Assembly: GCF_900327775.1 (NCBI RefSeq)
Contig: NZ_OUMZ01000001.1
Location: forward strand, 22,882 to 86,881
DNA: 64,000 bases
Direction: 5' to 3'
Source of the DNA: Roseovarius sp. EL26
Lineage (GTDB): Bacteria > Pseudomonadota > Alphaproteobacteria > Rhodobacterales > Rhodobacteraceae
Below the pieces are notes generated by a model that saw only the letters and a program-made list of their open reading frames with translations, was not told where the DNA came from and did not search any database. The position numbers and the translations under genes are program-made. Positions 1-64,000 of this stretch are shown here, one piece after another. Numbering within the stretch: position 1 is the stretch's first letter; every line of letters begins with the position of its first letter.

Positions 1-432
1 CCGGTCAAATCCAGGGTGGGCGGTTTCGTCAGTTTTTTTGAATCCTGCGGCGGCAAAAATTGCGTGATTTTCGATCAGCTCAATCCGGGTTTCCAACGTC
101 AGACTGGAAAGGTTCAGGTCACGGGCGCGTTGTTCGGCATGGCGTATCAGGCGTTTTGCCAAGCCCTGCCTTCGAGAACGGGCCGCAACCGCCAGCTTGC
201 CGAGATATAGCGTTTCTTTTTGGGGTGTCAGCACCATACAGGCTTCGATCTTACCGCCAGTTTCCAGCACCCAGATCTCAAGCTTGTTTGCCATAGCGCG
301 CAAGTCTGTGACACCGATCTGGTGAAGCGAAGAGGGGGGATTAATCCTCCCCTCCATATAGGCAAAAGTTTGGTGCAACAGCGCATGCAGGGCGTGAAAG
401 TCATCGTGCCGTGTATATCTGCGCAAATTCAT
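1..432 (-). CDS. GNAT-family N-acetyltransferase, C-terminus cut by window edge
   Basis: This open frame starts with ATG and runs off the left edge with 144 residues present and no stop. It shows the GNAT pattern: a strand ending LYLGKLAV, then the acetyl-CoA pyrophosphate-binding loop RRQGLA (residues 87-92) and helix AKRLIRHAEQ, then a C-terminal strand and the NHAIFAAAGF segment typical of the last GNAT helix. The family moves an acetyl group from acetyl-CoA to an amine; the substrate cannot be read from the sequence. It lies 54 bases downstream of cobN on the same strand, so it may be co-transcribed with the cobalt chelatase unit. It is unlike the other GNAT gene upstream of cobN apart from the fold motif. 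Confidence 0.8.
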   Translation of the reverse strand, partial: MNLRRYTRHDDFHALHALLHQTFAYMEGRINPPSSLHQIGVTDLRAMANKLEIWVLETGGKIEACMVLTPQKETLYLGKLAVAARSRRQGLAKRLIRHAEQRARDLNLSSLTLETRIELIENHAIFAAAGFKKTDETAHPGFDR

Positions 433-486
433 GTCGCCCACCAATGGTCAGATCACACGCATCTGCGCATGTGGTGGCTTTCCCTG

Positions 487-3400
487 TCAAGGCATGTCAG
501 CACCAAATGTCGCGGCGGCAATTCGGGCACGTGCGGAATTCGAGCGCGGCGTCCACAGCCCACGGTCAATCGCTTCTTGCAGGCGTTCCGCGATTTCGCG
601 CAGGGCCGGGGCGTTGTGTTCCTCGATGAAATCGCGGGTGTCATCATCTTCGAGGAAGGCAGATTCTACCATATCGAAGTGATGGCTTTTCACAGCCCCG
701 GTCGTGGCGGCAAAGGCAAAGAGATAATCCACAGTGGCGGCGATTTCGAACGCGCCTTTATAACCATGGCGTTTTATGCCGTCGATCCACTTGGGGTTCA
801 CCACGCGTGACCGTACAACCCGGCCAATTTCATCATCCAACGTTCGTATGACAGGGCGTTCGGGGCGGGAATGGTCGTTATGATAGATTGGGCGATCTTT
901 GCCTTGCAGGGTGCTGACGGCGGCGGCGGCGCCGCCCTCGAATTGGTAGTAGTCGTCACTATCTAAAATATCGTGTTCACGGTTGTCTTGATTTTGCACG
1001 ATGGCTTCGGTCTGGCGCAGGCGGGTCTCAAATCCAGCACGGTCTGCCGTGCCTTCATCTTTGGCGCCATATGCATAGCTGCCCCATGTCAGGTAAGCTT
1101 CCGCCAGATCGGCCTTATCTGCCCAGAGCCGTTCATCAATCATGGTCTGTAAACCGGCCCCATACGCGCCGGGTTTGGAGCCATAGACGCGGGGTTGTGC
1201 CTCGCCTGCGCGAGTGCGAGCCGCGGCTGGGTTCAAGTCATCGGATTCATCAAGCGCCTGAACAGCACGCGCGGCGCTGTCGAAAAGCGCGATCAGCTGT
1301 GGAAAGGCATCACGGAAGAAGCCTGAGATGCGCAGTGTAACATCAACACGAGGGCGGCCCAGCACTCCTTGGGGCAGGACCTCAAAGCCGGTGACGCGGC
1401 GGTTGGCGCTGTCCCATTTGGGTTTGACGCCCATCAAGGCCATTGCCTGCGCTATATCATCGCCGCCAGTGCGCATATTGGCCGTGCCCCAGGCCGTCAG
1501 CAGCATGGTACGGGGCCAGTCGCCATGAGTCTGCAAGTGTTTTTCAATCAACAGATTGGCAGACTTCCAACCCAAAGCCCAAGCTGTGGGTGTGGGCACG
1601 GCACGGCTGTCCACTGAGTAGAAATTGCGCCCGGTGGGTAAGGTGTCCAGCCGCCCGCGGGTGGGTGCGCCGGATGGCGCCGGGGCGACGAAGTGCCCTT
1701 TGAGGGCGGTGAGGAGCCCCGTGCCTTCGTCTGGTCCGCAGGCGCGCAGGGTTGGTAAAATACGCTCATGGATTTCTTGCAGGACAACGGACGCGTGTGG
1801 CCCGGGGGCCACGACGCCCCGCCCGCCGTCCCGCAGGAGGCGTTGTGCTAAAAGCTCCAGCCGTTCAACCGTGTCACCGTTGCTGCGCCACGGGCCCGCA
1901 TCCAAATCTTTCAGGTCGGTATGTTGGGGACCGGTGTAGGGGGTCGCCATATCACAATCGAGCGGATCAATGTCGATATCGCAATCCGCCGCAAGTGCGC
2001 GAATGATTGAGGCATCACGTGCCTGACCCTCGCCTCGGGGCACCCGTGCCAGTGCGATGGCAAGATCGCGCTCCTGCTCACCCTCAGGCGACTGTCCAAA
2101 GATGTGCAACCCATCGCGGATCTGCGCTTCTTTCAGCTCGCATAGGTAGGCATCAAGCTTGGCGAGATCGCCGTCTTCATCCTCTCCGGACATGCCGACA
2201 TCTTTGTCCAATCCTGTGACAGATGACAGAGACAGAATCTCGCGCCGCAGATGTTCGATCCGACGAGGATCAACGCCCGCCGCCTCGTAATACTCATCCA
2301 CTAAAGCCTCAAGATCGCGCAGCGGCCCGTAAGTTTCGGCGCGAGTCAGGGGCGGTGTCAGGTGGTCGATGATCACCGCCTGTGCCCGACGTTTGGCTTG
2401 AGTGCCTTCGCCGGGGTCGTTGACGATAAACGGATACATGTGTGGCGTGGGGCCAAAGATTGCCTCGGGCCAACAGGTCTGGCTCAGCGCTAGTGCCTTG
2501 CCCGGCAGCCACTCCAAGTTGCCGTGTTTGCCCATGTGCACTATGGCCTGCGCACCAAACTCATGACGCAGCCAGAAATAGAAGGCCAGATAATTGTGTG
2601 GCGGCACCAGATCCGGCGAGTGATAGGTGTCTGTCGGATCGATATTATAACCACGCGCAGGTTGAATACCGACAACCGCATTGCCGTAGTTCAGGATCGA
2701 CAGATGAAATCCTTGATCATCATAGAACGGGTCTTTTTCAGGCGCGCCCCAACGGCTGGTCATCGCCTCTTTCATTTCCCACGGCAGGGCGTTGAAGTAT
2801 TCCAGATAGATTTCGAGCGACAGCACCTCACCGCCCTGACGTTCTGCCCGGTCGGTCAGCCAGTTGGTCGGTCCAGCCATGATGGATTGCATCAGCGCAT
2901 CACTATCGGCAGGCAGGTTTTCAACGGTATACCCGCCGTCTTGCAACAGGTTCAGCACATGCACAGTGCCCGCAGGTGTGTCCAAACCCACCCCATTTGC
3001 CAGACGGCCATCTTTATTAGGGTAGTTTGCCAGTACCAGAGCAACTTTGCGTTCCTCCTCGGCCGTGCCACGCAGTTTCGCCCAGTTCGCGGCCAATTGC
3101 GCGACAAATTCCACCCGGTCACCTTGGGCGCGGTAGGTGGCGATGGGGCATTCCGTGGCTTCGTCAAAGTAAGCTTCGCCCTTGAAGCTGATCGCACGCG
3201 AGAGCACCCGGCCATCGACCTCGGGCAGGGCGACGTTCATCGCAATGTCGCGGGCAGACAAGCCGGTCAAACCTTCGGCCCAGGCTTCCTCTGACGACCC
3301 GGCCAGCACCACCTGAAACACAGGTGCGCCTTGCGCGGCTGGCATGGTCAGCGGGTTGTGGGGGTTCACATCGCCCGCATGGGGGGACCCAACTGCAAAT

Positions 3401-4197
3401 GAGGTGCAGTTCAGAATGACCGAGGGCGGGGCGGCGGTAAACAACTGCTCCAGCGTGGCAGTGGACACTGGATCTTTCAAAGATGCCACAAACACTGGCA
3501 GGGGGTTCAACCCGGCGCGCAGGAGTGACCGGACCAGACGGTTGATTGGATTGAGGCCCGCGCCTTGTACCAAGGCACGATAGAACACGACTGGCACCAC
3601 GGGTTGGCCGTCTTGCCATGCGTCCTGTGCGGCACTCAGGTCAGCGACGCCTGCGCCGGGCCAATAGACACCAGCACGCAAAAGGGGGCTTGCGGCTATG
3701 GGCTTCTCACCGCCATCCAGCATCGCCTGTGCGTAGTTCAGGAAATTGGTGGCATTTTCTGGCCCGCCCTCAACCATATAGGCCCAAAGCGCATCGTAAT
3801 GCTCTGAAGATACCGTCGAGAGTTCGCGCAGTTCCGGGTCGGGTTTGTCGTCGCCGGGAAGCAGTGCCAGCGGCACGCCGGCCTCATAGCAACGCGCGGC
3901 ATATTGCTCTGCACCGTATTTCCAGTAACCGACGCCACCCAACACACGGGCGATGACCAGTTTCGACTTGGTGACACAATTGTCCAAGTGCAAATCGACC
4001 GACATTGGGTGGACCAAATGCATCATGTTGGCCAGACGCAGGGTGGGGGCCGCGTCCATCTCAGTGCGCGCCGCACTCAATGCGGCCAGTTCTGTATCGG
4101 CGGCCGAGACAAATATCACATCTGCCGGGGTTTGCCCCAGATCAACAGGTTCTTTGCCATCATCGATGGATCCGGGGGTGGCAGCAAGCAGATGCAT
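487..4197 (-). CDS. cobN: cobaltochelatase subunit CobN (aerobic cobalamin pathway)
   Basis: CobN is the large substrate-binding subunit of the ATP-dependent CobNST complex that inserts cobalt into hydrogenobyrinic acid a,c-diamide in the cytoplasm. The predicted protein is 1236 residues, normal for the family (about 1250). It contains the diagnostic segment HMGKHGNLEWLPGK and the conserved block NYLAFYFWLRHEFGAQA before it. The frame is open a further 49 codons upstream, but those codons overlap the preceding acetyltransferase gene; the ATG used here leaves a 46-base gap and gives the usual MHLLAATPGS start. The gene is the last but one of a unit cobW-GNAT-cobN-GNAT. No cobS or cobT is visible in the window, so those subunits must be encoded elsewhere. 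Confidence 0.95.
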   Translation of the reverse strand: MHLLAATPGSIDDGKEPVDLGQTPADVIFVSAADTELAALSAARTEMDAAPTLRLANMMHLVHPMSVDLHLDNCVTKSKLVIARVLGGVGYWKYGAEQYAARCYEAGVPLALLPGDDKPDPELRELSTVSSEHYDALWAYMVEGGPENATNFLNYAQAMLDGGEKPIAASPLLRAGVYWPGAGVADLSAAQDAWQDGQPVVPVVFYRALVQGAGLNPINRLVRSLLRAGLNPLPVFVASLKDPVSTATLEQLFTAAPPSVILNCTSFAVGSPHAGDVNPHNPLTMPAAQGAPVFQVVLAGSSEEAWAEGLTGLSARDIAMNVALPEVDGRVLSRAISFKGEAYFDEATECPIATYRAQGDRVEFVAQLAANWAKLRGTAEEERKVALVLANYPNKDGRLANGVGLDTPAGTVHVLNLLQDGGYTVENLPADSDALMQSIMAGPTNWLTDRAERQGGEVLSLEIYLEYFNALPWEMKEAMTSRWGAPEKDPFYDDQGFHLSILNYGNAVVGIQPARGYNIDPTDTYHSPDLVPPHNYLAFYFWLRHEFGAQAIVHMGKHGNLEWLPGKALALSQTCWPEAIFGPTPHMYPFIVNDPGEGTQAKRRAQAVIIDHLTPPLTRAETYGPLRDLEALVDEYYEAAGVDPRRIEHLRREILSLSSVTGLDKDVGMSGEDEDGDLAKLDAYLCELKEAQIRDGLHIFGQSPEGEQERDLAIALARVPRGEGQARDASIIRALAADCDIDIDPLDCDMATPYTGPQHTDLKDLDAGPWRSNGDTVERLELLAQRLLRDGGRGVVAPGPHASVVLQEIHERILPTLRACGPDEGTGLLTALKGHFVAPAPSGAPTRGRLDTLPTGRNFYSVDSRAVPTPTAWALGWKSANLLIEKHLQTHGDWPRTMLLTAWGTANMRTGGDDIAQAMALMGVKPKWDSANRRVTGFEVLPQGVLGRPRVDVTLRISGFFRDAFPQLIALFDSAARAVQALDESDDLNPAAARTRAGEAQPRVYGSKPGAYGAGLQTMIDERLWADKADLAEAYLTWGSYAYGAKDEGTADRAGFETRLRQTEAIVQNQDNREHDILDSDDYYQFEGGAAAAVSTLQGKDRPIYHNDHSRPERPVIRTLDDEIGRVVRSRVVNPKWIDGIKRHGYKGAFEIAATVDYLFAFAATTGAVKSHHFDMVESAFLEDDDTRDFIEEHNAPALREIAERLQEAIDRGLWTPRSNSARARIAAATFGADMP

Positions 4198-4243
4198 CAG
4201 GGGCAGCCCTTTGAATAATTTGTCGTAGCAAGACGGTGAAGCA

Positions 4244-4708
4244 CTAGGCGCTTGCGTCGTCCAGTTGTTTTTCCATGAAAACGCTGGATGTGTTGGGCTG
4301 GTAATCGCCAAATGCACCGCAACGGGTGAACCCGTGGCGTTCATACAGACGAATGGCCGCGGCCAGTTCTTCGCCGGTTTCCAACTTCAACGCATTCAGA
4401 CCCAAGGCACGGGCCTGATCTTCCAGCTGGCGCAGCAATGCCGCAGCCACGCCTTTGCCGCGTGCGGCATGCGAGGTGAACATTGATTTCACCTCTGCAT
4501 ACCCCTCACGTGCGGCAATTGCTCCGGTACCCAAAATTTCACCTCCCTCACGGGCGGTGAAAAAATGGATATCCGGTGTACAGAGGTCTTCGATATCCAG
4601 CGCAAAATTTTCCTCGGGCGAAAACAGCTCTGCCATCAGCGCGTGGCTGGATTCCAACAGCTGTTTCGCACCCGCTTCGCGTGGATCTGAGACCTCGATT
4701 ACCAACAT
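4244..4708 (-). CDS. GNAT-family N-acetyltransferase between cobW and cobN
   Basis: A 154-residue complete GNAT protein. The acetyl-CoA loop is RGKGVAAALL (R83-G84-K85-G86), preceded by strand VKSMFTS and followed by LKLETGEELAAAIRLYERHGF, a segment usual in small PanZ/ElaA-like acetyltransferases. The start codon overlaps the cobW stop by one base (TGATG), which indicates translational coupling. The position in a cobalt-insertion operon suggests a link to cobalamin metabolism, but the family is promiscuous and the substrate is unknown. Confidence 0.85.
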   Translation of the reverse strand: MLVIEVSDPREAGAKQLLESSHALMAELFSPEENFALDIEDLCTPDIHFFTAREGGEILGTGAIAAREGYAEVKSMFTSHAARGKGVAAALLRQLEDQARALGLNALKLETGEELAAAIRLYERHGFTRCGAFGDYQPNTSSVFMEKQLDDASA

Positions 4709-5799
4709 CAGGCGGCCAGCGCTTTTTCGATCGCGGCGCGGTCCAGGCCGGACTGACCAATGACGACCAGACGGGTTTCACGCGCATCTGCGCCAAATGG
4801 GCGGTCAAAATAGGTGTCCACACGTGGGCCAACCGCCTGCAGCGTCAGACGCATGGGTTTGCCTTCGACAGCAGCAAAACCTTTGAGACGCAAAATGTTG
4901 TTCTGGCGGATCACATCAGCAACCTGTTCCGCGAAAGCTCCGGCATCGGTGATTTCACCACGGGTGACAACAAAGCTCTCAAACGCATCGTGATCGTGGT
5001 CATGATGGTGGTGGTGATCGTGATCATCGTCATGGTCGTCGTCGTCGTGATGGTCATCATCATGATCGTGGTGGTGATGGTGCACCTCGTGACGCGCATC
5101 CATGTCGTCCTCGGCCCCGATGCCTTGACCCAAGAGAACATCAACTGGCAGGGCGCCCATGGTGGCTTTGACGACTTGCACGCCGTCACGGCTTTCACCG
5201 CGCAGTTTGTCGGCAAGTGCAGAGGCTTCATCCTGACCCAGGAGGTCAGATTTATTGACAACGATCATGTCAGCGCAGGCGATCTGATCTTCGAACAGTT
5301 CTGAAAGTGGCGTTTCGTGATCAAGATTTTCGTCTTGCTGACGCTGTGCGTCAACTGCGGCGACGTCGTGGGCAAATCGGCCTTCGGATACGGCCTTGCC
5401 GTCGACTACGGTGACAACACCGTCAACGGTCACGCGGGTGGAAATCTCGGGCCAGTTGAAGGCACGCACCAGCGGTTGGGGCAGGGCCAGACCAGAGGTT
5501 TCGATCACGATGTGATCGGGCGCATCGTCCCGGTCCAACAACATCTGTATGGTGGGCACAAAATCTTCGGCCACGGTGCAGCAGATGCAGCCATTTGACA
5601 ACTCGACCACGTCCTCTTCGGCGCAGCCTTCGATGCCGCAGCCTTTTAGGATGCCGCCGTCAACACCGAGATCACCAAATTCATTGATGATCAAGGCGAT
5701 GCGTTTGCCATTTGCATTTTCCAGCATATGGCGGATCAGGGTGGTTTTCCCGGCTCCAAGGAAACCGGTAACAACAGTGGCAGGAATTTTGGCAGGCAT
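4708..5799 (-). CDS. cobW: CobW-type GTP-dependent metallochaperone with His/Asp-rich tract
   Basis: CobW is a G3E-family P-loop GTPase thought to deliver cobalt for cobalamin synthesis. The 363-residue protein has Walker A GFLGAGKT (residues 12-19), the NEFGDLGVDG segment, the metal-binding CICC (71-74), the guanine-specificity motif NKSD (182-185) and the C-terminal CobW_C domain. Between the two domains (about residues 237-271) is an almost pure His/Asp tract, which probably binds or stores metal. I chose the internal ATG preceded by GGAGAG; a longer frame would start 27 codons upstream and run into the divergent DUF1636 gene. It is the first gene of the cobW-GNAT-cobN unit and shares a 75-bp intergenic region with the divergent DUF1636 gene. 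Confidence 0.93.
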   Translation of the reverse strand: MPAKIPATVVTGFLGAGKTTLIRHMLENANGKRIALIINEFGDLGVDGGILKGCGIEGCAEEDVVELSNGCICCTVAEDFVPTIQMLLDRDDAPDHIVIETSGLALPQPLVRAFNWPEISTRVTVDGVVTVVDGKAVSEGRFAHDVAAVDAQRQQDENLDHETPLSELFEDQIACADMIVVNKSDLLGQDEASALADKLRGESRDGVQVVKATMGALPVDVLLGQGIGAEDDMDARHEVHHHHHDHDDDHHDDDDHDDDHDHHHHHDHDHDAFESFVVTRGEITDAGAFAEQVADVIRQNNILRLKGFAAVEGKPMRLTLQAVGPRVDTYFDRPFGADARETRLVVIGQSGLDRAAIEKALAA

Positions 5800-5874
5800 C
5801 AGGTTCTCTCCTTCAAACGCTTGCAAGAGGTGCGCCACTGGCCTAGGCCCTTCGCAAGCGAAGGAGAGGCAGTG

Positions 5875-6201
5875 ATGCACCGGATTGTGGTCTGTTCAAC
5901 ATGTGAGGGGCTGGGTGGCAAGAGGTTTGCCGTAAATTTACGCGCAGCATTTGCTGAAAAAGCCATGCTATTCGAGGTCCAGGACCATGATTGCATGTCC
6001 AATTGCGGGCGCGCGTTAAGCGTGGCGTTCTCGGCGCCTGGCAAGGCGACGTATCTCTTCGGCGACATCGATCCAGCAAAGGATCTGGCTGACACACTGG
6101 CTTTTGCAGGCATGTATGCCGCAAGCACCGATGGCTGGATCGAGGATGCGCGCGGGGCAGGACGGTTGCGCCACTGTCTGGTTGGGCGTGTTCCAGCATA
6201 G
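5875..6201 (+). CDS. DUF1636-family cysteine protein (copy 1)
   Basis: A 108-residue protein of the DUF1636 family, small cysteine proteins that recur beside cobalamin genes. It has the paired N-terminal cysteines C7 and C10 (CSTC) and C40/C44 in DCMSNCGRA, then the family end block YLFGDIDP and MYAASTDGWIED. A third central cysteine found in the copy at 15.1 kb (C57 there) is replaced by leucine at position 48. The ATG follows AAGGAGAG; a longer in-frame extension upstream lies antisense to cobW and is rejected. The function is not established; a ferredoxin-like or metal-binding role is plausible. It is divergent from cobW. Confidence 0.8.
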   Translation: MHRIVVCSTCEGLGGKRFAVNLRAAFAEKAMLFEVQDHDCMSNCGRALSVAFSAPGKATYLFGDIDPAKDLADTLAFAGMYAASTDGWIEDARGAGRLRHCLVGRVPA

Positions 6202-6274
6202 CGCAACGTAATGGACGACGGGAGCGCCCCCGTCCTGCAAGCGGCAGTCAACAGAATATCAGCCGCCGGCATGC

Positions 6275-6787
6275 TCACTCGATAACCACGGTGGCTTTGG
6301 CTTCAACGGGTTCGCCATCAATGGCAAACTGGCTGTGGTCATTGGCATTCAGGGTCACGCGGATTTCGTGCTCGCCTGCGCTCAGGCCGCTGATGTGAAA
6401 CCAAGGGCCATAGCTGCGCGCCAATTTGACACCATCCACATAGATATGGGCATGACCTGCGCCGGGGGTGTTTTCACCGTTCACGTTCTCTGGCGAGAAG
6501 GCGAAATTTTCAAGGCTGATCTCCAGATTACGACTGCTGGCCCCATCTGGATGCAGGGTCAAATCGAGACCGGGGAGGGGTGCCTTGGCCTCCGTCAATT
6601 TGCTGTGCATTGCGGCATGATCCATCGCTGAATGATCCATACCGTCGTGGGCTTGACCTTCGGCGTGTTGCGCCGGGTCACCATGATCGTGACCTTCGAA
6701 TTCAGCACCGCTGCTCGCAGCCAGAATGAAGCCAAAGCCCGTGCCAAAGAACAGCCCGATGATCAAAAGGAAGAAAGGTTTTTGCAT
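6275..6787 (-). CDS. membrane-anchored His/Met-rich periplasmic protein
   Basis: A 170-residue protein with an N-terminal hydrophobic signal or anchor (about residues 5-24), then a His/Asp/Met-rich stretch (GHDHGDPAQHAEG, MDHSAMDHAAMH) and a C-terminal beta-rich domain with GHAHIYVDGVKLARSYGPW and NDHSQFAIDG. The histidine and methionine clusters suggest periplasmic metal binding. It is the third gene behind the cobalamin riboswitch, after cbtB and cbtA, so a role in cobalt capture is the natural guess; copper binding is an alternative. I chose the ATG preceded by GGAAAC over an upstream TTG. I recognise no named family with certainty. Confidence 0.75.
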   Translation of the reverse strand: MQKPFFLLIIGLFFGTGFGFILAASSGAEFEGHDHGDPAQHAEGQAHDGMDHSAMDHAAMHSKLTEAKAPLPGLDLTLHPDGASSRNLEISLENFAFSPENVNGENTPGAGHAHIYVDGVKLARSYGPWFHISGLSAGEHEIRVTLNANDHSQFAIDGEPVEAKATVVIE

Positions 6788-6844
6788 ATCGTTTCCAAGC
6801 AAGTGCCCCGGCGATGCCGCCGGGGCGTTGTTGTGTTTAGGCGC

Positions 6845-7525
6845 TTAAGCGTCAGCCGCTTCCTTTTGCCAGAAATATCCGGCGAATGTCCCCAGCAAGG
6901 CCCAGGCAGCAAATCCAACACCCAATGCACGGCTGGCAAAGAGTGCTGCGATTTCCGGTGGAACCGGCCCGGCAAACTCATCCGGATGCGGCGCGCCCAC
7001 AAGATGCGGTGCAGCGATCAACAAGCCAGCGATCACGTACATGATCACCCCTTTGCCAAAGGCAAACAGGCCAAGACCAAGTGCGGTGACTGCAACGGTA
7101 GCCCACCACCAGACCTGACGCTCGGCCACATCAGCGGCGGCAACACCAGGCACCTCAGGCGGCAGAGAAAATGCAGGCGCGAAATGCATCGCAATGAAAC
7201 CCGCAATGCCCCAGATCAAGCCAGTGCGTGCGTTGACTGTGAATCCACGCTCAGACGCCATGCTCATCATCGCGACCAGCACAAAGGCATAGCCGGTATA
7301 GATCAGCGCGGTGAACAACACGCTCAGTCCGTCGCGCATCAGATCGATGCCGCCAAGATCCTGATGGGCGCTAACCGCTGCGGCACCAAAGTGCACAAGA
7401 TCACCACCTTCGTACAGCTCCGCATGCAAAAGCACGGGTTGCACAAAAACCAACTGTAACAGGGCCGCAAGCAGCCCTGTACAGAATCCAGCGAACAACG
7501 CGCTGGTCAGAATTTTTTGGAACAT
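6845..7525 (-). CDS. cbtA: CbtA-type cobalt transporter subunit
   Basis: CbtA proteins are predicted cobalt transport components known from comparative genomics of cobalamin-riboswitch regulons. The 226-residue protein has about five to six hydrophobic segments, beginning with the typical LFAGFCTGLLAALLQLVFVQP helix, and conserved histidines in HFGAAAVSAHQ, MHFAPAFSLPPEVPG and APHLVGAPHP. It begins 3 bases after the cbtB stop, and both genes lie behind the riboswitch. The protein length and gene order match the cbtBA pair of other Alphaproteobacteria. Confidence 0.9.
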   Translation of the reverse strand: MFQKILTSALFAGFCTGLLAALLQLVFVQPVLLHAELYEGGDLVHFGAAAVSAHQDLGGIDLMRDGLSVLFTALIYTGYAFVLVAMMSMASERGFTVNARTGLIWGIAGFIAMHFAPAFSLPPEVPGVAAADVAERQVWWWATVAVTALGLGLFAFGKGVIMYVIAGLLIAAPHLVGAPHPDEFAGPVPPEIAALFASRALGVGFAAWALLGTFAGYFWQKEAADA

Positions 7526-7528
7526 GGC

Positions 7529-7693
7529 TTAGTGGCAGGGAAAGCCGGTTGCGTGACGCACGTCATGTGCGGCGTCGTGCAGCGCGCTAGCCTGAACGTG
7601 GCCAGCCATTGTCACAATGCCAAAGCCCAGAATGATCGCAGCTACGGCAGGGAATACGGTGGATTTTGCGGCTGAATGTACCAGTGCAGTCAT
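7529..7693 (-). CDS. cbtB: CbtB-type small cobalt transporter subunit (54 aa)
   Basis: A 54-residue gene too short for normal length filters. It starts with ATG behind a good ribosome-binding site (GAAGGAG, 7 bases upstream). The protein has one transmembrane helix (roughly residues 13-31, VFPAVAAIILGFGIVTMAG) and a C-terminal His-rich end containing HDAAHDVRHATGFPCH, the hallmark of CbtB. It is the first gene after the cobalamin riboswitch and nearly abuts cbtA. It probably acts with CbtA in cobalt uptake when cobalamin is low. Confidence 0.9.
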   Translation of the reverse strand: MTALVHSAAKSTVFPAVAAIILGFGIVTMAGHVQASALHDAAHDVRHATGFPCH

Positions 7694-7737
7694 TTTATTT
7701 CTCCTTCTTCACCTCTCACCCGAGGTGTGGATTACAG

Positions 7738-7921
7738 TCACGCAAAGGCTGGTCTCCTGGCTCGCGGGTCGATGCCTTACTGTCGCCTTCCCAGGTTATT
7801 CACCCAGTGGTCTTCGACAGGGGCTCACCGCTTACAGTCGCGGGGGCGGCTGACGATTGAGTGCCCTACATGGGTCCACCATCACGTCATTCCCAATTCA
7901 TCCCCTGAATGCTTTGCATCC
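7738..7921 (-). promoter_or_regulatory. cobalamin riboswitch upstream of cbtBA
   Basis: Read on the minus strand this region has the B12 box AGCCAGGAGACC (7751-7762), the core elements GCCCCCGCGACTGTAAGCGG and CCACTGGG...CTGGGAAGG, and an upstream GAATTGGGAATGACG element. The closing stem is visible as GCAAAG (7742-7747 plus strand) against CTTTGC (7912-7917). Between it and the ribosome-binding site is a further hairpin, CACCTC/GAGGTG (7710-7727), with no U-run, so control of translation is more likely than termination. Binding of adenosylcobalamin is expected to lower cbtB and cbtA expression. Confidence 0.95.
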
Positions 7922-8294
7922 ATATGGGGACCCTTGCTTTATTCGGTATGAAGATTGCCAAGGCATTCGTCAAGAATGATTTGCAAAGCACACCCCTCAT
8001 TCAAGGCAAGAAAATGAGCCAACGAATGGAAACCGACATCGCTTTATTGCTGGGCGACATAGGGGTGGAAGATGATGGATTTCTTCCGGCATTCGAATCG
8101 CGGCGACAATGCTGCCACGCTCTGATTGAAACTGAAATTTTCGACTCGAATGGGCGAAAAGTCGCAATATTTTGTGGATAACTCCGCGACTTACCCCATA
8201 TGGTGGGGTTATGCGTTGACAGCGTGTGATTCCCACCGTCACAATATTCGGGAATTGGAATCATTTCGTGCCGTAGAAACCGCAAGGGGACGCA
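7922..8294. other. gene-free region between riboswitch and smc
   Basis: No convincing gene is seen here. The stretch must hold the promoters for the riboswitch transcript (minus) and smc (plus). It contains a perfect DnaA box TGTGGATAA (8173-8181) and four GANTC sites (8095, 8143, 8228, 8258) within 168 bases. Open frames here lack ribosome-binding sites and family resemblance. Confidence 0.6.
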
Positions 8295-11200
8295 TTGCAT
8301 TTTTCAAAGCTCAGACTGACCGGCTTCAAAAGCTTCGTTGACCCGACGGATCTGATCATCACGGATGGTTTGACCGGGGTTGTCGGGCCAAACGGTTGCG
8401 GCAAGTCGAACCTGCTTGAAGCATTGCGTTGGGTGATGGGCGAGAACCGCCCCAGCATCATGCGTGGCGGCGGTATGGAAGATGTGATTTTTGCCGGTGC
8501 GGCCAGTCGACCAGCGCGCAACTTTGCCGAAGTGGTTTGTCATATGGACAACTCTGATCGGCTGGCACCGGCAGGATTCAATGATGCGGATCACTTGGAA
8601 GTGGTGCGTCGGATCACCCGTGATGTTGGATCGGCCTACAAGGTTAACGGTAAGGATGCCCGCGCCCGCGATGTGCAGATGCTGTTTGCCGATGCCTCAA
8701 CCGGATCACACTCGCAGGCGCTGGTCAGTCAGGGCAAGATTACAGACCTGATCAATGCCAAACCCAAAGCACGCCGCAAGATTTTGGAAGAGGCGGCCGG
8801 GATTTCCGGCCTTTATCAGCGCCGTCACGAGGCAGAACTTAAGCTCAAAGGCGCGGAAACCAATTTGGCTCGTGTTGATGATGTGATTGAGCAGCTGGCC
8901 ACCCAGCTGGCACAATTGGCCCGTCAGGCGCGCCAAGCACAGCGATATCGCGCCATTGGTGAGGACCTGCGCCGCTCTGAAGGCCTGTTGCTTTACCGTC
9001 GCTGGAAAGAGGCTGATCTGGCCCGTGCACTGGCAGACGACGAACTGCGCGAACGTGTCACCGCCGCCGCACGTGCGGAAACGGCTGCACGCGAAGCAGG
9101 CAAGTTGCGGATACACACCGAAGATGCCTTGCCAGCCCTACGCGAGGAAGAAGCGATTGCGGCGGCTGTTTTGCAGCGTTTGCAAGTCCAGCGCGACACG
9201 CTCAATGAGCAAGAACAAAATGCCCGCACCCGGATTGGAACCCTGTCCTCGCGGATTGAACAGCTGACCCGTGATATTGAGCGCGAGGCCAGCCTGAACC
9301 GCGATGCAGGCGAAACCATTGAACGTCTGGAATGGGAAGCGCGCGAACTGATCAAGGCGAGCGAGGGGCAAGAGGAACGTCTGGAGATCGCCTCGGAAGA
9401 GGCTCATGAAGCCGCCGCCGTTTTGCAACAACGCGAAACTGATCTGGGACAGCTAACCGAAGATGTCGCCCGTCTGGCCGCGCGCCACCATTCAGCGCAA
9501 CGCCTGTTGGATGACAGCCGTAAGATGCTAACCAAAAGCGAATCTGAGGCGACCCGTGCCCGCGAGGCAGCACAAGGCGCTAAAGACGCAGAGTTGCGTG
9601 CCGCACAAGAGTTTGAGACCGCCCATGAGGCCGAGGCCGAGGCGCAGCATATTGCCGAAGAGGCCGAACTGGCTTTGAATGCCGCCGAAGAGGCGCGTTC
9701 TGAGACGCAAGACCGCGAAGTCACAGCACGGGCGGAGCGTTCCGAGGCTGAAGGGGAGCTGAACGCGCTCAGCGCGGAAGTCACCGCATTGGCCAAACTG
9801 CTGGAACGCGACACGGCCGAGGGCGGGCAGATCCTTGATCTTCTTCAGGTGACGTCTGGTTATGAAAAAGCGTTAGGGGCGGCATTGGCCGATGACTTAC
9901 GTGCGCCAGAGGTGACAGATGATGGTCCTTCTGGCTGGGCCCGCCTGCCGGGATATTCCAGCGCGCAAACCTTACCCGAAGGTGTCAATGCGCTTTCCAA
10001 TTATGTGAATGTGCCCGAAGTTCTGGTGCGCCGTATTGGCCAAATCGGGTTGGTGCGGTCGGATGATGGCCCACGACTGCAGGCCGAACTGAAGCCCGGG
10101 CAGCGATTGGTCAGTCGGGAAGGCGACCTGTGGCGTTGGGATGGATACCGCGCATGGGCAGAAGATGCACCAAGTGCAGCAGCCCTGCGTCTGGAGCAAC
10201 TCAACCGTCTGGAAGAACTCAAGCAGGAACTGTCTCATGCGACGGCCCGTGCCGAGGGGGCACAACAGGCGCACGAAGCCCTGTCCTTGATGTTGGCACG
10301 TCAAGCCGAGGAAGACCGTGCTGCGCGCGAGGCCCGCCGGGCGGCGGACGCACAAGTGACGCAAGCCAGCCGAGCCTTGTCGCGGGCCGAGGCAGACCGG
10401 AACCTTGCAGCCTCCAAACATGAATCACTGGGCCTTGCCGTCACCCGCCACGAAGAAGAGGCGATGGAGACGCGAAAGCAGCTGGCCGAGGCTGAGAAAG
10501 GTCAGACCGATCTGGGCGATCTGGACGAGGCGCGCACGCAGGTTGATGACGTGAAAATGACGGTCGAGGCTGCGCGGATTACCATGATGTCACGCCGCTC
10601 TGCCCATGATGAATTGCGCCGCGAGGGCGAAAGTCGCACCAAACGCAGCCAAGAAGTGGCCAAGGAAATCAGCGGTTGGCGGCACCGCTTGGAAACAGCT
10701 GAAAAGCGCAGCGCTGAGCTGGCTGAACGCAAGTATACCACAGAAGAAGAACTGGCTGAGGCCTCTGCTGCGCCAGAAGAGATTGCTGCCAAACGCGAAG
10801 AGCTGGGCGAGCAGATCGACAAATCCAGCGCCCGTCGTGCCGAGGCGGCAGATGCGCTCTCGGTTGCCGAAGGGGCCGCACGTGAAGCCGTTGCCGGTGA
10901 ACGCGAGGCAGAGCGCAATGCATCCGAAGCGCGCGAGGCGCGTGCCAGATCCGAGGCACGGATGGAAGCCGCACGTGAAACCGTTGCTGTGACGGCGGAG
11001 CGGATCACCGAAGAGGTGGAACTTGCACCCGAAGCATTGTTGGAGCAACTGGGCGTTGACCCGCATGAAATGCCAGCCTCAGACGTGATTGAGGCCGATG
11101 TAAACCGCCTGAAACGTCAACGTGACGCTTTGGGGGCGGTGAACCTGCGCGCCGAAGAAGACGCGCGCGAGGTTGAGGAAGAGCATACCGCGCTGGTCAA

Positions 11201-11750
11201 CGAGAAAAATGATCTGGAAGAGGCGATCAGAACACTGCGCAGTGGTATCGCCAGTCTGAATCGGGAAGGACGCGAACGCCTGTTAACAGCATTTGAACAG
11301 GTCAATTCCAACTTCAAGATGCTCTACAAGCACCTGTTTGGTGGTGGCGAGGCCAATCTGGTTATGGTCGAAAGCGAAGACCCGCTGGATGCCGGACTTG
11401 AGATCATGTGCCAGCCACCGGGTAAGAAACTGTCAGTGCTCAGCCTGCTATCTGGCGGTGAACAAACCCTGACCGTTCTGGCGCTGATCTTTGGTGTGTT
11501 TCTGTCCAATCCTTCACCGATTTGTGTGTTGGATGAGGTCGACGCGCCGCTGGATGATGCGAACGTTGGGCGGTTCTGTGATCTGCTGGACGAAATGTGC
11601 CGTCGCACAGAAACCCGTTTCCTGATCATCACTCACCACGCCGTAACAATGAGCCGGATGGACCGCTTGTTCGGCGTGACGATGGCAGAGAAGGGCGTGA
11701 GTCAGCTGGTCTCGGTTGATCTGAAGAAAGCCGAACAGATGGTAGCGTGA
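8295..11750 (+). CDS. smc: chromosome segregation protein SMC
   Basis: SMC is the ATPase of the bacterial condensin that compacts and segregates the chromosome. The 1151-residue protein has the N-terminal head with Walker A GPNGCGKS (31-38), two long Glu/Ala/Arg-rich coiled-coil arms (about 170-480 and 640-930), a central hinge (about 500-640, around the KALGAALADDL segment) and the C-terminal head with signature LSGGEQTL (about 1053) and Walker B ICVLDEVDAPLDD (about 1076). The start is TTG, preceded by AAGGGG; no in-frame ATG gives the conserved first residues (HFSKLRLTGFKSFVD). It is monocistronic as far as visible. Its promoter region has several GANTC sites (see findings). Confidence 0.97.
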   Translation: MHFSKLRLTGFKSFVDPTDLIITDGLTGVVGPNGCGKSNLLEALRWVMGENRPSIMRGGGMEDVIFAGAASRPARNFAEVVCHMDNSDRLAPAGFNDADHLEVVRRITRDVGSAYKVNGKDARARDVQMLFADASTGSHSQALVSQGKITDLINAKPKARRKILEEAAGISGLYQRRHEAELKLKGAETNLARVDDVIEQLATQLAQLARQARQAQRYRAIGEDLRRSEGLLLYRRWKEADLARALADDELRERVTAAARAETAAREAGKLRIHTEDALPALREEEAIAAAVLQRLQVQRDTLNEQEQNARTRIGTLSSRIEQLTRDIEREASLNRDAGETIERLEWEARELIKASEGQEERLEIASEEAHEAAAVLQQRETDLGQLTEDVARLAARHHSAQRLLDDSRKMLTKSESEATRAREAAQGAKDAELRAAQEFETAHEAEAEAQHIAEEAELALNAAEEARSETQDREVTARAERSEAEGELNALSAEVTALAKLLERDTAEGGQILDLLQVTSGYEKALGAALADDLRAPEVTDDGPSGWARLPGYSSAQTLPEGVNALSNYVNVPEVLVRRIGQIGLVRSDDGPRLQAELKPGQRLVSREGDLWRWDGYRAWAEDAPSAAALRLEQLNRLEELKQELSHATARAEGAQQAHEALSLMLARQAEEDRAAREARRAADAQVTQASRALSRAEADRNLAASKHESLGLAVTRHEEEAMETRKQLAEAEKGQTDLGDLDEARTQVDDVKMTVEAARITMMSRRSAHDELRREGESRTKRSQEVAKEISGWRHRLETAEKRSAELAERKYTTEEELAEASAAPEEIAAKREELGEQIDKSSARRAEAADALSVAEGAAREAVAGEREAERNASEAREARARSEARMEAARETVAVTAERITEEVELAPEALLEQLGVDPHEMPASDVIEADVNRLKRQRDALGAVNLRAEEDAREVEEEHTALVNEKNDLEEAIRTLRSGIASLNREGRERLLTAFEQVNSNFKMLYKHLFGGGEANLVMVESEDPLDAGLEIMCQPPGKKLSVLSLLSGGEQTLTVLALIFGVFLSNPSPICVLDEVDAPLDDANVGRFCDLLDEMCRRTETRFLIITHHAVTMSRMDRLFGVTMAEKGVSQLVSVDLKKAEQMVA

Positions 11751-11872
11751 TGTTTCGCCCAATTGATTTAGAAATATAAATTTCTATTCTTGGTATTCTG
11801 CGTCACGATTTCGCCTTATTTGAGTCCAGAATTAACCCCTCAATGGCCTTAAATCCATTGCGATGAAGGGGG

Positions 11873-11971
11873 GTGAGAGACATCGAGGAAAGTCAATACA
11901 GAAAATGGATGGTTGTGATTGCTATGGCAACATTGTTTGTCGCAATCATTCGGCTTTACATCTTGAGTTAA
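11873..11971 (+). CDS. possible 32-aa single-helix membrane peptide
   Basis: A short frame starting with GTG encodes a charged N-terminus (RDIEESQYRK) followed by one hydrophobic helix (VVIAMATLFVAIIRLYIL) and stops just before a terminator. A purine-rich AAGGGGG abuts the GTG, which is too close for a good ribosome-binding site; an internal ATG at codon 13 is the alternative start. It resembles a small membrane protein in composition only. No family is recognised, and it may be chance. Confidence 0.3.
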   Translation: MRDIEESQYRKWMVVIAMATLFVAIIRLYILS

Positions 11972-11986
11972 GTTCAGAGTAAAGAA

Positions 11987-12025
11987 AGACCCTGCAAAGT
12001 TACAGCTTCGCAGGGTCACGTTTTT
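11987..12025. terminator. bidirectional intrinsic terminator between smc and the rRNA methyltransferase
   Basis: The inverted repeat GACCCTGC ... GCAGGGTC (stems near 11989-11996 and 12010-12017) is followed by a T-run on the plus strand (CACGTTTTT). Read on the minus strand it is followed by TTTCTTTA. It can therefore end transcripts from smc and from the converging cob/methyltransferase unit. Confidence 0.8.
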
Positions 12026-12118
12026 GATGAGAACATCGAAAAACAATACAGATATGCTTCATATAATGGATATTTATTACCCAAAAGTAAAGCGCGGTGG
12101 GAATTGATGGTGAATGCT

Positions 12119-13234
12119 CTAGGGCAACGGCGCAGTCTGCCATAGCCGGATTTTCAACCCACCGTGGGCTACATAGGGGCCAGGGTTATCGAAGGGCAGG
12201 CCGGTGGTTTTGGCAAGATCCGCATCCGATGTCACAAGACCCACACGCCAGCCGGAAAATCTTTCTTTCAAAACCTGCCCAAGGGAGTTGTGCAGTGCAT
12301 ATAGCGGTTTTTTGTTGCTGATGCGTGCGCCGTAAGGTGGGTTCACCATGATCAGGCCTGCTGGGCCATCGGGGCGCTGCAACTCACTGATTGGGCAGTG
12401 CTGAAAGTTGATTGATGCACTTACGCCCGCGCGCTCTGCATTGGCGCTGGCGGCTTTGATTGCACCGGTATCGCGGTCGCTGCCAAAGAAGGAATGCGCA
12501 GGTGTTTGCGCGGCGCTGCTTTCGCGCATGTCTGACCAGATTTGTGGATCAAACGTTGCAAGGTTTTCAAATGCAAAGGCACGTTCTCGTCCGGGATGCA
12601 AACCTGCGGCCATCTCGGCGGCTTCGATAGCAAAGGTGCCCGAGCCGCACATCGGGTCCAATACAGGTTCTTGACCCGTATATCCGCATTCACGCAGGAA
12701 CATTGCTGCCATGTTTTCACGCATAGGCGCCTTGACCACGGCCTCTTTGAAGCCGCGCTTGTGCAGCGGCTCGCCTGAGGTATCGATGCTGAAGGTGCAC
12801 AGATCATCCTCGATCCGCGCCATCAGGCGCAGGGGGGCATCAGCGGCCAGCGTCACACCCAGTGTTTCAGTCAACGCGCGTTCAATGCGCTGGGTTGCGG
12901 CCTTGGCGTGATAGATGCGGGATTTGCGGCAGGTGACATCGACCTTGATAGGAATATCTGGGCGCAACACCTCAGACCATGGGAACTTACGCGCGCGTTT
13001 ATCGAGTTGCGCCAAATGCATCGCCCGAAACGATCCGATCCGTGCCAGCACCCGGCTGGTGCCTCGCAAGACCAGATTGGCGCGCCAAACATCGTGCCAA
13101 CCGCCCTGAATGGTAACGCCGCCGGGCATTTTATGTGGTCTGGAAAATCCGGCCTCGCGCACCTCGTTGAACAAGGGCAGTTCATGCCCTGGGGTAGCGG
13201 CCAGAAAAATCTCGAATGGAGTATCAGTGGTCAT
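12119..13234 (-). CDS. THUMP-domain class I rRNA N2-guanine methyltransferase (RlmL N-terminal-like)
   Basis: The 371-residue protein combines an N-terminal THUMP/ferredoxin-like RNA-binding half (about 5-160) with a Rossmann methyltransferase half. Motif I is DPMCGSGTF (193-201) and the catalytic NPPY motif is at 298-301, as in enzymes that methylate the exocyclic amine of guanine in 23S rRNA. The length equals the N-terminal unit of RlmL without the RlmK half. It is the last gene of a minus-strand unit DUF1636-cobC-cobD, 12 bases after cobD, and ends at a bidirectional terminator. Substrate specificity (G2445 or another guanine) is inferred from family only. Confidence 0.85.
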   Translation of the reverse strand: MTTDTPFEIFLAATPGHELPLFNEVREAGFSRPHKMPGGVTIQGGWHDVWRANLVLRGTSRVLARIGSFRAMHLAQLDKRARKFPWSEVLRPDIPIKVDVTCRKSRIYHAKAATQRIERALTETLGVTLAADAPLRLMARIEDDLCTFSIDTSGEPLHKRGFKEAVVKAPMRENMAAMFLRECGYTGQEPVLDPMCGSGTFAIEAAEMAAGLHPGRERAFAFENLATFDPQIWSDMRESSAAQTPAHSFFGSDRDTGAIKAASANAERAGVSASINFQHCPISELQRPDGPAGLIMVNPPYGARISNKKPLYALHNSLGQVLKERFSGWRVGLVTSDADLAKTTGLPFDNPGPYVAHGGLKIRLWQTAPLP

Positions 13235-13246
13235 GAGCCGCCTCGA

Positions 13247-14161
13247 TTAAATGCACAGAAGTGCCAGTATAAGAACAAATCCGAGCGATAGCGACCAAGC
13301 ACGCCACAGTGCGGAGCAGGCGGCGCTGATTTCAGGTGCGCCAATCAGTTTGCGGCCGGTTTCATTAACATAAGGAAAGTCGCGCCGCTGCCCCTCATAA
13401 GAGCGGGGACCCGAAAGTGCCACATCCAGCCCGCGGGCCAACGCGGCCTCTGGCCATCCGGCATTAGGAGAGCGGTGCAAGCGTGCCTCGGTGGCAATTG
13501 CGCGCCATTGGTTGACTTGGCCGTGGCTGAGGGTAAACAAGACGGCCGTCAGACGGGCAGGGATGAGATTGAGAAGGTCATCGAACCGGGCTGCGGCCCA
13601 GCCAAACTCTTCGTAACGTTCAGTACGGTAACCGATCATGCTGTCGGCGGTATTGGTGAACTTATATAGCAACAGACCGGGCAGCCCCCCGATCAAAAAC
13701 CAGACGGCAGGTGCAATGACGCCATCGCTGAAATTTTCGGCTGCAGATTCAATGGCAGCGCGGGCAATCTGAGATCCGCTCATGTCCTTGGTGTCACGCC
13801 CGACAATACGCGCGACCATCAGCCGGGCATCGTTGCGCGACAAGCGCAAGGCACGGCCCACGGCGCGAACATGATCCACCAGTGATTTGTGTGCGAGCAA
13901 AACAGCGGCAACGCAGACCTCTGCAACACCGCCAAAAGTGGCGATGACATTGCCTAAGATCAGGGCCAGCATGGCTAATATGGCCATGGCCACAACACCT
14001 TTGAGACGACGTTGATCACCGACGTTCAGGGTTTTGTCCAAAAAACCAACCACGCGGCCCATCAGGACAGCGGGATGAGGCACCCTGTCCCACAGCCACT
14101 TCGGTTCACCGAACGTGGCATCCAGGACCATGGCCAAGCCAAGGCATAGGGCGAGGGTCAT
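13247..14161 (-). CDS. cobD: adenosylcobinamide-phosphate synthase CobD/CbiB
   Basis: This integral membrane enzyme joins aminopropanol (or its phosphate) to adenosylcobyric acid. The 304-residue protein begins with [21 protein letters not shown] and contains [10 protein letters not shown], the conserved [23 protein letters not shown] block and the [21 protein letters not shown] block, which define the family, plus several membrane helices. The start ATG overlaps the cobC stop by four bases (ATGA), so the two are translationally coupled; a 39-codon upstream extension is rejected because it lies inside cobC. Confidence 0.95.
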
Positions 14162-15096
14162 AGCGCGGCCTCCAATTGTGCCCAGTCTTGCGGGGCGGGA
14201 AGGCCCAGACGCAGATAGGTCTCGGAATAGGGAAAGATTCGGCTCCAGATATGGTGCTTGGCCAATTTTGTCTGCCAAGCGGCTGCATTGTCCACGCGGT
14301 AGAGGCGGAACAGGGAAATTCCACCCTCAACCTGCGCACCAGCACGTGTCATCAGAGCATCTAGCCGCGCCGCGTCTTCGTCCAGCCGCGTGCGGGTCGC
14401 GCTGGCCCAGTTATGATCATTGAGCGCTGCGGCAGCTATCTGGAGCGCCGGGCCGGACACAGCCCAAGGCCCCAAGCGTTCAGATAGGCGGGTGATCAGG
14501 TCTGGCGCGCCGATGGCAAACCCAAGCCGCAACCCAGCCAATCCCCAGAACTTGCCAAAGCTCTTGAGGACCACTGTATTGTTGTTGGCATCCCTGATCA
14601 TAGAGCGTTGGGGCGCGACATCTGCAAAGCTTTCATCGATCACGGTAAATGGCGCATCCAGATCACCCCGCCCATACCAATGTCCGGTGGGATTGTTGGG
14701 GTGCACAATGACACGGGCATCCGGTGTATTGGCATCGTTCACCCAGCCATGCGCGGCAAAGGCGGCAGCATGTTCGTTATAGGTGGGGCTTGGGATGTGG
14801 ACAAGTTTTGCACCTTGCTGGATCAATCCCGGCAATTGCGCAATCAGGCTTGAGGCCCCCGGTGCCGCAAGAATGGCCAGATCATCCGGCACATCCCAAA
14901 ACCGCCGGGCGGCTTCGATCAACTGATTTTCCGCCGCACGATCGGGCAGTGCTGCCCAGCTTGCAGGGGCCAGCTCTGGCAGTGGATATGGCACGGGATT
15001 GATGCCCGTAGACAGATCAACCCAATCGCTTCGCGTGCCACCAAAGCATGCGATGGCAGCATCAAGGCCGCCCCCATGGTCGCGTCCTGAGCGCAT
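14158..15096 (-). CDS. cobC: CobC, PLP-dependent threonine-phosphate decarboxylase-like enzyme
   Basis: A 312-residue fold-type I aminotransferase-like protein of the CobC/CobD(Salmonella) group, which provides aminopropanol phosphate for the cobalamin side chain. Visible features are the substrate loop [10 protein letters not shown] near residue 30, HPNNPTG (132-138), the aspartate of DESFAD and the PLP lysine K182 in [10 protein letters not shown]. It is slightly shorter than typical (about 330). It overlaps the DUF1636 stop by one base (TAATG) and the cobD start by four bases, so the three are coupled. Confidence 0.93.
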
Positions 15097-15473
15097 TAGT
15101 CTTGATCGTCAGACGGCAGTGGCGGATGGCGGGTGACAAAATGCCCCTTTACACCTTGCGGCCATTGTTTGAACGGCACTTGCCCACTGGTCGATTGCGC
15201 ATGCAGTTCGGCATAATCGACAATCGCCTCAGCTGCGTCCTGCTCCGGGGCGAAACGACCCAAGGTATAGGCCAGCTTACCGGAGGCCTGAATGGCAACG
15301 TTGCAGCCGTGTTTGCAGCCCATCAGACAAGACACACGGCGGGTGCGGACATCGCGGCCCTCGGCTTGCGCCTCAACCAGATCCGCCAGATCCTGCCCAT
15401 GCGGTCGGCTGTGCGTCGCCTCGTCCCAGTCATCCTGCTTGCAGGTGTCGCAGATCGTAATCCAGGTGGTCAT
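15096..15473 (-). CDS. DUF1636-family cysteine protein (copy 2)
   Basis: A 125-residue DUF1636 protein with all five expected cysteines: C8 and C11 in ICDTC, and C49, C53 and C57 in SCLMGCKHGCNVA, followed by YTLGRFAPEQDAAEAIVDYA. This resembles a thioredoxin-fold [2Fe-2S] ferredoxin pattern, although cofactor content is not proven. It is the first gene of the cobC-cobD unit. I chose the internal ATG that begins MTTWITICDTC; the longer frame adds 22 residues without family resemblance. No cobalamin riboswitch is seen upstream. Confidence 0.85.
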   Translation of the reverse strand: MTTWITICDTCKQDDWDEATHSRPHGQDLADLVEAQAEGRDVRTRRVSCLMGCKHGCNVAIQASGKLAYTLGRFAPEQDAAEAIVDYAELHAQSTSGQVPFKQWPQGVKGHFVTRHPPLPSDDQD

Positions 15474-15520
15474 AGTCCTAATCCCGTGCGCGTGGCGTTC
15501 TGTGGTGTTGAACCGGAATT

Positions 15521-15540
15521 TATGCTTCGAAGCAAGCATA
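15521..15540. promoter_or_regulatory. short perfect hairpin upstream of the DUF1636-cobC-cobD unit
   Basis: TATGCTT-CGAAGC-AAGCATA is a perfect 7-bp inverted repeat that also contains the 10-bp palindrome GCTTCGAAGC. It lies 47 bases upstream of the DUF1636 ATG, where an operator or leader hairpin could act. No known regulator site is recognised. Confidence 0.35.
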
Positions 15541-15596
15541 CAATGTGGTGAGGGATTATTTCTTCTCAGAAGGCGGGTTGACTGGAGTTTCTGAGA

Positions 15597-16151
15597 TTAT
15601 CGTCGGTTCCTATGGGTGGCCCATGGAGACAATACCCAAAGCATCAAAGCCAATACCACGATTGTCCAAACCATGGCCTGCCAGAACATTTGTACGCTCA
15701 ATGGAAAATTTAGAACTTTGTCGCTGTGAGTGTCGGTGAACCAAAGTGGAAAATATGGAGATAAGCAGCAAAAGTAGAAAAATGCCACGCCAAGAGTGTA
15801 TTTGATGTTTTCAATACGTTCTGAATCGACAAGTCCAAGCCAACTTGCGACGCGCCGCAGAAGTAAGAACATAAACAATAAAGTTGCAACAATCATGAAG
15901 GCATATATCACCAGCACAAACTCGACAAATGCTGCGTTTTTGTCAGTATATTTGGGATTTAAATTCAATGCCTCTGCGAAAGCGTAAACGGGTAACTTTT
16001 GATAAAACGGCCATGACGTGACATCGAATACCGCAAAACCAAAAGCGTGAAATAGAAAGTTACCAAAGGCAATCATCAGGATGATCTTGCAGATATTTCT
16101 ATTCCGCACTGCGTATTTTGGAATTTCTCTTGTTTCTGCAACATTGCTCAT
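15597..16151 (-). CDS. uncharacterised four-helix membrane protein
   Basis: The predicted protein is 184 residues with four hydrophobic helices (about 20-42, 70-100, 115-135 and 155-175), many Phe, Tyr and Trp, and a basic C-terminus (ATHRNRR). The base composition is more AT-rich than its neighbours. I prefer the ATG giving MSNVAETREIPKY; an alternative TTG start adds 17 residues. It sits alone between the cob unit and groEL on the same strand. I recognise no family and see no motif that suggests a function. Confidence 0.6.
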   Translation of the reverse strand: MSNVAETREIPKYAVRNRNICKIILMIAFGNFLFHAFGFAVFDVTSWPFYQKLPVYAFAEALNLNPKYTDKNAAFVEFVLVIYAFMIVATLLFMFLLLRRVASWLGLVDSERIENIKYTLGVAFFYFCCLSPYFPLWFTDTHSDKVLNFPLSVQMFWQAMVWTIVVLALMLWVLSPWATHRNRR

Positions 16152-16288
16152 GTGTGAAAAATGTCCTGCTCGAAGATGTGAATTTAGCTTTTTGTTACGC
16201 AAGCAAATGTGTTGATGAATTGCATCTTATGATTGTGTCTATCTTGTGACTATCTACGAGCTGAACGACAACATAGAACAAACATTAG

Positions 16289-16314
16289 AAAAGGGCGCCC
16301 CATGGGGACGCCCT
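16289..16314 (-). terminator. intrinsic terminator of groESL
   Basis: Read on the minus strand, GGGCGTCCCC-AT-GGGGCGCCC forms a GC-rich stem directly followed by TTTTCTAATG. It lies about 30 bases after the groEL stop. Confidence 0.85.
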
Positions 16315-16344
16315 CCAAATCTTTCACGCAAGAACGTGGATGAT

Positions 16345-18012
<1,668 letters not shown>

Positions 18013-18060
18013 CTAAAGTTGTTGTAAATGATGCGCACGATTTGGCGCATCGCACGAAGA

Positions 18061-18348
18061 TCAGGCCATTACGCCCAGAATGTCGTTTTCTTTCATGATC
18101 AGCAGCTCTTCGCCGTCGATCGTGATTTCTGTGCCGGACCATTTGCCGAACAGGATGCGGTCGCCCGCGCTGACGGCCATGCCGATCAGATCGCCGTTGT
18201 CTTTGCGGGCGCCTTCGCCGCAGGAAACAACTTCGCCTTCGCTAGGCTTTTCTTTGGCGCTGTCTGGAATGATCAGACCACCGGATGTTTTCTCTTCGCT
18301 TTCAACGCGACGTACAAGAACACGGTCATGTAGCGGTTTAAATGCCAT
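18061..18348 (-). CDS. groES: 10-kDa co-chaperonin GroES
   Basis: GroES caps the GroEL ring. The protein is 95 residues from the ATG used here ([14 protein letters not shown]), the family norm; the frame is open 18 codons further but those precede the conserved start and would overlap the leader. The mobile loop ([18 protein letters not shown]), the roof loop and the [15 protein letters not shown] end are all present. Confidence 0.98.
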
Positions 18349-18395
18349 TGTGTAGGTTTCCCTATTAAGTTTCTCCCTAACTCCGAGCGGAGTCG

Positions 18396-18422
18396 TTAGC
18401 ACTCCCTGTCGGCGAGTGATAA
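18396..18422. promoter_or_regulatory. CIRCE operator (HrcA site) of groESL
   Basis: TTAGCACTC, nine bases, GAGTGATAA matches the CIRCE consensus TTAGCACTC-N9-GAGTGCTAA with one mismatch. It lies about 48 bases upstream of the groES ATG. The HrcA repressor is expected to bind here and release during heat shock. Confidence 0.95.
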
Positions 18423-19115
18423 CGACGCATAGCTAAGAACCGAAAAGCACGGAGTCAACAGCAAGGGCGGAATTAATTTGAAGAAATGAGAGAGGGGCCG
18501 CTATGGATAGCCTCTGGCGGTAAATATTGCGCGTTATGCGGTTTCCCATCCTGCATAACCGCAGTTCTTGGCCTAAACCTTCTTTGGCTTCGAGAACTTC
18601 CATAGGGCACTAATTGGTACACTTCCGCTTTGCGGACAAAATGTGAATTCGCTGCGTTTGCACCGATGGCCGCTTTCTGGAACTTCGCTTCACATTGCTA
18701 CAAATGCGTATTGATCGGGCGCAAACCTACATTCAAAAATCTATTGGTGTGATCGTGAAATTGAGAAGGGCAGGCGAAAAGCTAAGATTTTCTATGTTTC
18801 TGGGCCGTTTATCGATGCGCTTTACTCGATGTCGCGCTTTATAAGGATCTGAGGGCCTAATCAGATGATATCTCACCCCATGCGGAAACGGCTCAAACGG
18901 GACCTCGAACCACTATTGACGCTGCCCACAACCAATGGGTGGCGATCCATGGTAACCACTTTAGTGAGCATAAACGACAGCGGTGCGGCGTCGATAAGTC
19001 AAAGCCGGTCATGCAATCCAAAGAGATATTCTGACGCAGGCCCTTTTGACACGGTGCGCCCGTTCACCAGAAATGCTATCTTTAGTTCAAATTCCAGAAC
19101 CGAGCTTAGCAAATT
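18423..19115. other. gene-free region upstream of cydA
   Basis: I find no supported gene in these 690 bases. Open frames on both strands lack ribosome-binding sites and family resemblance. The stretch includes short hairpin-forming sequence near 18533-18562 (TGCGGTT/AACCGCA) and AATTCGCTGCGTTTGCAC-type sequence resembling motifs in two other gene-free regions. The cydA promoter must lie here, but no clear FNR site is seen. Confidence 0.5.
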
Positions 19116-20501
19116 ATGTTTGACCACTTGACAGCAGAAATCTTGGCACGAATGCAGTTTGCTTTCACTGTTTCGTTCCACATTATATTTCCGGCCTTCT
19201 CAATCGGGCTTGCAAGCTATCTTGCGGTGCTGAACGCCCTGTGGTTGCGAAGCCAGGACGTGACTTATTTAGCGCTTTTCAATTACTGGAAAAAGATCTT
19301 TGCGATTGGCTTCGGCATGGGCGTAGTGTCGGGAATCGTGATGTCTTATCAGTTCGGCACCAATTGGTCGGTGTTCAGTGATAAGACCGGCCCGGTTTTG
19401 GGACCACTGATGGCTTACGAGGTGCTGTCAGCCTTCTTCCTTGAGGCCGGGTTTCTCGGGATCATGCTTTTTGGCCGGGAACGTGTCGGAGACGGGCTTC
19501 ACATGGTTGCGACGGCGATGGTTGCCTTAGGAACTCTTATGTCGGCCACCTGGATTCTGTCAGTGAACAGCTGGATGCAAACACCCGTTGGCTATGGAAT
19601 AAACGATGTCGGGCAGTTCATACCCGAGGATTGGTGGGCCATCGTCTTCAATCCGTCCTTCCCTTACAGGCTGGTCCATATGGTTCTTGCAGCCTACCTT
19701 TCGACAGCACTCGTGGTAGGCGCAACCGGCGCCTGGCAGCTTTTGCGTGACGCGCAGAATGGACCCGCCCGGCGCATGTTTTCTATGGCAATGTGGATGT
19801 TGGCTGTCGTCGCGCCGATCCAGATTTATGCGGGCGACCTGCATGGTCTGAACACGTTGGAGCATCAGCCCGTAAAAATCATGGCGATGGAGGGGCATTA
19901 CGACAGCCACCCACACGGTGCACCACTGATCCTGTTTGGCATTCCCAACCCGGCTGAGAAGCGTATCGATTATGCGATTGAAATTCCAAAACTGTCGAGC
20001 CTGATCCTCAAGCACCACTGGGATGCGCCGCTTGACGGGCTTGATACCATCCCGGACGAGGATGAACCGCCCGTCGCCATCGTGTTCTGGTCCTTTCGCA
20101 TCATGGTCAGCCTGGGCTTTGCCATGCTGGGGCTTGGTGCCTGGGCGCTATGGCGACGAATACGCGGACGACTTTATGAAGGGCGCTGGCTTTATTATGC
20201 AGCTATTGCGATGGGTCCGATGGGATTTGTCGCGGTACTGGCAGGTTGGGTCACGACCGAGGTCGGACGGCAACCTTTCACGGTCTACGGCTTGTTGCGC
20301 ACCTCTGACAGCCTGGCGCCGGTCGCTGCGCCAGCTGTCGCAACCTCGTTGCTAGCGTTCATAATTGTCTACTTCTTCGTTTTCGGAGCGGGAATAGTCT
20401 ACATCCTGATGATTATGAATCGCACTGTGGATGCCCCCGCACCTCTGTCCGAAGGTCCTTTGCGCACAGCACGACCGCAATCAGCGGAGGGAGAAGCATG
20501 A
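19116..20501 (+). CDS. cydA: cytochrome bd-type (cyanide-insensitive-like) quinol oxidase subunit I
   Basis: Subunit I holds the three haems of a quinol oxidase that reduces oxygen to water in the inner membrane. The 461-residue protein has about nine helices, H22 in SFHIIFPAFSIG (the b595 ligand position), the HMVLAAYLSTA helix with a haem-ligand histidine, the quinol-loop motif KIMAMEGHYD and GWVTTEVGRQPF. The quinol loop is short, as in the CioA subgroup rather than E. coli CydA (522 residues). The cydB start overlaps its stop by four bases. Confidence 0.95.
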   Translation: MFDHLTAEILARMQFAFTVSFHIIFPAFSIGLASYLAVLNALWLRSQDVTYLALFNYWKKIFAIGFGMGVVSGIVMSYQFGTNWSVFSDKTGPVLGPLMAYEVLSAFFLEAGFLGIMLFGRERVGDGLHMVATAMVALGTLMSATWILSVNSWMQTPVGYGINDVGQFIPEDWWAIVFNPSFPYRLVHMVLAAYLSTALVVGATGAWQLLRDAQNGPARRMFSMAMWMLAVVAPIQIYAGDLHGLNTLEHQPVKIMAMEGHYDSHPHGAPLILFGIPNPAEKRIDYAIEIPKLSSLILKHHWDAPLDGLDTIPDEDEPPVAIVFWSFRIMVSLGFAMLGLGAWALWRRIRGRLYEGRWLYYAAIAMGPMGFVAVLAGWVTTEVGRQPFTVYGLLRTSDSLAPVAAPAVATSLLAFIIVYFFVFGAGIVYILMIMNRTVDAPAPLSEGPLRTARPQSAEGEA

Positions 20502-21505
20502 TGGGGGTCGAGCTTTCCTTCATCTGGGCAGGAATTATCGCCTTCTCTGTGTTGACCTATGTGATCCTTGACGGCTTTGATCTTGGCATAGGAATTCTCT
20601 TTCCGACGCTGAGATCCGAAAGGGACAAAGCCGCAGCGATGAACTCCATTGCACCTGTTTGGGATGGGAACGAAACTTGGCTGGTCATGGGTGGCGGCGG
20701 GCTCTTTGCTGTTTTTCCATTGGCTTACGCCATAGTGATGCCAGCGCTGTACATGCCGATCATGATTATGCTTCTGGCACTGGTCTTTCGCGGTGTGGCG
20801 TTCGAATATCGCTGGCGAACAGAGCGCTGGAAGCCCGTATGGGATGTTGGTTTCTTCGTTGGATCGACCCTGGCGGCGCTTATGCAGGGGATCGCCCTTG
20901 GCGCGCTTGTTCAAGGTGTTGAAATCGCCGACCGCGCCTATGCTGGTGGCTGGTGGGACTGGTTGACGCCTTTTTCGGTACTGACAGGTGTTTCTGTTGT
21001 CGTCGGCTATGCACTTCTCGGTGCAACCTGGCTTAATCTCAAGACCAGCGGCGCCATGCAATTAAAAATGCGGAACTACACACCAAAGCTGGCAACAGTC
21101 ACACTGGCGGCAATCGGCGGAGTCAGCCTTTGGACTCCTTTTCTCGATCCGGCCTACTTTGAACGCTGGTTCAGTTTTCCAGGCAATCTTTACACGTTGA
21201 TTGTGCCTCTGTTGGTTCTGATTTGCGTCTGGAAACTGTTTTCCGGGCTACGCAAGGGCCACGAACTTGGTCCATTTATTGCCGCACTTAGCCTATTCGT
21301 CCTTAGCTTTATCGGCCTGGGTATCAGCTTTTATCCTCACATCATACCACCCAGCCTGACCATCGCCGAAGCCGCCGCACCAGATGAAAGTCTTGCCTTC
21401 GCATTGGTTGGAACGGTGATACTAGTGCCGGTCATCCTAGGCTATACCGCCTACGCCTATTGGGTATTCCGCGGGAAAATTGACCCTGATGAGGGCTACC
21501 ATTGA
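20498..21505 (+). CDS. cydB: cytochrome bd-type quinol oxidase subunit II
   Basis: A 335-residue membrane protein with about eight helices, carrying the family landmarks YVILDGFDLGIGIL, WDGNETWLVMGGGGLFAVFP and AFEYR-type FRGVAFEYRW. It begins four bases before the cydA stop (ATGA overlap). Its own stop overlaps the start of a tiny third gene, so the three form one translationally coupled operon. Confidence 0.95.
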   Translation: MMGVELSFIWAGIIAFSVLTYVILDGFDLGIGILFPTLRSERDKAAAMNSIAPVWDGNETWLVMGGGGLFAVFPLAYAIVMPALYMPIMIMLLALVFRGVAFEYRWRTERWKPVWDVGFFVGSTLAALMQGIALGALVQGVEIADRAYAGGWWDWLTPFSVLTGVSVVVGYALLGATWLNLKTSGAMQLKMRNYTPKLATVTLAAIGGVSLWTPFLDPAYFERWFSFPGNLYTLIVPLLVLICVWKLFSGLRKGHELGPFIAALSLFVLSFIGLGISFYPHIIPPSLTIAEAAAPDESLAFALVGTVILVPVILGYTAYAYWVFRGKIDPDEGYH

Positions 21506-21606
21506 GCCACCGCGTCCGACAGTTGACCTGGTTTCTCGTCCTGTGGTGTGTCGGGGTGACGGTGTTGGGGCTAGTCGCACTGCTAATACGTTCAGCATTA
21601 ACTTGA
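21502..21606 (+). CDS. 34-aa DUF2474-like small subunit of the bd oxidase
   Basis: A TTG codon overlapping the cydB stop (TTGA) opens a 34-residue frame: a basic amphipathic start (SHRVRQLTWF) followed by one hydrophobic helix (LVLWCVGVTVLGLVALLIR). Its size, position and composition match DUF2474 proteins and the CydX-type helper subunits that follow cydB in other bacteria, which stabilise the oxidase. The TTG start is inferred from the overlap and the absence of an ATG. It is below normal length cut-offs. Confidence 0.75.
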   Translation: MSHRVRQLTWFLVLWCVGVTVLGLVALLIRSALT

Positions 21607-22121
21607 GGAACTCAAACAGCTGAGAGCATACGCGATTGCGAATACCAATTAAGGCCACGTTTTGATATTTATCGGTAACCAGACAAATACAGGCAAATCT
21701 CACGGCCTTCGAGACCTCAAGTTATAGCATCGCTAACCCACAAGTGGACGTTTGTTACCCATGCGGCATTCGGTAGAATGGGCTCTTGGCTGACATTAGA
21801 TGCGGCGCAGAAACTGCATAATTCTTAACTGAAAGATTGTCGAGAACGGCCCAAACCGGACCTTCGACCAGACCTCAAGATGCTGCAGTGCAGCCCGTCA
21901 TAGTTGCCATTCGCTGCAAGTGCGAATTTTGATGCTAAGCTAATTCACACATCGCGGACAAAACAGACCAATAGCATTTGGAGCCAAACGGCAGCTATTG
22001 GATCGTTACGGTTATCGTTTCAAATCGAATGGACGGAAGCGCTTGATTGTAGAAACCACATTCTCTGTGGATACTCTAACACTGAGAGAGCCCTTTTTAT
22101 ATGTTCGCCCGCACTGACGGG
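21607..22121. other. gene-free region between the bd oxidase operon and the DHPS operon end
   Basis: No supported gene is seen. Both flanking operons converge here. A stem GCCCG/CGGGC near 22106-22121 could help end the minus-strand operon but has no U-run. GCCATTCGCTGCAAGTGC (from 21906) resembles a sequence at 44585. Confidence 0.5.
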
Positions 22122-23207
22122 CTAGAAATCGGACATACCGGTTTGCGCCATTGCTATACTCAACTCTTTGCTAAGGACATGCCAGAGCTGATCCAATCCA
22201 GCGGCTCCACCAGCCCCAATTGCGAACTGCAAGGTGCGGCCGAAAAAGGTAAAATCGGCCCCAGACAAAAGGCATTTCAATACATCTTCGCCAGAGTGTA
22301 ACCCACTATCGTAGAAGATAGGAAAGCCCTCGCCGACAGCGGCGCGGATTTGTGGCAAAAGAGTAAAGGGCGCCGGAGCACTTTCCAATTGGCGTGCACC
22401 GTGGCTTGAGACCTGAATGGCATCAACGCCATGTTCCTTGAGAGTCACGGCGTCTTCGACATCTAGAACCCCTTTGACCACCAGATTGCCGGGCCAAGCG
22501 TCGCGCAGGCGCGCCAATGTTTGCCAGTCCGCTTTGGCGCGACTTTCAGAACGGTCAAACGTATAGCCATCCATCAAGAAGTTGGCCATTTGAGGTTTGC
22601 CTTTGAAAAGCGTTTCTAGAGACCATCTTGGGTGAAGGGCGAAGTCGATGAATTGTCGCGGACCGATGCGGAAGGGCATTTTGAAGCCATGGCGCAATTC
22701 GCGGGGGCGGCGGCCGACCTCGGGCACGTCAACGGTGAGCACGAGGGTTTGATAACCGGCGGCCTTGGCGCGCTCGACCAACTTGAAAGTGCCGGTGCCA
22801 TCCCCACTAAAATACAGCTGAAACCAAGCGTTTCCCTCCGCTGCATCGATGAGGGTTTCCATCGGTGTTGAAGCCACGGTTGAAACACCCAACGGCACCG
22901 AATAGCGCGCAGCTAGGCGGGCCAGCATCAGATCAGCGCCGGGCGCGGATAGGTTGCACATCCCCATTGGCGCGATCCCAAAAGGACGTTGCGTGGGTAC
23001 ACCGAAAACCGATGTGGCAAGTGATCGATCACTGACATCCTTGAGGATGCGTGGGCGCAGTGTCATCGCATCGAGTGCTGCGCGGTTGCGGTTGGCCCCG
23101 GTTTCAGCGCCCGCCGCACCGTCGATATAGTCGAACACCATCCATGGCAGCCGCCGCCGCGCCAGTCTTCGGGCGTCGGCGACGCTATGGATGGCTGCTG
23201 CGGCCAT
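22122..23207 (-). CDS. FMN-dependent alpha-hydroxy-acid dehydrogenase/oxidase, probable sulfolactate dehydrogenase
   Basis: A 361-residue TIM-barrel flavoprotein of the lactate/glycolate oxidase family. Visible features are the FDYIDGAAG start, APMGMCNL, the catalytic block QVSSHGARQLE (His/Gly/Arg of SNHGGRQ, here SSHGARQ) and IFYDSGLHSGEDVLKCL, the FMN phosphate site. It is the last gene of the DHPS operon and its start overlaps the comE stop (TGATG). Sulfolactate must be oxidised to sulfopyruvate between HpsN and ComDE, and this is the only unassigned oxidoreductase of suitable chemistry, so I infer that role. Direct oxidation of another 2-hydroxy acid remains possible. Confidence 0.75.
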   Translation of the reverse strand: MAAAAIHSVADARRLARRRLPWMVFDYIDGAAGAETGANRNRAALDAMTLRPRILKDVSDRSLATSVFGVPTQRPFGIAPMGMCNLSAPGADLMLARLAARYSVPLGVSTVASTPMETLIDAAEGNAWFQLYFSGDGTGTFKLVERAKAAGYQTLVLTVDVPEVGRRPRELRHGFKMPFRIGPRQFIDFALHPRWSLETLFKGKPQMANFLMDGYTFDRSESRAKADWQTLARLRDAWPGNLVVKGVLDVEDAVTLKEHGVDAIQVSSHGARQLESAPAPFTLLPQIRAAVGEGFPIFYDSGLHSGEDVLKCLLSGADFTFFGRTLQFAIGAGGAAGLDQLWHVLSKELSIAMAQTGMSDF

Positions 23208-23761
23208 CAGGCGCTGACGGCTTTCATAAAGCGGTCGCGGATGATCACCGGATCCATCGTGATGACGGGGTGTTTGGCATTGCCGCTGTCACATTTCACC
23301 ACGATGATGGTCATCTGTTTGCTGTCGAGCGCGGCTTGCAGGGTGGCACCCGTATCTTTGCCTTCGCAGGTGATAACGTGTTCGCATCCGCAGGCTTTGG
23401 CGACCTCTTCAAGCCGGGTTTTCTTGCCCGCGTAAGTTGGTTGATCGCCGGTAGACCCATATGAGCCATTGTCGATCAGCAACAGGATGAAGTTATCAGC
23501 GACGTTATTAGCGATGGTTGGCAAGGTGCCGAGGTTGGTCAGGACCGAGCCGTCGCCGTCAATCGCGATCACGGGTTTGGGTTGTGCCAGTGCCAGCCCC
23601 AGCCCGATGGAGGACGAAAGGCCCATGGTGCCGAGCATGTAGAAATTGGTTGGCTGGTCATCGATGGCGTGCAGTTCCTGCGATGGGATGCCGATGTTGC
23701 AGATTACCAGCTGGTCACGCAGGATCGGAGCGATGTCTTTGAGAATTTCTGAACGGATCAT
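23207..23761 (-). CDS. comE: sulfopyruvate decarboxylase subunit beta (ComE-like)
   Basis: The C-terminal, ThDP-binding half of a split decarboxylase, 184 residues. It has the cofactor motif GDGSVLTNLGTLPTIANNVADNFILLLIDNGSYG (read as GDG...NN-type signature) and FYMLGTMGLSSSIGLGLA. With ComD it converts sulfopyruvate to sulfoacetaldehyde and CO2. The start overlaps the comD stop by four bases (ATGA); a 20-codon upstream extension inside comD is rejected. Confidence 0.9.
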   Translation of the reverse strand: MIRSEILKDIAPILRDQLVICNIGIPSQELHAIDDQPTNFYMLGTMGLSSSIGLGLALAQPKPVIAIDGDGSVLTNLGTLPTIANNVADNFILLLIDNGSYGSTGDQPTYAGKKTRLEEVAKACGCEHVITCEGKDTGATLQAALDSKQMTIIVVKCDSGNAKHPVITMDPVIIRDRFMKAVSA

Positions 23762-24264
23762 TGGTCTCCGTAGCCTCCCCAGAAGTTGGCGTCGGTCAGG
23801 ATTGCGACGGGTTTGTTGCACATGAAGGTGTATTTGAGGATCGCATCGAGTTCTTTCACATCGGATTCGTTATGGAAATGATATGTCGGGATGTTCATCT
23901 GGGCCAATAGCGCCTTGGTGTGCACAGCCATTTCCACCTGACAGGCGACCGGCTCGCGCAGCTCACCACGGTACGAGATCAGCATTGGCAGTGGCATGCG
24001 GTAATATTGAATCAGGGTTGCCAAAGTGTTGATTGTCACGCCAATGGCCGTGTTTTGCATGATGATGGCCGGGCGTTTGCCACCCATGAACGCTCCAGCG
24101 CAGAGCCCCATGCCTTCGTCTTCTTTATTGGATGGCACGTGGTGGATCTCAGGGCGCGCATCGATTTCATCAATCACTCCTGCCAATTGTTTACACGGCA
24201 CAGTGGTGATGAACGAAACATCGTTGGCGACAAGATCATCAGTGATCTTCTTGTCGATATTCAT
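23758..24264 (-). CDS. comD: sulfopyruvate decarboxylase subunit alpha (ComD-like)
   Basis: A 168-residue N-terminal half of a ThDP decarboxylase. The catalytic glutamate region reads HVPSNKEDEGMGLCAGAFMGGKRPAIIMQN, and SYRGELREPVACQVEMA is typical of ComD and of phosphonopyruvate decarboxylase N-halves. Pairing with comE and the operon context favour sulfopyruvate over phosphonopyruvate. It follows the universal stress gene by about 40 bases. Confidence 0.9.
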   Translation of the reverse strand: MNIDKKITDDLVANDVSFITTVPCKQLAGVIDEIDARPEIHHVPSNKEDEGMGLCAGAFMGGKRPAIIMQNTAIGVTINTLATLIQYYRMPLPMLISYRGELREPVACQVEMAVHTKALLAQMNIPTYHFHNESDVKELDAILKYTFMCNKPVAILTDANFWGGYGDQ

Positions 24265-24305
24265 TTCGGATTTCCTTTAGTTGTTTGGCGCAGAATACGC
24301 AGCAA

Positions 24306-24719
24306 TTAAGAGTCGTCACGTTGAACATGTACGGCGCAGGGCGCGTGGCGTACAACCCGGCTGGCAGAGGAGCCGAGAAAGTAATCGCTCAGCCCCGGTT
24401 TATGAGAGCCAATGACGATGCAATCAACGCCGTTTGCCGTGGCATAATCAATGATCGTGCGTGCGGCATGTCCCTTGGTGATCTTGGGCGTGATATTGTC
24501 GATGCCCTTGAGTTTCTCTTTCAGCAACGCTTCGGATTTTGCATAGGCCGCCTTGATCACGTCCTCATCCATATAAACGCTTGCGGTTCCCTGAGGCGCT
24601 TCGTGAACGTGAAATGCGATGATCTCGCCCCCGTCGTTGCGCAACGCTTCTGCAATCTGCAGTGTTTTTGGGGAAAGATCATGGTCCAGTGCCATGGCGA
24701 CAAGTATCTTGTTGTACAT
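24306..24719 (-). CDS. universal stress protein (UspA family) within the DHPS operon
   Basis: A 137-residue single-domain Usp with the ATP-binding pattern GSHKPGLSDYFLGSSASRVVRHA (G-x2-G-x9-G-S type) near the C-terminus and MYNKILVAMALDHD at the start. Such proteins often accompany TRAP transporters, where they may bind ATP or AMP and affect transport. It sits between the MDR dehydrogenase and comD on the same strand with short gaps, so it belongs to the operon. Its role in sulfonate use is unknown. Confidence 0.9.
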   Translation of the reverse strand: MYNKILVAMALDHDLSPKTLQIAEALRNDGGEIIAFHVHEAPQGTASVYMDEDVIKAAYAKSEALLKEKLKGIDNITPKITKGHAARTIIDYATANGVDCIVIGSHKPGLSDYFLGSSASRVVRHAPCAVHVQRDDS

Positions 24720-24747
24720 TTTGCTTCTCCTGCGGGGCGTTAGCGGT

Positions 24748-25728
24748 TTACGCCCATGGGTCCAGTATGATTTTGGGGGCAGATACGAGGCCAGATTTCA
24801 AATTCTGAAAGGCCATAGCGCCATCTGCTAAAGAACGTGTTTCAAACCAATCAAGCGCTCCAAGGCGGCCATCAAAAATCGCCTGCGCCGTGTCGCGAAA
24901 ATCCTGATCAGTGTAGGTGTAGGTGCCGATGAAGGTGATCTCTTGCAGGGTCAGGCGGCGCACGTCGATCCCGCCCGCATCTTCGCCCAACCCGACATGG
25001 GCAATGGCCCCACCGGGTTCCGCCAGTTCTGAGGCCTTGGCGCGAGTCGCCGCAAAACCAACAGCATCAATCACGATATTGAACGTCTCTGTAGTGTCAG
25101 CAACCGCTACCTGCTGACAGGTGTCGGTCAAGAAGGCCCGGCGTGCTGAATTGGGTTCGATGATGGTGACGTCTTCAATCTCCATGGCCTTGAGCGCCAG
25201 CGCGGCGGCCAGTCCGATAGCACCTCCACCGATCACCAAGGCGCGACGCTCTGATTGGGGATGCAGGGTGTCCAACACCAAGCGAGCGGCATGCCAGCTT
25301 ACCGCCAATGGTTCAGCCAAAGCCGCTTTTGAAAGTGGTACATCTTCTGGCACGGTGACCAGATTGCGATCCGGCATGGCGAGGTATTGCGCAAATGCCC
25401 CCTCGCGCGGGGGCATCGAGATGATCTGGCGGGTTTTGCACAGATTTTGCCGCCCGTTTTTGCAGGCTGGACACGTCTGGCATGTCACCAGCGGATTGAC
25501 GGTCACACGACGACCATCCTGTGCACCACCCTCAATGGTGCCAGCAGCCTCATGTCCCAGAATGAGCGGGGCTGGGCGGCGATTGTCGTGCCCAAGGTAG
25601 GCATGCATGTCCGAGCCGCAGATGCCGACCGCCTCGACCCGGATCAGAACCTCGTCATCATGTGGCTCCGCCTTGGCAACTTCGCGATAGCCGAGCTGTT
25701 GTTCACCGTCATAGATCAGGGCCTTCAT
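24748..25728 (-). CDS. zinc-dependent alcohol dehydrogenase (MDR), probable DHPS 2-dehydrogenase HpsP-like
   Basis: A 326-residue medium-chain dehydrogenase. Catalytic zinc ligands are in GICGSDMHAYLGHD and GHEAAGT; structural zinc ligands are the four cysteines of VTCQTCPACKNGRQNLC; the NAD site is VIGGGAIGLAAALA. In DHPS operons two such dehydrogenases interconvert DHPS enantiomers through 3-hydroxy-2-oxopropanesulfonate, so that HpsN can use the racemate. The start overlaps the SDR stop by four bases (ATGA); the 22-codon extension upstream is rejected for that reason. The hpsP name is inferred from context. Confidence 0.75.
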   Translation of the reverse strand: MKALIYDGEQQLGYREVAKAEPHDDEVLIRVEAVGICGSDMHAYLGHDNRRPAPLILGHEAAGTIEGGAQDGRRVTVNPLVTCQTCPACKNGRQNLCKTRQIISMPPREGAFAQYLAMPDRNLVTVPEDVPLSKAALAEPLAVSWHAARLVLDTLHPQSERRALVIGGGAIGLAAALALKAMEIEDVTIIEPNSARRAFLTDTCQQVAVADTTETFNIVIDAVGFAATRAKASELAEPGGAIAHVGLGEDAGGIDVRRLTLQEITFIGTYTYTDQDFRDTAQAIFDGRLGALDWFETRSLADGAMAFQNLKSGLVSAPKIILDPWA

Positions 25729-26489
25729 TTCGCTGTGAAACCCCCATCGACCATCAAGACCTGCCCTGTGACATAGGCGGATGCATCCGAGCATAGAAAC
25801 AGCAAAGGCCCGTCGATGTCTTCCATCCGGCCATTGCGGCCAATGCAGGTTTGTGCTGCGTTTCGTTCTGCCCTGTCAGGATCGGCAAATACCGCCTCGG
25901 TCAGTTCGGTTGGGAAAAAGCCCGGGCCGATGGCATTTGCGGTGATACCTTGTGATGACCAAGCCTCGGCCATGGCGCGCGTGAGTTGTCCGATCCCGGC
26001 CTTTGACGCCCCATAGGCGATGCCACCAGGAAAGGCGCGTGTGGTCTGGAGCGAGGCGAAGTTTACGACCCTACCCCAGCCCTTTGCCTGCATCGCAGGC
26101 ACAAGCGCTTGCGTAAGGAAAAACGGTATCGTCAAGTTCAGGGCGAGGGTCTTGTCCCAGCCCTCAGCCGTCACGTCGTCTGCTGCCTCGCGCGTGTTCA
26201 CGCCCGCCGCATGGATGATGATATCTGGGGCACCGAAGGGTTTTGACACGGCATCAGCAAGAGCCGCGACTTTGGAGCGATCCGACAGATCTGCGACGGT
26301 ATAAGCCATGGCATCCACGCCGACCTCATCGTGCAGTTTTTTTAATTCCTCGTCCCGGCGGGCGATGCCAACAACCTTTGCACCGCTGGCAGCAAGGGCC
26401 AAAACAGCCCGCCGCCCCAACCCAGAGCTGGCACCGGTCACACAGGCCACCCGTCCGGTCAGATCAAAGAGTGCGCGAGGGTCATCCAT
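25725..26489 (-). CDS. short-chain dehydrogenase (SDR), probable DHPS 2-dehydrogenase HpsO-like
   Basis: A 254-residue classical SDR with cofactor motif TGASSGLG (18-25), HAAGVN (the NNAG position), NFAS and the catalytic YGASK, ending in the usual VDGGFTAK. It overlaps hpsN by 8 bases upstream and the MDR gene by 4 bases downstream, so it belongs to the same transcript. By analogy with described hps clusters it probably oxidises one DHPS enantiomer at C2. The exact substrate is inferred. Confidence 0.75.
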   Translation of the reverse strand: MDDPRALFDLTGRVACVTGASSGLGRRAVLALAASGAKVVGIARRDEELKKLHDEVGVDAMAYTVADLSDRSKVAALADAVSKPFGAPDIIIHAAGVNTREAADDVTAEGWDKTLALNLTIPFFLTQALVPAMQAKGWGRVVNFASLQTTRAFPGGIAYGASKAGIGQLTRAMAEAWSSQGITANAIGPGFFPTELTEAVFADPDRAERNAAQTCIGRNGRMEDIDGPLLFLCSDASAYVTGQVLMVDGGFTAK

Positions 26490-27789
26490 CTGCAGTCAAA
26501 TCGAAGGTTTCATCAGGGAAATACTTAGCCAGCCGAACATCCGCTGCACGCGCATGCCCCTCCATACCTTCAAGGCGCGCAATACGAGCTGTAGCTTCGG
26601 CAACAGGCTTGGCTCCTTCGCGCGTAGCACGCTGCCAGGTTACGATTTTCATGTATTTATGCACGCTCAGGCCTCCGGTGTAGCTCGCAGCGCCCGAGGT
26701 TGGCAAAACGTGATTGGTTCCGGTTGCCTTGTCGCCAAAGGAGACGGTTGTTTCTTCCCCCAAAAACAACGAACCATAGCAGGTCAATCGGTCCAACCAC
26801 CATTCCAAGTCATCGGCCTGCACCGTCAGGTGCTCTGGGGCATAGTCGTCCGAGGTGGCGGCCATCTCCTCGCGGTCAGCACATAAGATCACTTCGGCAT
26901 AGTCACGCCAAGCGGCACCTGCGTTTTCGCGGTTTACATCAGGAAGATCGTTAATCAGTTCCGGGACAAGTTCCATCACTTTTTCCGCAAGCTCCCGGTT
27001 GTCGGTGACAAGCCAGACAGGTGAATTGTACCCATGCTCGGCCTGGCTCACCAGATCGGTAGCTACAATATGCGCATCGGCAGCCTTATCAGCAAGGATC
27101 AGGCTGTCGGTTGGCCCCGCAATCATATCAATCCCGACACGGCCAAATAGAATCCGTTTCGCCTCAGCCACAAACTGATTACCGGGGCCAACAAGGATGT
27201 TGGCCTTGGGCAGGCCAAACAGACCGAAGGTCATCGCCGCGACACCCTGAACACCGCCCATAGCTAAAATCTTGTCCGCGCCACAGATATGCGCGGCGTA
27301 GACGATCGCTGGCGCAACACCGACATCGGGGCGTGGCGGCGAACAGGCCGTGATATGGCGACAACCCGCAACCTTGGCAGTCGTAACCGTCATGATCGCG
27401 CTGGCGATGTGGCTGTATCGCCCGCCCGGCACATAGCAACCTGCGGCATCCACTGGGATTGCCTTTTGCCCTGCGATCATCCCCGGCACGATCTCCAGCT
27501 CCACGTCTGAGACGGTTGCCTTTTGCGTCTGGGCAAAACGTTTGACGTTGTCATGGGCAAACTGAATGTCACGCTTAAGCTTGTCCGGCACCAAAGCGCT
27601 GGCGGCCTCGATCTCTTCGGGTGAGAGAAGAATAGCACCTTCGTACTGGTCAAACTTCTTGGCATACTCCAATGCCTTGGCATCGCCACCCGCTTCGATA
27701 TCAGTAAGGATCGTCTTTACGGTGGCGTGCACTTCTGAGGCGTCAGAAGCAGAGGTCAGGCTGGCCTTTTTCAGGTATTCACGGGTCAT
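26482..27789 (-). CDS. hpsN: HpsN-type sulfopropanediol 3-dehydrogenase (histidinol dehydrogenase family)
   Basis: A 435-residue protein of the histidinol dehydrogenase fold. The zinc and catalytic positions are visible: SQAEHG (Gln and His ligands), YAPEHL (catalytic Glu-His) and NHVLPTSG. HpsN oxidises (R)-DHPS in two NAD-dependent steps to 3-sulfolactate. Placement between TRAP transporter genes and comDE, and absence of any histidine biosynthesis gene nearby, favour HpsN over HisD. It follows dctM by 15 bases. Confidence 0.88.
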   Translation of the reverse strand: MTREYLKKASLTSASDASEVHATVKTILTDIEAGGDAKALEYAKKFDQYEGAILLSPEEIEAASALVPDKLKRDIQFAHDNVKRFAQTQKATVSDVELEIVPGMIAGQKAIPVDAAGCYVPGGRYSHIASAIMTVTTAKVAGCRHITACSPPRPDVGVAPAIVYAAHICGADKILAMGGVQGVAAMTFGLFGLPKANILVGPGNQFVAEAKRILFGRVGIDMIAGPTDSLILADKAADAHIVATDLVSQAEHGYNSPVWLVTDNRELAEKVMELVPELINDLPDVNRENAGAAWRDYAEVILCADREEMAATSDDYAPEHLTVQADDLEWWLDRLTCYGSLFLGEETTVSFGDKATGTNHVLPTSGAASYTGGLSVHKYMKIVTWQRATREGAKPVAEATARIARLEGMEGHARAADVRLAKYFPDETFDLTADG

Positions 27790-27804
27790 TCGGTTGAGAT
27801 CCTA

Positions 27805-29133
27805 TTATTTATAGATATCAGGAAGGAAGGTTGTCGACAGTGCGGGCACGTAGGCGATCATTAGGACCACAACGAACATACACAAGACGAATGGAACAGC
27901 GCGTGCGGCGATCTTGAGGATAGATTCACCCGTTATCCCCGACACCACGAACAAATTCAGCCCAAGGGGTGGCGTGATGAACCCGACACCCAGGGCAGTG
28001 ATCATCATGATGCAGAACTGAATTTCGTTCATGCCAATGTTGTCTGCCAGCGGTTTGAGGATGGGCGCCAAGATAACGATGTTCGGCGTTGTTTCCATCA
28101 CACAGCCCGCGGCGATCAGAATACCGATCATCAGCAAGATGAGCAGCCAAGGCTCGTTGGTCAGAGACGTGACCGAGGTGACAAAACCCTGAGGCACTCC
28201 CATGATGGCCAGCGCTTCCGCCAAGGGGGCCGAGAAGGCAATAATGGGAAGGATCACACCGTTGACTTTGGCCGAGCTGACCAGCATCGCCGGGAAATCA
28301 GCCAGTTTGAGCGTGCCGAGAACAAACCCCATGATGATAGTAACCACAACGGCTGTTGCACCGGCTTCGGTGGGGGTCAGACGCCCCGAGAAGATACCGT
28401 AGAAGATGATGCCTGGCACGATGAAGGCATACCAACCAGATTTCAGTGCGCGGCCCAGATTGGAGAACCATTCGCTGGCAGTGAGCATGCCACCACCCTC
28501 GTACAGGTAGATGCGATTGACGATCAGGTTTGTGATCAGGATCGCGAGCAAAATGGCAAGGCCGGGGATTAGGGCCGCCAAGAAAAGCGTAGACGCCGAT
28601 ATCCCCAACACAAGACCAATAATGATGTAGGCAATCGAAGGTGGAATAAGGATGCCCGTACAGGCGCCCGCCGCCACCAACGCGCAAGCATAGGGACGTG
28701 GATAACCGCTCTCAACAAGGCGGTCGATAGTCATCCGTCCCACAGCAGCGGCCCCCGCCGCGTCAGAGCCCGAGATCGCCGCGAACATGCCGCAGACCAA
28801 AACAGTCGCAGAACCAAATCCCCCCTTGGCAAAGCAGGTTAGCGCCTCGGCCACGTCAAGAAACTTGCGCGATAACCCCGTTCGAACGAGAACATCACCG
28901 GTCAAGATAAACAAGGGAACCGCAGTCAGGGCAAAGGCGTCGATGCCAGAAAAAAGGCTTTCGCCGACAAGGCTGAGAGGCAGATCGCCGGACATGACCA
29001 GCATGGTGATAGCTGCAGTGCCAATGGCAGCCCAGACCGGCACAGCTAGCGCTATTAGCGCCACAAACATGATGACTGGCAGATAAAAATCCCAGCCCAA
29101 TTCAACGGTTTGATTGAGTGTATTCCAAAGCAT
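27805..29133 (-). CDS. TRAP transporter large permease (DctM family), DHPS uptake
   Basis: A 442-residue membrane protein with about 12 helices and DctM landmarks such as FSGIDAFALTAVPLFILTGDV, GSDAAGAAAVG, IPPSIAYIIIG and ITPPLGLNLFV. It forms the ion-coupled channel of a tripartite ATP-independent transporter. Context assigns it to DHPS or a related sulfonate (hpsKLM-type). It starts 10 bases after the small permease stop. Confidence 0.93.
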   Translation of the reverse strand: MLWNTLNQTVELGWDFYLPVIMFVALIALAVPVWAAIGTAAITMLVMSGDLPLSLVGESLFSGIDAFALTAVPLFILTGDVLVRTGLSRKFLDVAEALTCFAKGGFGSATVLVCGMFAAISGSDAAGAAAVGRMTIDRLVESGYPRPYACALVAAGACTGILIPPSIAYIIIGLVLGISASTLFLAALIPGLAILLAILITNLIVNRIYLYEGGGMLTASEWFSNLGRALKSGWYAFIVPGIIFYGIFSGRLTPTEAGATAVVVTIIMGFVLGTLKLADFPAMLVSSAKVNGVILPIIAFSAPLAEALAIMGVPQGFVTSVTSLTNEPWLLILLMIGILIAAGCVMETTPNIVILAPILKPLADNIGMNEIQFCIMMITALGVGFITPPLGLNLFVVSGITGESILKIAARAVPFVLCMFVVVLMIAYVPALSTTFLPDIYK

Positions 29134-29143
29134 GATTTATTCC

Positions 29144-29656
29144 TCAATCAAACAATTTGTCGCCTTCGAAGACGGGGGTGCCGTCCCGGAGGGATTTGAA
29201 GTCACGAGCGAATGATTGGAGCAGACGCCAGATCATCAGGCCAAAGCCTGTAGGGACAGCCATCAGGAACCAAACCTTGGAGATCCGCAGACCATCGGTC
29301 ACAGAGCCAAACTTGGCCGAGACATGCACGGCCTCATAGGACCAATAGAGCGCAATAACCGCGACAACGAACATCACCAGGTCGCCGAAGATATAGAGTA
29401 ACGCTTTGGCACGGGGTGGGATGTAGTGCATGATCACATCAATGCGGATGTGAGCGCGTTCTTTGACCGCGGCGGCAGCCCCGATCCAAGCTAGGTAAAT
29501 GAATGAATACCGTACAACCTCTTCGCCCCAGATCGAAGAATACGAGAAGATTTCTCGCCTTAAAACTTCGATGGCCATAGTGATCACAAGCATCACGTAA
29601 AAGATGAGAAGCAACCAACGTTCTGCATCGCGGTCTATTCGGCGAAGTAAATTCAT
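29144..29656 (-). CDS. TRAP transporter small permease (DctQ family)
   Basis: A 170-residue protein with four helices and the DctQ pattern EVLRREIFSYSSIWGEEVVRYSFIYLAWIGAAAAVKERAHIRIDVI. It pairs with the large permease downstream. A strong hairpin separates it from the solute-binding gene upstream and probably sets its level lower. Confidence 0.93.
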   Translation of the reverse strand: MNLLRRIDRDAERWLLLIFYVMLVITMAIEVLRREIFSYSSIWGEEVVRYSFIYLAWIGAAAAVKERAHIRIDVIMHYIPPRAKALLYIFGDLVMFVVAVIALYWSYEAVHVSAKFGSVTDGLRISKVWFLMAVPTGFGLMIWRLLQSFARDFKSLRDGTPVFEGDKLFD

Positions 29657-29693
29657 GTCTTTTCCATTCGTTGGGATATGGTCAGATCGGCGA

Positions 29694-29730
29694 TTTTATC
29701 GGGCACTCATGGTTTGAGTGCCCGATAAAA
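29694..29730 (-). promoter_or_regulatory. 16-bp perfect intercistronic stem-loop between TRAP binding protein and permease genes
   Basis: TTTTATCGGGCACTCA pairs perfectly with TGAGTGCCCGATAAAA around a 5-base loop. It lies directly after the binding-protein stop on the minus transcript and 37 bases before the dctQ start. Such structures commonly stabilise the upstream mRNA or end part of the transcripts, giving more binding protein than permease. It would also work as a partial terminator because it is flanked by A/T runs. Confidence 0.85.
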
Positions 29731-29732
29731 TT

Positions 29733-30881
29733 TTAGGCGTCGTGAACGTAGTATTTGCCTTGGGTACCTGCAGCTTCTTCCAGCTTGGCAAAGGCCTCCA
29801 TCGAACCGGCCAGGTCGACCTTGAACTCGTCCCATTCGGATCGTTGATACCCACCGGCCTCTTGCCATTCAGCAAGTTGATCTTCCGATAGCGAGTGGAA
29901 TTCGACGCCCGCCTTGTTCAGTTCTGCCATCGCATATGCGCGCGCTGATGGTACTTTGGATAGGTTCTGGTGCGCGGTCATTTCGGATCCCCACATGACC
30001 CCTTCTTGCACATCGGCTGGCAAGGAGTTGAACCATTCGAGGTTACACGAATAAACTTGGCTGTCAGGCACGGCCTGTGTGAAGGTCACGTGGCTGAGGA
30101 TATCTTTGAAGCCAAAGACGTAAAGCGCTCCGACGGATGGATCGAGAGCATCAGCAACACCCTGTTTGATCGCTGATGGCGTTTCGCCCCAAGCAACCGG
30201 TGTCGGATTAGCACCAACCATTCGGTAGTATTGTTGCAGCATTTTCGAGCCGGGAACCCGGAACTTTATGCCATCAAGATCGCCAGGGCTAAGGACTGCT
30301 CCGGCACCGCCTTTGCGCACCGCGACGACGCGCGGGTCAATGTTGACGTAGAACAGAGCCTTGAAACCCGCCGCTTCGATTTTGGGGTGCACTTCGGCGT
30401 TCCAATGGTCCGAGTTTACCAGATTGGTGAAGCGTTGGTTAGAACCACAAAGATATGGCATGTTGATAAGATCAACGGTCGAGGCAAACGGTGCAAAGTT
30501 TGATAGAGAATGCTGTGCTGCCTGGATGGTTCCACCCTGAACCTTTTGTACCAAAGAGCCACCCGCCCCAAGTTGTCCGCCCGGTGCCAGCTTGACGTAG
30601 ACTTTGCCGTTGGTGGCGTTTTGAATATTTTCTTTCAGGTCCAATTGCATAATCGGATAGCTGCGCGAGGCTCCCAGCACATAGGCTGTGGCCAGCGTCA
30701 TGATATGTGCGGCCGCCTTTTCGCGGTCGCGTTCTTCATTCGCGGTTTGCGCCGTAGCCTCGGACGACCAGAGCACACCGCCCGCCCCGGCCACCATCGC
30801 GGCAGTGAATGCCCCGCTTGATGTCAACTTTAGGAAATTACGGCGCGTCGCCGATGCGAGTTCCTTTTGATCTTTATCCAT
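29733..30881 (-). CDS. TRAP transporter solute-binding protein (DctP family), Tat-exported
   Basis: A 382-residue periplasmic binding protein with a twin-arginine signal RRNFLKL (13-19) and hydrophobic stretch ending near TAQTANEE. The mature part has DctP features, including LAPGGQLGAGGSLVQKVQGGTIQAAQHS and the ligand-site FRVPGSKMLQQYYRMVGANPTPVAWGE. It is expected to bind DHPS or a similar C3-sulfonate, based on the operon. Tat export is unusual for DctP proteins but not rare in this group. Confidence 0.9.
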   Translation of the reverse strand: MDKDQKELASATRRNFLKLTSSGAFTAAMVAGAGGVLWSSEATAQTANEERDREKAAAHIMTLATAYVLGASRSYPIMQLDLKENIQNATNGKVYVKLAPGGQLGAGGSLVQKVQGGTIQAAQHSLSNFAPFASTVDLINMPYLCGSNQRFTNLVNSDHWNAEVHPKIEAAGFKALFYVNIDPRVVAVRKGGAGAVLSPGDLDGIKFRVPGSKMLQQYYRMVGANPTPVAWGETPSAIKQGVADALDPSVGALYVFGFKDILSHVTFTQAVPDSQVYSCNLEWFNSLPADVQEGVMWGSEMTAHQNLSKVPSARAYAMAELNKAGVEFHSLSEDQLAEWQEAGGYQRSEWDEFKVDLAGSMEAFAKLEEAAGTQGKYYVHDA

Positions 30882-30903
30882 TTAACGTCCTCCCGATGGA
30901 CCC

Positions 30904-31089
30904 TTAGCCGCCGTTCTTGTTTTTGCGGTCAGCTTCTTTTTTCAAAATTGCGACGACAAACAGGATCGACGCAGCGAACAGAACCAGCATTTCACCGACG
31001 TCACCCAAGAAAGCGCTTCCGGCAAAGGCCCCTAGCGCAACGTTTGTGAAATACACGATGAACACTGCAAGTGAGGCGGCAAGAAACAT
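30904..31089 (-). CDS. 61-aa two-helix membrane protein, first gene of the DHPS operon
   Basis: A 61-residue protein with two hydrophobic helices (about 3-25 and 32-50) and a basic Lys-rich tail (LKKEADRKNKNGG). It starts with ATG 33 bases from the 18-bp operator and ends 22 bases before the dctP start, so it must be co-transcribed. Its family is unknown to me. Its place as operon leader suggests a role in sulfonate transport or sensing, which is inference. Confidence 0.75.
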   Translation of the reverse strand: MFLAASLAVFIVYFTNVALGAFAGSAFLGDVGEMLVLFAASILFVVAILKKEADRKNKNGG

Positions 31090-31121
31090 GGGTGAGGCTC
31101 CGTATTGAATCGGTTGCTCGT

Positions 31122-31139
31122 AATGTAAGCGCTTACATT
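31122..31139. promoter_or_regulatory. LacI-type operator O1, perfect 18-bp palindrome
   Basis: AATGTAAGCGCTTACATT is a perfect palindrome with the central CG of LacI/GalR-family operators. It lies between the divergent DHPS operon and its lacI-type gene, 33 bases from the first structural gene, where it would overlap the operon promoter. Confidence 0.88.
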
Positions 31140-31145
31140 GCTAAA

Positions 31146-31161
31146 ATGCAAGCCCTTACAT
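31146..31161. promoter_or_regulatory. LacI-type operator O2, imperfect
   Basis: ATGCAAGCCCTTACAT matches the first operator in 14 of 16 positions. Its centre is 23 bases from the centre of O1, about two helical turns, so two repressor dimers could bind the same face. It lies 65 bases upstream of the regulator start and may also autoregulate it. Confidence 0.75.
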
Positions 31162-31225
31162 GCATTTGGTTTCAAACCCATATAATTATGATAGAATTAT
31201 AGAGTTATTTAGCGAAAGACAGTTC

Positions 31226-32248
31226 ATGACAGCAATCAAAGGTGCGCCAACACTTGATGATGTGGCGAAGGCAGCAGGCGTCTCGACGGCGACTGTGTCG
31301 CGTTGCTTGAATGGCTCAGGTCGGGTGGTCGAGAAAACACGTGACCGGGTCATGCGTGCCGTTTCGGACCTAGGGTACACCCCCAACTTTGGGGCGCGGG
31401 TCATGGCCGCCAAACGCACCTATACGATAGGGGCGATCATCCCGACGATGGAAAACGCCATCTTTGCCCGTGGCCTGCAAGCCTTTCAAGAAGAACTTCA
31501 TGCAAGGGGGTATACATTGCTCGTGGCCAGTTCCGCCTATAGGCCCGAGATCGAAGAAGAGCAAATTCGCGCCTTGGTATCTCGTGGGGCAGACGGGTTG
31601 CTGTTGATTGGGCATGATCGTTCGGCGTCAATTTATAACTACCTTGAACAGCAAAACGTTCCTGCATTGGTTGCTTGGTCATATCAAAATGATACTCGTG
31701 TGCCTTCGATTGGCTTTAGCAACCGCATTGCTATGCAGGAATTGGCTGAAGAAGTCATCCGCCTAGGTCATACCAAAGTCGCAATGATTTCAGGGATATG
31801 CGAGGGGAATGATCGCGCACGGATGCGGGTGCAGGGGTTAATAGATGCACTTGCATTACATGGGTTGGGCATAGACGCGGGCCAAATTATCGAAACTTCG
31901 TACGAGATAGATCGCGGCGCGGAAGCATTTGAATCCTTGATGGCACAAAATATCAAACCGACCGCAGTTTTGTGCGGCAACGATGTTCTCGCAGTCGGCG
32001 CACTACAACGAGCGGGTGAGCTTGGCCTGAAGGTCCCCCAAGATGTTTCTATCACTGGTTTCGATGATATCGAGTTGGCGCAAATTGTCAGTCCTCCATT
32101 GACCACCGTACATGTCCCTCATCGAGAAATGGGTCGCAAAGCCGCAAGCGAACTAGTGGATATGGTGGAACTGAGAAACACTGGAAAATCCGTTATTCTT
32201 GAGACCAGAATTACCAAGCGAGGGTCACTGGCAAAGCAAATGGATTGA
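31226..32248 (+). CDS. LacI-family transcriptional regulator of the DHPS operon
   Basis: A 340-residue regulator. The N-terminal helix-turn-helix reads LDDVAKAAGVSTATVSRCLNGSGRV, followed by the hinge YTPNFGARVMAAKRT and a periplasmic-binding-like sensor domain ending ITKRGSLAKQMD. I start it at the second ATG because the first lies inside operator O2. It is divergent from the DHPS operon, and the two palindromes between them have the spacing expected for its sites. The inducer is probably DHPS or sulfolactate, by inference. Confidence 0.92.
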   Translation: MTAIKGAPTLDDVAKAAGVSTATVSRCLNGSGRVVEKTRDRVMRAVSDLGYTPNFGARVMAAKRTYTIGAIIPTMENAIFARGLQAFQEELHARGYTLLVASSAYRPEIEEEQIRALVSRGADGLLLIGHDRSASIYNYLEQQNVPALVAWSYQNDTRVPSIGFSNRIAMQELAEEVIRLGHTKVAMISGICEGNDRARMRVQGLIDALALHGLGIDAGQIIETSYEIDRGAEAFESLMAQNIKPTAVLCGNDVLAVGALQRAGELGLKVPQDVSITGFDDIELAQIVSPPLTTVHVPHREMGRKAASELVDMVELRNTGKSVILETRITKRGSLAKQMD

Positions 32249-32436
32249 CTTGATATTAGCGTAGTAGAATACCGCATACGCTCCCGAACGGTACCTTTGT
32301 CAGCCACCCGTAGATTCTACGCCTGATCCGTGCTGCGAGCTGCACGAAGGGCGCTTTATTCCGCTGCTATCTTGCTGGCCAAATTTTCATGACCTGCAAC
32401 ACTAGTGTAAAGAGCTTGCCGCTGTGGCACCTTAAT

Positions 32437-33621
32437 TTAGGCGGTTAACGCGGCCACACCAGGCAATTCCTTGCCTTCCATCCATTCAAGAAAGGCCCCG
32501 CCTGCAGTGGAGATATAGGTGAAATCCTCTGCCGCGCCGGCCTTGTTAAGGGCGGCAACTGTGTCCCCACCGCCTGCGACCGAGGTTAGATTGCCTGCCT
32601 TGCTCAGCGCGGCGGCGTGTTTCGCGGCGGCATTGGTGGCAGTATCAAAGGGCTCGATCTCAAACGCCCCCAGCGGGCCGTTCCAGATCAGGGTTTTGGC
32701 GCTTTCCAGCGCCGCACCAACGCGCGCCACGCTTTGCGGACCGGCGTCCAAGATCATCGCATCCTCGGGACAGGCATGGGCCGGGACGGTTTCATTTGCC
32801 GCGTTGGCGGCAAACTCCCGCGCCACAACCACATCGGCAGGCAGCAGGATTTCACAGCCAGCAGCACCGGCCTTGGTCATGATCGCGCGCGCGGTGGGGG
32901 CCATGTCGTGTTCGCACAGCGATTTGCCAACGTTCAGTCCTTGCGCGGCAAGGAAGGTGTTGGCCATGCCACCACCGATGACCAGTTGATCGACTTTCTC
33001 CACCAGATTGCCCAGAAGATCGAGCTTGGTGGACACTTTCGCGCCACCAACGACGGCGACAACAGGGCGCTGCGGCGCACCAAGTGCGGCCTCAAGCGCT
33101 TCCAGTTCCGCCTGCATCAGGCGACCGGCGCAAGATGGCATATGTGCAGCGATACTGGTGGTCGACGCATGCGCACGGTGCGCAGCCGAGAAGGCATCAT
33201 TGCAATAAATATCACCCAGACCAGCCAGACGTTTGGCAAACTCTGCGTCATTGGCTTCTTCCCCCGGATGGAACCGGATGTTTTCCAACAACAATACGTC
33301 AGCAGCGCGGGCTTCATCTGTTAGGGCCTCGGCGCCTTCCAGTGTTTCCAATAATGTCACGGAGCGACCAAGCGCCGCTTCCAGTGCGGGAACCGCAACA
33401 CGCAGGGACATATCCAGTACCACTTTGCCCTTTGGGCGACCAAAGTGCGCAATCAGCAATGGCTTGCCGCCACGTGCCAGAATGTCGTTGATCGTGGGTA
33501 CGATGCGTTCGATCCGGGTGGCGTCAGTGACAATGCCGTCTTTGACCGGCACGTTGATGTCCACACGTGTCAGCACGGTCTTACCGCTCAGATCCATGTC
33601 ATCCAGTGTTTTCCAGCCCAT
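32437..33621 (-). CDS. pgk: phosphoglycerate kinase
   Basis: The 394-residue enzyme transfers phosphate between 1,3-bisphosphoglycerate and ADP. It has the signature [12 protein letters not shown], the substrate basic patch HFGRPKG, the hinge region and the nucleotide motif [13 protein letters not shown]. The length is normal. It stands alone between the DHPS regulator and divergent cyclophilin genes. Confidence 0.98.
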
Positions 33622-33751
33622 GCCACTACCCTCCGTTACGCAATTTCGCGCCTCTCATGGCCCGAAGCAGTCGGGGCGTCAACTACTGATACTTGGCAAT
33701 CGCGAACGAAGCGCCTAGGTATCTGTCAAATCTTTACCTAAGGAGCGCCCG

Positions 33752-34258
33752 ATGGCCGAAATCAAAGACCCCGAAAACACCATCCTGATGGAACTCAAAG
33801 ACGGCACCGTCGCTATCGAATTGCTGCCTGATGTGGCCCCCGGCCACTGTGAGCGGATGAAAGAGCTGGCGCGATCGGGTGCGTATGACAATGTGGCCTT
33901 CCACCGGGTGATCGATGGCTTCATGGCGCAAACTGGCGACGTGGCCAATGGCAACATGGAAAATAATTTCAACCTACGCTCAGCGGGCACTGGTGGTAGC
34001 GACCTGCCAAACCTGAAAGCCGAATTCAGCGGCGTGCCACATGATCGTGGAACTCTGGGTGCCGCGCGCAGCCAAAACCCTGACAGCGCCAACAGCCAGT
34101 TTTTCGTCAACTTCAAAGACAATCACTTCCTGAACCGTCAGTACACAGTTTACGGCCGCGTGATTGAAGGCATGGAGCATGTTGATGCGATCACCAAAGG
34201 TGAGCCACCCGCAAACCCGGACCGCATGATCAGCGTCAAGGTTGCCGCAGATGCGTAA
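33752..34258 (+). CDS. cytoplasmic cyclophilin-type peptidyl-prolyl isomerase
   Basis: A 168-residue cyclophilin without a signal peptide. The active-site arginine is in FHRVIDGFMAQTGD, and ARSQNPDSANSQFFVNF carries the Gln and Phe of the substrate pocket. The ATG follows AAGGAG. It overlaps the next cyclophilin gene by 8 bases, suggesting coupled expression of a cytoplasmic and an exported isomerase. Confidence 0.95.
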   Translation: MAEIKDPENTILMELKDGTVAIELLPDVAPGHCERMKELARSGAYDNVAFHRVIDGFMAQTGDVANGNMENNFNLRSAGTGGSDLPNLKAEFSGVPHDRGTLGAARSQNPDSANSQFFVNFKDNHFLNRQYTVYGRVIEGMEHVDAITKGEPPANPDRMISVKVAADA

Positions 34259-34799
34259 GCTGGCAGTTTTGTTTGCCCTTATGGCCAGCCCTGCGCTGGC
34301 CACTGGGCTTCAGATTGATGTGTCTGGCAAAGCCAACGGTACGATCAAGATTGATCTGTTGGAGGATGTTGCGCCCAAGCATGTTGAGCGGATCACCGCT
34401 TTGGCCCGTGAAGGTGCTTATGATGGCGTCGCGTTCCATCGTGTGATCAGCGGCTTTATGGCGCAAACTGGCGATGTTGAATTTGGCCGCGTCGGTAGTG
34501 GGAATTTGGGCTATGCAGGGACTGGTGGCAGTGATCGCCCGGATCTAAAATCCGAATTCTCAGATCAACCGTTTGTGCGTGGCACACTTGGCATGGCACG
34601 TTCATCCAGCCCACACAGCGCCAACAGTCAGTTTTTCATCATGTTCCAGTCAGCCCCACATCTGGACGGCCAATATACTGTGGTCGGACAAGTCACCGAA
34701 GGCATGGAGGTCGTTGACAAGATTAAACGCGGCTCAGGCCAGTCTGGCTCTGTCAGTGGCAAGCCGGATGTGATGACCAAAGTGACTGTGACTGACTGA
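34251..34799 (+). CDS. exported cyclophilin-type peptidyl-prolyl isomerase
   Basis: A 182-residue cyclophilin with a short signal peptide (MRKLAVLFALMASPALA). The catalytic block FHRVISGFMAQTGD and ANSQFFIMF match the first copy closely, so the pair looks like a duplication with one copy sent to the periplasm. The start lies inside the end of the upstream gene. Confidence 0.93.
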   Translation: MRKLAVLFALMASPALATGLQIDVSGKANGTIKIDLLEDVAPKHVERITALAREGAYDGVAFHRVISGFMAQTGDVEFGRVGSGNLGYAGTGGSDRPDLKSEFSDQPFVRGTLGMARSSSPHSANSQFFIMFQSAPHLDGQYTVVGQVTEGMEVVDKIKRGSGQSGSVSGKPDVMTKVTVTD

Positions 34800-34819
34800 T
34801 CTGTGACAGGCTATAACAC

Positions 34820-35611
34820 ATGACCGGACCTGCACATGCGCCTTATGATACACTCAAACCTATCGCGGACGGGATTTGGATTATCGATGGCGCGCCGGTC
34901 CGCTCAAATTGGCTCATGCGTGGAACACGGGCCACGGTGGTTAAGCTGCACGATGGCAGTCTCTGGGTGTATGCTCCCACAACGCTCACCACGAATTTAC
35001 AGGCCGAGCTGGACGCGCTGGGGCCGGTCAAACATCTGATCGTTCCAAATACCAAGTATCTGACAGTCCTGCCGGTGTGGCAGGCGACCTATATGGACGC
35101 GATTGTTTACGGGGCACCGGGTGTGCCTGAACTGGCCGAGGGCCGCGCGGAACGGGTTCGGGTGGACTGCGAACTGGACATCGATCAGGCCGAGGCAGAG
35201 TGGGACGGGCAATTGGGCCAGATGCTGGTGCGTGGCAGTTGGCGTCATCGCGAGATGGTCTTTTTTCATCATGATAGCGCGACCTTGATTTTGGCTGATC
35301 TCATTCAGGCGCATGATACAAATGCAATGCCTGCCTGGATGCGGCCCATTGTCTGGCTGGCAGGTACGGAACATACCGACGGTAAGATGCCCTATCTGAT
35401 GGCGCGTGGGTTCAATCGGGAAGCGTTGGAGGAAAGTGTTGAAAAGCTCATCGCCTTTGCGCCTGAACGTGTGATCTTGTCACAAGGACATTGGTATCAA
35501 AGTAACGGCACGGCCGAGTTGCAGCGTGCCTTTCGTCGTTTGGTTGGATCGCAGCAATGGCTGCGGGCACTCACGACAATGGAACGTATGCGTAATCACA
35601 AAAGCAAATGA
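34820..35611 (+). CDS. DUF4336-family protein (metallo-beta-lactamase-like fold)
   Basis: A 263-residue protein with the DUF4336 pattern: DGIWIIDGAPVRSNWLMRGTRATVVKL, HLIVPNTKYLTVLPVWQATY and FFHHDSATLILADLIQ. The family is related in fold to metallo-beta-lactamases but lacks the HxHxDH zinc motif here. The function is unknown. It follows the exported cyclophilin by 20 bases and may be co-transcribed. Confidence 0.8.
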   Translation: MTGPAHAPYDTLKPIADGIWIIDGAPVRSNWLMRGTRATVVKLHDGSLWVYAPTTLTTNLQAELDALGPVKHLIVPNTKYLTVLPVWQATYMDAIVYGAPGVPELAEGRAERVRVDCELDIDQAEAEWDGQLGQMLVRGSWRHREMVFFHHDSATLILADLIQAHDTNAMPAWMRPIVWLAGTEHTDGKMPYLMARGFNREALEESVEKLIAFAPERVILSQGHWYQSNGTAELQRAFRRLVGSQQWLRALTTMERMRNHKSK

Positions 35612-35685
35612 TCTGAAGGTGCGCCTTGTGGCGCACTGGATGTCTCGTCCTCCGCCTTTGGCGTCGCCCTCGGGATTGGCGATGT

Positions 35686-36096
35686 TCAGAACAGTTTCGG
35701 AATGCCGCCGGGCAGGGTCTCGCGGTCGACGACACCTGCACGCAGGCTGCGCCCGATACGGTGGGCGAGGGCCGACCACGCGGCCGCCTGATCCTCGGTC
35801 AGTTCCGCGCGCAAGACAGAATCGAAGAGGTCCAGCCAAGTCGAAAACATTCCCGGTTTGACATTGCCTGCCTTTAGGTGTGCCGCCATTGGGCTGCCGT
35901 CGTAGCTGCGCTCATGCAGGATGGTGTTGGCCCAGAAATCAGCCACCTTGGCCTCATGCGCGGACCAGTCTTCAACGTGGACTGCAAACACAGGCCCCAA
36001 ACCGGGATGCTTGCGGATGTTGGCATAAAAGGCCGCAACAACCCGCTCGATCTCGGGGCGGGTGATGGTGAAACGGGGGGGCAGCGCGGTGTTCAT
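35686..36096 (-). CDS. group III truncated hemoglobin
   Basis: A 136-residue globin of the trHb3 type. The helical pattern FYANIRKHPGLGPVF, the FWANTILHERSYDGSPMAAHLK block with the proximal histidine region, and FDSVLRAELTEDQAAAW fit the group. The protein likely binds oxygen or nitric oxide at haem. A start six codons upstream (MAHVRG) is also possible. It sits 42 bases downstream of the FAD monooxygenase on the same strand. Confidence 0.88.
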   Translation of the reverse strand: MNTALPPRFTITRPEIERVVAAFYANIRKHPGLGPVFAVHVEDWSAHEAKVADFWANTILHERSYDGSPMAAHLKAGNVKPGMFSTWLDLFDSVLRAELTEDQAAAWSALAHRIGRSLRAGVVDRETLPGGIPKLF

Positions 36097-36138
36097 GCCT
36101 CTGACATGCGCCAAGTGGTGGGGTGTTTCAAGGGCAGA

Positions 36139-37332
36139 TCACCGGATCGGACGGATCAGATCGCCGCAGACCAGTCGCGATAGGACGCTGGGTGCTGGGG
36201 GAATGCGCGACAAGGGCGTCAGGATGTGGTCACGCAAGCGTGGCAGCCAGCGACTGTCGGATTGATACAGCGGCGTGAACGCAGCGCTCATCAATTGGTA
36301 CAGCCACAGATGCCTGCGCCGCATGCGAGTGTATCTGCGCAAGGCATCCGAAATGTCAGGCACTTCTTTCAATGACAGGCTGAGCGCCCAAGCGTCTAAC
36401 AGAGCCATGTTGGCCCCTTGTCCCAGTTGCGGGCTGGCGCGATGGGCGGCGTCACCGATATGCACCAACCCGTTTGCGGCCGGGGTGCGCAGGGTGCCAT
36501 GGGAATAGAATGCGGTTGTCATCTGGGTATGATCCGTGATCCCTTCCAGAAAAGGGGCCATTGCGGGCCACAGTGTGGTGGCCTGCGTCTTCCACACCTC
36601 TATTGGCTCGGAACGCCAGATTTCTAAATCTGACTGGGTCAGAGACCAAAAGAGGGCGGCTTTGCGGGCTTGATGGTTGGGCAGAAACCCAACCGGCAGA
36701 ATGCCGATCATGGTGCTGGCCTTGTGGTAACGCTGTGACAGCAGATCCAGGGGCAGGGATGTATCCACAGGCAATTCCATTGGCCAATCTACTGTACCCC
36801 AGATCGCGCCATAGGGCAGGGCCCGAGCCTTGAGCGGCGAAAGCGGAGATTTCGCGCCGGTGGCGTCGACGATCAGATCGAATGGGGGGCTTTTTGCACC
36901 CGTTTCAAAGATTAGCTGACGTTTGTCAGCAGAGGTCACACCTGTGACCTGATGATCCGGGCACAGGGTTGCACCAGCGTGTTGCGCCGCTTCCAATACG
37001 GCGTGAAACAGGGCCGATCGATGCATGGCGAGGCCGTATTTCCCGGTGCTGTCTTTGGGGTCATACGTCACGTCCAGAATGGCGCGGTTTGATGTGCTCT
37101 CATGGCCCAGCATCCGTTTGATGGGCTGTCCCATCTGACGTGCCATGTCGCCAGCACCAATCAAGTCCAGCACATCCTGACCAACGGGCTGAATCACCAA
37201 CCCTGATCCGACTGGCGCGGGGGTTGTGAACTGGTCAAAAACGGTCACCTGATGGCCATCGGCGCTCAACGCGGCGGCTGCGGCCAACCCGCCAATGCCT
37301 GCGCCAGCGATACCAATCTGTTTGGGGGGCAT
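36139..37332 (-). CDS. FAD-dependent monooxygenase of the salicylate/3-hydroxybenzoate hydroxylase type
   Basis: A 397-residue flavoprotein with the N-terminal dinucleotide motif GAGIGGLAAA, the central DATGAKSPL (DG motif region) and GDAAHRASPQLGQGANMALLDA, which together define class A monooxygenases. These hydroxylate aromatic or related substrates with NAD(P)H and O2. The substrate is not evident. It is upstream of the truncated hemoglobin in one possible unit. Confidence 0.85.
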   Translation of the reverse strand: MPPKQIGIAGAGIGGLAAAAALSADGHQVTVFDQFTTPAPVGSGLVIQPVGQDVLDLIGAGDMARQMGQPIKRMLGHESTSNRAILDVTYDPKDSTGKYGLAMHRSALFHAVLEAAQHAGATLCPDHQVTGVTSADKRQLIFETGAKSPPFDLIVDATGAKSPLSPLKARALPYGAIWGTVDWPMELPVDTSLPLDLLSQRYHKASTMIGILPVGFLPNHQARKAALFWSLTQSDLEIWRSEPIEVWKTQATTLWPAMAPFLEGITDHTQMTTAFYSHGTLRTPAANGLVHIGDAAHRASPQLGQGANMALLDAWALSLSLKEVPDISDALRRYTRMRRRHLWLYQLMSAAFTPLYQSDSRWLPRLRDHILTPLSRIPPAPSVLSRLVCGDLIRPIR

Positions 37333-37607
37333 AATTTGCGTCGCTTTGCTTGTGCCAACTTGTTACGCTGCCACCATAGGGCGCGGAATGCCGGACACAA
37401 ATGGGAAAAATGTCGCGGTGACACCGGGCCACTGGACGGGGCCAGAACCTCGGCCTATAAGGCGCGGTATGACGTATATGTTCGGCATCATTATTCGAAT
37501 TATATACCCGGCGCTCTGAGCTAGACGAGCCGCCGGGACAAGGCGTATGAGACATCACGCCGCCCCAGAGACTTCTGATAAAGACCCCGTGATAAAGGAC
37601 GCCCGCG

Positions 37608-40514
37608 ATGTGCGCCGAACTGCCTGACTACAAATCCACCCTGAACCTGCCAGAAACCGAATTTCCAATGCGCGCGGGCCTGCCCAAGCGCGAGCCTGCA
37701 TGGTTGGAGCGTTGGAACAAGATCGGCATCTATGACCGTCTGCGCGACAAGGCCGAAGGCCGCCCGCCTTTCACCCTGCATGACGGCCCGCCCTATGCCA
37801 ACGGCCACCTGCACATTGGTCACGCGTTGAACAAGATCCTTAAGGACATGGTGGTGCGCAGCCAACAGATGATGGGCCGCGATGCGCGCTATATCCCCGG
37901 CTGGGACTGTCACGGCCTGCCGATCGAGTGGAAGATCGAAGAGCAATACCGCAAAAAGGGCAAAAACAAAGACGAGGTCGACCTGATCGACTTCCGTCAG
38001 GAATGCCGCAAATTTGCCGAAGGCTGGATCGATGTGCAGCGCGATGAATTCAAACGTCTTGGCATTACGGGCAAGTGGGAAAAGCCGTATCTGACAATGG
38101 ATTTCCGTTCCGAGCGCATCATCGCCGAGGAATTCCAGAAATTCCTGATGAATGGCACGCTTTATCAAGGTTCCAAGCCTGTGATGTGGTCACCGGTTGA
38201 GAAAACCGCACTGGCCGATGCCGAGGTGGAATATCACGACAAGGAAAGCTTCACCATCTGGGTGAAATTCCGTGTGGTCAACGCCGGTGATCTGGATGGC
38301 GCTCAGGTGGTGATCTGGACGACCACCCCATGGACCATCCCATCAAACAAGGCTGTGGTGTACGGCGAAGGCATCTCGTATGGCCTCTATGAGGTGACCA
38401 GCACGCCGGATGAATGCTGGGCAGCAGCGGGTGACAAGTTCCTGCTGGCTGACAATCTGGCGGCGGACGTCATGGGTCGTGCCCGCTTGAATGATGACCA
38501 ATGGCAGCGTGTGCGCGATGTTCCCACATCCGAGCTGGCGGGGATCGGCCTGCAACACCCATTGGCAGGTGCCGAAGGCGGCGAAGGCGAATGGGACGAC
38601 ATTCGCGACTTCCGCGCAGCGGACTTTGTGACCGACACCGAAGGTACGGGGTTTGTCCACTGTGCGCCAAGCCACGGTATGGAAGAGTTTGAGCTGTACC
38701 GTGATCTGGGCATGCTGGAGCAGGTCATCACCTACAACGTCATGGATGATGGCGGCTTTCGCGCAAACCTGCCGTTCTTTGGTGGCAAATACATCCTGAA
38801 CCGCAAGGGCGGCGAGGGCGATGCCAACAAGACCGTGATCAACAAGCTGGTCGAGGTTGGCGGCCTGCTGGCACGTGGCAAGATCAAACACAGCTATCCG
38901 CACAGCTGGCGCTCCAAAGCGCCAGTGATCTACCGCAACACGCCGCAGTGGTTTGCCGCTGTTGACCGCGCGGTGGGTGATGGTAAAGACACTTATGGCA
39001 CCACGATCCGCGAACGCGCGCTCAATTCCATTGACCAACTGGTCACATGGACGCCAAAGACCGGCCGCAACCGGCTCTATTCGATGATCGAAGCACGCCC
39101 TGACTGGGTGCTGTCACGTCAACGCGCTTGGGGTGTGCCTCTGACTTGCTTCATCAAGAAAGATGCGTTGCCCACCGACGAGGGCTTCTTGCTGCGCAAT
39201 GAAGAGGTCAACGCCCGCGTGCTGGAAGCTTTTGAGGCCGAAGGCGCAGACGCTTGGTACAAAGATGGCGCAAAAGAGCGCTTCCTTGAAGGCATCGTTG
39301 ACCCGGCTGAGTGGGACAAAGTTGATGACATTCTGGACGTCTGGTTCGATTCTGGATCGACCCACTCCTTTGTGTTGAATGATCGCGAAGACGGATCAGA
39401 GGACGGCTTGGCCGATCTCTATCTTGAAGGCACCGATCAGCACCGTGGTTGGTTCCACTCTTCGATGCTGCAATCGTGCGGCACACGTGGCCATGCACCC
39501 TATCGTGGTGTGTTGACGCACGGGTTTACGTTGGATGCCAAAGGCATGAAAATGTCGAAATCCGTGGGCAACACCATCTCGCCCGAGGATGTGACCAAGC
39601 AGTATGGCGCGGATATCCTGCGGCTTTGGGTGGCGCAGTCAGATTATTCTGCTGATTTGCGGATCGGGCCCGAGATCCTGAAAGGCACTGCCGACAGCTA
39701 TCGCCGCCTGCGCAACACAATGCGCTTCATGCTCGGCTCGCTGTCCGAATTCACCGAGGCCGACCGGATGGACCCGGCGGACATGCCGCGCCTGGAGCGC
39801 TGGGTGCTCAGCCGTCTGGCCGAGCTGGATGAGATCGTGCGCGACGGCTATGCAAAGTATGATTTCCAAGGCGTGTTCAGCGCGGTGTTCACCTTTGCGA
39901 CAGTAGATTTGTCATCGTTCTATTTCGACGTCCGCAAAGACGCGCTTTATTGTGATGGTGACAATGAGCGCCGCCGCGCGGCGCGGACGGTGTTGGACAT
40001 CCTGTTCCACCGCCTGACCAGATGGCTGGCGCCGGTGCTGGTCTTTACGATGGAAGAGGTCTGGCTGGAACGCTTCCCGGGTGATGACAGTTCGGTTCAC
40101 CTGATCGATTTTGTCGAAACACCCGCTGATTGGCGCAATGAGCAGCTTGAGGCTGGTGTGGCCAAAGTCCGCCGGGTGCGTCGAGCTGTGACCGCCTCGC
40201 TTGAGGTGCAGCGTCAGGACAAAGTAATCGGTTCCAGCCTTGAAGCCGCGCCGATTGTGCATGTCGAGGATGCCGAAACACGCGATCTGTTGGCAACCTT
40301 TGATGTGAATGACCTGTGCATCACCTCGGGGCTGACCATCTCAAGTGATCCTGCTCCGGCCGAGGCGTTCCGCGTTCCCGAAATCGAAGGGATTGGCGTC
40401 GTATTCGAGAAAGCTGATGGTGAGAAATGCCAGCGGTGCTGGAAAATCCTGCCAGACGTGGGCCGTCATGCACATCCCGGCACTTGCCAGCGCTGTAACG
40501 ACGCGCTGGGTTGA
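37608..40514 (+). CDS. ileS: isoleucyl-tRNA synthetase
   Basis: The 968-residue class I synthetase charges tRNA-Ile. It has HIGH (69-72), the editing domain with GTGFVHCAPSHG, the LYLEGTDQHRGWFHSS block, KMSKS (648-652) and a C-terminal zinc finger CQRC...CQRCN (about 941-963). Full length for the eubacterial type. Confidence 0.98.
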   Translation: MCAELPDYKSTLNLPETEFPMRAGLPKREPAWLERWNKIGIYDRLRDKAEGRPPFTLHDGPPYANGHLHIGHALNKILKDMVVRSQQMMGRDARYIPGWDCHGLPIEWKIEEQYRKKGKNKDEVDLIDFRQECRKFAEGWIDVQRDEFKRLGITGKWEKPYLTMDFRSERIIAEEFQKFLMNGTLYQGSKPVMWSPVEKTALADAEVEYHDKESFTIWVKFRVVNAGDLDGAQVVIWTTTPWTIPSNKAVVYGEGISYGLYEVTSTPDECWAAAGDKFLLADNLAADVMGRARLNDDQWQRVRDVPTSELAGIGLQHPLAGAEGGEGEWDDIRDFRAADFVTDTEGTGFVHCAPSHGMEEFELYRDLGMLEQVITYNVMDDGGFRANLPFFGGKYILNRKGGEGDANKTVINKLVEVGGLLARGKIKHSYPHSWRSKAPVIYRNTPQWFAAVDRAVGDGKDTYGTTIRERALNSIDQLVTWTPKTGRNRLYSMIEARPDWVLSRQRAWGVPLTCFIKKDALPTDEGFLLRNEEVNARVLEAFEAEGADAWYKDGAKERFLEGIVDPAEWDKVDDILDVWFDSGSTHSFVLNDREDGSEDGLADLYLEGTDQHRGWFHSSMLQSCGTRGHAPYRGVLTHGFTLDAKGMKMSKSVGNTISPEDVTKQYGADILRLWVAQSDYSADLRIGPEILKGTADSYRRLRNTMRFMLGSLSEFTEADRMDPADMPRLERWVLSRLAELDEIVRDGYAKYDFQGVFSAVFTFATVDLSSFYFDVRKDALYCDGDNERRRAARTVLDILFHRLTRWLAPVLVFTMEEVWLERFPGDDSSVHLIDFVETPADWRNEQLEAGVAKVRRVRRAVTASLEVQRQDKVIGSSLEAAPIVHVEDAETRDLLATFDVNDLCITSGLTISSDPAPAEAFRVPEIEGIGVVFEKADGEKCQRCWKILPDVGRHAHPGTCQRCNDALG

Positions 40515-40520
40515 GAGTGA

Positions 40521-40610
40521 GGCGGGGGCGCTGCCCCCGTCGCTGCGCGCCTCCCCCGAGATATTTTGTGTCAGATGAATGAAGGACCCCGGTGATTGGC
40601 CGGGGTTTTT
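40521..40610 (+). terminator. tandem hairpins ending ileS
   Basis: A first GC hairpin (CGGGGGCGCTGCCCCCG, about 40521-40537) is followed by the repeat-like segment CTGCGCGCCTCCCCCGAG and then by an intrinsic terminator ACCCCGG-TGATTGG-CCGGGGTTTTT (about 40586-40610). Confidence 0.85.
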
Positions 40611-40685
40611 CATTTTGTGCTGTAAGGTCCCTTGCACAGCTGCAGATTTTACTTAGGGTTGTGGTTCGGGTTTATGGGGTTTTTT

Positions 40686-41861
40686 ATGCGCACTGGTTTT
40701 CCACCTCTGCAGACCGTGACCACTGGAGCAGTGGTGGCGATCGTCGGTTTTTTCAGCTCGTTTCCAATTATTTTACAAGGCTTGGCCAGCATGGGGGCAA
40801 CGCCTGCACAGGCGGCGTCGGGCTTGATGGCTGCGGCATTGTCGATGGGCATTTGCGCCATCGTGCTGAGCTTGTACACGCGGATCCCGGCCAGTGTGGC
40901 CTGGTCGACACCAGGTGCGGCGTTGTTGGCGGTTACAGCGGCGACGGCGGGTGGGTTTTCGGATGCGGTCGGGGCCTTCATTGTGGCTGGCGTGTTGACA
41001 TTGGTGGCTGGGCTATATCGGCCGTTTGGCCGTTTGGCAGCGTCTATTCCGACCCCTCTGGCACAGGCGATGCTGGCGGGGGTATTGCTGCCCTTGTGCC
41101 TGCAACCCGTTACCGCGATGGCCGAAGCCCCGGCAGTGATCGGCCCGGTGGTCATGGTTTGGTTAATTTGCGGACGGATCAACCGCATGTTGGCAGTGCC
41201 TGCTGCGGTGCTTATGGCGACCGCGATCATCTTTGTCATCGGCGATTTTTCCAAGTTTTCAACTGGATCGGCCTTGACGATGGGGGCTTTCGTGGCCCCG
41301 ACGTTTTCACTGGATGCGGTGATGGGCATCGCTTTGCCGCTGTTTATTGTCACCATGGCCACACAAAACGTGCCGGGGTTGGCTGTGCTGAAAAGCTATG
41401 GATACACACCGCCGCCACGACCATTGCTGTCGGGTGTCGGAGGGTTCAGCATGATTTCCGCATTTTGGGGCGCCCCGGCCACCTGTCTGGCGGCGATCAC
41501 CGCCGCGATGTGTGCCAATGAAGATTGCCACCCTGATCCGGCTCAGCGGTTTTGGGCCGCTGTTTGCGCCGGGGTGTTTTATTGTATTCTGGGACTGTTT
41601 GCCGGGCTAATCACCGCTTTTGCGGGCCTTGCACCCCCCTTGCTTGTGGCAAGCGTCGCAGGTTTGGCCCTTGTTGGCGTGTTGGGTAATTCGACCTTCG
41701 CGGCACTCAAAGACGCGGAATATCGGGATGCTGCCGCGATCACATTTCTAGTCACCGCCTCGGGCATCACCGCCTTTGGACTGGGGGCCGCCGTTTGGGG
41801 GCTGCTTGCGGGTGGTATCGTTCAGATACTGCGTAAGGGGATCGTTTCGAATGAAACCTGA
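40686..41861 (+). CDS. BenE-family benzoate/H+ symporter-like membrane protein
   Basis: A membrane protein of about 391 residues with roughly 12 helices and the BenE block WSTPGAALLAV, IPTPLAQAMLAGVLLPLC and PLLSGVGGFSMISAFWGAPATCLAAITAAMC. The family is named for benzoate uptake, but no aromatic pathway genes are adjacent and many members transport unknown substrates. I prefer the ATG six bases after GGGG; longer starts exist. It overlaps the L,D-transpeptidase gene by 11 bases. Confidence 0.82.
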   Translation: MRTGFPPLQTVTTGAVVAIVGFFSSFPIILQGLASMGATPAQAASGLMAAALSMGICAIVLSLYTRIPASVAWSTPGAALLAVTAATAGGFSDAVGAFIVAGVLTLVAGLYRPFGRLAASIPTPLAQAMLAGVLLPLCLQPVTAMAEAPAVIGPVVMVWLICGRINRMLAVPAAVLMATAIIFVIGDFSKFSTGSALTMGAFVAPTFSLDAVMGIALPLFIVTMATQNVPGLAVLKSYGYTPPPRPLLSGVGGFSMISAFWGAPATCLAAITAAMCANEDCHPDPAQRFWAAVCAGVFYCILGLFAGLITAFAGLAPPLLVASVAGLALVGVLGNSTFAALKDAEYRDAAAITFLVTASGITAFGLGAAVWGLLAGGIVQILRKGIVSNET

Positions 41862-42351
41862 TGATCTGGTTTTGACCCCCATGGGGGTGCGGTTTCGCGG
41901 GCGTCGTTATCCTTGCACCATCGGTAAAGGTGGGATCGTTGGGAATAAAAGAGAAGGTGATGGCGGCACACCCACGGGCGTACACCGCATCGTTGGCATG
42001 TACTATCGCCCAGATCGTATGGCGCGCCCGGCCTCTTGGGCCCAACCCATTTACCCAGGCGATCTATGGTCTGATGCATCAGAAGCACCGGATTACAATC
42101 TGCTGGTGCGCCAACCCTACGTGCATTCACACGAAGTCATGCGCCGGGGCGATCCGCTCTATGATCTGGTATTCATCACCGATTGGAACTGGCCAAAGGC
42201 CACGCCACACAAAGGCTCGTGCATCTTCCTGCACCAATGGCGTAGGCCGGGCTATCCGACAGCGGGTTGCGTCGCCTTCCGCCCTGATCACCTACAACGG
42301 ATCGCCCGACAGATTGTGCCGGGCACGCGGCTGATCGTACGGGCGTTCTAG
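41851..42351 (+). CDS. L,D-transpeptidase catalytic (YkuD) domain protein
   Basis: A 166-residue single-domain protein. The catalytic YkuD motif is visible as H128 in GSCIFLHQW and C140 in PTAGCVAF. The family cross-links peptidoglycan or attaches proteins to it. No signal peptide is seen, which is common in this short alphaproteobacterial subgroup. The start is inside the end of the BenE-like gene. Confidence 0.88.
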   Translation: MKPDDLVLTPMGVRFRGRRYPCTIGKGGIVGNKREGDGGTPTGVHRIVGMYYRPDRMARPASWAQPIYPGDLWSDASEAPDYNLLVRQPYVHSHEVMRRGDPLYDLVFITDWNWPKATPHKGSCIFLHQWRRPGYPTAGCVAFRPDHLQRIARQIVPGTRLIVRAF

Positions 42352-42371
42352 GCTTGATCGCCTCAGCCTAT

Positions 42372-44303
42372 TCAACCGCCGTTCGAATTTTGGTTATTCT
42401 CCTCTGCCGTAGCCTTGGCCACGCCCTCGATCAGTTGTTCCACTGTGCTCAGGCAGACTGGCGGGACCCAGATACTTGTTTTCAGCGGCGCGCCGGGGTC
42501 GCCGACCAGCCAGCGATCTGGCTCTTTAAGGAACGCGCAATTTGCCGCTGCGGAGTGGAGTGTTTGTTGCGGCGCTTTTGCTGCTTCTCTGACGGCTTCA
42601 ACCTCCTTGGTGCTGGCTAAGATCAAGGAGTGATGGCCAACACGCTCGCCCCACGCAGAAATGTCTGCGTTGCTCAGGCAGCCGGGCGTCAATGAGCTCA
42701 AAGCGCAGCGCCCCTTGGCCGTTTCCTCGACCATCATCGTTTCATAGATGGGCAAGACCCCAGCGGCACCTGCAGTGCCTGTTAAGCCGCTGCCATCACA
42801 GGCAAGCTCAATTTCGGGGAAAAACTCCTCAATCAGAGGGCCGCCATGATCTTGCTCATCAGGACTATTTGCGGTTCGGATGGGTGCGCCATAGACCGCA
42901 AGATATACATCGTTGCGGGCGGTTTTGTACGCGGCTTCATCGGCAGGGCTGAAATCTTCGACCAAAAGGCAGGTCCGCACCGGCATGGCCACCTGATAGG
43001 CATAGGGCGATCGATACAAAGCTGTGTTTGTCTCGCACAGCTCTTCGGCCGTGACACAGGCCCGGGCCGCCAGTTCCAGCCGGTCAAGCCCAATCAAAAC
43101 CTCATCCTGCAGCGCTTTTAGGTTCGTCATCATTATCGCATTGCTGGCAGGTAAAAAGGTTGTCGTACAAGGCGTGTTTGCGCAATTACGATAGGGCACA
43201 ACATAGGCATTAGGGGTGTCCAGTGCGGCCTGCAGATCGGTGAACAGCGCGCGGTAGCTGCCCCAAAGTGCGGCAAGTTCTTCATACTCGACCTCTGAAC
43301 CTGACAGATTTTCCTCTCGCGGCCAGTTGGACAGCACCTCATAGGGGGTAACCGCAATCCGAAAGATTTTTTCCGCTTTACCCGCTTGCTTGGCAAGGGT
43401 TTCTGCTGCGGTCACAATCGCCTCCGGCGTTGTGGGCAGGACTTCGGGCTCACCACCGGATTGAAAGAAATTGATATCCCGAGATGCCTTTTTGTTGTCT
43501 GAAGAGCTCGACCCGCTCATTGCAGCGCTGACTTTTACGCCCCAACCGCCACCACTGACCGAAGCCGACATCGCCGAACGGCTTTCCTGACTGGTGGTCT
43601 TGATGTCGACTACAATTGACAGTTTTGCTCCACCATACGTGGCAGAAATATAACCGGTGCCACAGATATCTTTGAACAATTCCAAATCCTGCCGCGCGAA
43701 CCGTTCGGCCTCAGGCGTCAGTTCAACAGATTGCCCGCCGCCTTCACCGGGTGGAAGCGCCACCCAAGGGGCATTCAAAACTTCCGCCTCAATCAGATAA
43801 GTCAACGATGTGCCACTGATATTTGTCTCGGTGCTGAACTTCATTTCGCCTTCAACGTCATAGCCCATCGACTTGACCGAGGCCTCGGCGCTCATATCCA
43901 TCGCCGCCTGCAATTCGTATTGGTCGTTGACTTCGCTAAAGTCCAAGGCCGAGGTTTGGCCTTTGAATGGTTTGTCGCGGGTGAACTCGACACATTGGGT
44001 CGGGATGGCTTCGCCGTGAAAGGCGTTCCAACCCCATCCCAGCCCAAGGCCGGTTTCCGGTGCGAGGAGGATTTCGGTCGGGTCAGGAACTTCATTATCT
44101 CGCTTACGCTGCACTGCGACAGGCCTGACACTGGCCCGATCGGGCCGGGTTTGTTGTGCCGCAATCAGGCGTTGGGTCGCCTCGTCCGCGGTGATTTCAG
44201 GAGGAAACTCGGGTTCTTCTTGTTGAAAATACGGAACGGCCAATGGGGCCAATCCAGCAATGCACGCACTTATAATCAGGACGCCAATGAACCGTTTATC
44301 CAT
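42372..44303 (-). CDS. large secreted or anchored protein with MACPF-like motif, unknown function
   Basis: A 643-residue protein with an N-terminal signal or anchor (VLIISACIAGLAPLAVPYF, residues 8-26). Residues 85-290 hold a beta-rich region with CGTGYISATYGG (214-225) and a later QSGGEPE (281-287). This resembles the MACPF/CDC signature (Y/W-G-T/S-H-F/Y, then Gly-Gly), except that Cys and Gly replace the first and His positions and the spacing is one shorter. A Ser/Gly-rich segment follows (240-270), where membrane-inserting helices lie in MACPF proteins. The C-terminal half is helical with paired cysteines. If the match holds it is a pore-forming-type protein. I recognise no closer family. 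Confidence 0.6.
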   Translation of the reverse strand: MDKRFIGVLIISACIAGLAPLAVPYFQQEEPEFPPEITADEATQRLIAAQQTRPDRASVRPVAVQRKRDNEVPDPTEILLAPETGLGLGWGWNAFHGEAIPTQCVEFTRDKPFKGQTSALDFSEVNDQYELQAAMDMSAEASVKSMGYDVEGEMKFSTETNISGTSLTYLIEAEVLNAPWVALPPGEGGGQSVELTPEAERFARQDLELFKDICGTGYISATYGGAKLSIVVDIKTTSQESRSAMSASVSGGGWGVKVSAAMSGSSSSDNKKASRDINFFQSGGEPEVLPTTPEAIVTAAETLAKQAGKAEKIFRIAVTPYEVLSNWPREENLSGSEVEYEELAALWGSYRALFTDLQAALDTPNAYVVPYRNCANTPCTTTFLPASNAIMMTNLKALQDEVLIGLDRLELAARACVTAEELCETNTALYRSPYAYQVAMPVRTCLLVEDFSPADEAAYKTARNDVYLAVYGAPIRTANSPDEQDHGGPLIEEFFPEIELACDGSGLTGTAGAAGVLPIYETMMVEETAKGRCALSSLTPGCLSNADISAWGERVGHHSLILASTKEVEAVREAAKAPQQTLHSAAANCAFLKEPDRWLVGDPGAPLKTSIWVPPVCLSTVEQLIEGVAKATAEENNQNSNGG

Positions 44304-44904
44304 TCGGATACCTCCAATAATGTTTGTAAAAAATGCACTAATATGAAACCCTCATACCACGCCCGGCAGAGAACTTGGGAAGAAATTCAATTCCTGAGTA
44401 TGACAGACACATCTGCCTTGGTTGAAACACTAAAGTTGCAGTTGAGCTAGATTGCACTGTGCATGTCAGCCACACGGCTCTTTCGGCGAGCATCTTCAAT
44501 AGACCGATTGTCAGAACCCGCGCGTCACACAGTAGATTGTGTGAAGAAGTGAAGGCCGCGCATGGCAAATTTACGGACAAACCTGCCGTTCGCCGCAGGT
44601 GCAAATTTCTCGTTCACATAAAGATGTGTCCATCAGGGTGGGAGGAATTCGGTCATTCGCTGCAGGCGCAGTACAACGACTTTGTGCTTCGAAAACTGAC
44701 ATTCAGGTTGTAGTGTATCTGAAGTTGCGGTGCGCTTGATTACAGGGAAGAAAATCAAGCGCACCACGCTTCACGTCGTTTGATCTCATAAAATGCAATT
44801 CTCATGAAATACAATAAGGACGGCGTGTTGTTTTGCAGATTGCACTACACTTCGTTGGTTCTAAGCATCGTTCAGCCCGCAACCCCATTTCTAATTGGGA
44901 CTCA
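44304..44904. other. gene-free region, 600 bases
   Basis: No supported gene is seen. Open frames in it lack ribosome-binding sites and resemble no family. Short GC-rich motifs (GCCGTTCGCCGCAGGTGC at 44585) look like those in the region upstream of the DHPS operon end, so this may be eroded intergenic or former gene sequence. Confidence 0.5.
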
Positions 44905-46458
44905 TTATGCGAACCACCAGCGTTCAGCCCAACGTTCTCCGTCCATATCCCAGTTCGACGCGGTGATTTCTGGTGTCGAGATCTTGTTGGAGGTCGCAAA
45001 GACATAGTTGGCGAACATCGGGATTATGACTGAACCATCATTCGAGACAATGTCCTGAATTTCGAAATACATCTGCTTGCGTTTCGCATTATCCAGTTCC
45101 GCACGTGCAGCAATTAATAGTTCTTCGAACCGATCATTACACCAAAACCCGTCGTTCCAAGCCGCACCGCAAGCGAACGCTGTTGAGAACATCTGATCCT
45201 GCACCGGTCGGCCATTCCAATAAACTGCTGTAAATGGTTTTTGCATCCAAACATCCGACCAGTAGCCATCATTTGGTTCCCGAACGACCCGAATGTCTAT
45301 GTCCGCGCTCTTGGCTGAATTCTGGAAAAGAACTGCCGCATCCACGGCACCGGCAAAAGCCGCATCCGCAGCGGAAAGTGACACCTCTAGTTTGTCTAGG
45401 CCCGCTTGTTGCAGATACCATTTAGCTTTGTCTGGATCATAGGCTTTCTGCTCCAGCTCACTATTGTAATAAAGCTGCCCTTTGCCGATTGGATTGTCAT
45501 TGCCTAGAGAACCATACCCAAACAAGATTTTATCAACGAGTTCTTCCCGGTTGATTGCGTACTTTAAGGCCTGACGCACATTGTTGTCGTCAAACGGAAC
45601 CTGATTGCTGGCCATGGCAAAGGTGAAGTGTTGGTTACCTGCAATCGAGTGAATATTCAGGTTTGGGTTGCGTTCCAGTAATCCCACAGTTTTTAGGTCG
45701 AGTCGGTCAATGACGTCGACATCACCCGCGACCATCGCGGTTGTACGCGCATTTTGATCGACAAGTGATAGCATCTCGATACTGTCAAACCATGCCACAT
45801 CATCGCGCCAATAATTGGGGTATCGTTCAAGATATGCCGAAACCCCAAATTTGACGTTTTTTGGAACATAGGCGCCACACCCATCAGCGGATTCCCAATC
45901 TATAGTGTCATCCTTTGCTGGGTGGATGCTCAGATGCACATCGGAAAGGATGAATGGGAAGTCTGCATTGCCGCCGGACAATTCAAATACGACTGTATCA
46001 CCGTCAATTGAGATATCTTCAATCGGTTCAACAATTGGACCAGCTGCGGATGTTGAATCCGGTCCCTTATGATATAGAATGGAGGCTTTAACATCTTCCG
46101 GCGTCACATCCTTGCCGCTATGGAAGGTTGCACCTTTGCGAATTTTGAAACGCCAGATTTTCGCGTCTGGCGACGCCTCCCAACTTTCGGCGACTAATGG
46201 TCCTGCTGATCCATCGGCCTTGATTTCTGTCAAATACCCATGAACGGCAAAAGCTAAGGGAAGTGTAAATCCATTGTCCCAAGTAGCCGGGTTCCAAGTA
46301 TCTGTTGTCGCACCGTGGCCTTTTCCCACGCGCAAATGCCCCCCGCGTTTCGGGCTCGCAGAAGCCACGCTCATTGGTAAAGTGGTCGCTGCAACTGCAG
46401 CGGCAGATGTTTTTAGAAAACCACGCCTATTGAGTTGTCCGTTTGTATTGATGGTCAT
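44905..46458 (-). CDS. ABC transporter substrate-binding protein, family 5, Tat-exported
   Basis: A 517-residue extracytoplasmic binding protein of the peptide/opine/nickel type. It has a twin-arginine signal RRGFLK (11-16), the SBP_bac_5 start YLTEIKADGSAGPLVAESWEASPDAKIWRFKIRKGATFHSGKDVT, and the family pattern VRQALKYAINREELVDKI. No permease or ATPase genes of an ABC system are adjacent. It follows the alpha/beta hydrolase by 14 bases and shares its promoter. Confidence 0.9.
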   Translation of the reverse strand: MTINTNGQLNRRGFLKTSAAAVAATTLPMSVASASPKRGGHLRVGKGHGATTDTWNPATWDNGFTLPLAFAVHGYLTEIKADGSAGPLVAESWEASPDAKIWRFKIRKGATFHSGKDVTPEDVKASILYHKGPDSTSAAGPIVEPIEDISIDGDTVVFELSGGNADFPFILSDVHLSIHPAKDDTIDWESADGCGAYVPKNVKFGVSAYLERYPNYWRDDVAWFDSIEMLSLVDQNARTTAMVAGDVDVIDRLDLKTVGLLERNPNLNIHSIAGNQHFTFAMASNQVPFDDNNVRQALKYAINREELVDKILFGYGSLGNDNPIGKGQLYYNSELEQKAYDPDKAKWYLQQAGLDKLEVSLSAADAAFAGAVDAAVLFQNSAKSADIDIRVVREPNDGYWSDVWMQKPFTAVYWNGRPVQDQMFSTAFACGAAWNDGFWCNDRFEELLIAARAELDNAKRKQMYFEIQDIVSNDGSVIIPMFANYVFATSNKISTPEITASNWDMDGERWAERWWFA

Positions 46459-46472
46459 CTTTTGTTTCCTCT

Positions 46473-47414
46473 CTAGTTAGTCGGTTTTGCAAATTCGGAT
46501 GATTGGTTGCGGCAGAGCCAACTCAAAGCAGCGGCACACATCTGTTCATCCACAATGTGCCCAACTCCCTTCAGAAGTTTGAATTTTGCATTTGGTATCA
46601 ATTCCGCGGCGGTTTTACCGGACTGCGGGGAAATACAGGGATCGCTATCCCCGTGAACCACCAAGGTTCGAGCGCGAATTGTACGCAACTGATCTCGTCG
46701 ATCTCCGGAACTAAGTACGGCCAGCGCCTGTCGGGCAGATCCACCACATGAAAAGCCCTGCAGATATATCTTCTCGATCTCCGCAATTAGTTCATCGCTC
46801 AAACCTACTCGGCCTGCGCCATAGTAGAGCGTGTCTTCCAATAGATACTCTTTGATTTGTTCTGATGCCTCAGGTTCAACAAAAAGGCGCGCTATACGTC
46901 TTTTGGCTTCATCTGTGCTATTCATATGAATTGTGCCGTCGTTGCTAGCGAACTGGATAAACGAACCGACACGTGAGGCGGTTTTTGCTGCTACTAATTG
47001 CGCGATCATGCCGCCCATGGAAAAACCAATGATATCGAAACTCTGAATGTTCAACTTGTCGAGCAAGTCAATCACATCATCACGCATATCAAACACCGAA
47101 TACGGGGCATATTTGGTGGCGCTCTCTTCGTCCGCGTGAAGCCATATGCTGGCTATATTTGGTTCACTGTCTGGCCCACACCGTAGAGACTGCCCTGCAT
47201 CTCGGTTTTCCACACAGATAACGCGAAAAGATTTGGACAGATTTTCTAGAAATGTGCGGGGCCATTCGTGCATTTGCATACCCAAGCCGACCAGCAGTAC
47301 GAGCGGCCGAGCCGTTGGCTCGCCAACTTCAGTGTAGCTCAGGTCAACGGGGTGACGCCAACTTCGGCTAAATCGTGCATCGGATGGGTTCTCGAAATCA
47401 CTGATGCAAACCAC
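46473..47414 (-). CDS. alpha/beta-fold hydrolase
   Basis: A 313-residue hydrolase with nucleophile elbow GFSMGG, the oxyanion strand VLLVGLGMQMHEW, the acid in HGDSDPCISP and the catalytic histidine in GVGHIVDEQM. The start is a GTG; an upstream ATG is in another frame. It is the first gene of a two-gene unit with the binding protein, divergent from a TetR regulator. The substrate is unknown; hydrolysis of an ester or lactone ligand is a reasonable guess. Confidence 0.85.
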   Translation of the reverse strand: MVCISDFENPSDARFSRSWRHPVDLSYTEVGEPTARPLVLLVGLGMQMHEWPRTFLENLSKSFRVICVENRDAGQSLRCGPDSEPNIASIWLHADEESATKYAPYSVFDMRDDVIDLLDKLNIQSFDIIGFSMGGMIAQLVAAKTASRVGSFIQFASNDGTIHMNSTDEAKRRIARLFVEPEASEQIKEYLLEDTLYYGAGRVGLSDELIAEIEKIYLQGFSCGGSARQALAVLSSGDRRDQLRTIRARTLVVHGDSDPCISPQSGKTAAELIPNAKFKLLKGVGHIVDEQMCAAALSWLCRNQSSEFAKPTN

Positions 47415-47489
47415 GTTTCCATTCTCCGCCTAAGATTTCCTATCATCGCTCGAGCGGACTAAATGATGTCGCAACTCGCGTATATTCTC

Positions 47490-47531
47490 ATTGATCTATT
47501 AATAGACTTATTGGTCTATAAATAGATCAAT
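47490..47531. promoter_or_regulatory. 42-bp operator of the TetR/hydrolase divergent region
   Basis: ATTGATCTATTAATAGAC, six bases, GTCTATAAATAGATCAAT form 18-bp arms with one mismatch. It lies between the divergent hydrolase and TetR genes, centred about 96 bases from the hydrolase start. A second inverted repeat, TTGAC/GTCAA (47541-47556), overlaps a likely -35 box of the regulator. Confidence 0.85.
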
Positions 47532-47592
47532 AGGTACATATTGACACCTGAGTCAACAAAATATTTACTGGCGTGATCAGCAGGAGAAGCAT

Positions 47593-48234
47593 TTGAAACG
47601 CAAAAATCTCTGGCGCCTTAGAACAGAAGAGTATTCCAAGGCTGCTTTCGAAACTCTTTGTGAACATGGACTTACCGGAACGACTGTCGAAAAGGTCGCG
47701 ACACGAGCGGGTGTTTCAAAGACGAATGTGCTGCACTATTTTGGTAGCAAAACGCGATTGTTAGAAATGGCACTGAGGTACGCAAATGCTGATCTTGCTC
47801 GCGCAGTAAATGCATTGCTAATTCGCTCAAATAATCCTTGGGAAAGAATCTACTCCGTCATAGAAGCCAATTTTTCTGAACAATTCTTTCATCCAAAATT
47901 GGCACATGCTTGGCTCTCCCTTTGCGCCGAAATTCCCCATCACTCGAGTTATCAGCGCATACAAACTGCCATTCACCGACGTATGCGTTCAAATTTAGTA
48001 CATGCCTTGGTGCAACTGGTCGAAAATGAGCGCGCTGAAGAAACTGCACTAGCAATATCGACTATGATAGATGGGCTTTGGTTGCGTTGCGGCCTTCAAA
48101 CTGGAGGCATTGATCATGCAACAGCTATGGGCCAAATGGAGCTTCTGATGGAGGCATTATTCCCCAATTGCGAGGAACGGCTAGACGCCAAGAAGCGCAT
48201 CAGCGACATCCGGTCTATATTGGTGCCGACTTAG
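47593..48234 (+). CDS. TetR-family regulator (BetI-like)
   Basis: A 213-residue regulator with the TetR helix-turn-helix GLTGTTVEKVATRAGVSKTNVLHYFGSKTRLLE near the N-terminus and a BetI-like C-terminal domain (WLRCGL, ISTMIDGLW). It probably controls the divergent hydrolase and binding-protein unit and its own gene via the 42-bp palindrome. Its AT-rich composition matches the unit and differs from neighbours, which may indicate transfer of the whole module. Confidence 0.9.
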   Translation: MKRKNLWRLRTEEYSKAAFETLCEHGLTGTTVEKVATRAGVSKTNVLHYFGSKTRLLEMALRYANADLARAVNALLIRSNNPWERIYSVIEANFSEQFFHPKLAHAWLSLCAEIPHHSSYQRIQTAIHRRMRSNLVHALVQLVENERAEETALAISTMIDGLWLRCGLQTGGIDHATAMGQMELLMEALFPNCEERLDAKKRISDIRSILVPT

Positions 48235-48547
48235 CTAACACCTACGACAATGCGCTAGAGGCAAATCTACAGCTCATCATTGACGAAAGGTGGGTTTATC
48301 CCACGGCTCGGGCTTTAGACCGTATGAATGCTGCAAGATCAATTAATGTCCAGTACGAGAGAAGCGGTTAGTCGAAAATTCAGCCCCTTGAATAGCAGCT
48401 ATGGGCCGACGTTGATGCGCGTTAATTTCTGTGCCAGCAACATGCTGCAAATGCAGCCGTGGTAGGTCTGGGCTCACAGCGGCCATTCGCCTCATCGAAA
48501 ACACCTTACTCGTTGAGCCGTGAGGAACAGCCAGACGACAGCACATA
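48235..48547. other. gene-free region after the TetR gene
   Basis: Just over 300 bases with no supported gene. Short open frames on both strands show no ribosome-binding site and no family likeness. Confidence 0.5.
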
Positions 48548-49210
48548 TTAACCCGCTGTATCGTAAGCCCGTGCGCCAAAGATGGCGCTGCCAACGCGCA
48601 CATGTGTTGCGCCAAAGCTGATGGCTATTTCAAAGTCGCTGCTCATGCCCATGGACAGGCCGTCCAACCCGTTGCGCGCGGCAATTTTGGCAAGCAGGGC
48701 AAAGTGAAGGCTGGCTTCTTCCTCGGCGGGGGGGATGCACATTAGACCCTTTACCGGCAGGTCCATAGTCTTGCACTCAGAGATAAAAGCATCGGCGTCG
48801 CGGGGCAGAACACCTGCCTTTTGTGGCTCTTCCCCAGTGTTGACCTGCAAGAAAAGATCCGGGCAATGGCCGACTTCTTGTGCAAGTCGTGCGATGGTAT
48901 TGGCCAGTTTCGGCCGGTCGACCGAATGGATACTTTGAAACAACTCAAACGCCTGCCGTGCCTTGTTGGTTTGCAACGGGCCGATCAGATGCAGGTCAAT
49001 ACCTATGAACTGCGTGCGAAAGTCCGGCCATTTACCTGCCGCCTCCTGCACCCGATTCTCACCGTAACACCGGTGGCCCTCGTTCAGAACCGCCGCAACC
49101 CGTTGATTGGGTTGCACTTTCGATACTGCAATCAGCTCTACGCTGCCAGCGGCGCGTCCTGCTTCGGCTTCGGCTTTAGCGATACGGGTTTTGATCTCTT
49201 CCAGACTCAC
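48548..49210 (-). CDS. yggS: YggS-family PLP homeostasis protein
   Basis: A PLP-binding TIM-barrel protein of about 220 residues that buffers free pyridoxal phosphate. It has the lysine block LIAVSKVQP, GENRVQEAAGK, HLIGPLQTNKAR and GLSMGMSSDFEIAISFGATHVRVGSAIFG. I prefer the second GTG (MSLEEIKTR), which has AAGG eight bases upstream; the first GTG would add three residues. Confidence 0.94.
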   Translation of the reverse strand: MSLEEIKTRIAKAEAEAGRAAGSVELIAVSKVQPNQRVAAVLNEGHRCYGENRVQEAAGKWPDFRTQFIGIDLHLIGPLQTNKARQAFELFQSIHSVDRPKLANTIARLAQEVGHCPDLFLQVNTGEEPQKAGVLPRDADAFISECKTMDLPVKGLMCIPPAEEEASLHFALLAKIAARNGLDGLSMGMSSDFEIAISFGATHVRVGSAIFGARAYDTAG

Positions 49211-49390
49211 GGCAAACACCTTGTCTTGTGATGGATTTTATCTGCCATAAGGGAACAAGCCCCGCAATGCAGAAGCGCTCACATGGCAGGTGTGTTGTGC
49301 AAAAATTTGTAATTTCTTGTCACGGCGTCGTCAGAGCGTTGTTAATGCCTTGCCCCAATCCGCCACGTTGGATAGTAGGGGATAGAAGCA

Positions 49391-49891
49391 ATGTTGGGCC
49401 GTAGAATGATCCTGTCTCGTTTGTACCGTTTGGTCTCTGTGTTTTTGGTTGTTGCACTGGTGGCGTCCTGTTCGTCATGGCGAGAAAATGCAACCTTTGA
49501 TCCCGCATCCACAAAAGTTAAAGGCGGGCGCGAATCCAGCCCGGTGCAAAGCGGCACCTCGATCTTTGAAGCCTTTCAGGGCGATCCAACCGCCGATGTC
49601 AAAGTGAACCGCTTTTTATGGACGGCTAGCCTGGAAGTGCTAAGCTTCTTGCCTGTTCAAAATGCCGATCCCTTTACCGGCGTGATCACGACTGGATATG
49701 GCACCCCTCCGGGTGGTGGGACATCGTATCGTGCGACTGTGTTGATCAGCGATCCAGCCCTTGATGCACGGTCGTTGAATGTCGCCCTGCAGACCAAGCG
49801 CGGTCCGGTCACTGCGGCCACGCAGCGTGCTGTCGAAGATGCTATTCTGGCCCGTGCGCGCCAGCTACGTATTCAAGCCGGTAAATTCTGA
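49391..49891 (+). CDS. DUF3576 lipoprotein
   Basis: A 166-residue lipoprotein with signal helix and lipobox VALVASC (C27). DUF3576 proteins occur next to leuS and lptE in many Alphaproteobacteria and are predicted outer membrane lipoproteins. Here the block is present but split by a glycosyltransferase on the other strand. A start at the second Met (codon 6) is equally possible. Confidence 0.85.
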   Translation: MLGRRMILSRLYRLVSVFLVVALVASCSSWRENATFDPASTKVKGGRESSPVQSGTSIFEAFQGDPTADVKVNRFLWTASLEVLSFLPVQNADPFTGVITTGYGTPPGGGTSYRATVLISDPALDARSLNVALQTKRGPVTAATQRAVEDAILARARQLRIQAGKF

Positions 49892-49897
49892 TCTTGC

Positions 49898-51136
49898 TTA
49901 ACCACGCATAACTGACCTGATCCAGTCAATCTGTCGTGGTAGGCAGATTGATTTCAGATCGTATTCCGCTTGCATTTTCCAACGCGCTGCCTGCCCTAAA
50001 GCCCGACGTTGATCGTCATCTTCCAGCAGTGCGCAGACCTCACTGACAAGCGCATCTTTGTCGAAAAAATCGACCAACCGGCCGGTTTCACCGTGGCCGA
50101 TGATCTCGCGCACAGGGGGGGTATCGCTGGCAACGATCGCTGCTTCAATACTCATCGCCTCCATCAGGCTCCAGCTCAGCACAAACGGGTAGGTCAAATA
50201 GACATGCACCCGGCTGACCTGCAGCAGTTTGAGAAAAGCCTCATAAGGAATGCGCCCCAGAAAATGCACCCGGTTCCAGTCTGAATCCGAAATCTGATCA
50301 CGAACTTCATCGATAAAGACCTGCTTCCAGGTTTTCCCTTTGGCGGGTGCCGCGCCGTAACTGACTTCATCGCCGCCAACAATCAGCACTCGTGCATTGG
50401 GGCGTTCACGTAAAAGCCGGGGCAAGGCGCGCATGAAAATGTGATAACCACGATAAGGTTCCAGATTGCGGTTCACAAAGGTGATGACTTCGTCATCGCG
50501 GGTCAGCTCAGGCACCTTATCCAGCTTGAATACGACATCTGGGTTTGGACATGCCTGTGCGGTGTTGATCCCATCGTGACTTACAGTGATCTTGTTTCTA
50601 AATCCCTGTGGAAACGTGTCTGCCTGAAACCGCGTCGGGCTGATCCCGGCACTGGCGGAACCAAAATGTAGATGATTGTTAAGGTTCTTCATCCGCAATC
50701 GTAACCCGTCGGTGCCCGCGTCCGGGGCAGGGAATTCAGGGTCAAAGTTCATATGCGGGTAGCCAGCCTGATGATACAGCTCGCAATAAAGGCCGATACG
50801 CGCCGAGGGCCAGACATCGTTCAAAAACAGCGATTCCCCCCAACCGGGGTGCGCCAGAATCAGATCCGGTGTAAATCCTGTCTCGCGCAGTTTTACGGCG
50901 GCATGATAGCAGGCTTCGCCGCGGGTGACCTTGGTGTCGAGATCAACCAACCAGCGATGCACATTTTGCCCGCCCCGGTTGGGCAGGCGGTAAGGGAGAA
51001 CCTTGACCCCGTTCCATGTGGTGGGCTCCTTGACCTTTAGGGTCAGGGCCACGCACTCATGGCCTTGCGACGCAAGAAGTGGTGCCAGATGTTTGTATTG
51101 TCCGGGGAAATTTTGATGGATGAAGAGGATTTTCAT
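49898..51136 (-). CDS. glycosyltransferase family 4
   Basis: A 412-residue GT-B protein. It starts MKILFIHQNFPGQYKHLAPLL and has the family 4 pattern FVNRNLEPYRGYHIFMRALPRLL, VHVYLTYPFVLSWSLMEAMSIEAAIVASDTPPVREII. It probably builds a surface polysaccharide. It stands between DUF3576 and leuS on the opposite strand, where these two genes are usually adjacent, so it looks inserted. The immediately preceding TTG is ignored as start in favour of ATG. Confidence 0.88.
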   Translation of the reverse strand: MKILFIHQNFPGQYKHLAPLLASQGHECVALTLKVKEPTTWNGVKVLPYRLPNRGGQNVHRWLVDLDTKVTRGEACYHAAVKLRETGFTPDLILAHPGWGESLFLNDVWPSARIGLYCELYHQAGYPHMNFDPEFPAPDAGTDGLRLRMKNLNNHLHFGSASAGISPTRFQADTFPQGFRNKITVSHDGINTAQACPNPDVVFKLDKVPELTRDDEVITFVNRNLEPYRGYHIFMRALPRLLRERPNARVLIVGGDEVSYGAAPAKGKTWKQVFIDEVRDQISDSDWNRVHFLGRIPYEAFLKLLQVSRVHVYLTYPFVLSWSLMEAMSIEAAIVASDTPPVREIIGHGETGRLVDFFDKDALVSEVCALLEDDDQRRALGQAARWKMQAEYDLKSICLPRQIDWIRSVMRG

Positions 51137-51276
51137 CAAAGATGCTGCTCAATGTTGTTTTGATTACCATATACACAGCTGAAACAGCCTGCAATTGTCA
51201 CCAACGGGCTGGACGCTGATCGCCGGGGGGCCTATCAGGCTAAGTAAGAATTTACTTACCAAGGGATGCGCCCGAC

Positions 51277-53841
51277 ATGTCGCGCTATTCAGCTGCCGAG
51301 ATCGAGACCAAGTGGCAAGATGCCTGGAACACTGCCGAAATTTTTCAGGCGGGCCGCTCCAAGGACAAGCCAAAATATTACGTGCTGGAAATGTTCCCGT
51401 ACCCCTCGGGTCGGATTCACATGGGCCACGTGCGCAACTACACCATGGGCGATGTGGTGGCGCGGTTTAAGCTGTCGACCGGCCACAATGTTTTGCACCC
51501 GATGGGCTGGGACGCCTTTGGCATGCCTGCCGAAAACGCAGCGATGGCCTCGGGCGGGCACCCCAAGGACTGGACCTATAGCAACATCGCCGACATGCGC
51601 AGTCAGATGAAGCCGCTGGGCCTAAGCATCGACTGGTCCCGCGAATTTGCCACCTGCGATCCAGAATATTATGGCCAACAGCAGGCGTTGTTCCTCGACT
51701 TCCTTGAAAAGGGCCTCGTGTACCGCAAAAATGCGGTGGTGAACTGGGATCCGGTCGATATGACCGTTCTGGCCAACGAACAGGTTGAAAATGGCCGCGG
51801 TTGGCGCTCGGGCGCTTTGGTGGAACGACGCGAGCTGACGCAGTGGTTCTTCAAGATCTCAGATCATTCCGAGGAATTGCTGTCGGCGCTGGATACGCTT
51901 GAAAACTGGCCCGCCAAAGTGCGCCTGATGCAGGAAAACTGGATCGGAAAATCACGTGGGCTTCAGTTCGGGTTTGAACGCACGGATGGCGGTGACCCGA
52001 TCACTGTCTACACCACCCGCCCTGATACGCTAATGGGCGCCAGCTTTGTTGGCATCTCACCCGATCACCCGATTGCCAAGCAGCTTGAGGGCGAAAACCC
52101 GGAGGTCGCGGCTTTTGTTGCTGAATGTCGCAAGGGCGGCACGACTGAGGAAGCCATCGAAACCGGTGAAAAACTGGGCTACGACACAGGCATCAAAGTT
52201 AAACACCCGCTGAATCCTGACTGGGAACTGCCGGTCTGGATCGCCAATTTCATTTTGATGGATTACGGCACCGGGGCGGTGTTTGCCTGCCCGGCCCATG
52301 ACCAGCGCGATCTGGATTTCTGCCGCAAATATGATTTGCCAGTAATTGATACCTTCTTTGCGCTCGACAATGACACGCCAGTTGCCACTGAGGCATTTGT
52401 TCCGCAAAAGTCGGAGAAAGTGCGTTGGGTCAATCACTTCGCTGGCCTGACCGAAGCCACTGGGGATGAGGCCATCGATGTCACCGTCGATTTCGCTGAA
52501 AAAGCGGGCTGGGGCGAAGGTGTCACCAAGTACCGCCTGCGCGATTGGGGCTTGAGTCGCCAGCGTTATTGGGGAACCCCAATTCCCGTTGTGCATTGCG
52601 CAGCCTGCGGCGTGGTGCCCGAGAAAAAAGAAAACCTGCCGATCCAGCTACCTTATGACGAGGGCGGCAAGCCGATCGATTTCTCGATCCCCGGCAACCC
52701 GCTGGACCGCCATCCAACATGGCGTGATTGCAGCTGCCCGTCTTGCGGTGCCCCGGCACAACGCGAAACTGACACGATGGACACCTTCGTGGACAGCTCG
52801 TGGTATTTCGCCCGTTTCACCGCGCCGCGTGCCGATACGCCCACCGATCTGGCCGAAGCCGGATATTGGATGAATGTCGATCAGTACATCGGCGGCATTG
52901 AGCACGCGATTTTGCACTTGCTCTATTCGCGCTTCTTCGCCCGCGCGATGCAGATTACGGGCCACTTGCCTGAAAAATCCATTGAGCCGTTCAATGCGCT
53001 CTTTACCCAAGGCATGGTGACCCATGCGATTTACCAAACTGAGAATGCCAAAGGCCGCCCGGTTTATCACTACCCCGAGCAGGTCGAGCTACGCGATGGC
53101 AAGGCCTTTGTGTCAAAAACTGGCGAAGAGGCAAAGATCATCCCCTCGGCCAAAATGTCCAAGTCGAAAAACAACGTGGTCGACCCACTGAACATCATCT
53201 CGGCCTATGGTGCTGATACGGCTCGCTGGTTTGTACTGTCCGATAGCCCGCCTGAACGTGACGTGGAATGGACGGCCTCTGGTGCTGAAGCCTCGTTCAA
53301 ACATCTGGGACGGGTTTACCGTATCGCCGCCGAAATCGCAGGCACCGAAGTGCCAGATAATGCTGCTGATCAGGACCTGTTGCGCGAAATGCACAAAGCA
53401 ATCCATGATGTGACGATCGGCGTAGAAGCCTTTGGCTTCAATGCCGCGATTGCCAAGCTTTATGGCTTCACCAACGCCCTATCCAAATCCAAGGCAGGCA
53501 CAGCGGCCAAGATGCAAGCGGCCAAAACACTGGCACAGCTGATGTCACCAATGACGCCACACCTGGCCGAGGAAATCTGGCAGCTGCTGGGCGGCGACGG
53601 GCTGGTTGCAACTGCACCTTGGCCCAAAGCGGACGAATCCATGTTGGTCGACGACACTGTGACTTTGCCGATCCAGATCAATGGCAAACGCCGGGCAGAA
53701 ATCAGCGTGCCCAAGGATATGGATAAAGCCGAGGTTGAAAAAATCGCGCTGGCGGAACATGCTGTGCAAAGGGCCCTTGATGGGGCCACCCCGAAAAAGG
53801 TGATCGTTGTGCCAGGCCGGATTGTGAATGTTGTTGTCTGA
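51277..53841 (+). CDS. leuS: leucyl-tRNA synthetase
   Basis: The 854-residue class I synthetase that charges tRNA-Leu. HMGH (48-51) and KMSKS (about 626) are present, with the CP1 editing domain and zinc-type CxxC pairs (CAAC, CSCPSC). The start ATG follows AAGGGATGCGCCCGAC. It overlaps lptE by 14 bases. Confidence 0.98.
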
Positions 53842-54319
53842 TCGTCGTACATTTCTGCTTGGCGGGTTGGGCCTGTTGGCCGGCTGCGGCTTCAGTCCGG
53901 TTTACGGCCCCCAAGGTAGCGCCACCAAGCTGCAAAACAACATCTTGCTGGATGAACCAAAATCACGCCCGGCGTATCTGTTTGTACGTGAATTCGAGAC
54001 ACGTATGGGGCGCGGCACAAGTGGGAAATATGGCCTCTCCTATTCCATATCCCTAAGCTATGATGCGGTCGCAATTGATAAAAATGACGTCACAAACCGG
54101 CTTAATCTGGTCGGCACCACTACCTACGCATTGCGCGATCTAAGCGATGGTGCAGTGCTGAAAACCGGGCATGTGACCAACTTTACCGGCTTTTCTAATA
54201 CGGGCACGACGGTGGCATCGCAGGCTGCCAGTCGCGATGCTGAGAAACGCTTGATGATTATTATGTCCGATCAGGTGATCACACAGCTGATCGCCGCAGC
54301 GCCCAATCTGCCAGAATGA
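53828..54319 (+). CDS. lptE: LPS assembly lipoprotein LptE
   Basis: A 163-residue lipoprotein with lipobox LLAGC (C20) and the [10 protein letters not shown] start common to alphaproteobacterial LptE. LptE plugs and assembles LptD, the outer membrane LPS translocon. The gene starts inside leuS and ends overlapping holA (ATGA), a conserved leuS-lptE-holA order. Confidence 0.9.
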
Positions 54320-55341
54320 AACTGTCGCCCCGAGATGCCCCCGGGTATTTCGCCCGCCCAGATCCCAGCCGTACGGGCCTGCTGATCTATGGTGTCGATG
54401 CCATGCGCGTGGCATTGAAGCGGCAAGAGGTGATCGCCGCCCTCATCGGCCCGCAGGGCGAGGAGGAAATGCGTCTGACCCGCATTCCCGGCGCAGAGCT
54501 GCGCAAGGATCCCGCAATGCTGCAAGACGCGATCAAGGCGCAGGGCTTTTTTCCCGGCGCTCGCGTTGCCTTCGTCGAAGACGCAACCGATGTGATCACG
54601 CCGATCATCACCGACGCGCTGACGGACTGGCGGACGGGTGACGCGCAGGTCATTGTCACTGCCGGGTCGCTCAAAGCAGCCTCCAAGCTGCGTAAATTGT
54701 TTGAGACCCATAACAACGCCTACGCCGCCGCGATCTATGATGATCCCCCCTCCAAGGCCGAGATCGAGGCCACATTAGCCAAATCCGGGCTTAACAACGT
54801 CGGAACCGATGCCATGCGCGATCTGATGACACTGGCGCAGGAACTCGATCCCGGTGATTTCCGCCAGACGGTGGAAAAGCTGTCGCTCTATATGTTGGGC
54901 GATGAGAGCTCTGTCACCTCTGACGATATCGCCATCTGCGCGCCTGCGTCATCTGAGGCCGACTTGGATGATGTCCTGAACATCGTGGCCGAGGCGCGTT
55001 CAGGCGAAATTGGCCCGATCATGAAACGGCTCAAGGCCCAAGGCGTCCAACCTGTCGGGTTGTGCATCGCCGCTACCCGCCATTTTCGCTCGCTTTACGC
55101 TGCCGCATCCGATCCCGGCGGGGCCGGGCAGGGCATTGCCCGCGTGCGCCCTCCGGTCTTTGGTAAACGCCGAGACCGCATGCTGCGACAGGCCCAGAAC
55201 TGGGGCGCGGACCGTTTGCAACAGGCGCTGACCCTGCTGACCGAAACTGATTTGCAATTGCGCTCTGCCGGGCAAACCGCCCCCGCGATGGCACTGGTCG
55301 AACGCGCGCTCATTCGGTTGGCGATGATGGCGCGGCGTTAA
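54316..55341 (+). CDS. holA: DNA polymerase III delta subunit
   Basis: A 341-residue clamp-loader subunit that opens the beta clamp. It has the AAA+-like delta fold without Walker motifs, with LLIYGVDAMRVALKRQEVIAALIG at the start and the C-terminal helical collar. It overlaps the lptE stop by four bases. Confidence 0.93.
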   Translation: MKLSPRDAPGYFARPDPSRTGLLIYGVDAMRVALKRQEVIAALIGPQGEEEMRLTRIPGAELRKDPAMLQDAIKAQGFFPGARVAFVEDATDVITPIITDALTDWRTGDAQVIVTAGSLKAASKLRKLFETHNNAYAAAIYDDPPSKAEIEATLAKSGLNNVGTDAMRDLMTLAQELDPGDFRQTVEKLSLYMLGDESSVTSDDIAICAPASSEADLDDVLNIVAEARSGEIGPIMKRLKAQGVQPVGLCIAATRHFRSLYAAASDPGGAGQGIARVRPPVFGKRRDRMLRQAQNWGADRLQQALTLLTETDLQLRSAGQTAPAMALVERALIRLAMMARR

Positions 55342-55436
55342 CGCAGGTTCTGATCTGAAATTTCCCCATATTGCCGTTTCGAAAATCGCATCTACCAGAT
55401 ATAGTGTTTATTGAATCACATATCGGGGGGCTTAGG

Positions 55437-56345
55437 ATGCCATTGAGCGCAGAGCAGCAGGCGGAAATTGATGAATTGCGGTCCATGCCGCAGCAGACCT
55501 TGCGGGTGGTGTCGGAGGGGATGGAAAAGCATCTCTATAACGCGCATCCGGTGTTGGATCACGGCTTCGTGCGGGTGGTGGATTACATGGGCGATGACGC
55601 CGCGATCTGCCAGGCGGCGCGGGTGTCTTACGGCCGTGGCACCAAGTCGGTGCAAAACGACGAGGGCCTCATTCGGTACCTGATGCGGCACTGGCATTCG
55701 ACCCCGTTTGAGATGTGCGAGGTTAAGCTGCACGTGAAATTACCGGTGTTTGTGGCGCGGCAATGGATCCGCCACCGGACGGCGAATGTGAACGAATATT
55801 CGGCGCGTTATTCCATTCTGGACCGCGAGTTTTACATTCCTGCGGCGGACGATCTGGCGGCGCAATCGGTGGTTAACAATCAGGGCCGGGGCGAAGCGCT
55901 GAGCGGCGAAGAGGCCGAACGCGTGCTGCGCTACCTGCGCGATGACGCGATGCGTTGCTATGACCATTACGAGGAGATGATCAGCGATGATGGCCAACAG
56001 GGTCTGGCGCGCGAGCTGGCGCGGATGAACCTGCCGGCCAACATCTATACGCAGTGGTATTGGAAGGTCGACCTGCACAATCTGCTGCACTTTTTGCGCC
56101 TGCGTGCGGATGCCCATGCGCAATACGAGATCCGGGTCTATGCCGAAGCGATGTGCCAGATTGCCGCCGACTGGGTGCCCGCCGCCTTCCGCGCGTTCGA
56201 AGATTACCGCATGGGCGGGGCAACGCTGTCGTCCACCGCCCTCGACTGCGTGCGTCGGATGCTGAAAGGCGAAGCGGTCACGCAGGAAACCTCCGGCATG
56301 AGCAAAGGCGAATGGCGCGAGTTTCAGGGCGTGATTGAGGAGTGA
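55437..56345 (+). CDS. thyX: flavin-dependent thymidylate synthase ThyX
   Basis: A 302-residue ThyX. The signature [14 protein letters not shown] (112-125) matches RHRxxSxNExSxRY apart from Ala at the Ser position. It makes dTMP from dUMP with reduced FAD and methylenetetrahydrofolate. I chose the second ATG ([10 protein letters not shown]) because the upstream part (22 codons) lacks family likeness. Its stop lies 34 bases before the left att repeat of the islet. Confidence 0.95.
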
Positions 56346-56379
56346 GCACCTTAATTCCACTTCAACATTTGGTCAAAAT

Positions 56380-56396
56380 CTGGCGATCCCGGGAGG
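56380..56396. repeat. left att-like direct repeat
   Basis: CTGGCGATCCCGGGAGG is identical to the 3' end of the tRNA-Arg gene 2.19 kb away. It lies 34 bases after the thyX stop and marks the original junction if the islet was inserted. Confidence 0.85.
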
Positions 56397-56416
56397 GCTT
56401 TATGGTTTGTTTTATT

Positions 56417-56490
56417 TCAATGGCTTACGCGGAAAAGTGCCAACTTTTACCCCCTATAAGTATCAATGGCTTACAATCCAAGTGCCAACT
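56417..56490. repeat. two AAGTGCCAACT repeats at the left islet end
   Basis: Copies of AAGTGCCAACT start at 56435 and 56480. Each is preceded 17-18 bases earlier by TCAATGGCTTAC, so the unit forms an imperfect 45-bp tandem. Orientation is the same as the two right-end copies. Confidence 0.8.
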
Positions 56491-56527
56491 ATTTTGCATT
56501 GAAATCAGCCACTCTATTCTAAGAAAC

Positions 56528-56686
56528 CTTATTCTCGATAACCCCGCATTCGCATGGCCTTAAGCCGTCGAACGTGTTGGGCAATGAAGTCCTCAAATTC
56601 ATATCAGGCTTTATGGAAAGCTCTCGTATCGTGACTGCAGTACACACGGCCGCTCTCGAACTGGTTGTGATCATCGTATCCCCGCA
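56528..56686 (-). pseudogene. possible degraded short gene inside the islet
   Basis: On the minus strand a frame beginning MRGYDDHNQFESGRV reads through one in-frame TGA to VRRLKAMRMRGYRE and a TAA. The composition is protein-like (charged and aromatic residues spread normally), but no family is recognised and no ribosome-binding site is clear. It may be a remnant of a former islet gene or chance. Confidence 0.25.
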
Positions 56687-56781
56687 TACTTTCCTGTCAA
56701 AATGAAATTCCCATTGGGTTGTGTCCGTGGAAATGAAGTGCTCTAAAAGGCGAGCGAAATTGAAAATTAGGAGCACAAATT

Positions 56782-57828
56782 TTGGCAGTTCCATCGAAAC
56801 GCTGTAAAATACACTATCGACGCCTCAGGAGAGACAATTCCAATCTGCCTCAAGGGACTCTATCTCACCTATTGTCGACTGCTTTGAATACTCAAAAAGA
56901 CGGGACGTTAATCAAAGATAGCGTTGACCTTAGGATTGCACCAGCATCTGATGAGGCTCAAACGCAACGGCTAATAAATGATTATCATATTGAAAATGAT
57001 TATGTTTTTGGAAACACTTGCGCATTTACACCAGGTCAGATGCAAGCATTGCTGCGCACACAAACCAACAATAATCACGGAACACTTAGTGATATACTTG
57101 ACGCATATGATATTCGAGAAGCGCGGGCCAGAGATGGGCATGAATACGTAGGCGGGATTTGCTACTGGCTTGCAATTGAAGACCACTTTTACCAAATACA
57201 ACATGTGAGCTTGCAGGCAAAACAGATGGAAGAGTATTTCACGTGGCTCCTTCGAGAACAAACCAACACGGTAAATATCAACGCATTTGTGGAATTAGCC
57301 TGTCAGTTCGATAGCCAGCAAGTGGGAGGTGATTTGGACGATATCTCTAGCATAGAGATAGGAGGGATCGCTCCTGAAACAATTTATCAACCTTCGGAAC
57401 CTACACCAGACGAAGCGCTGGTCGAAGATATTGAGACAACTGAAACCGTCGGTTCTGAATCAGCCTACTTCGACAAAGCACGCGATGTTTTGGAAGCTTT
57501 AGTCGGATCAATTGGCACACAGCGCATCATGGACGAGATACCTGATGAGGCTTCACTAGAGGTTAAAGTTAATATCGGCTACAAAGCCAAGAAACGAAAA
57601 TTTAACAAAGAGTTCATGGGGAATATTGCTTCGGGGTTGCGAAATCTTCCAGATGGAGAAATGAGAGTGCGTGGACGTAGCGGTGAAATGCGAGGCACTG
57701 ACATACGCCTGTCAGAAGACATGAGTGTGAAAAAAGTTTCTGATGGGAGTAGTCTACTTGATATGGAACACGCTCTTGAACAAATGCTCGAAGTTCATCG
57801 CCGTTTCGTGCATGATGGAAAAATATAG
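56782..57828 (+). CDS. unrecognised soluble islet protein (gene A, 348 aa)
   Basis: The start is a TTG with AGGAG eight bases upstream. No transmembrane segment is predicted by eye. The N-terminus is basic (SKRCKIHYRRLRRD). Residues 85-160 contain a compact segment reading HEYVGGICYWLAIEDHFYQ and then SLQAKQMEEYFTWLLREQTN. An acidic linker (about residues 200-230, with PSEPTPDEALVEDIETTE) separates it from a C-terminal part with SLEVKVNIGYKAKKRKFNKE, GLRNLPDGEMRVRGR and SSLLDMEHALEQML. I do not recognise the family. It is followed after 12 bases by a membrane protein gene with a similar TTG start, so the two are one operon. Function is unknown; a sensor paired with a membrane partner is a hypothesis. 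Confidence 0.8.
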   Translation: MAVPSKRCKIHYRRLRRDNSNLPQGTLSHLLSTALNTQKDGTLIKDSVDLRIAPASDEAQTQRLINDYHIENDYVFGNTCAFTPGQMQALLRTQTNNNHGTLSDILDAYDIREARARDGHEYVGGICYWLAIEDHFYQIQHVSLQAKQMEEYFTWLLREQTNTVNINAFVELACQFDSQQVGGDLDDISSIEIGGIAPETIYQPSEPTPDEALVEDIETTETVGSESAYFDKARDVLEALVGSIGTQRIMDEIPDEASLEVKVNIGYKAKKRKFNKEFMGNIASGLRNLPDGEMRVRGRSGEMRGTDIRLSEDMSVKKVSDGSSLLDMEHALEQMLEVHRRFVHDGKI

Positions 57829-57840
57829 CGGAAGATACAA

Positions 57841-58419
57841 TTGAAACTGCAGTGGTCACATATCTTAGCTCCCTTGGTAATAGGAGCGTTGTCCGGAGTA
57901 TTTACTACTTCGGCAACTTGGATATCGCTTTCACCGGCGCTCACAAATGTAGTTGCTATCGTTTCTGCAGGAGTGTTGGTGAGATTGGCGCGAGGAGTGC
58001 CGTTTTCCGCGATTGACGTCTTGGAAGTAAACGAAGCAAAAAAGTTGGCTCAGGCCTTAAAACGGTCGGTTCGCGCTCTGCGTAGTCTTTTGTTGGTTTG
58101 TTTTCTAACTATTCTTTGCCTAGTGTTTGCTGCTCAACTTGGAGACCTTGCTGCATGGTTGAAAGCTAAAGAGTTGCTACCATTTGCGTCAAAATTTGAT
58201 TTTGTAGCGGCTCTTGTCGTTGCCGCACTCACCTACGTTTTTGTTAGAGCTTATGCAGTTGTCGACGGTGATATTCAAATTGCTGATATTCAAGCCAATA
58301 TTTTGCTTAAGAAACGTGGTAAAGATCGAGCTGATAGCTTTCAGAAAGATGTTGTCGAATCTACGAAGGGTAAGTTTCGGCAACCGGAAGGCTATGGTCG
58401 AACTGTTCCAAGCAAGTGA
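57841..58419 (+). CDS. unrecognised four-helix membrane islet protein (gene B, 192 aa)
   Basis: The start is a TTG with GGAAG upstream. Hydrophobic segments lie near residues 8-28, 33-50, 80-105 and 118-140, in two pairs around a central charged loop (ARGVPFSAIDVLEVNEAKKLAQALKRSVRALRS region, 49-81). The C-terminal 50 residues are soluble, with DIQIADIQANILLKKRGKDR and a basic end. No known family is recognised. Size and architecture fit the small membrane effectors of two-gene defence or toxin modules, but also fit channels or scaffolds. It ends about 74 bases before the first right-end repeat. Confidence 0.8.
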   Translation: MKLQWSHILAPLVIGALSGVFTTSATWISLSPALTNVVAIVSAGVLVRLARGVPFSAIDVLEVNEAKKLAQALKRSVRALRSLLLVCFLTILCLVFAAQLGDLAAWLKAKELLPFASKFDFVAALVVAALTYVFVRAYAVVDGDIQIADIQANILLKKRGKDRADSFQKDVVESTKGKFRQPEGYGRTVPSK

Positions 58420-58493
58420 TAGTCGAGTTGATAGCTACTGGATAACCTAGATTTCAGCTCTGTAGAGCGCGTGTATATCTGATAGAAGAATGA

Positions 58494-58527
58494 AAGTGCC
58501 AACTTTATTTTGAAAAAAGTGCCAACT
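58494..58527. repeat. two AAGTGCCAACT repeats at the right islet end
   Basis: Copies of AAGTGCCAACT start at 58494 and 58517, spaced 23 bases. They lie 66 and 43 bases inside the right att repeat and share orientation with the two left-end copies. Confidence 0.85.
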
Positions 58528-58570
58528 TTTTATCATAAGTTATTGATTTAAAACGATAATAATGAGGGGC

Positions 58571-58647
58571 TGGCGATCCCGGGAGGACTCGAACCCCCAA
58601 CCCCCTGATTAGAAGTCAGGTGCTCTATCCAGTTGAGCTACGGGACC
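58571..58647 (-). tRNA. tRNA-Arg(TCT)
   Basis: The minus strand folds as a full cloverleaf. The acceptor GGTCCCG pairs with CGGGATC (one G-T pair), followed by discriminator G and encoded CCA. The D arm is GCTC...GAGC, the anticodon arm CCTGA-CTTCTAA-TCAGG gives anticodon TCT (arginine), and the T arm is GGGGG-TTCGAGT-CCTCC. Its 3' end is one copy of the islet direct repeat, so integration regenerated the gene. Confidence 0.95.
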
Positions 58648-58682
58648 GCTCTCCCTCCCTTTAACCGGGGATGGAGGTGAGA

Positions 58683-59462
58683 TCAAAGGGCAATTTTACC
58701 AAAAGGATCATCCGGGTATTCAACGCCCGCCAAATAGAGCCCTTGCGGTGGACATACCGGGCCGCAGGCCGAACGTTCACAGGCCTCGAGTGCGGTTTTT
58801 ACGTCTTCGGGGGCCCATGCACCTGATCCAACGCGTTCAAGCGTGCCAACAAAGCTGCGCACTTGGTTGTGCAGAAAAGAGCGTGCGCGCAGGTGAAAGT
58901 GAATCTCTGGCCCGCTGACGCCCGAGGCCTCGGAAATGTCTAGTACATCGAGTGTTTTTACCGGACTGGCGGCCTGACAGATCGAGGACCGGAAGGTGGT
59001 GAAATCATGCTTGCCGAGCAGATAAGCCGCGCCTTTGCGCATGGCATCTACATCCAGTGGGTGCGGCACCTGCCAGACCTGTCCACGATCATGCACGGCG
59101 GGCGCGCGCCGCATCAAGACGCGGAATAAATAGCGTCGTTCCATCGCGGAAAACCTTGCGTGCCAGTCATCCTCAACCAAAGCGCAGGCTGTGATGGCCA
59201 CGGGATCGGGTTTGAGGTGGTAATTCAGGGCCTCATTCAGGCGAAACGGATTCCAGTCCTTGATCATATCGCAATGGGCCACCTGCGCGGTGGCATGCAC
59301 GCCTGCATCAGTGCGGCCTGCGGCGGCGATGGTATGGTCGCGTGGCTCAAGCTTGGCAAGGGCCGCTTCGATCGCGCCTTGCACCGTCGGAAGGTCATTC
59401 TGTCGCTGCCACCCGGCAAAGGGCGCGCCATTATATTCGACTTTGAGGGCGTATCTGGGCAT
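58683..59462 (-). CDS. truA: tRNA pseudouridine synthase A
   Basis: TruA makes pseudouridine at positions 38-40 of tRNAs. The 259-residue protein has the catalytic aspartate D52 in GRTDAGVHA and the [13 protein letters not shown] motif. I start it at the third Met codon ([12 protein letters not shown]), the family beginning; the track of codons upstream adds nine residues without likeness. Its gene sits just upstream of tRNA-Arg on the same strand. Confidence 0.96.
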
Positions 59463-59575
59463 GTTTGGGCAATAGCGCGGCTGTGACATGGGAACAATCC
59501 CTTAAAGCTCCCCTCTGGCACGCGGGACAATCGATGACTATCTTGGGGATAGTACCGGAGAGGGAGCAGGTTTTG

Positions 59576-60988
59576 GTGATCTCCACTATTGCAGACGGTT
59601 TGACGCGCAGTGTCGAAAGCGTGACTGATTCCGTGTCTGAGGCATTTTTTGAGCCGGTGATCCGTCTGGGTGTCACCGGGTTGGCACGGGCGGGCAAGAC
59701 GGTGTTTATCACATCGCTTGTGGCCAATCTGATGGACCGGGGGCGGATGCCTGGGCTGCGTGCGGCGGCGGATGGGCGGATTGTGGCGGCGTTTTTGCAG
59801 CCCCAACCCAATGATACTGTGCCACGGTTCGATTTTGAGGCGCATCTGGCGGCGCTGACTTCGCCCGAGCCACACTGGCCGGACAGTACGCGCGCGGTGT
59901 CGGAACTGCGTTTGTCGCTGAGAGTGCAGCCCAATGGGTTGTTGTCGGGCATGTCGGGGCCACGCACGGTGCATCTGGATATTGTCGATTACCCCGGTGA
60001 ATGGCTTTTGGATCTGGGATTGTTGGATAAATCCTATGCCGAGTGGTCGGCTTTGGCGTTGGAGCGTTTGAAAATACGGCCGGGTAGCGACCCGTATCTT
60101 GCGTTGATCGGACAGGTGGATGCGACTGGTCCATTGGAGGAACCTGCAGCACAAGCGCTGGCGGCGACGTTCACCGCACATTTGCACGCGGCGCGTGATG
60201 CGGGGTATTCCGATTGCAGCCCGGGGCGGTTTTTGCTGCCCGGTGATCTGGCGGGATCGCCTGCATTGACCTTTGCACCTTTGCCCAAGCCCGAGAGCCC
60301 ACCACGCAAGTCATTATGGCGGGAAATGGAGCGCCGGTTCGAGGCGTATAAATCACAGATTGTGAAACCTTTCTTTCGCGATCATTTTGCCCGGATCGAC
60401 CGGCAGGTCGTATTGGTCGATGCTCTTGGCGCGATCCATCAGGGGCCAAGGGCGGTTGAGGATATGCGCCAGACCATGGCGGATATCCTGACAGCGTTCC
60501 GTCCGGGGAGAAATGATTTCCTGAGCCGGTTGTTACGTGGAAAACGGGTTGAGAAGATCTTGTTTGCCGCCACCAAAGCGGATCATCTGCATCACACCCA
60601 GCATGACAAATTGGCAGCGATCATGTCGGCCATGACACGTGATGCCCGCGACCGGGCTGATTTCAATGGGGCCGAGACACAGGCCATGGCGTTGGCGTCG
60701 CTGCGCGCCACGGTCGAGGAAACAATCGATCACAAAGGCGCGTCGCTGGATTGCGTGCGAGGGCGTTTATTGGATAGCGGCAAACAGGCGGCATTTTATC
60801 CCGGCGCCTTGCCCGCTGATCCGGCGCAATTGTTGGCACCCGGTCGCGAAGGAGCCGAGCGTTGGTTGGATGCGGAATATGAAGTGATGAATTTTGCACC
60901 TGCCAACCTGTCGTTGCGCCCAGGGGAAGGGCCGCCACATATTCGGTTGGACCGGGCTACGCAGTTTTTGATCGGGGATCGATTGTGA
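59576..60988 (+). CDS. ycjX: YcjX-family P-loop GTPase-like protein
   Basis: A protein of about 470 residues with Walker A GLARAGKT (35-42), VDYPGEW in the switch region, and VLVDALGA. The YcjX family is a stress-linked, dynamin-like or STAND-type NTPase of unknown role that pairs with YcjF. I choose the GTG start with GGAG upstream because family members begin with a short DIADG-like segment; the frame is open to 59465. It is coupled to a GNAT gene by overlapping TGATG. Confidence 0.9.
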   Translation: MISTIADGLTRSVESVTDSVSEAFFEPVIRLGVTGLARAGKTVFITSLVANLMDRGRMPGLRAAADGRIVAAFLQPQPNDTVPRFDFEAHLAALTSPEPHWPDSTRAVSELRLSLRVQPNGLLSGMSGPRTVHLDIVDYPGEWLLDLGLLDKSYAEWSALALERLKIRPGSDPYLALIGQVDATGPLEEPAAQALAATFTAHLHAARDAGYSDCSPGRFLLPGDLAGSPALTFAPLPKPESPPRKSLWREMERRFEAYKSQIVKPFFRDHFARIDRQVVLVDALGAIHQGPRAVEDMRQTMADILTAFRPGRNDFLSRLLRGKRVEKILFAATKADHLHHTQHDKLAAIMSAMTRDARDRADFNGAETQAMALASLRATVEETIDHKGASLDCVRGRLLDSGKQAAFYPGALPADPAQLLAPGREGAERWLDAEYEVMNFAPANLSLRPGEGPPHIRLDRATQFLIGDRL

Positions 60989-61434
60989 TGATCAGACAGG
61001 CCCGGTTTTGGCACATCCCCCAGCTGTTGTGTGTCTTGTGGGCGCACACTCGGCAGGGCGCAAGGGGGCACAGTGCCCGCACATGGTGGACCGATGTGCA
61101 GCTGATGGTGAGATGTCATCGCCGGGGCTGGATCCGGTTGATCGGTGATCGTCGCGGCACGATGGGGTTTTTAATCCGGGATATGGAACGCCTACATGCG
61201 ATATATGTTCATCCACTGGCACTGGGGCAGGGTCTGGGGCGGCTGCTGATTGCCGACGCCAAGGCGGCTTCGCCCCGATTAGAGCTGTGGGTGTTGCAAA
61301 GTAATGACCAGGCGGTGGGGTTTTACGCGACACAGGGCTTTGCCGAAATGCACCGTACGGATGGCCATGGCAATGATGAAAAACTGCCCGACCTGTGTAT
61401 GGTCTGGCAGATGAACATGGGAATGAACGGATGA
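60988..61434 (+). CDS. GNAT-family N-acetyltransferase between ycjX and ycjF
   Basis: A 148-residue GNAT with strand LHAIYVHPLALGQGLGRLLIADAK carrying the acetyl-CoA loop GQGLG and a C-terminal LWVLQSNDQAVGFYATQGFAEMHRTDG. It overlaps both neighbours (TGATG with ycjX, 4 bases with ycjF), so it belongs to the operon. Insertion of a GNAT gene into this pair is not a feature I know to be universal. Substrate unknown. Confidence 0.88.
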   Translation: MIRQARFWHIPQLLCVLWAHTRQGARGHSARTWWTDVQLMVRCHRRGWIRLIGDRRGTMGFLIRDMERLHAIYVHPLALGQGLGRLLIADAKAASPRLELWVLQSNDQAVGFYATQGFAEMHRTDGHGNDEKLPDLCMVWQMNMGMNG

Positions 61435-62441
61435 CCAAGGGGCCAGTATTAATTGATCTGGACGCGGCACAAGACGTGCCAAGCCCGGCAGATGCGCCGG
61501 TGGTGCCTGATCTGGGGCCTGATCTGCGCCCTACGGGGCAGGCGATGCGCACGGCGGCACAGCTGGCGGCGCATCGCCCATCGCGATTGGTGCGCTGGTT
61601 TTGGTCACTGCTGTTGATGTTGGTCGGGGCCGGAGTGTCGATTGCCACATGGGATTTTGTGAGCGGCCTTATGGCCCGAAATCCCTTGTTTGGCTACGGG
61701 ATTGCAGCGTTGGTTGGCGCGTTTCTATTGGTTTTACTGTTAATCGTTTGCCGTGAACTGGCGGCCTTGCTTCGGCTCAGGCGGATGGATCAGATGCAAG
61801 CGGCTGCGCGCACTGCATTGTCTGAGGAGGATCTTCCACAGGCGCGGCAGGTTGTGCGCGATCTGGAAGGGCTTTACGCCAATCGGGAAGACACTCGTTG
61901 GGGGCGTGAACGCCTGCGAGAGCTGGCGGACGAGCAGTTTGATGCGGTGTCTTTACTGGAATTGGCTGAAAGCGAAGTGCTGACCTCGCTGGACCAACAA
62001 GCCGTTCAGGAGATCGAGGCTGCCGCACGGCAGGTCGCGACGATCACGGCGCTTGTGCCTCTGGCATTGGTTGATGTGATGACCGCGCTGGCCGCAAACC
62101 TGAGGATGATCCGCCATATTGCCGAAATTTACGGCGGGCGTGGTGGCGTGCTGGGCAACTGGCGGCTGGCACGCGCGGTGATGGCGCATCTGGTGGCCAC
62201 CGGGGCCGTGGCCGTGGGGGATGATATGCTGGAGCCGCTGATCGGTGGGGGGCTTTTGGGTAAGCTGTCACGCCGCTTTGGCGAAGGGTTGGTCAACGGG
62301 GCGCTAACGGCGCGTGTGGGTGTCGCTGCGCTTGAGGTTTGCCGCCCATTGCCCTTTACCCGTGCCAAACGCCCTTCGGCCAGCCGGATTGTTAAACAAG
62401 CGTTAACGGGATTGTTTCGGTCAGAAAATAAAAAAGCCTAA
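61431..62441 (+). CDS. YcjF-like membrane protein (TIGR01620 type)
   Basis: A 336-residue protein with two adjacent helices (about 54-74 and 87-108), a soluble central domain rich in Arg and Glu, and a C-terminal DUF697-like region with ITALVPLALVDVMTALAANLRMIRHIAEIYGGR. It starts in the last codons of the GNAT gene. It converges on the regulator gene, with tails overlapping by 4 bases. Confidence 0.88.
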   Translation: MTKGPVLIDLDAAQDVPSPADAPVVPDLGPDLRPTGQAMRTAAQLAAHRPSRLVRWFWSLLLMLVGAGVSIATWDFVSGLMARNPLFGYGIAALVGAFLLVLLLIVCRELAALLRLRRMDQMQAAARTALSEEDLPQARQVVRDLEGLYANREDTRWGRERLRELADEQFDAVSLLELAESEVLTSLDQQAVQEIEAAARQVATITALVPLALVDVMTALAANLRMIRHIAEIYGGRGGVLGNWRLARAVMAHLVATGAVAVGDDMLEPLIGGGLLGKLSRRFGEGLVNGALTARVGVAALEVCRPLPFTRAKRPSASRIVKQALTGLFRSENKKA

Positions 62442-63205
62442 CGCGTCTGCTCGTGTTCAAAACGCTGGCGGGCGATGGCCTCGTTCTGGTCGGCTTTTTG
62501 CTGGTCCCTGAGCGAGTGCTCAACATAATCCATATGCGCCTCGATCGCCGCACGGGCTGCTTCGGGGTTGCGTGCCTGTAGAGCGGTGTTGATGGCGCGG
62601 TGTTGATCCAGAAGCGCGGTGCGCGTCAGGCGTTGTTTGAACATGACCTGACGATTGTAGAATACACCTTGTTGAAGCAGCTGGAACATTGAGCGGATCA
62701 TATGCAGCATGACCACATTATGACTGGCCTCGATGATGGCCATGTGAAACTCGGCATCGAGTTCGGCCTCGTCTTTGGGGTTTGTCTTTTTGTGGGCCAC
62801 TTCCATTTTGTCATAAATGGCCTGGATCACTTGCAGGTCGGTATCTGAGGCCAACCGCGTGGCGCGTTCGGCTGCCAACCCTTCTAGATCACGTCGAAAG
62901 GCAATGTAGTCAAAAACGGCTTCATCGTGTTCTGCAAAGAGCTGAATCAGCGAGTCAGAAAAGGCATTGCCCAAAACATCGGCCACAAAAATGCCCGCGC
63001 CAGCCTTGCTGGTCAGCAGGCCCTTGTCTTGCAGATCGGCGATCGCTTCGCGCAGTGAGGGGCGTGAGACACCTAGGCGATCAGCCAAGTCCCGCTCTGC
63101 CGGGAGACGCTCTCCGGGGCGGAGGATACCACGCAGGATCAGCTTTTCGATTTGGCGTTTGACAGCGCTGGATAATTTTTCTGGGGTCACTTTTTGAAAC
63201 GGCAT
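62438..63205 (-). CDS. FadR-subfamily GntR transcriptional regulator
   Basis: A 255-residue regulator with winged helix (LRPGERLPAERDLADRLGVSRPSLREAIADLQDKGLL) and a C-terminal FCD ligand domain including the metal-site histidines in DAEFHMAIIEASHN and DQHRAINTALQ. It is divergent from the aldolase gene, so it probably regulates it. I start it at MPFQKVTPEK because the seven upstream residues lack likeness. Confidence 0.92.
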   Translation of the reverse strand: MPFQKVTPEKLSSAVKRQIEKLILRGILRPGERLPAERDLADRLGVSRPSLREAIADLQDKGLLTSKAGAGIFVADVLGNAFSDSLIQLFAEHDEAVFDYIAFRRDLEGLAAERATRLASDTDLQVIQAIYDKMEVAHKKTNPKDEAELDAEFHMAIIEASHNVVMLHMIRSMFQLLQQGVFYNRQVMFKQRLTRTALLDQHRAINTALQARNPEAARAAIEAHMDYVEHSLRDQQKADQNEAIARQRFEHEQTR

Positions 63206-63406
63206 AGGGCACCTTACAGATAACATTCAAACCATAGGTTCTGAGCAAGGCAGCGGCAAGGGACAAGCTGCGCTGGATCCGTATTGTAAATTTGTGCAAA
63301 GAAGTGGTTGCGGGCGAAACGTTCTGAAATCCTGTCTTTTTGATTGTGTTCTGCTCGACCTCCTGAAAGGTTTTATCAAGTCGCCACATTTTATGGCGGG
63401 TGAAAT

Positions 63407-63418
63407 TTGGCAGGCCAA
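63407..63418. promoter_or_regulatory. candidate GntR operator upstream of the aldolase gene
   Basis: TTGGC-AG-GCCAA is a short inverted repeat between the divergent regulator and aldolase genes, resembling the arms of FadR-family sites. It is short and could be chance. Confidence 0.35.
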
Positions 63419-63465
63419 TGTGCCAGTGTTACCAAGCCTTTGATCGTTACAGATTGGAATTCACG

Positions 63466-64000
63466 ATGTCCGCACCAACCAACGCCCTGAAAGCCGCGCT
63501 GAAACGCGGGGAAACACAGATCGGTTGCTGGGCCAGTTTTGCTGATCCTTATGCAACAGAAGTGCTGTCGACAGCTGAGTTTGACTGGATTTTGATTGAT
63601 GCAGAGCATTCACCCAATGATTTGCGTACGATCATGCACCAGCTTCAGATCCTTGAGGGCAAACGTTCAGATGCGGTGGTGCGCCTGCCAATGGGAGAGG
63701 ATTGGTTGATCAAGCAAGTGTTAGATGCTGGTGCACAATCCTTACTGATCCCTATGGTCGAAACTGCGGAGCAGGCACGTGATCTTGTTAGGGCAACGCG
63801 CTATCCACCAGAAGGTATTCGCGGCTCTGGTGCGGCCCTTGCACGGTCGTCGATGTTTGCCTCACGAAAGGACTACATTGAAACGGCAAATGCAGAAATA
63901 TGTCTGATCATTCAGGTGGAAACCCGCGCTGCACTGGCGGCCTTGGATGACATTTTGGCGGTTGATGGCGTGGACGCTGTTTTTATCGGCCCGTCAGACC
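63466..64000 (+). CDS. HpcH/HpaI-family aldolase, C-terminus cut by window edge
   Basis: The frame starts with ATG and remains open to the right edge (178 residues). It reads IGCWASFADPYATEVLSTAEFDWILIDAEHSPNDL, then VVRLP, LIPMVETAEQARDLV and GIRGSGAALARSSMF, the pattern of HpcH/HpaI class II pyruvate aldolases. These cleave or form 4-hydroxy-2-oxoacids with a divalent metal. It is divergent from a GntR-type regulator. Confidence 0.9.
   Translation, partial: MSAPTNALKAALKRGETQIGCWASFADPYATEVLSTAEFDWILIDAEHSPNDLRTIMHQLQILEGKRSDAVVRLPMGEDWLIKQVLDAGAQSLLIPMVETAEQARDLVRATRYPPEGIRGSGAALARSSMFASRKDYIETANAEICLIIQVETRAALAALDDILAVDGVDAVFIGPSD

Follow-up and report, generated by a model that had tools for sequence, protein, structure and literature searches.

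How did a 2.19-kb AT-rich segment come to lie against the 3' end of a tRNA-Arg(TCT) gene (58571-58647, minus strand), and what does it bring with it? Within the window, namely the whole 64-kb stretch of DNA that was analysed, the 17-bp sequence CTGGCGATCCCGGGAGG occurs in exactly two copies (56380-56396 and 58570-58586), and these are still the only two sites when up to three mismatches are allowed; shuffled controls gave 0.28 matches on average at the same tolerance, with two or more matches in 2 of 100 shuffles. The two copies are identical over 17 bp and can be aligned over 20 bp with one mismatch, which places the left copy (the attL core) at 56380-56399 and the right copy at 58570-58589, both on the plus strand. 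The tRNA gene, which is the integration target, shares its 3' end with the right copy. The GC content is 0.435 between the repeat copies versus 0.579 and 0.576 in the flanking 5 kb. In a preliminary description of this DNA, the segment had been proposed to be a site-specific insertion at a tRNA 3' end, foreign in composition and bounded by a 17-bp direct repeat of which one copy belongs to the tRNA, and all of this is borne out here. Indeed, entry at the tRNA by site-specific insertion is well supported.

That description had the outer repeats right but had overlooked four further repeats inside the ends of the islet. The sequence AAGTGCCAACTWT is present in four exact copies in the whole genome (3,907,904 bp in seven contigs), and all four are found at the islet ends, two per end and in one shared orientation. 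On the left, repeat 1 (AAGTGCCAACTTT, 56435-56447, one of just four exact copies genome-wide) and repeat 2 (AAGTGCCAACTAT, 56480-56492) are spaced 45 bp start to start, and on the right, repeats 3 and 4 (both AAGTGCCAACTTT, 58494-58506 and 58517-58529) are spaced 23 bp, all on the plus strand. When a 16-base motif of these repeats was allowed three mismatches, the window gave no matches beyond these four, whereas shuffled sequences gave 0.61 on average and four in 1 of 100 cases. Furthermore, the longest exact direct match between the left and right end regions is 16 bp, which none of 2,000 dinucleotide shuffles reached (maximum, 13 bp), and the best inverted match between the ends is 7 bp. 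A second motif, TAAGYYATTGA, adjoins these repeats, and all three of its pattern matches in the 64 kb are at the islet ends: TAAGCCATTGA (which reads TCAATGGCTTA on the plus strand) at 56417-56427 on the minus strand, 7 bp ahead of repeat 1; TAAGCCATTGA again at 56463-56473 on the minus strand, 6 bp ahead of repeat 2; and TAAGTTATTGA at 58536-58546 on the plus strand, between repeat 4 and the right att copy.

We then considered what such repeats would be in other elements at the same tRNA gene. A query spanning tRNA-Arg(TCT) and truA gave at least a partial match in all of the 60 genus genomes sampled, our own included, and up to ~13 kb beyond the tRNA-Arg was compared in 20 congeners; 19 of these provide a fair test, because the tRNA-Arg of the remaining one (L085, genome G436) is divergent and is followed by 1.3 kb. 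In 2 of the 20 congeners, a second copy of the tRNA 3' end, 30 bp or longer, lies some distance away (~9.5 kb in L088 and ~9.3 kb in L089), and in both loci an integrase of 394-396 aa, with the Phage_integrase (PF00589) and Arm-DNA-bind_3 (PF13356) domains above the Pfam cut-offs, adjoins the distal copy of the tRNA end. Direct repeats in pairs are likewise found at either end of these two elements: GGGTGCCATATGGGTGCCA in that of L088, inside a 22-bp shared match, and CGGAAGCAATACGGAAGCA (spacing, 11 bp) in L089, inside a 25-bp match, neither of which was attained in 2,000 shuffles. The islet is thus laid out like the integrase-bearing elements at this gene, with an arm word of its own, and it resembles the L088 element also in a similar box on the tRNA side. 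It differs from the two in that they are 9.5 and 9.3 kb long, encode integrases and have other arm sequences. Because integrase-bearing elements at this tRNA gene show the same layout, the islet end repeats are read as candidate arm sites of an integrase; in lambda-type integrases, such arm-type sites are bound by the N-terminal integrase domain, as a passage of PMC2951348 describes. From its sequence, we read the islet as retaining an attP-like set of sites with no integrase.

As regards the tRNA-side box, a TCAATRNCTTA sequence lies immediately beyond the tRNA in 2 of the 20 congeners (L088 and L100). A TCAATNNCTTA-like box was also noticed 3' of tRNA genes in L088, L100, L119 and, by eye, L005, the tRNAs being occupied by different elements, and it is possibly a shared feature of the attachment sites of one integrase family.

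The islet is filled by two co-directional open reading frames encoding proteins of 348 and 192 aa. Its cargo had been described as two unknown genes, and the number stands, but the genes are not anonymous, being RexAB-like. ORF1 (56782-57828, plus strand; TTG start, with AGGAG at 56769-56773) is assigned to phrog_3482, a family otherwise labelled as unknown. The top fold match in the PDB for its AF2 model is lambda RexA (8twq), and the two-domain, RdgC-related fold of RexA is recognised in ORF1 on a model of middling confidence (pLDDT, 69.8). A sequence-profile search of the PDB with 46 ORF1 homologues did not find RexA. ORF2 (57841-58419, plus strand; TTG start) is RexB-like, with four membrane helices predicted from hydropathy only, directly next to ORF1. 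Pfam gave nothing useful for either protein, and PADLOC, a set that may be without a RexAB model, recognised no known defence model in them. A match of ORF2 to SUR7 fell below the cut-off and was discarded, as was a match to RF04354 in the region, which is the complement of the tRNA and also below the cut-off. No relatives were found in searches with a 91-aa minus-strand ORF and the 280 bp preceding ORF1, and promoter and terminator scans of the islet remained at chance level.

The two genes go together elsewhere. ORF1 is matched in 4 of 394 family genomes and 3 of 385 class genomes sampled, our own genome counted in. Immediately after the ORF1 homologue, L005, L006 and L009 encode a protein with four predicted helices and L007 one with three, and the same arrangement recurs in L188 and L191 (four each), L189 (three) and L190 (two); an ORF1 homologue thus has a membrane partner in eight of nine cellular loci, the exception being L187, in which no obvious partner was seen. 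This count leaves out L008, whose match (93 residues at E 2e-4) was dropped as a chance match. From the side of ORF2, 21 non-self homologues were obtained, nine of which lie on a contig of the same length as that of an ORF1 homologue among the 120 ORF1 homologues listed; for one of these pairs, the locus tags are consecutive. A repeated tRNA end of at least 12 bp was looked for within L005, L006 and L007, and none was found. In L189 (genome G341), the RexAB-like pair apparently lies amid transposable-phage-like genes, as read from the ORF starts.

Phage genomes have the pair as well. ORF1 as the query matched one phage record and the protein of Escherichia phage Perceval matched nine; ORF2 as the query matched none of the phage records, and a homologue search in viral contigs returned none. 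In three of the four phage records examined, the pair is downstream of the repressor, as in lambda: it directly follows CI in Perceval, where the second gene is annotated as transmembrane, and in Acinetobacter phages phi1_092021 and Ab105-2phi the repressor is followed by one small ORF and then the pair. The RexA-like gene of phi1_092021 is annotated as "DefenseFinder protein" and the second gene of Ab105-2phi as "putative membrane protein". In the fourth, Shigella phage SfIV, the ORF1 homologue is near the lysis genes, and its short downstream neighbour lies beside a piece of IS1. That ORF1-ORF2 is a RexAB-like cargo is well supported by the fold, the partner and the phage context, and its exclusion activity is putative. 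Lambda RexAB (PMC11077077) and PP_5643-5644 of P. putida (PMC12894663) likewise consist of a RexA fold followed by a four-helix membrane protein, and homologues of the islet genes sit downstream of repressors in phages, as in lambda. ORF1, however, was not matched to lambda RexA at the sequence level when the PDB was searched, and unlike RexAB systems, the islet pair is outside any recognisable prophage, with no CI repressor in the islet. Passages of PMC12894663 report that the P. putida pair protects and acts through the membrane, that its RexA was recognised via remote homology with no homologue for the membrane partner, and that described RexAB-like systems number only five by that paper's count; further RexAB homologues have been noted in actinobacteriophages (PMC11077077).

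Taken as a whole, we consider with a probability of roughly 0.7 that this locus is a tRNA islet resembling a CIME, put in place by a tyrosine integrase that it does not itself encode, and carrying a RexAB-type phage-exclusion module. A tyrosine integrase would have inserted the 2.19-kb islet at the 3' end of tRNA-Arg(TCT), and the core repeats as well as two arm repeats per side, to which we infer that the integrase bound, would have been kept while the recombinase is absent, so that circularisation should give one attP. The sole cargo would be an operon of two genes for phage exclusion. If it works as in lambda and P. putida, the RexA-like protein may bind DNA and sense infection, and the RexB-like membrane protein may then damage the membrane barrier and stop growth, by which the infection would be aborted. 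In the section of PMC5704250 that defines it, a CIME (cis-mobilizable element) is a decayed ICE or IME retaining attL and attR. The islet agrees with this definition in that attL and attR are kept at a tRNA 3' end and genes for integration and transfer are absent. It differs from a CIME in being only 2.2 kb, far smaller than an ICE, with no trace of ICE genes (no ICE/IME decay remnants were found among DNA matches in plasmids and phages or by tblastn with recombinases), and in having arm-like end repeats and a phage-exclusion-like operon; no accretion partner was seen.

The absence of an integrase, which the preliminary description had also noted, held up in closer searches: none of the three islet ORFs scanned had a Pfam integrase match, and tblastn of the islet with ten tyrosine recombinases (from our own genome, relatives and one phage) gave a best E of 0.12. 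The islet has no integrase gene of its own that would make it autonomous. That description had left the choice between a helper-dependent element and a decayed one, and this choice is supported. The arm-like repeats at both ends fit either option, and we regard the two as about equally likely.

The first possibility is that a temperate phage with rexAB at its edge integrated at tRNA-Arg and lost everything except its ends and the exclusion genes, which were kept by selection; we would put this somewhat short of even odds. ORF1 homologues do occur in phage genomes, and in L007 (Roseicyclus) a tRNA-Met lies ~0.8 kb to one side of the pair, and a phage tail protein (PF13550) and a glycosidase (PF00182) are encoded beyond its other side. 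The islet itself, however, has no phage-gene remnant: 56340-58600 has no DNA match in phages, 56495-56790 has none in plasmids, and no piece of an integrase was detected by tblastn. Both ends, furthermore, look intact and are close to the cargo.

Scarcely different in standing is the possibility that the islet is a working minimal element that relies on the integrase of a prophage or ICE resident in the same cell and recognising the same arms. The attP-like set of sites at both ends, the layout shared with integrase-bearing elements at the same tRNA and the compact gene spacing would all be consistent with such mobilisation in trans, but a helper with these arms was found in neither our own genome nor the genome and viral sets searched. 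Our genome has seven PF00589 matches, of which, in our reading, two score like XerC/XerD and five like phage-type integrases; the loci of the latter (~3.5 kb each) contain only scattered three-mismatch resemblances to the arm word, none of them convincing. Among 394 family genomes (in nearly all cases a single one for each genus) and among 84 genus genomes, exact paired-arm patterns were found in one genome per set, as was a composite motif among 385 class genomes, and in all three sets that genome was our own. Three arm patterns gave 12, 1 (L135) and 0 stretches in viral contigs; none of the 12 stretches has a tRNA, and several are tandem repeats. A cognate integrase with the arms of the islet was thus encountered in none of our own genome, the genome sets or the viral sets searched. 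ORF1 was also searched near the tRNA-Arg, within ~13 kb in the 20 congeners; it is single-copy in our own genome, and no sister islet was seen.

We consider it quite improbable that the end repeats, instead of being arm sites, served as iterons for replication or as sites for a regulator in a small plasmid that became integrated. The repeats are short and direct, and a 27-bp piece of the right end holding TAAGTTATTGA resembles a sequence ~0.5 kb upstream of a Pseudomonas plasmid replication gene. Nonetheless, no replication gene is found among the islet ORFs, each end holds two of the four repeats, the same layout recurs in the elements with integrases at this tRNA, and the plasmid matches are weak (E 0.01-0.5), sharing the box and an AT-rich flank but not the full arm repeat. 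That the outer repeat arose by chance or by an ancient tRNA duplication with no recombination is hardly credible, since the shift in GC falls at the repeats and the ends have specific repeats of their own, even if no empty tRNA-Arg site was seen among the relatives examined.

A reading as a tRNA-inserted, integrase-less islet with a RexAB-type module also sets this locus apart from phage satellites. Phage satellites such as PICI and P4-like elements are small and site-specific and commonly have defence cargo, and they possess an integrase together with replication or packaging-hijack genes. The islet is similarly small and site-specific with a defence-like cargo, but no integrase, regulator, primase or packaging gene was recognised in it; it has two genes, neither of which matches the families of such satellites, and we do not count it among them.

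RexAB is among the oldest known phage-exclusion systems, and here a tRNA islet with no integrase, outside any recognisable prophage, has a RexAB-like pair as its only cargo, a combination described in none of the papers surveyed, as judged from the title and the start of the abstract. As a very small natural unit, the islet lends itself to asking if movement in trans requires no more than attachment sites. It also ties a gene pair that is widespread in Alphaproteobacteria and phages, yet unnamed, to a defence function that can be tested. We would only tentatively suggest, and hold it to be rather doubtful, that there is a class of minimal "sites-plus-defence" satellites of ~2 kb, made up of nothing but a complete attP and an abortive-infection operon, that spread as they borrow the integrases of the prophages they defend against.

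In terms of the neighbourhood, the thyX gene beside the islet, with its upstream region (55392-56345, plus strand), lies outside it. Over 950 bp it shares 99.3% identity with a thyX of contig C7, and it is the C7 gene that has the context seen in relatives (6 of 13 relative loci have the glyoxalase-like neighbour). The thyX beside the islet is a recent ectopic second copy, and the native place is on C7. The preliminary description had expected relatives to show thyX followed by one att copy and tRNA-Arg; this was not the case, a tRNA being present at none of the 13 congener thyX loci (7.5-8.5 kb each), and such an empty site need not exist in relatives because the islet-side thyX is a second copy. 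Between the two copies (window 55392-56345 versus L041 8328-9281), there are six transversions within ~62 bp of the conserved signature region and one more difference at the margin of the match. In the C7 copy the residues are E, K and Y; V, Q and N are common to the window copy and all 13 relatives, so that the ectopic thyX looks like the conserved copy.

The thyX copy and the islet lie at the joint of a gene order that is permuted relative to two other genomes. In genomes G396 and G402, leuS-holA is ~16-17 kb away on the opposite side of truA, and the counterpart of window 35.7-55.3 kb comes almost directly after that of 58.6-62.4 kb; our own gene order (window 35700-62400) is circularly permuted relative to these loci (L158 and L159). 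In G400, G401 and G409, tRNA-Arg-truA and leuS-holA are on one contig but far apart, and in some other genomes they are on different contigs; leuS-holA near truA is no genus-wide rule. The sequence right of holA in G407 was seen to correspond to our contig C5, near 626-636 kb. The window belongs to contig C1 (86,881 bp), which has an exact self-overlap of 662 bp and, if closed, would form a circle of 86.2 kb. Core genes including leuS, groEL-like and smc-like genes (named by eye) are on C1, no replication gene was recognised among ten ORFs scanned, and the circle is either an assembly artefact or an excised chromosomal circle. Finally, we noticed that Paracoccus and Leisingera plasmids (L131 and L132, from ~4000) contain tRNA-Arg-like stretches resembling the 3' end of this tRNA.
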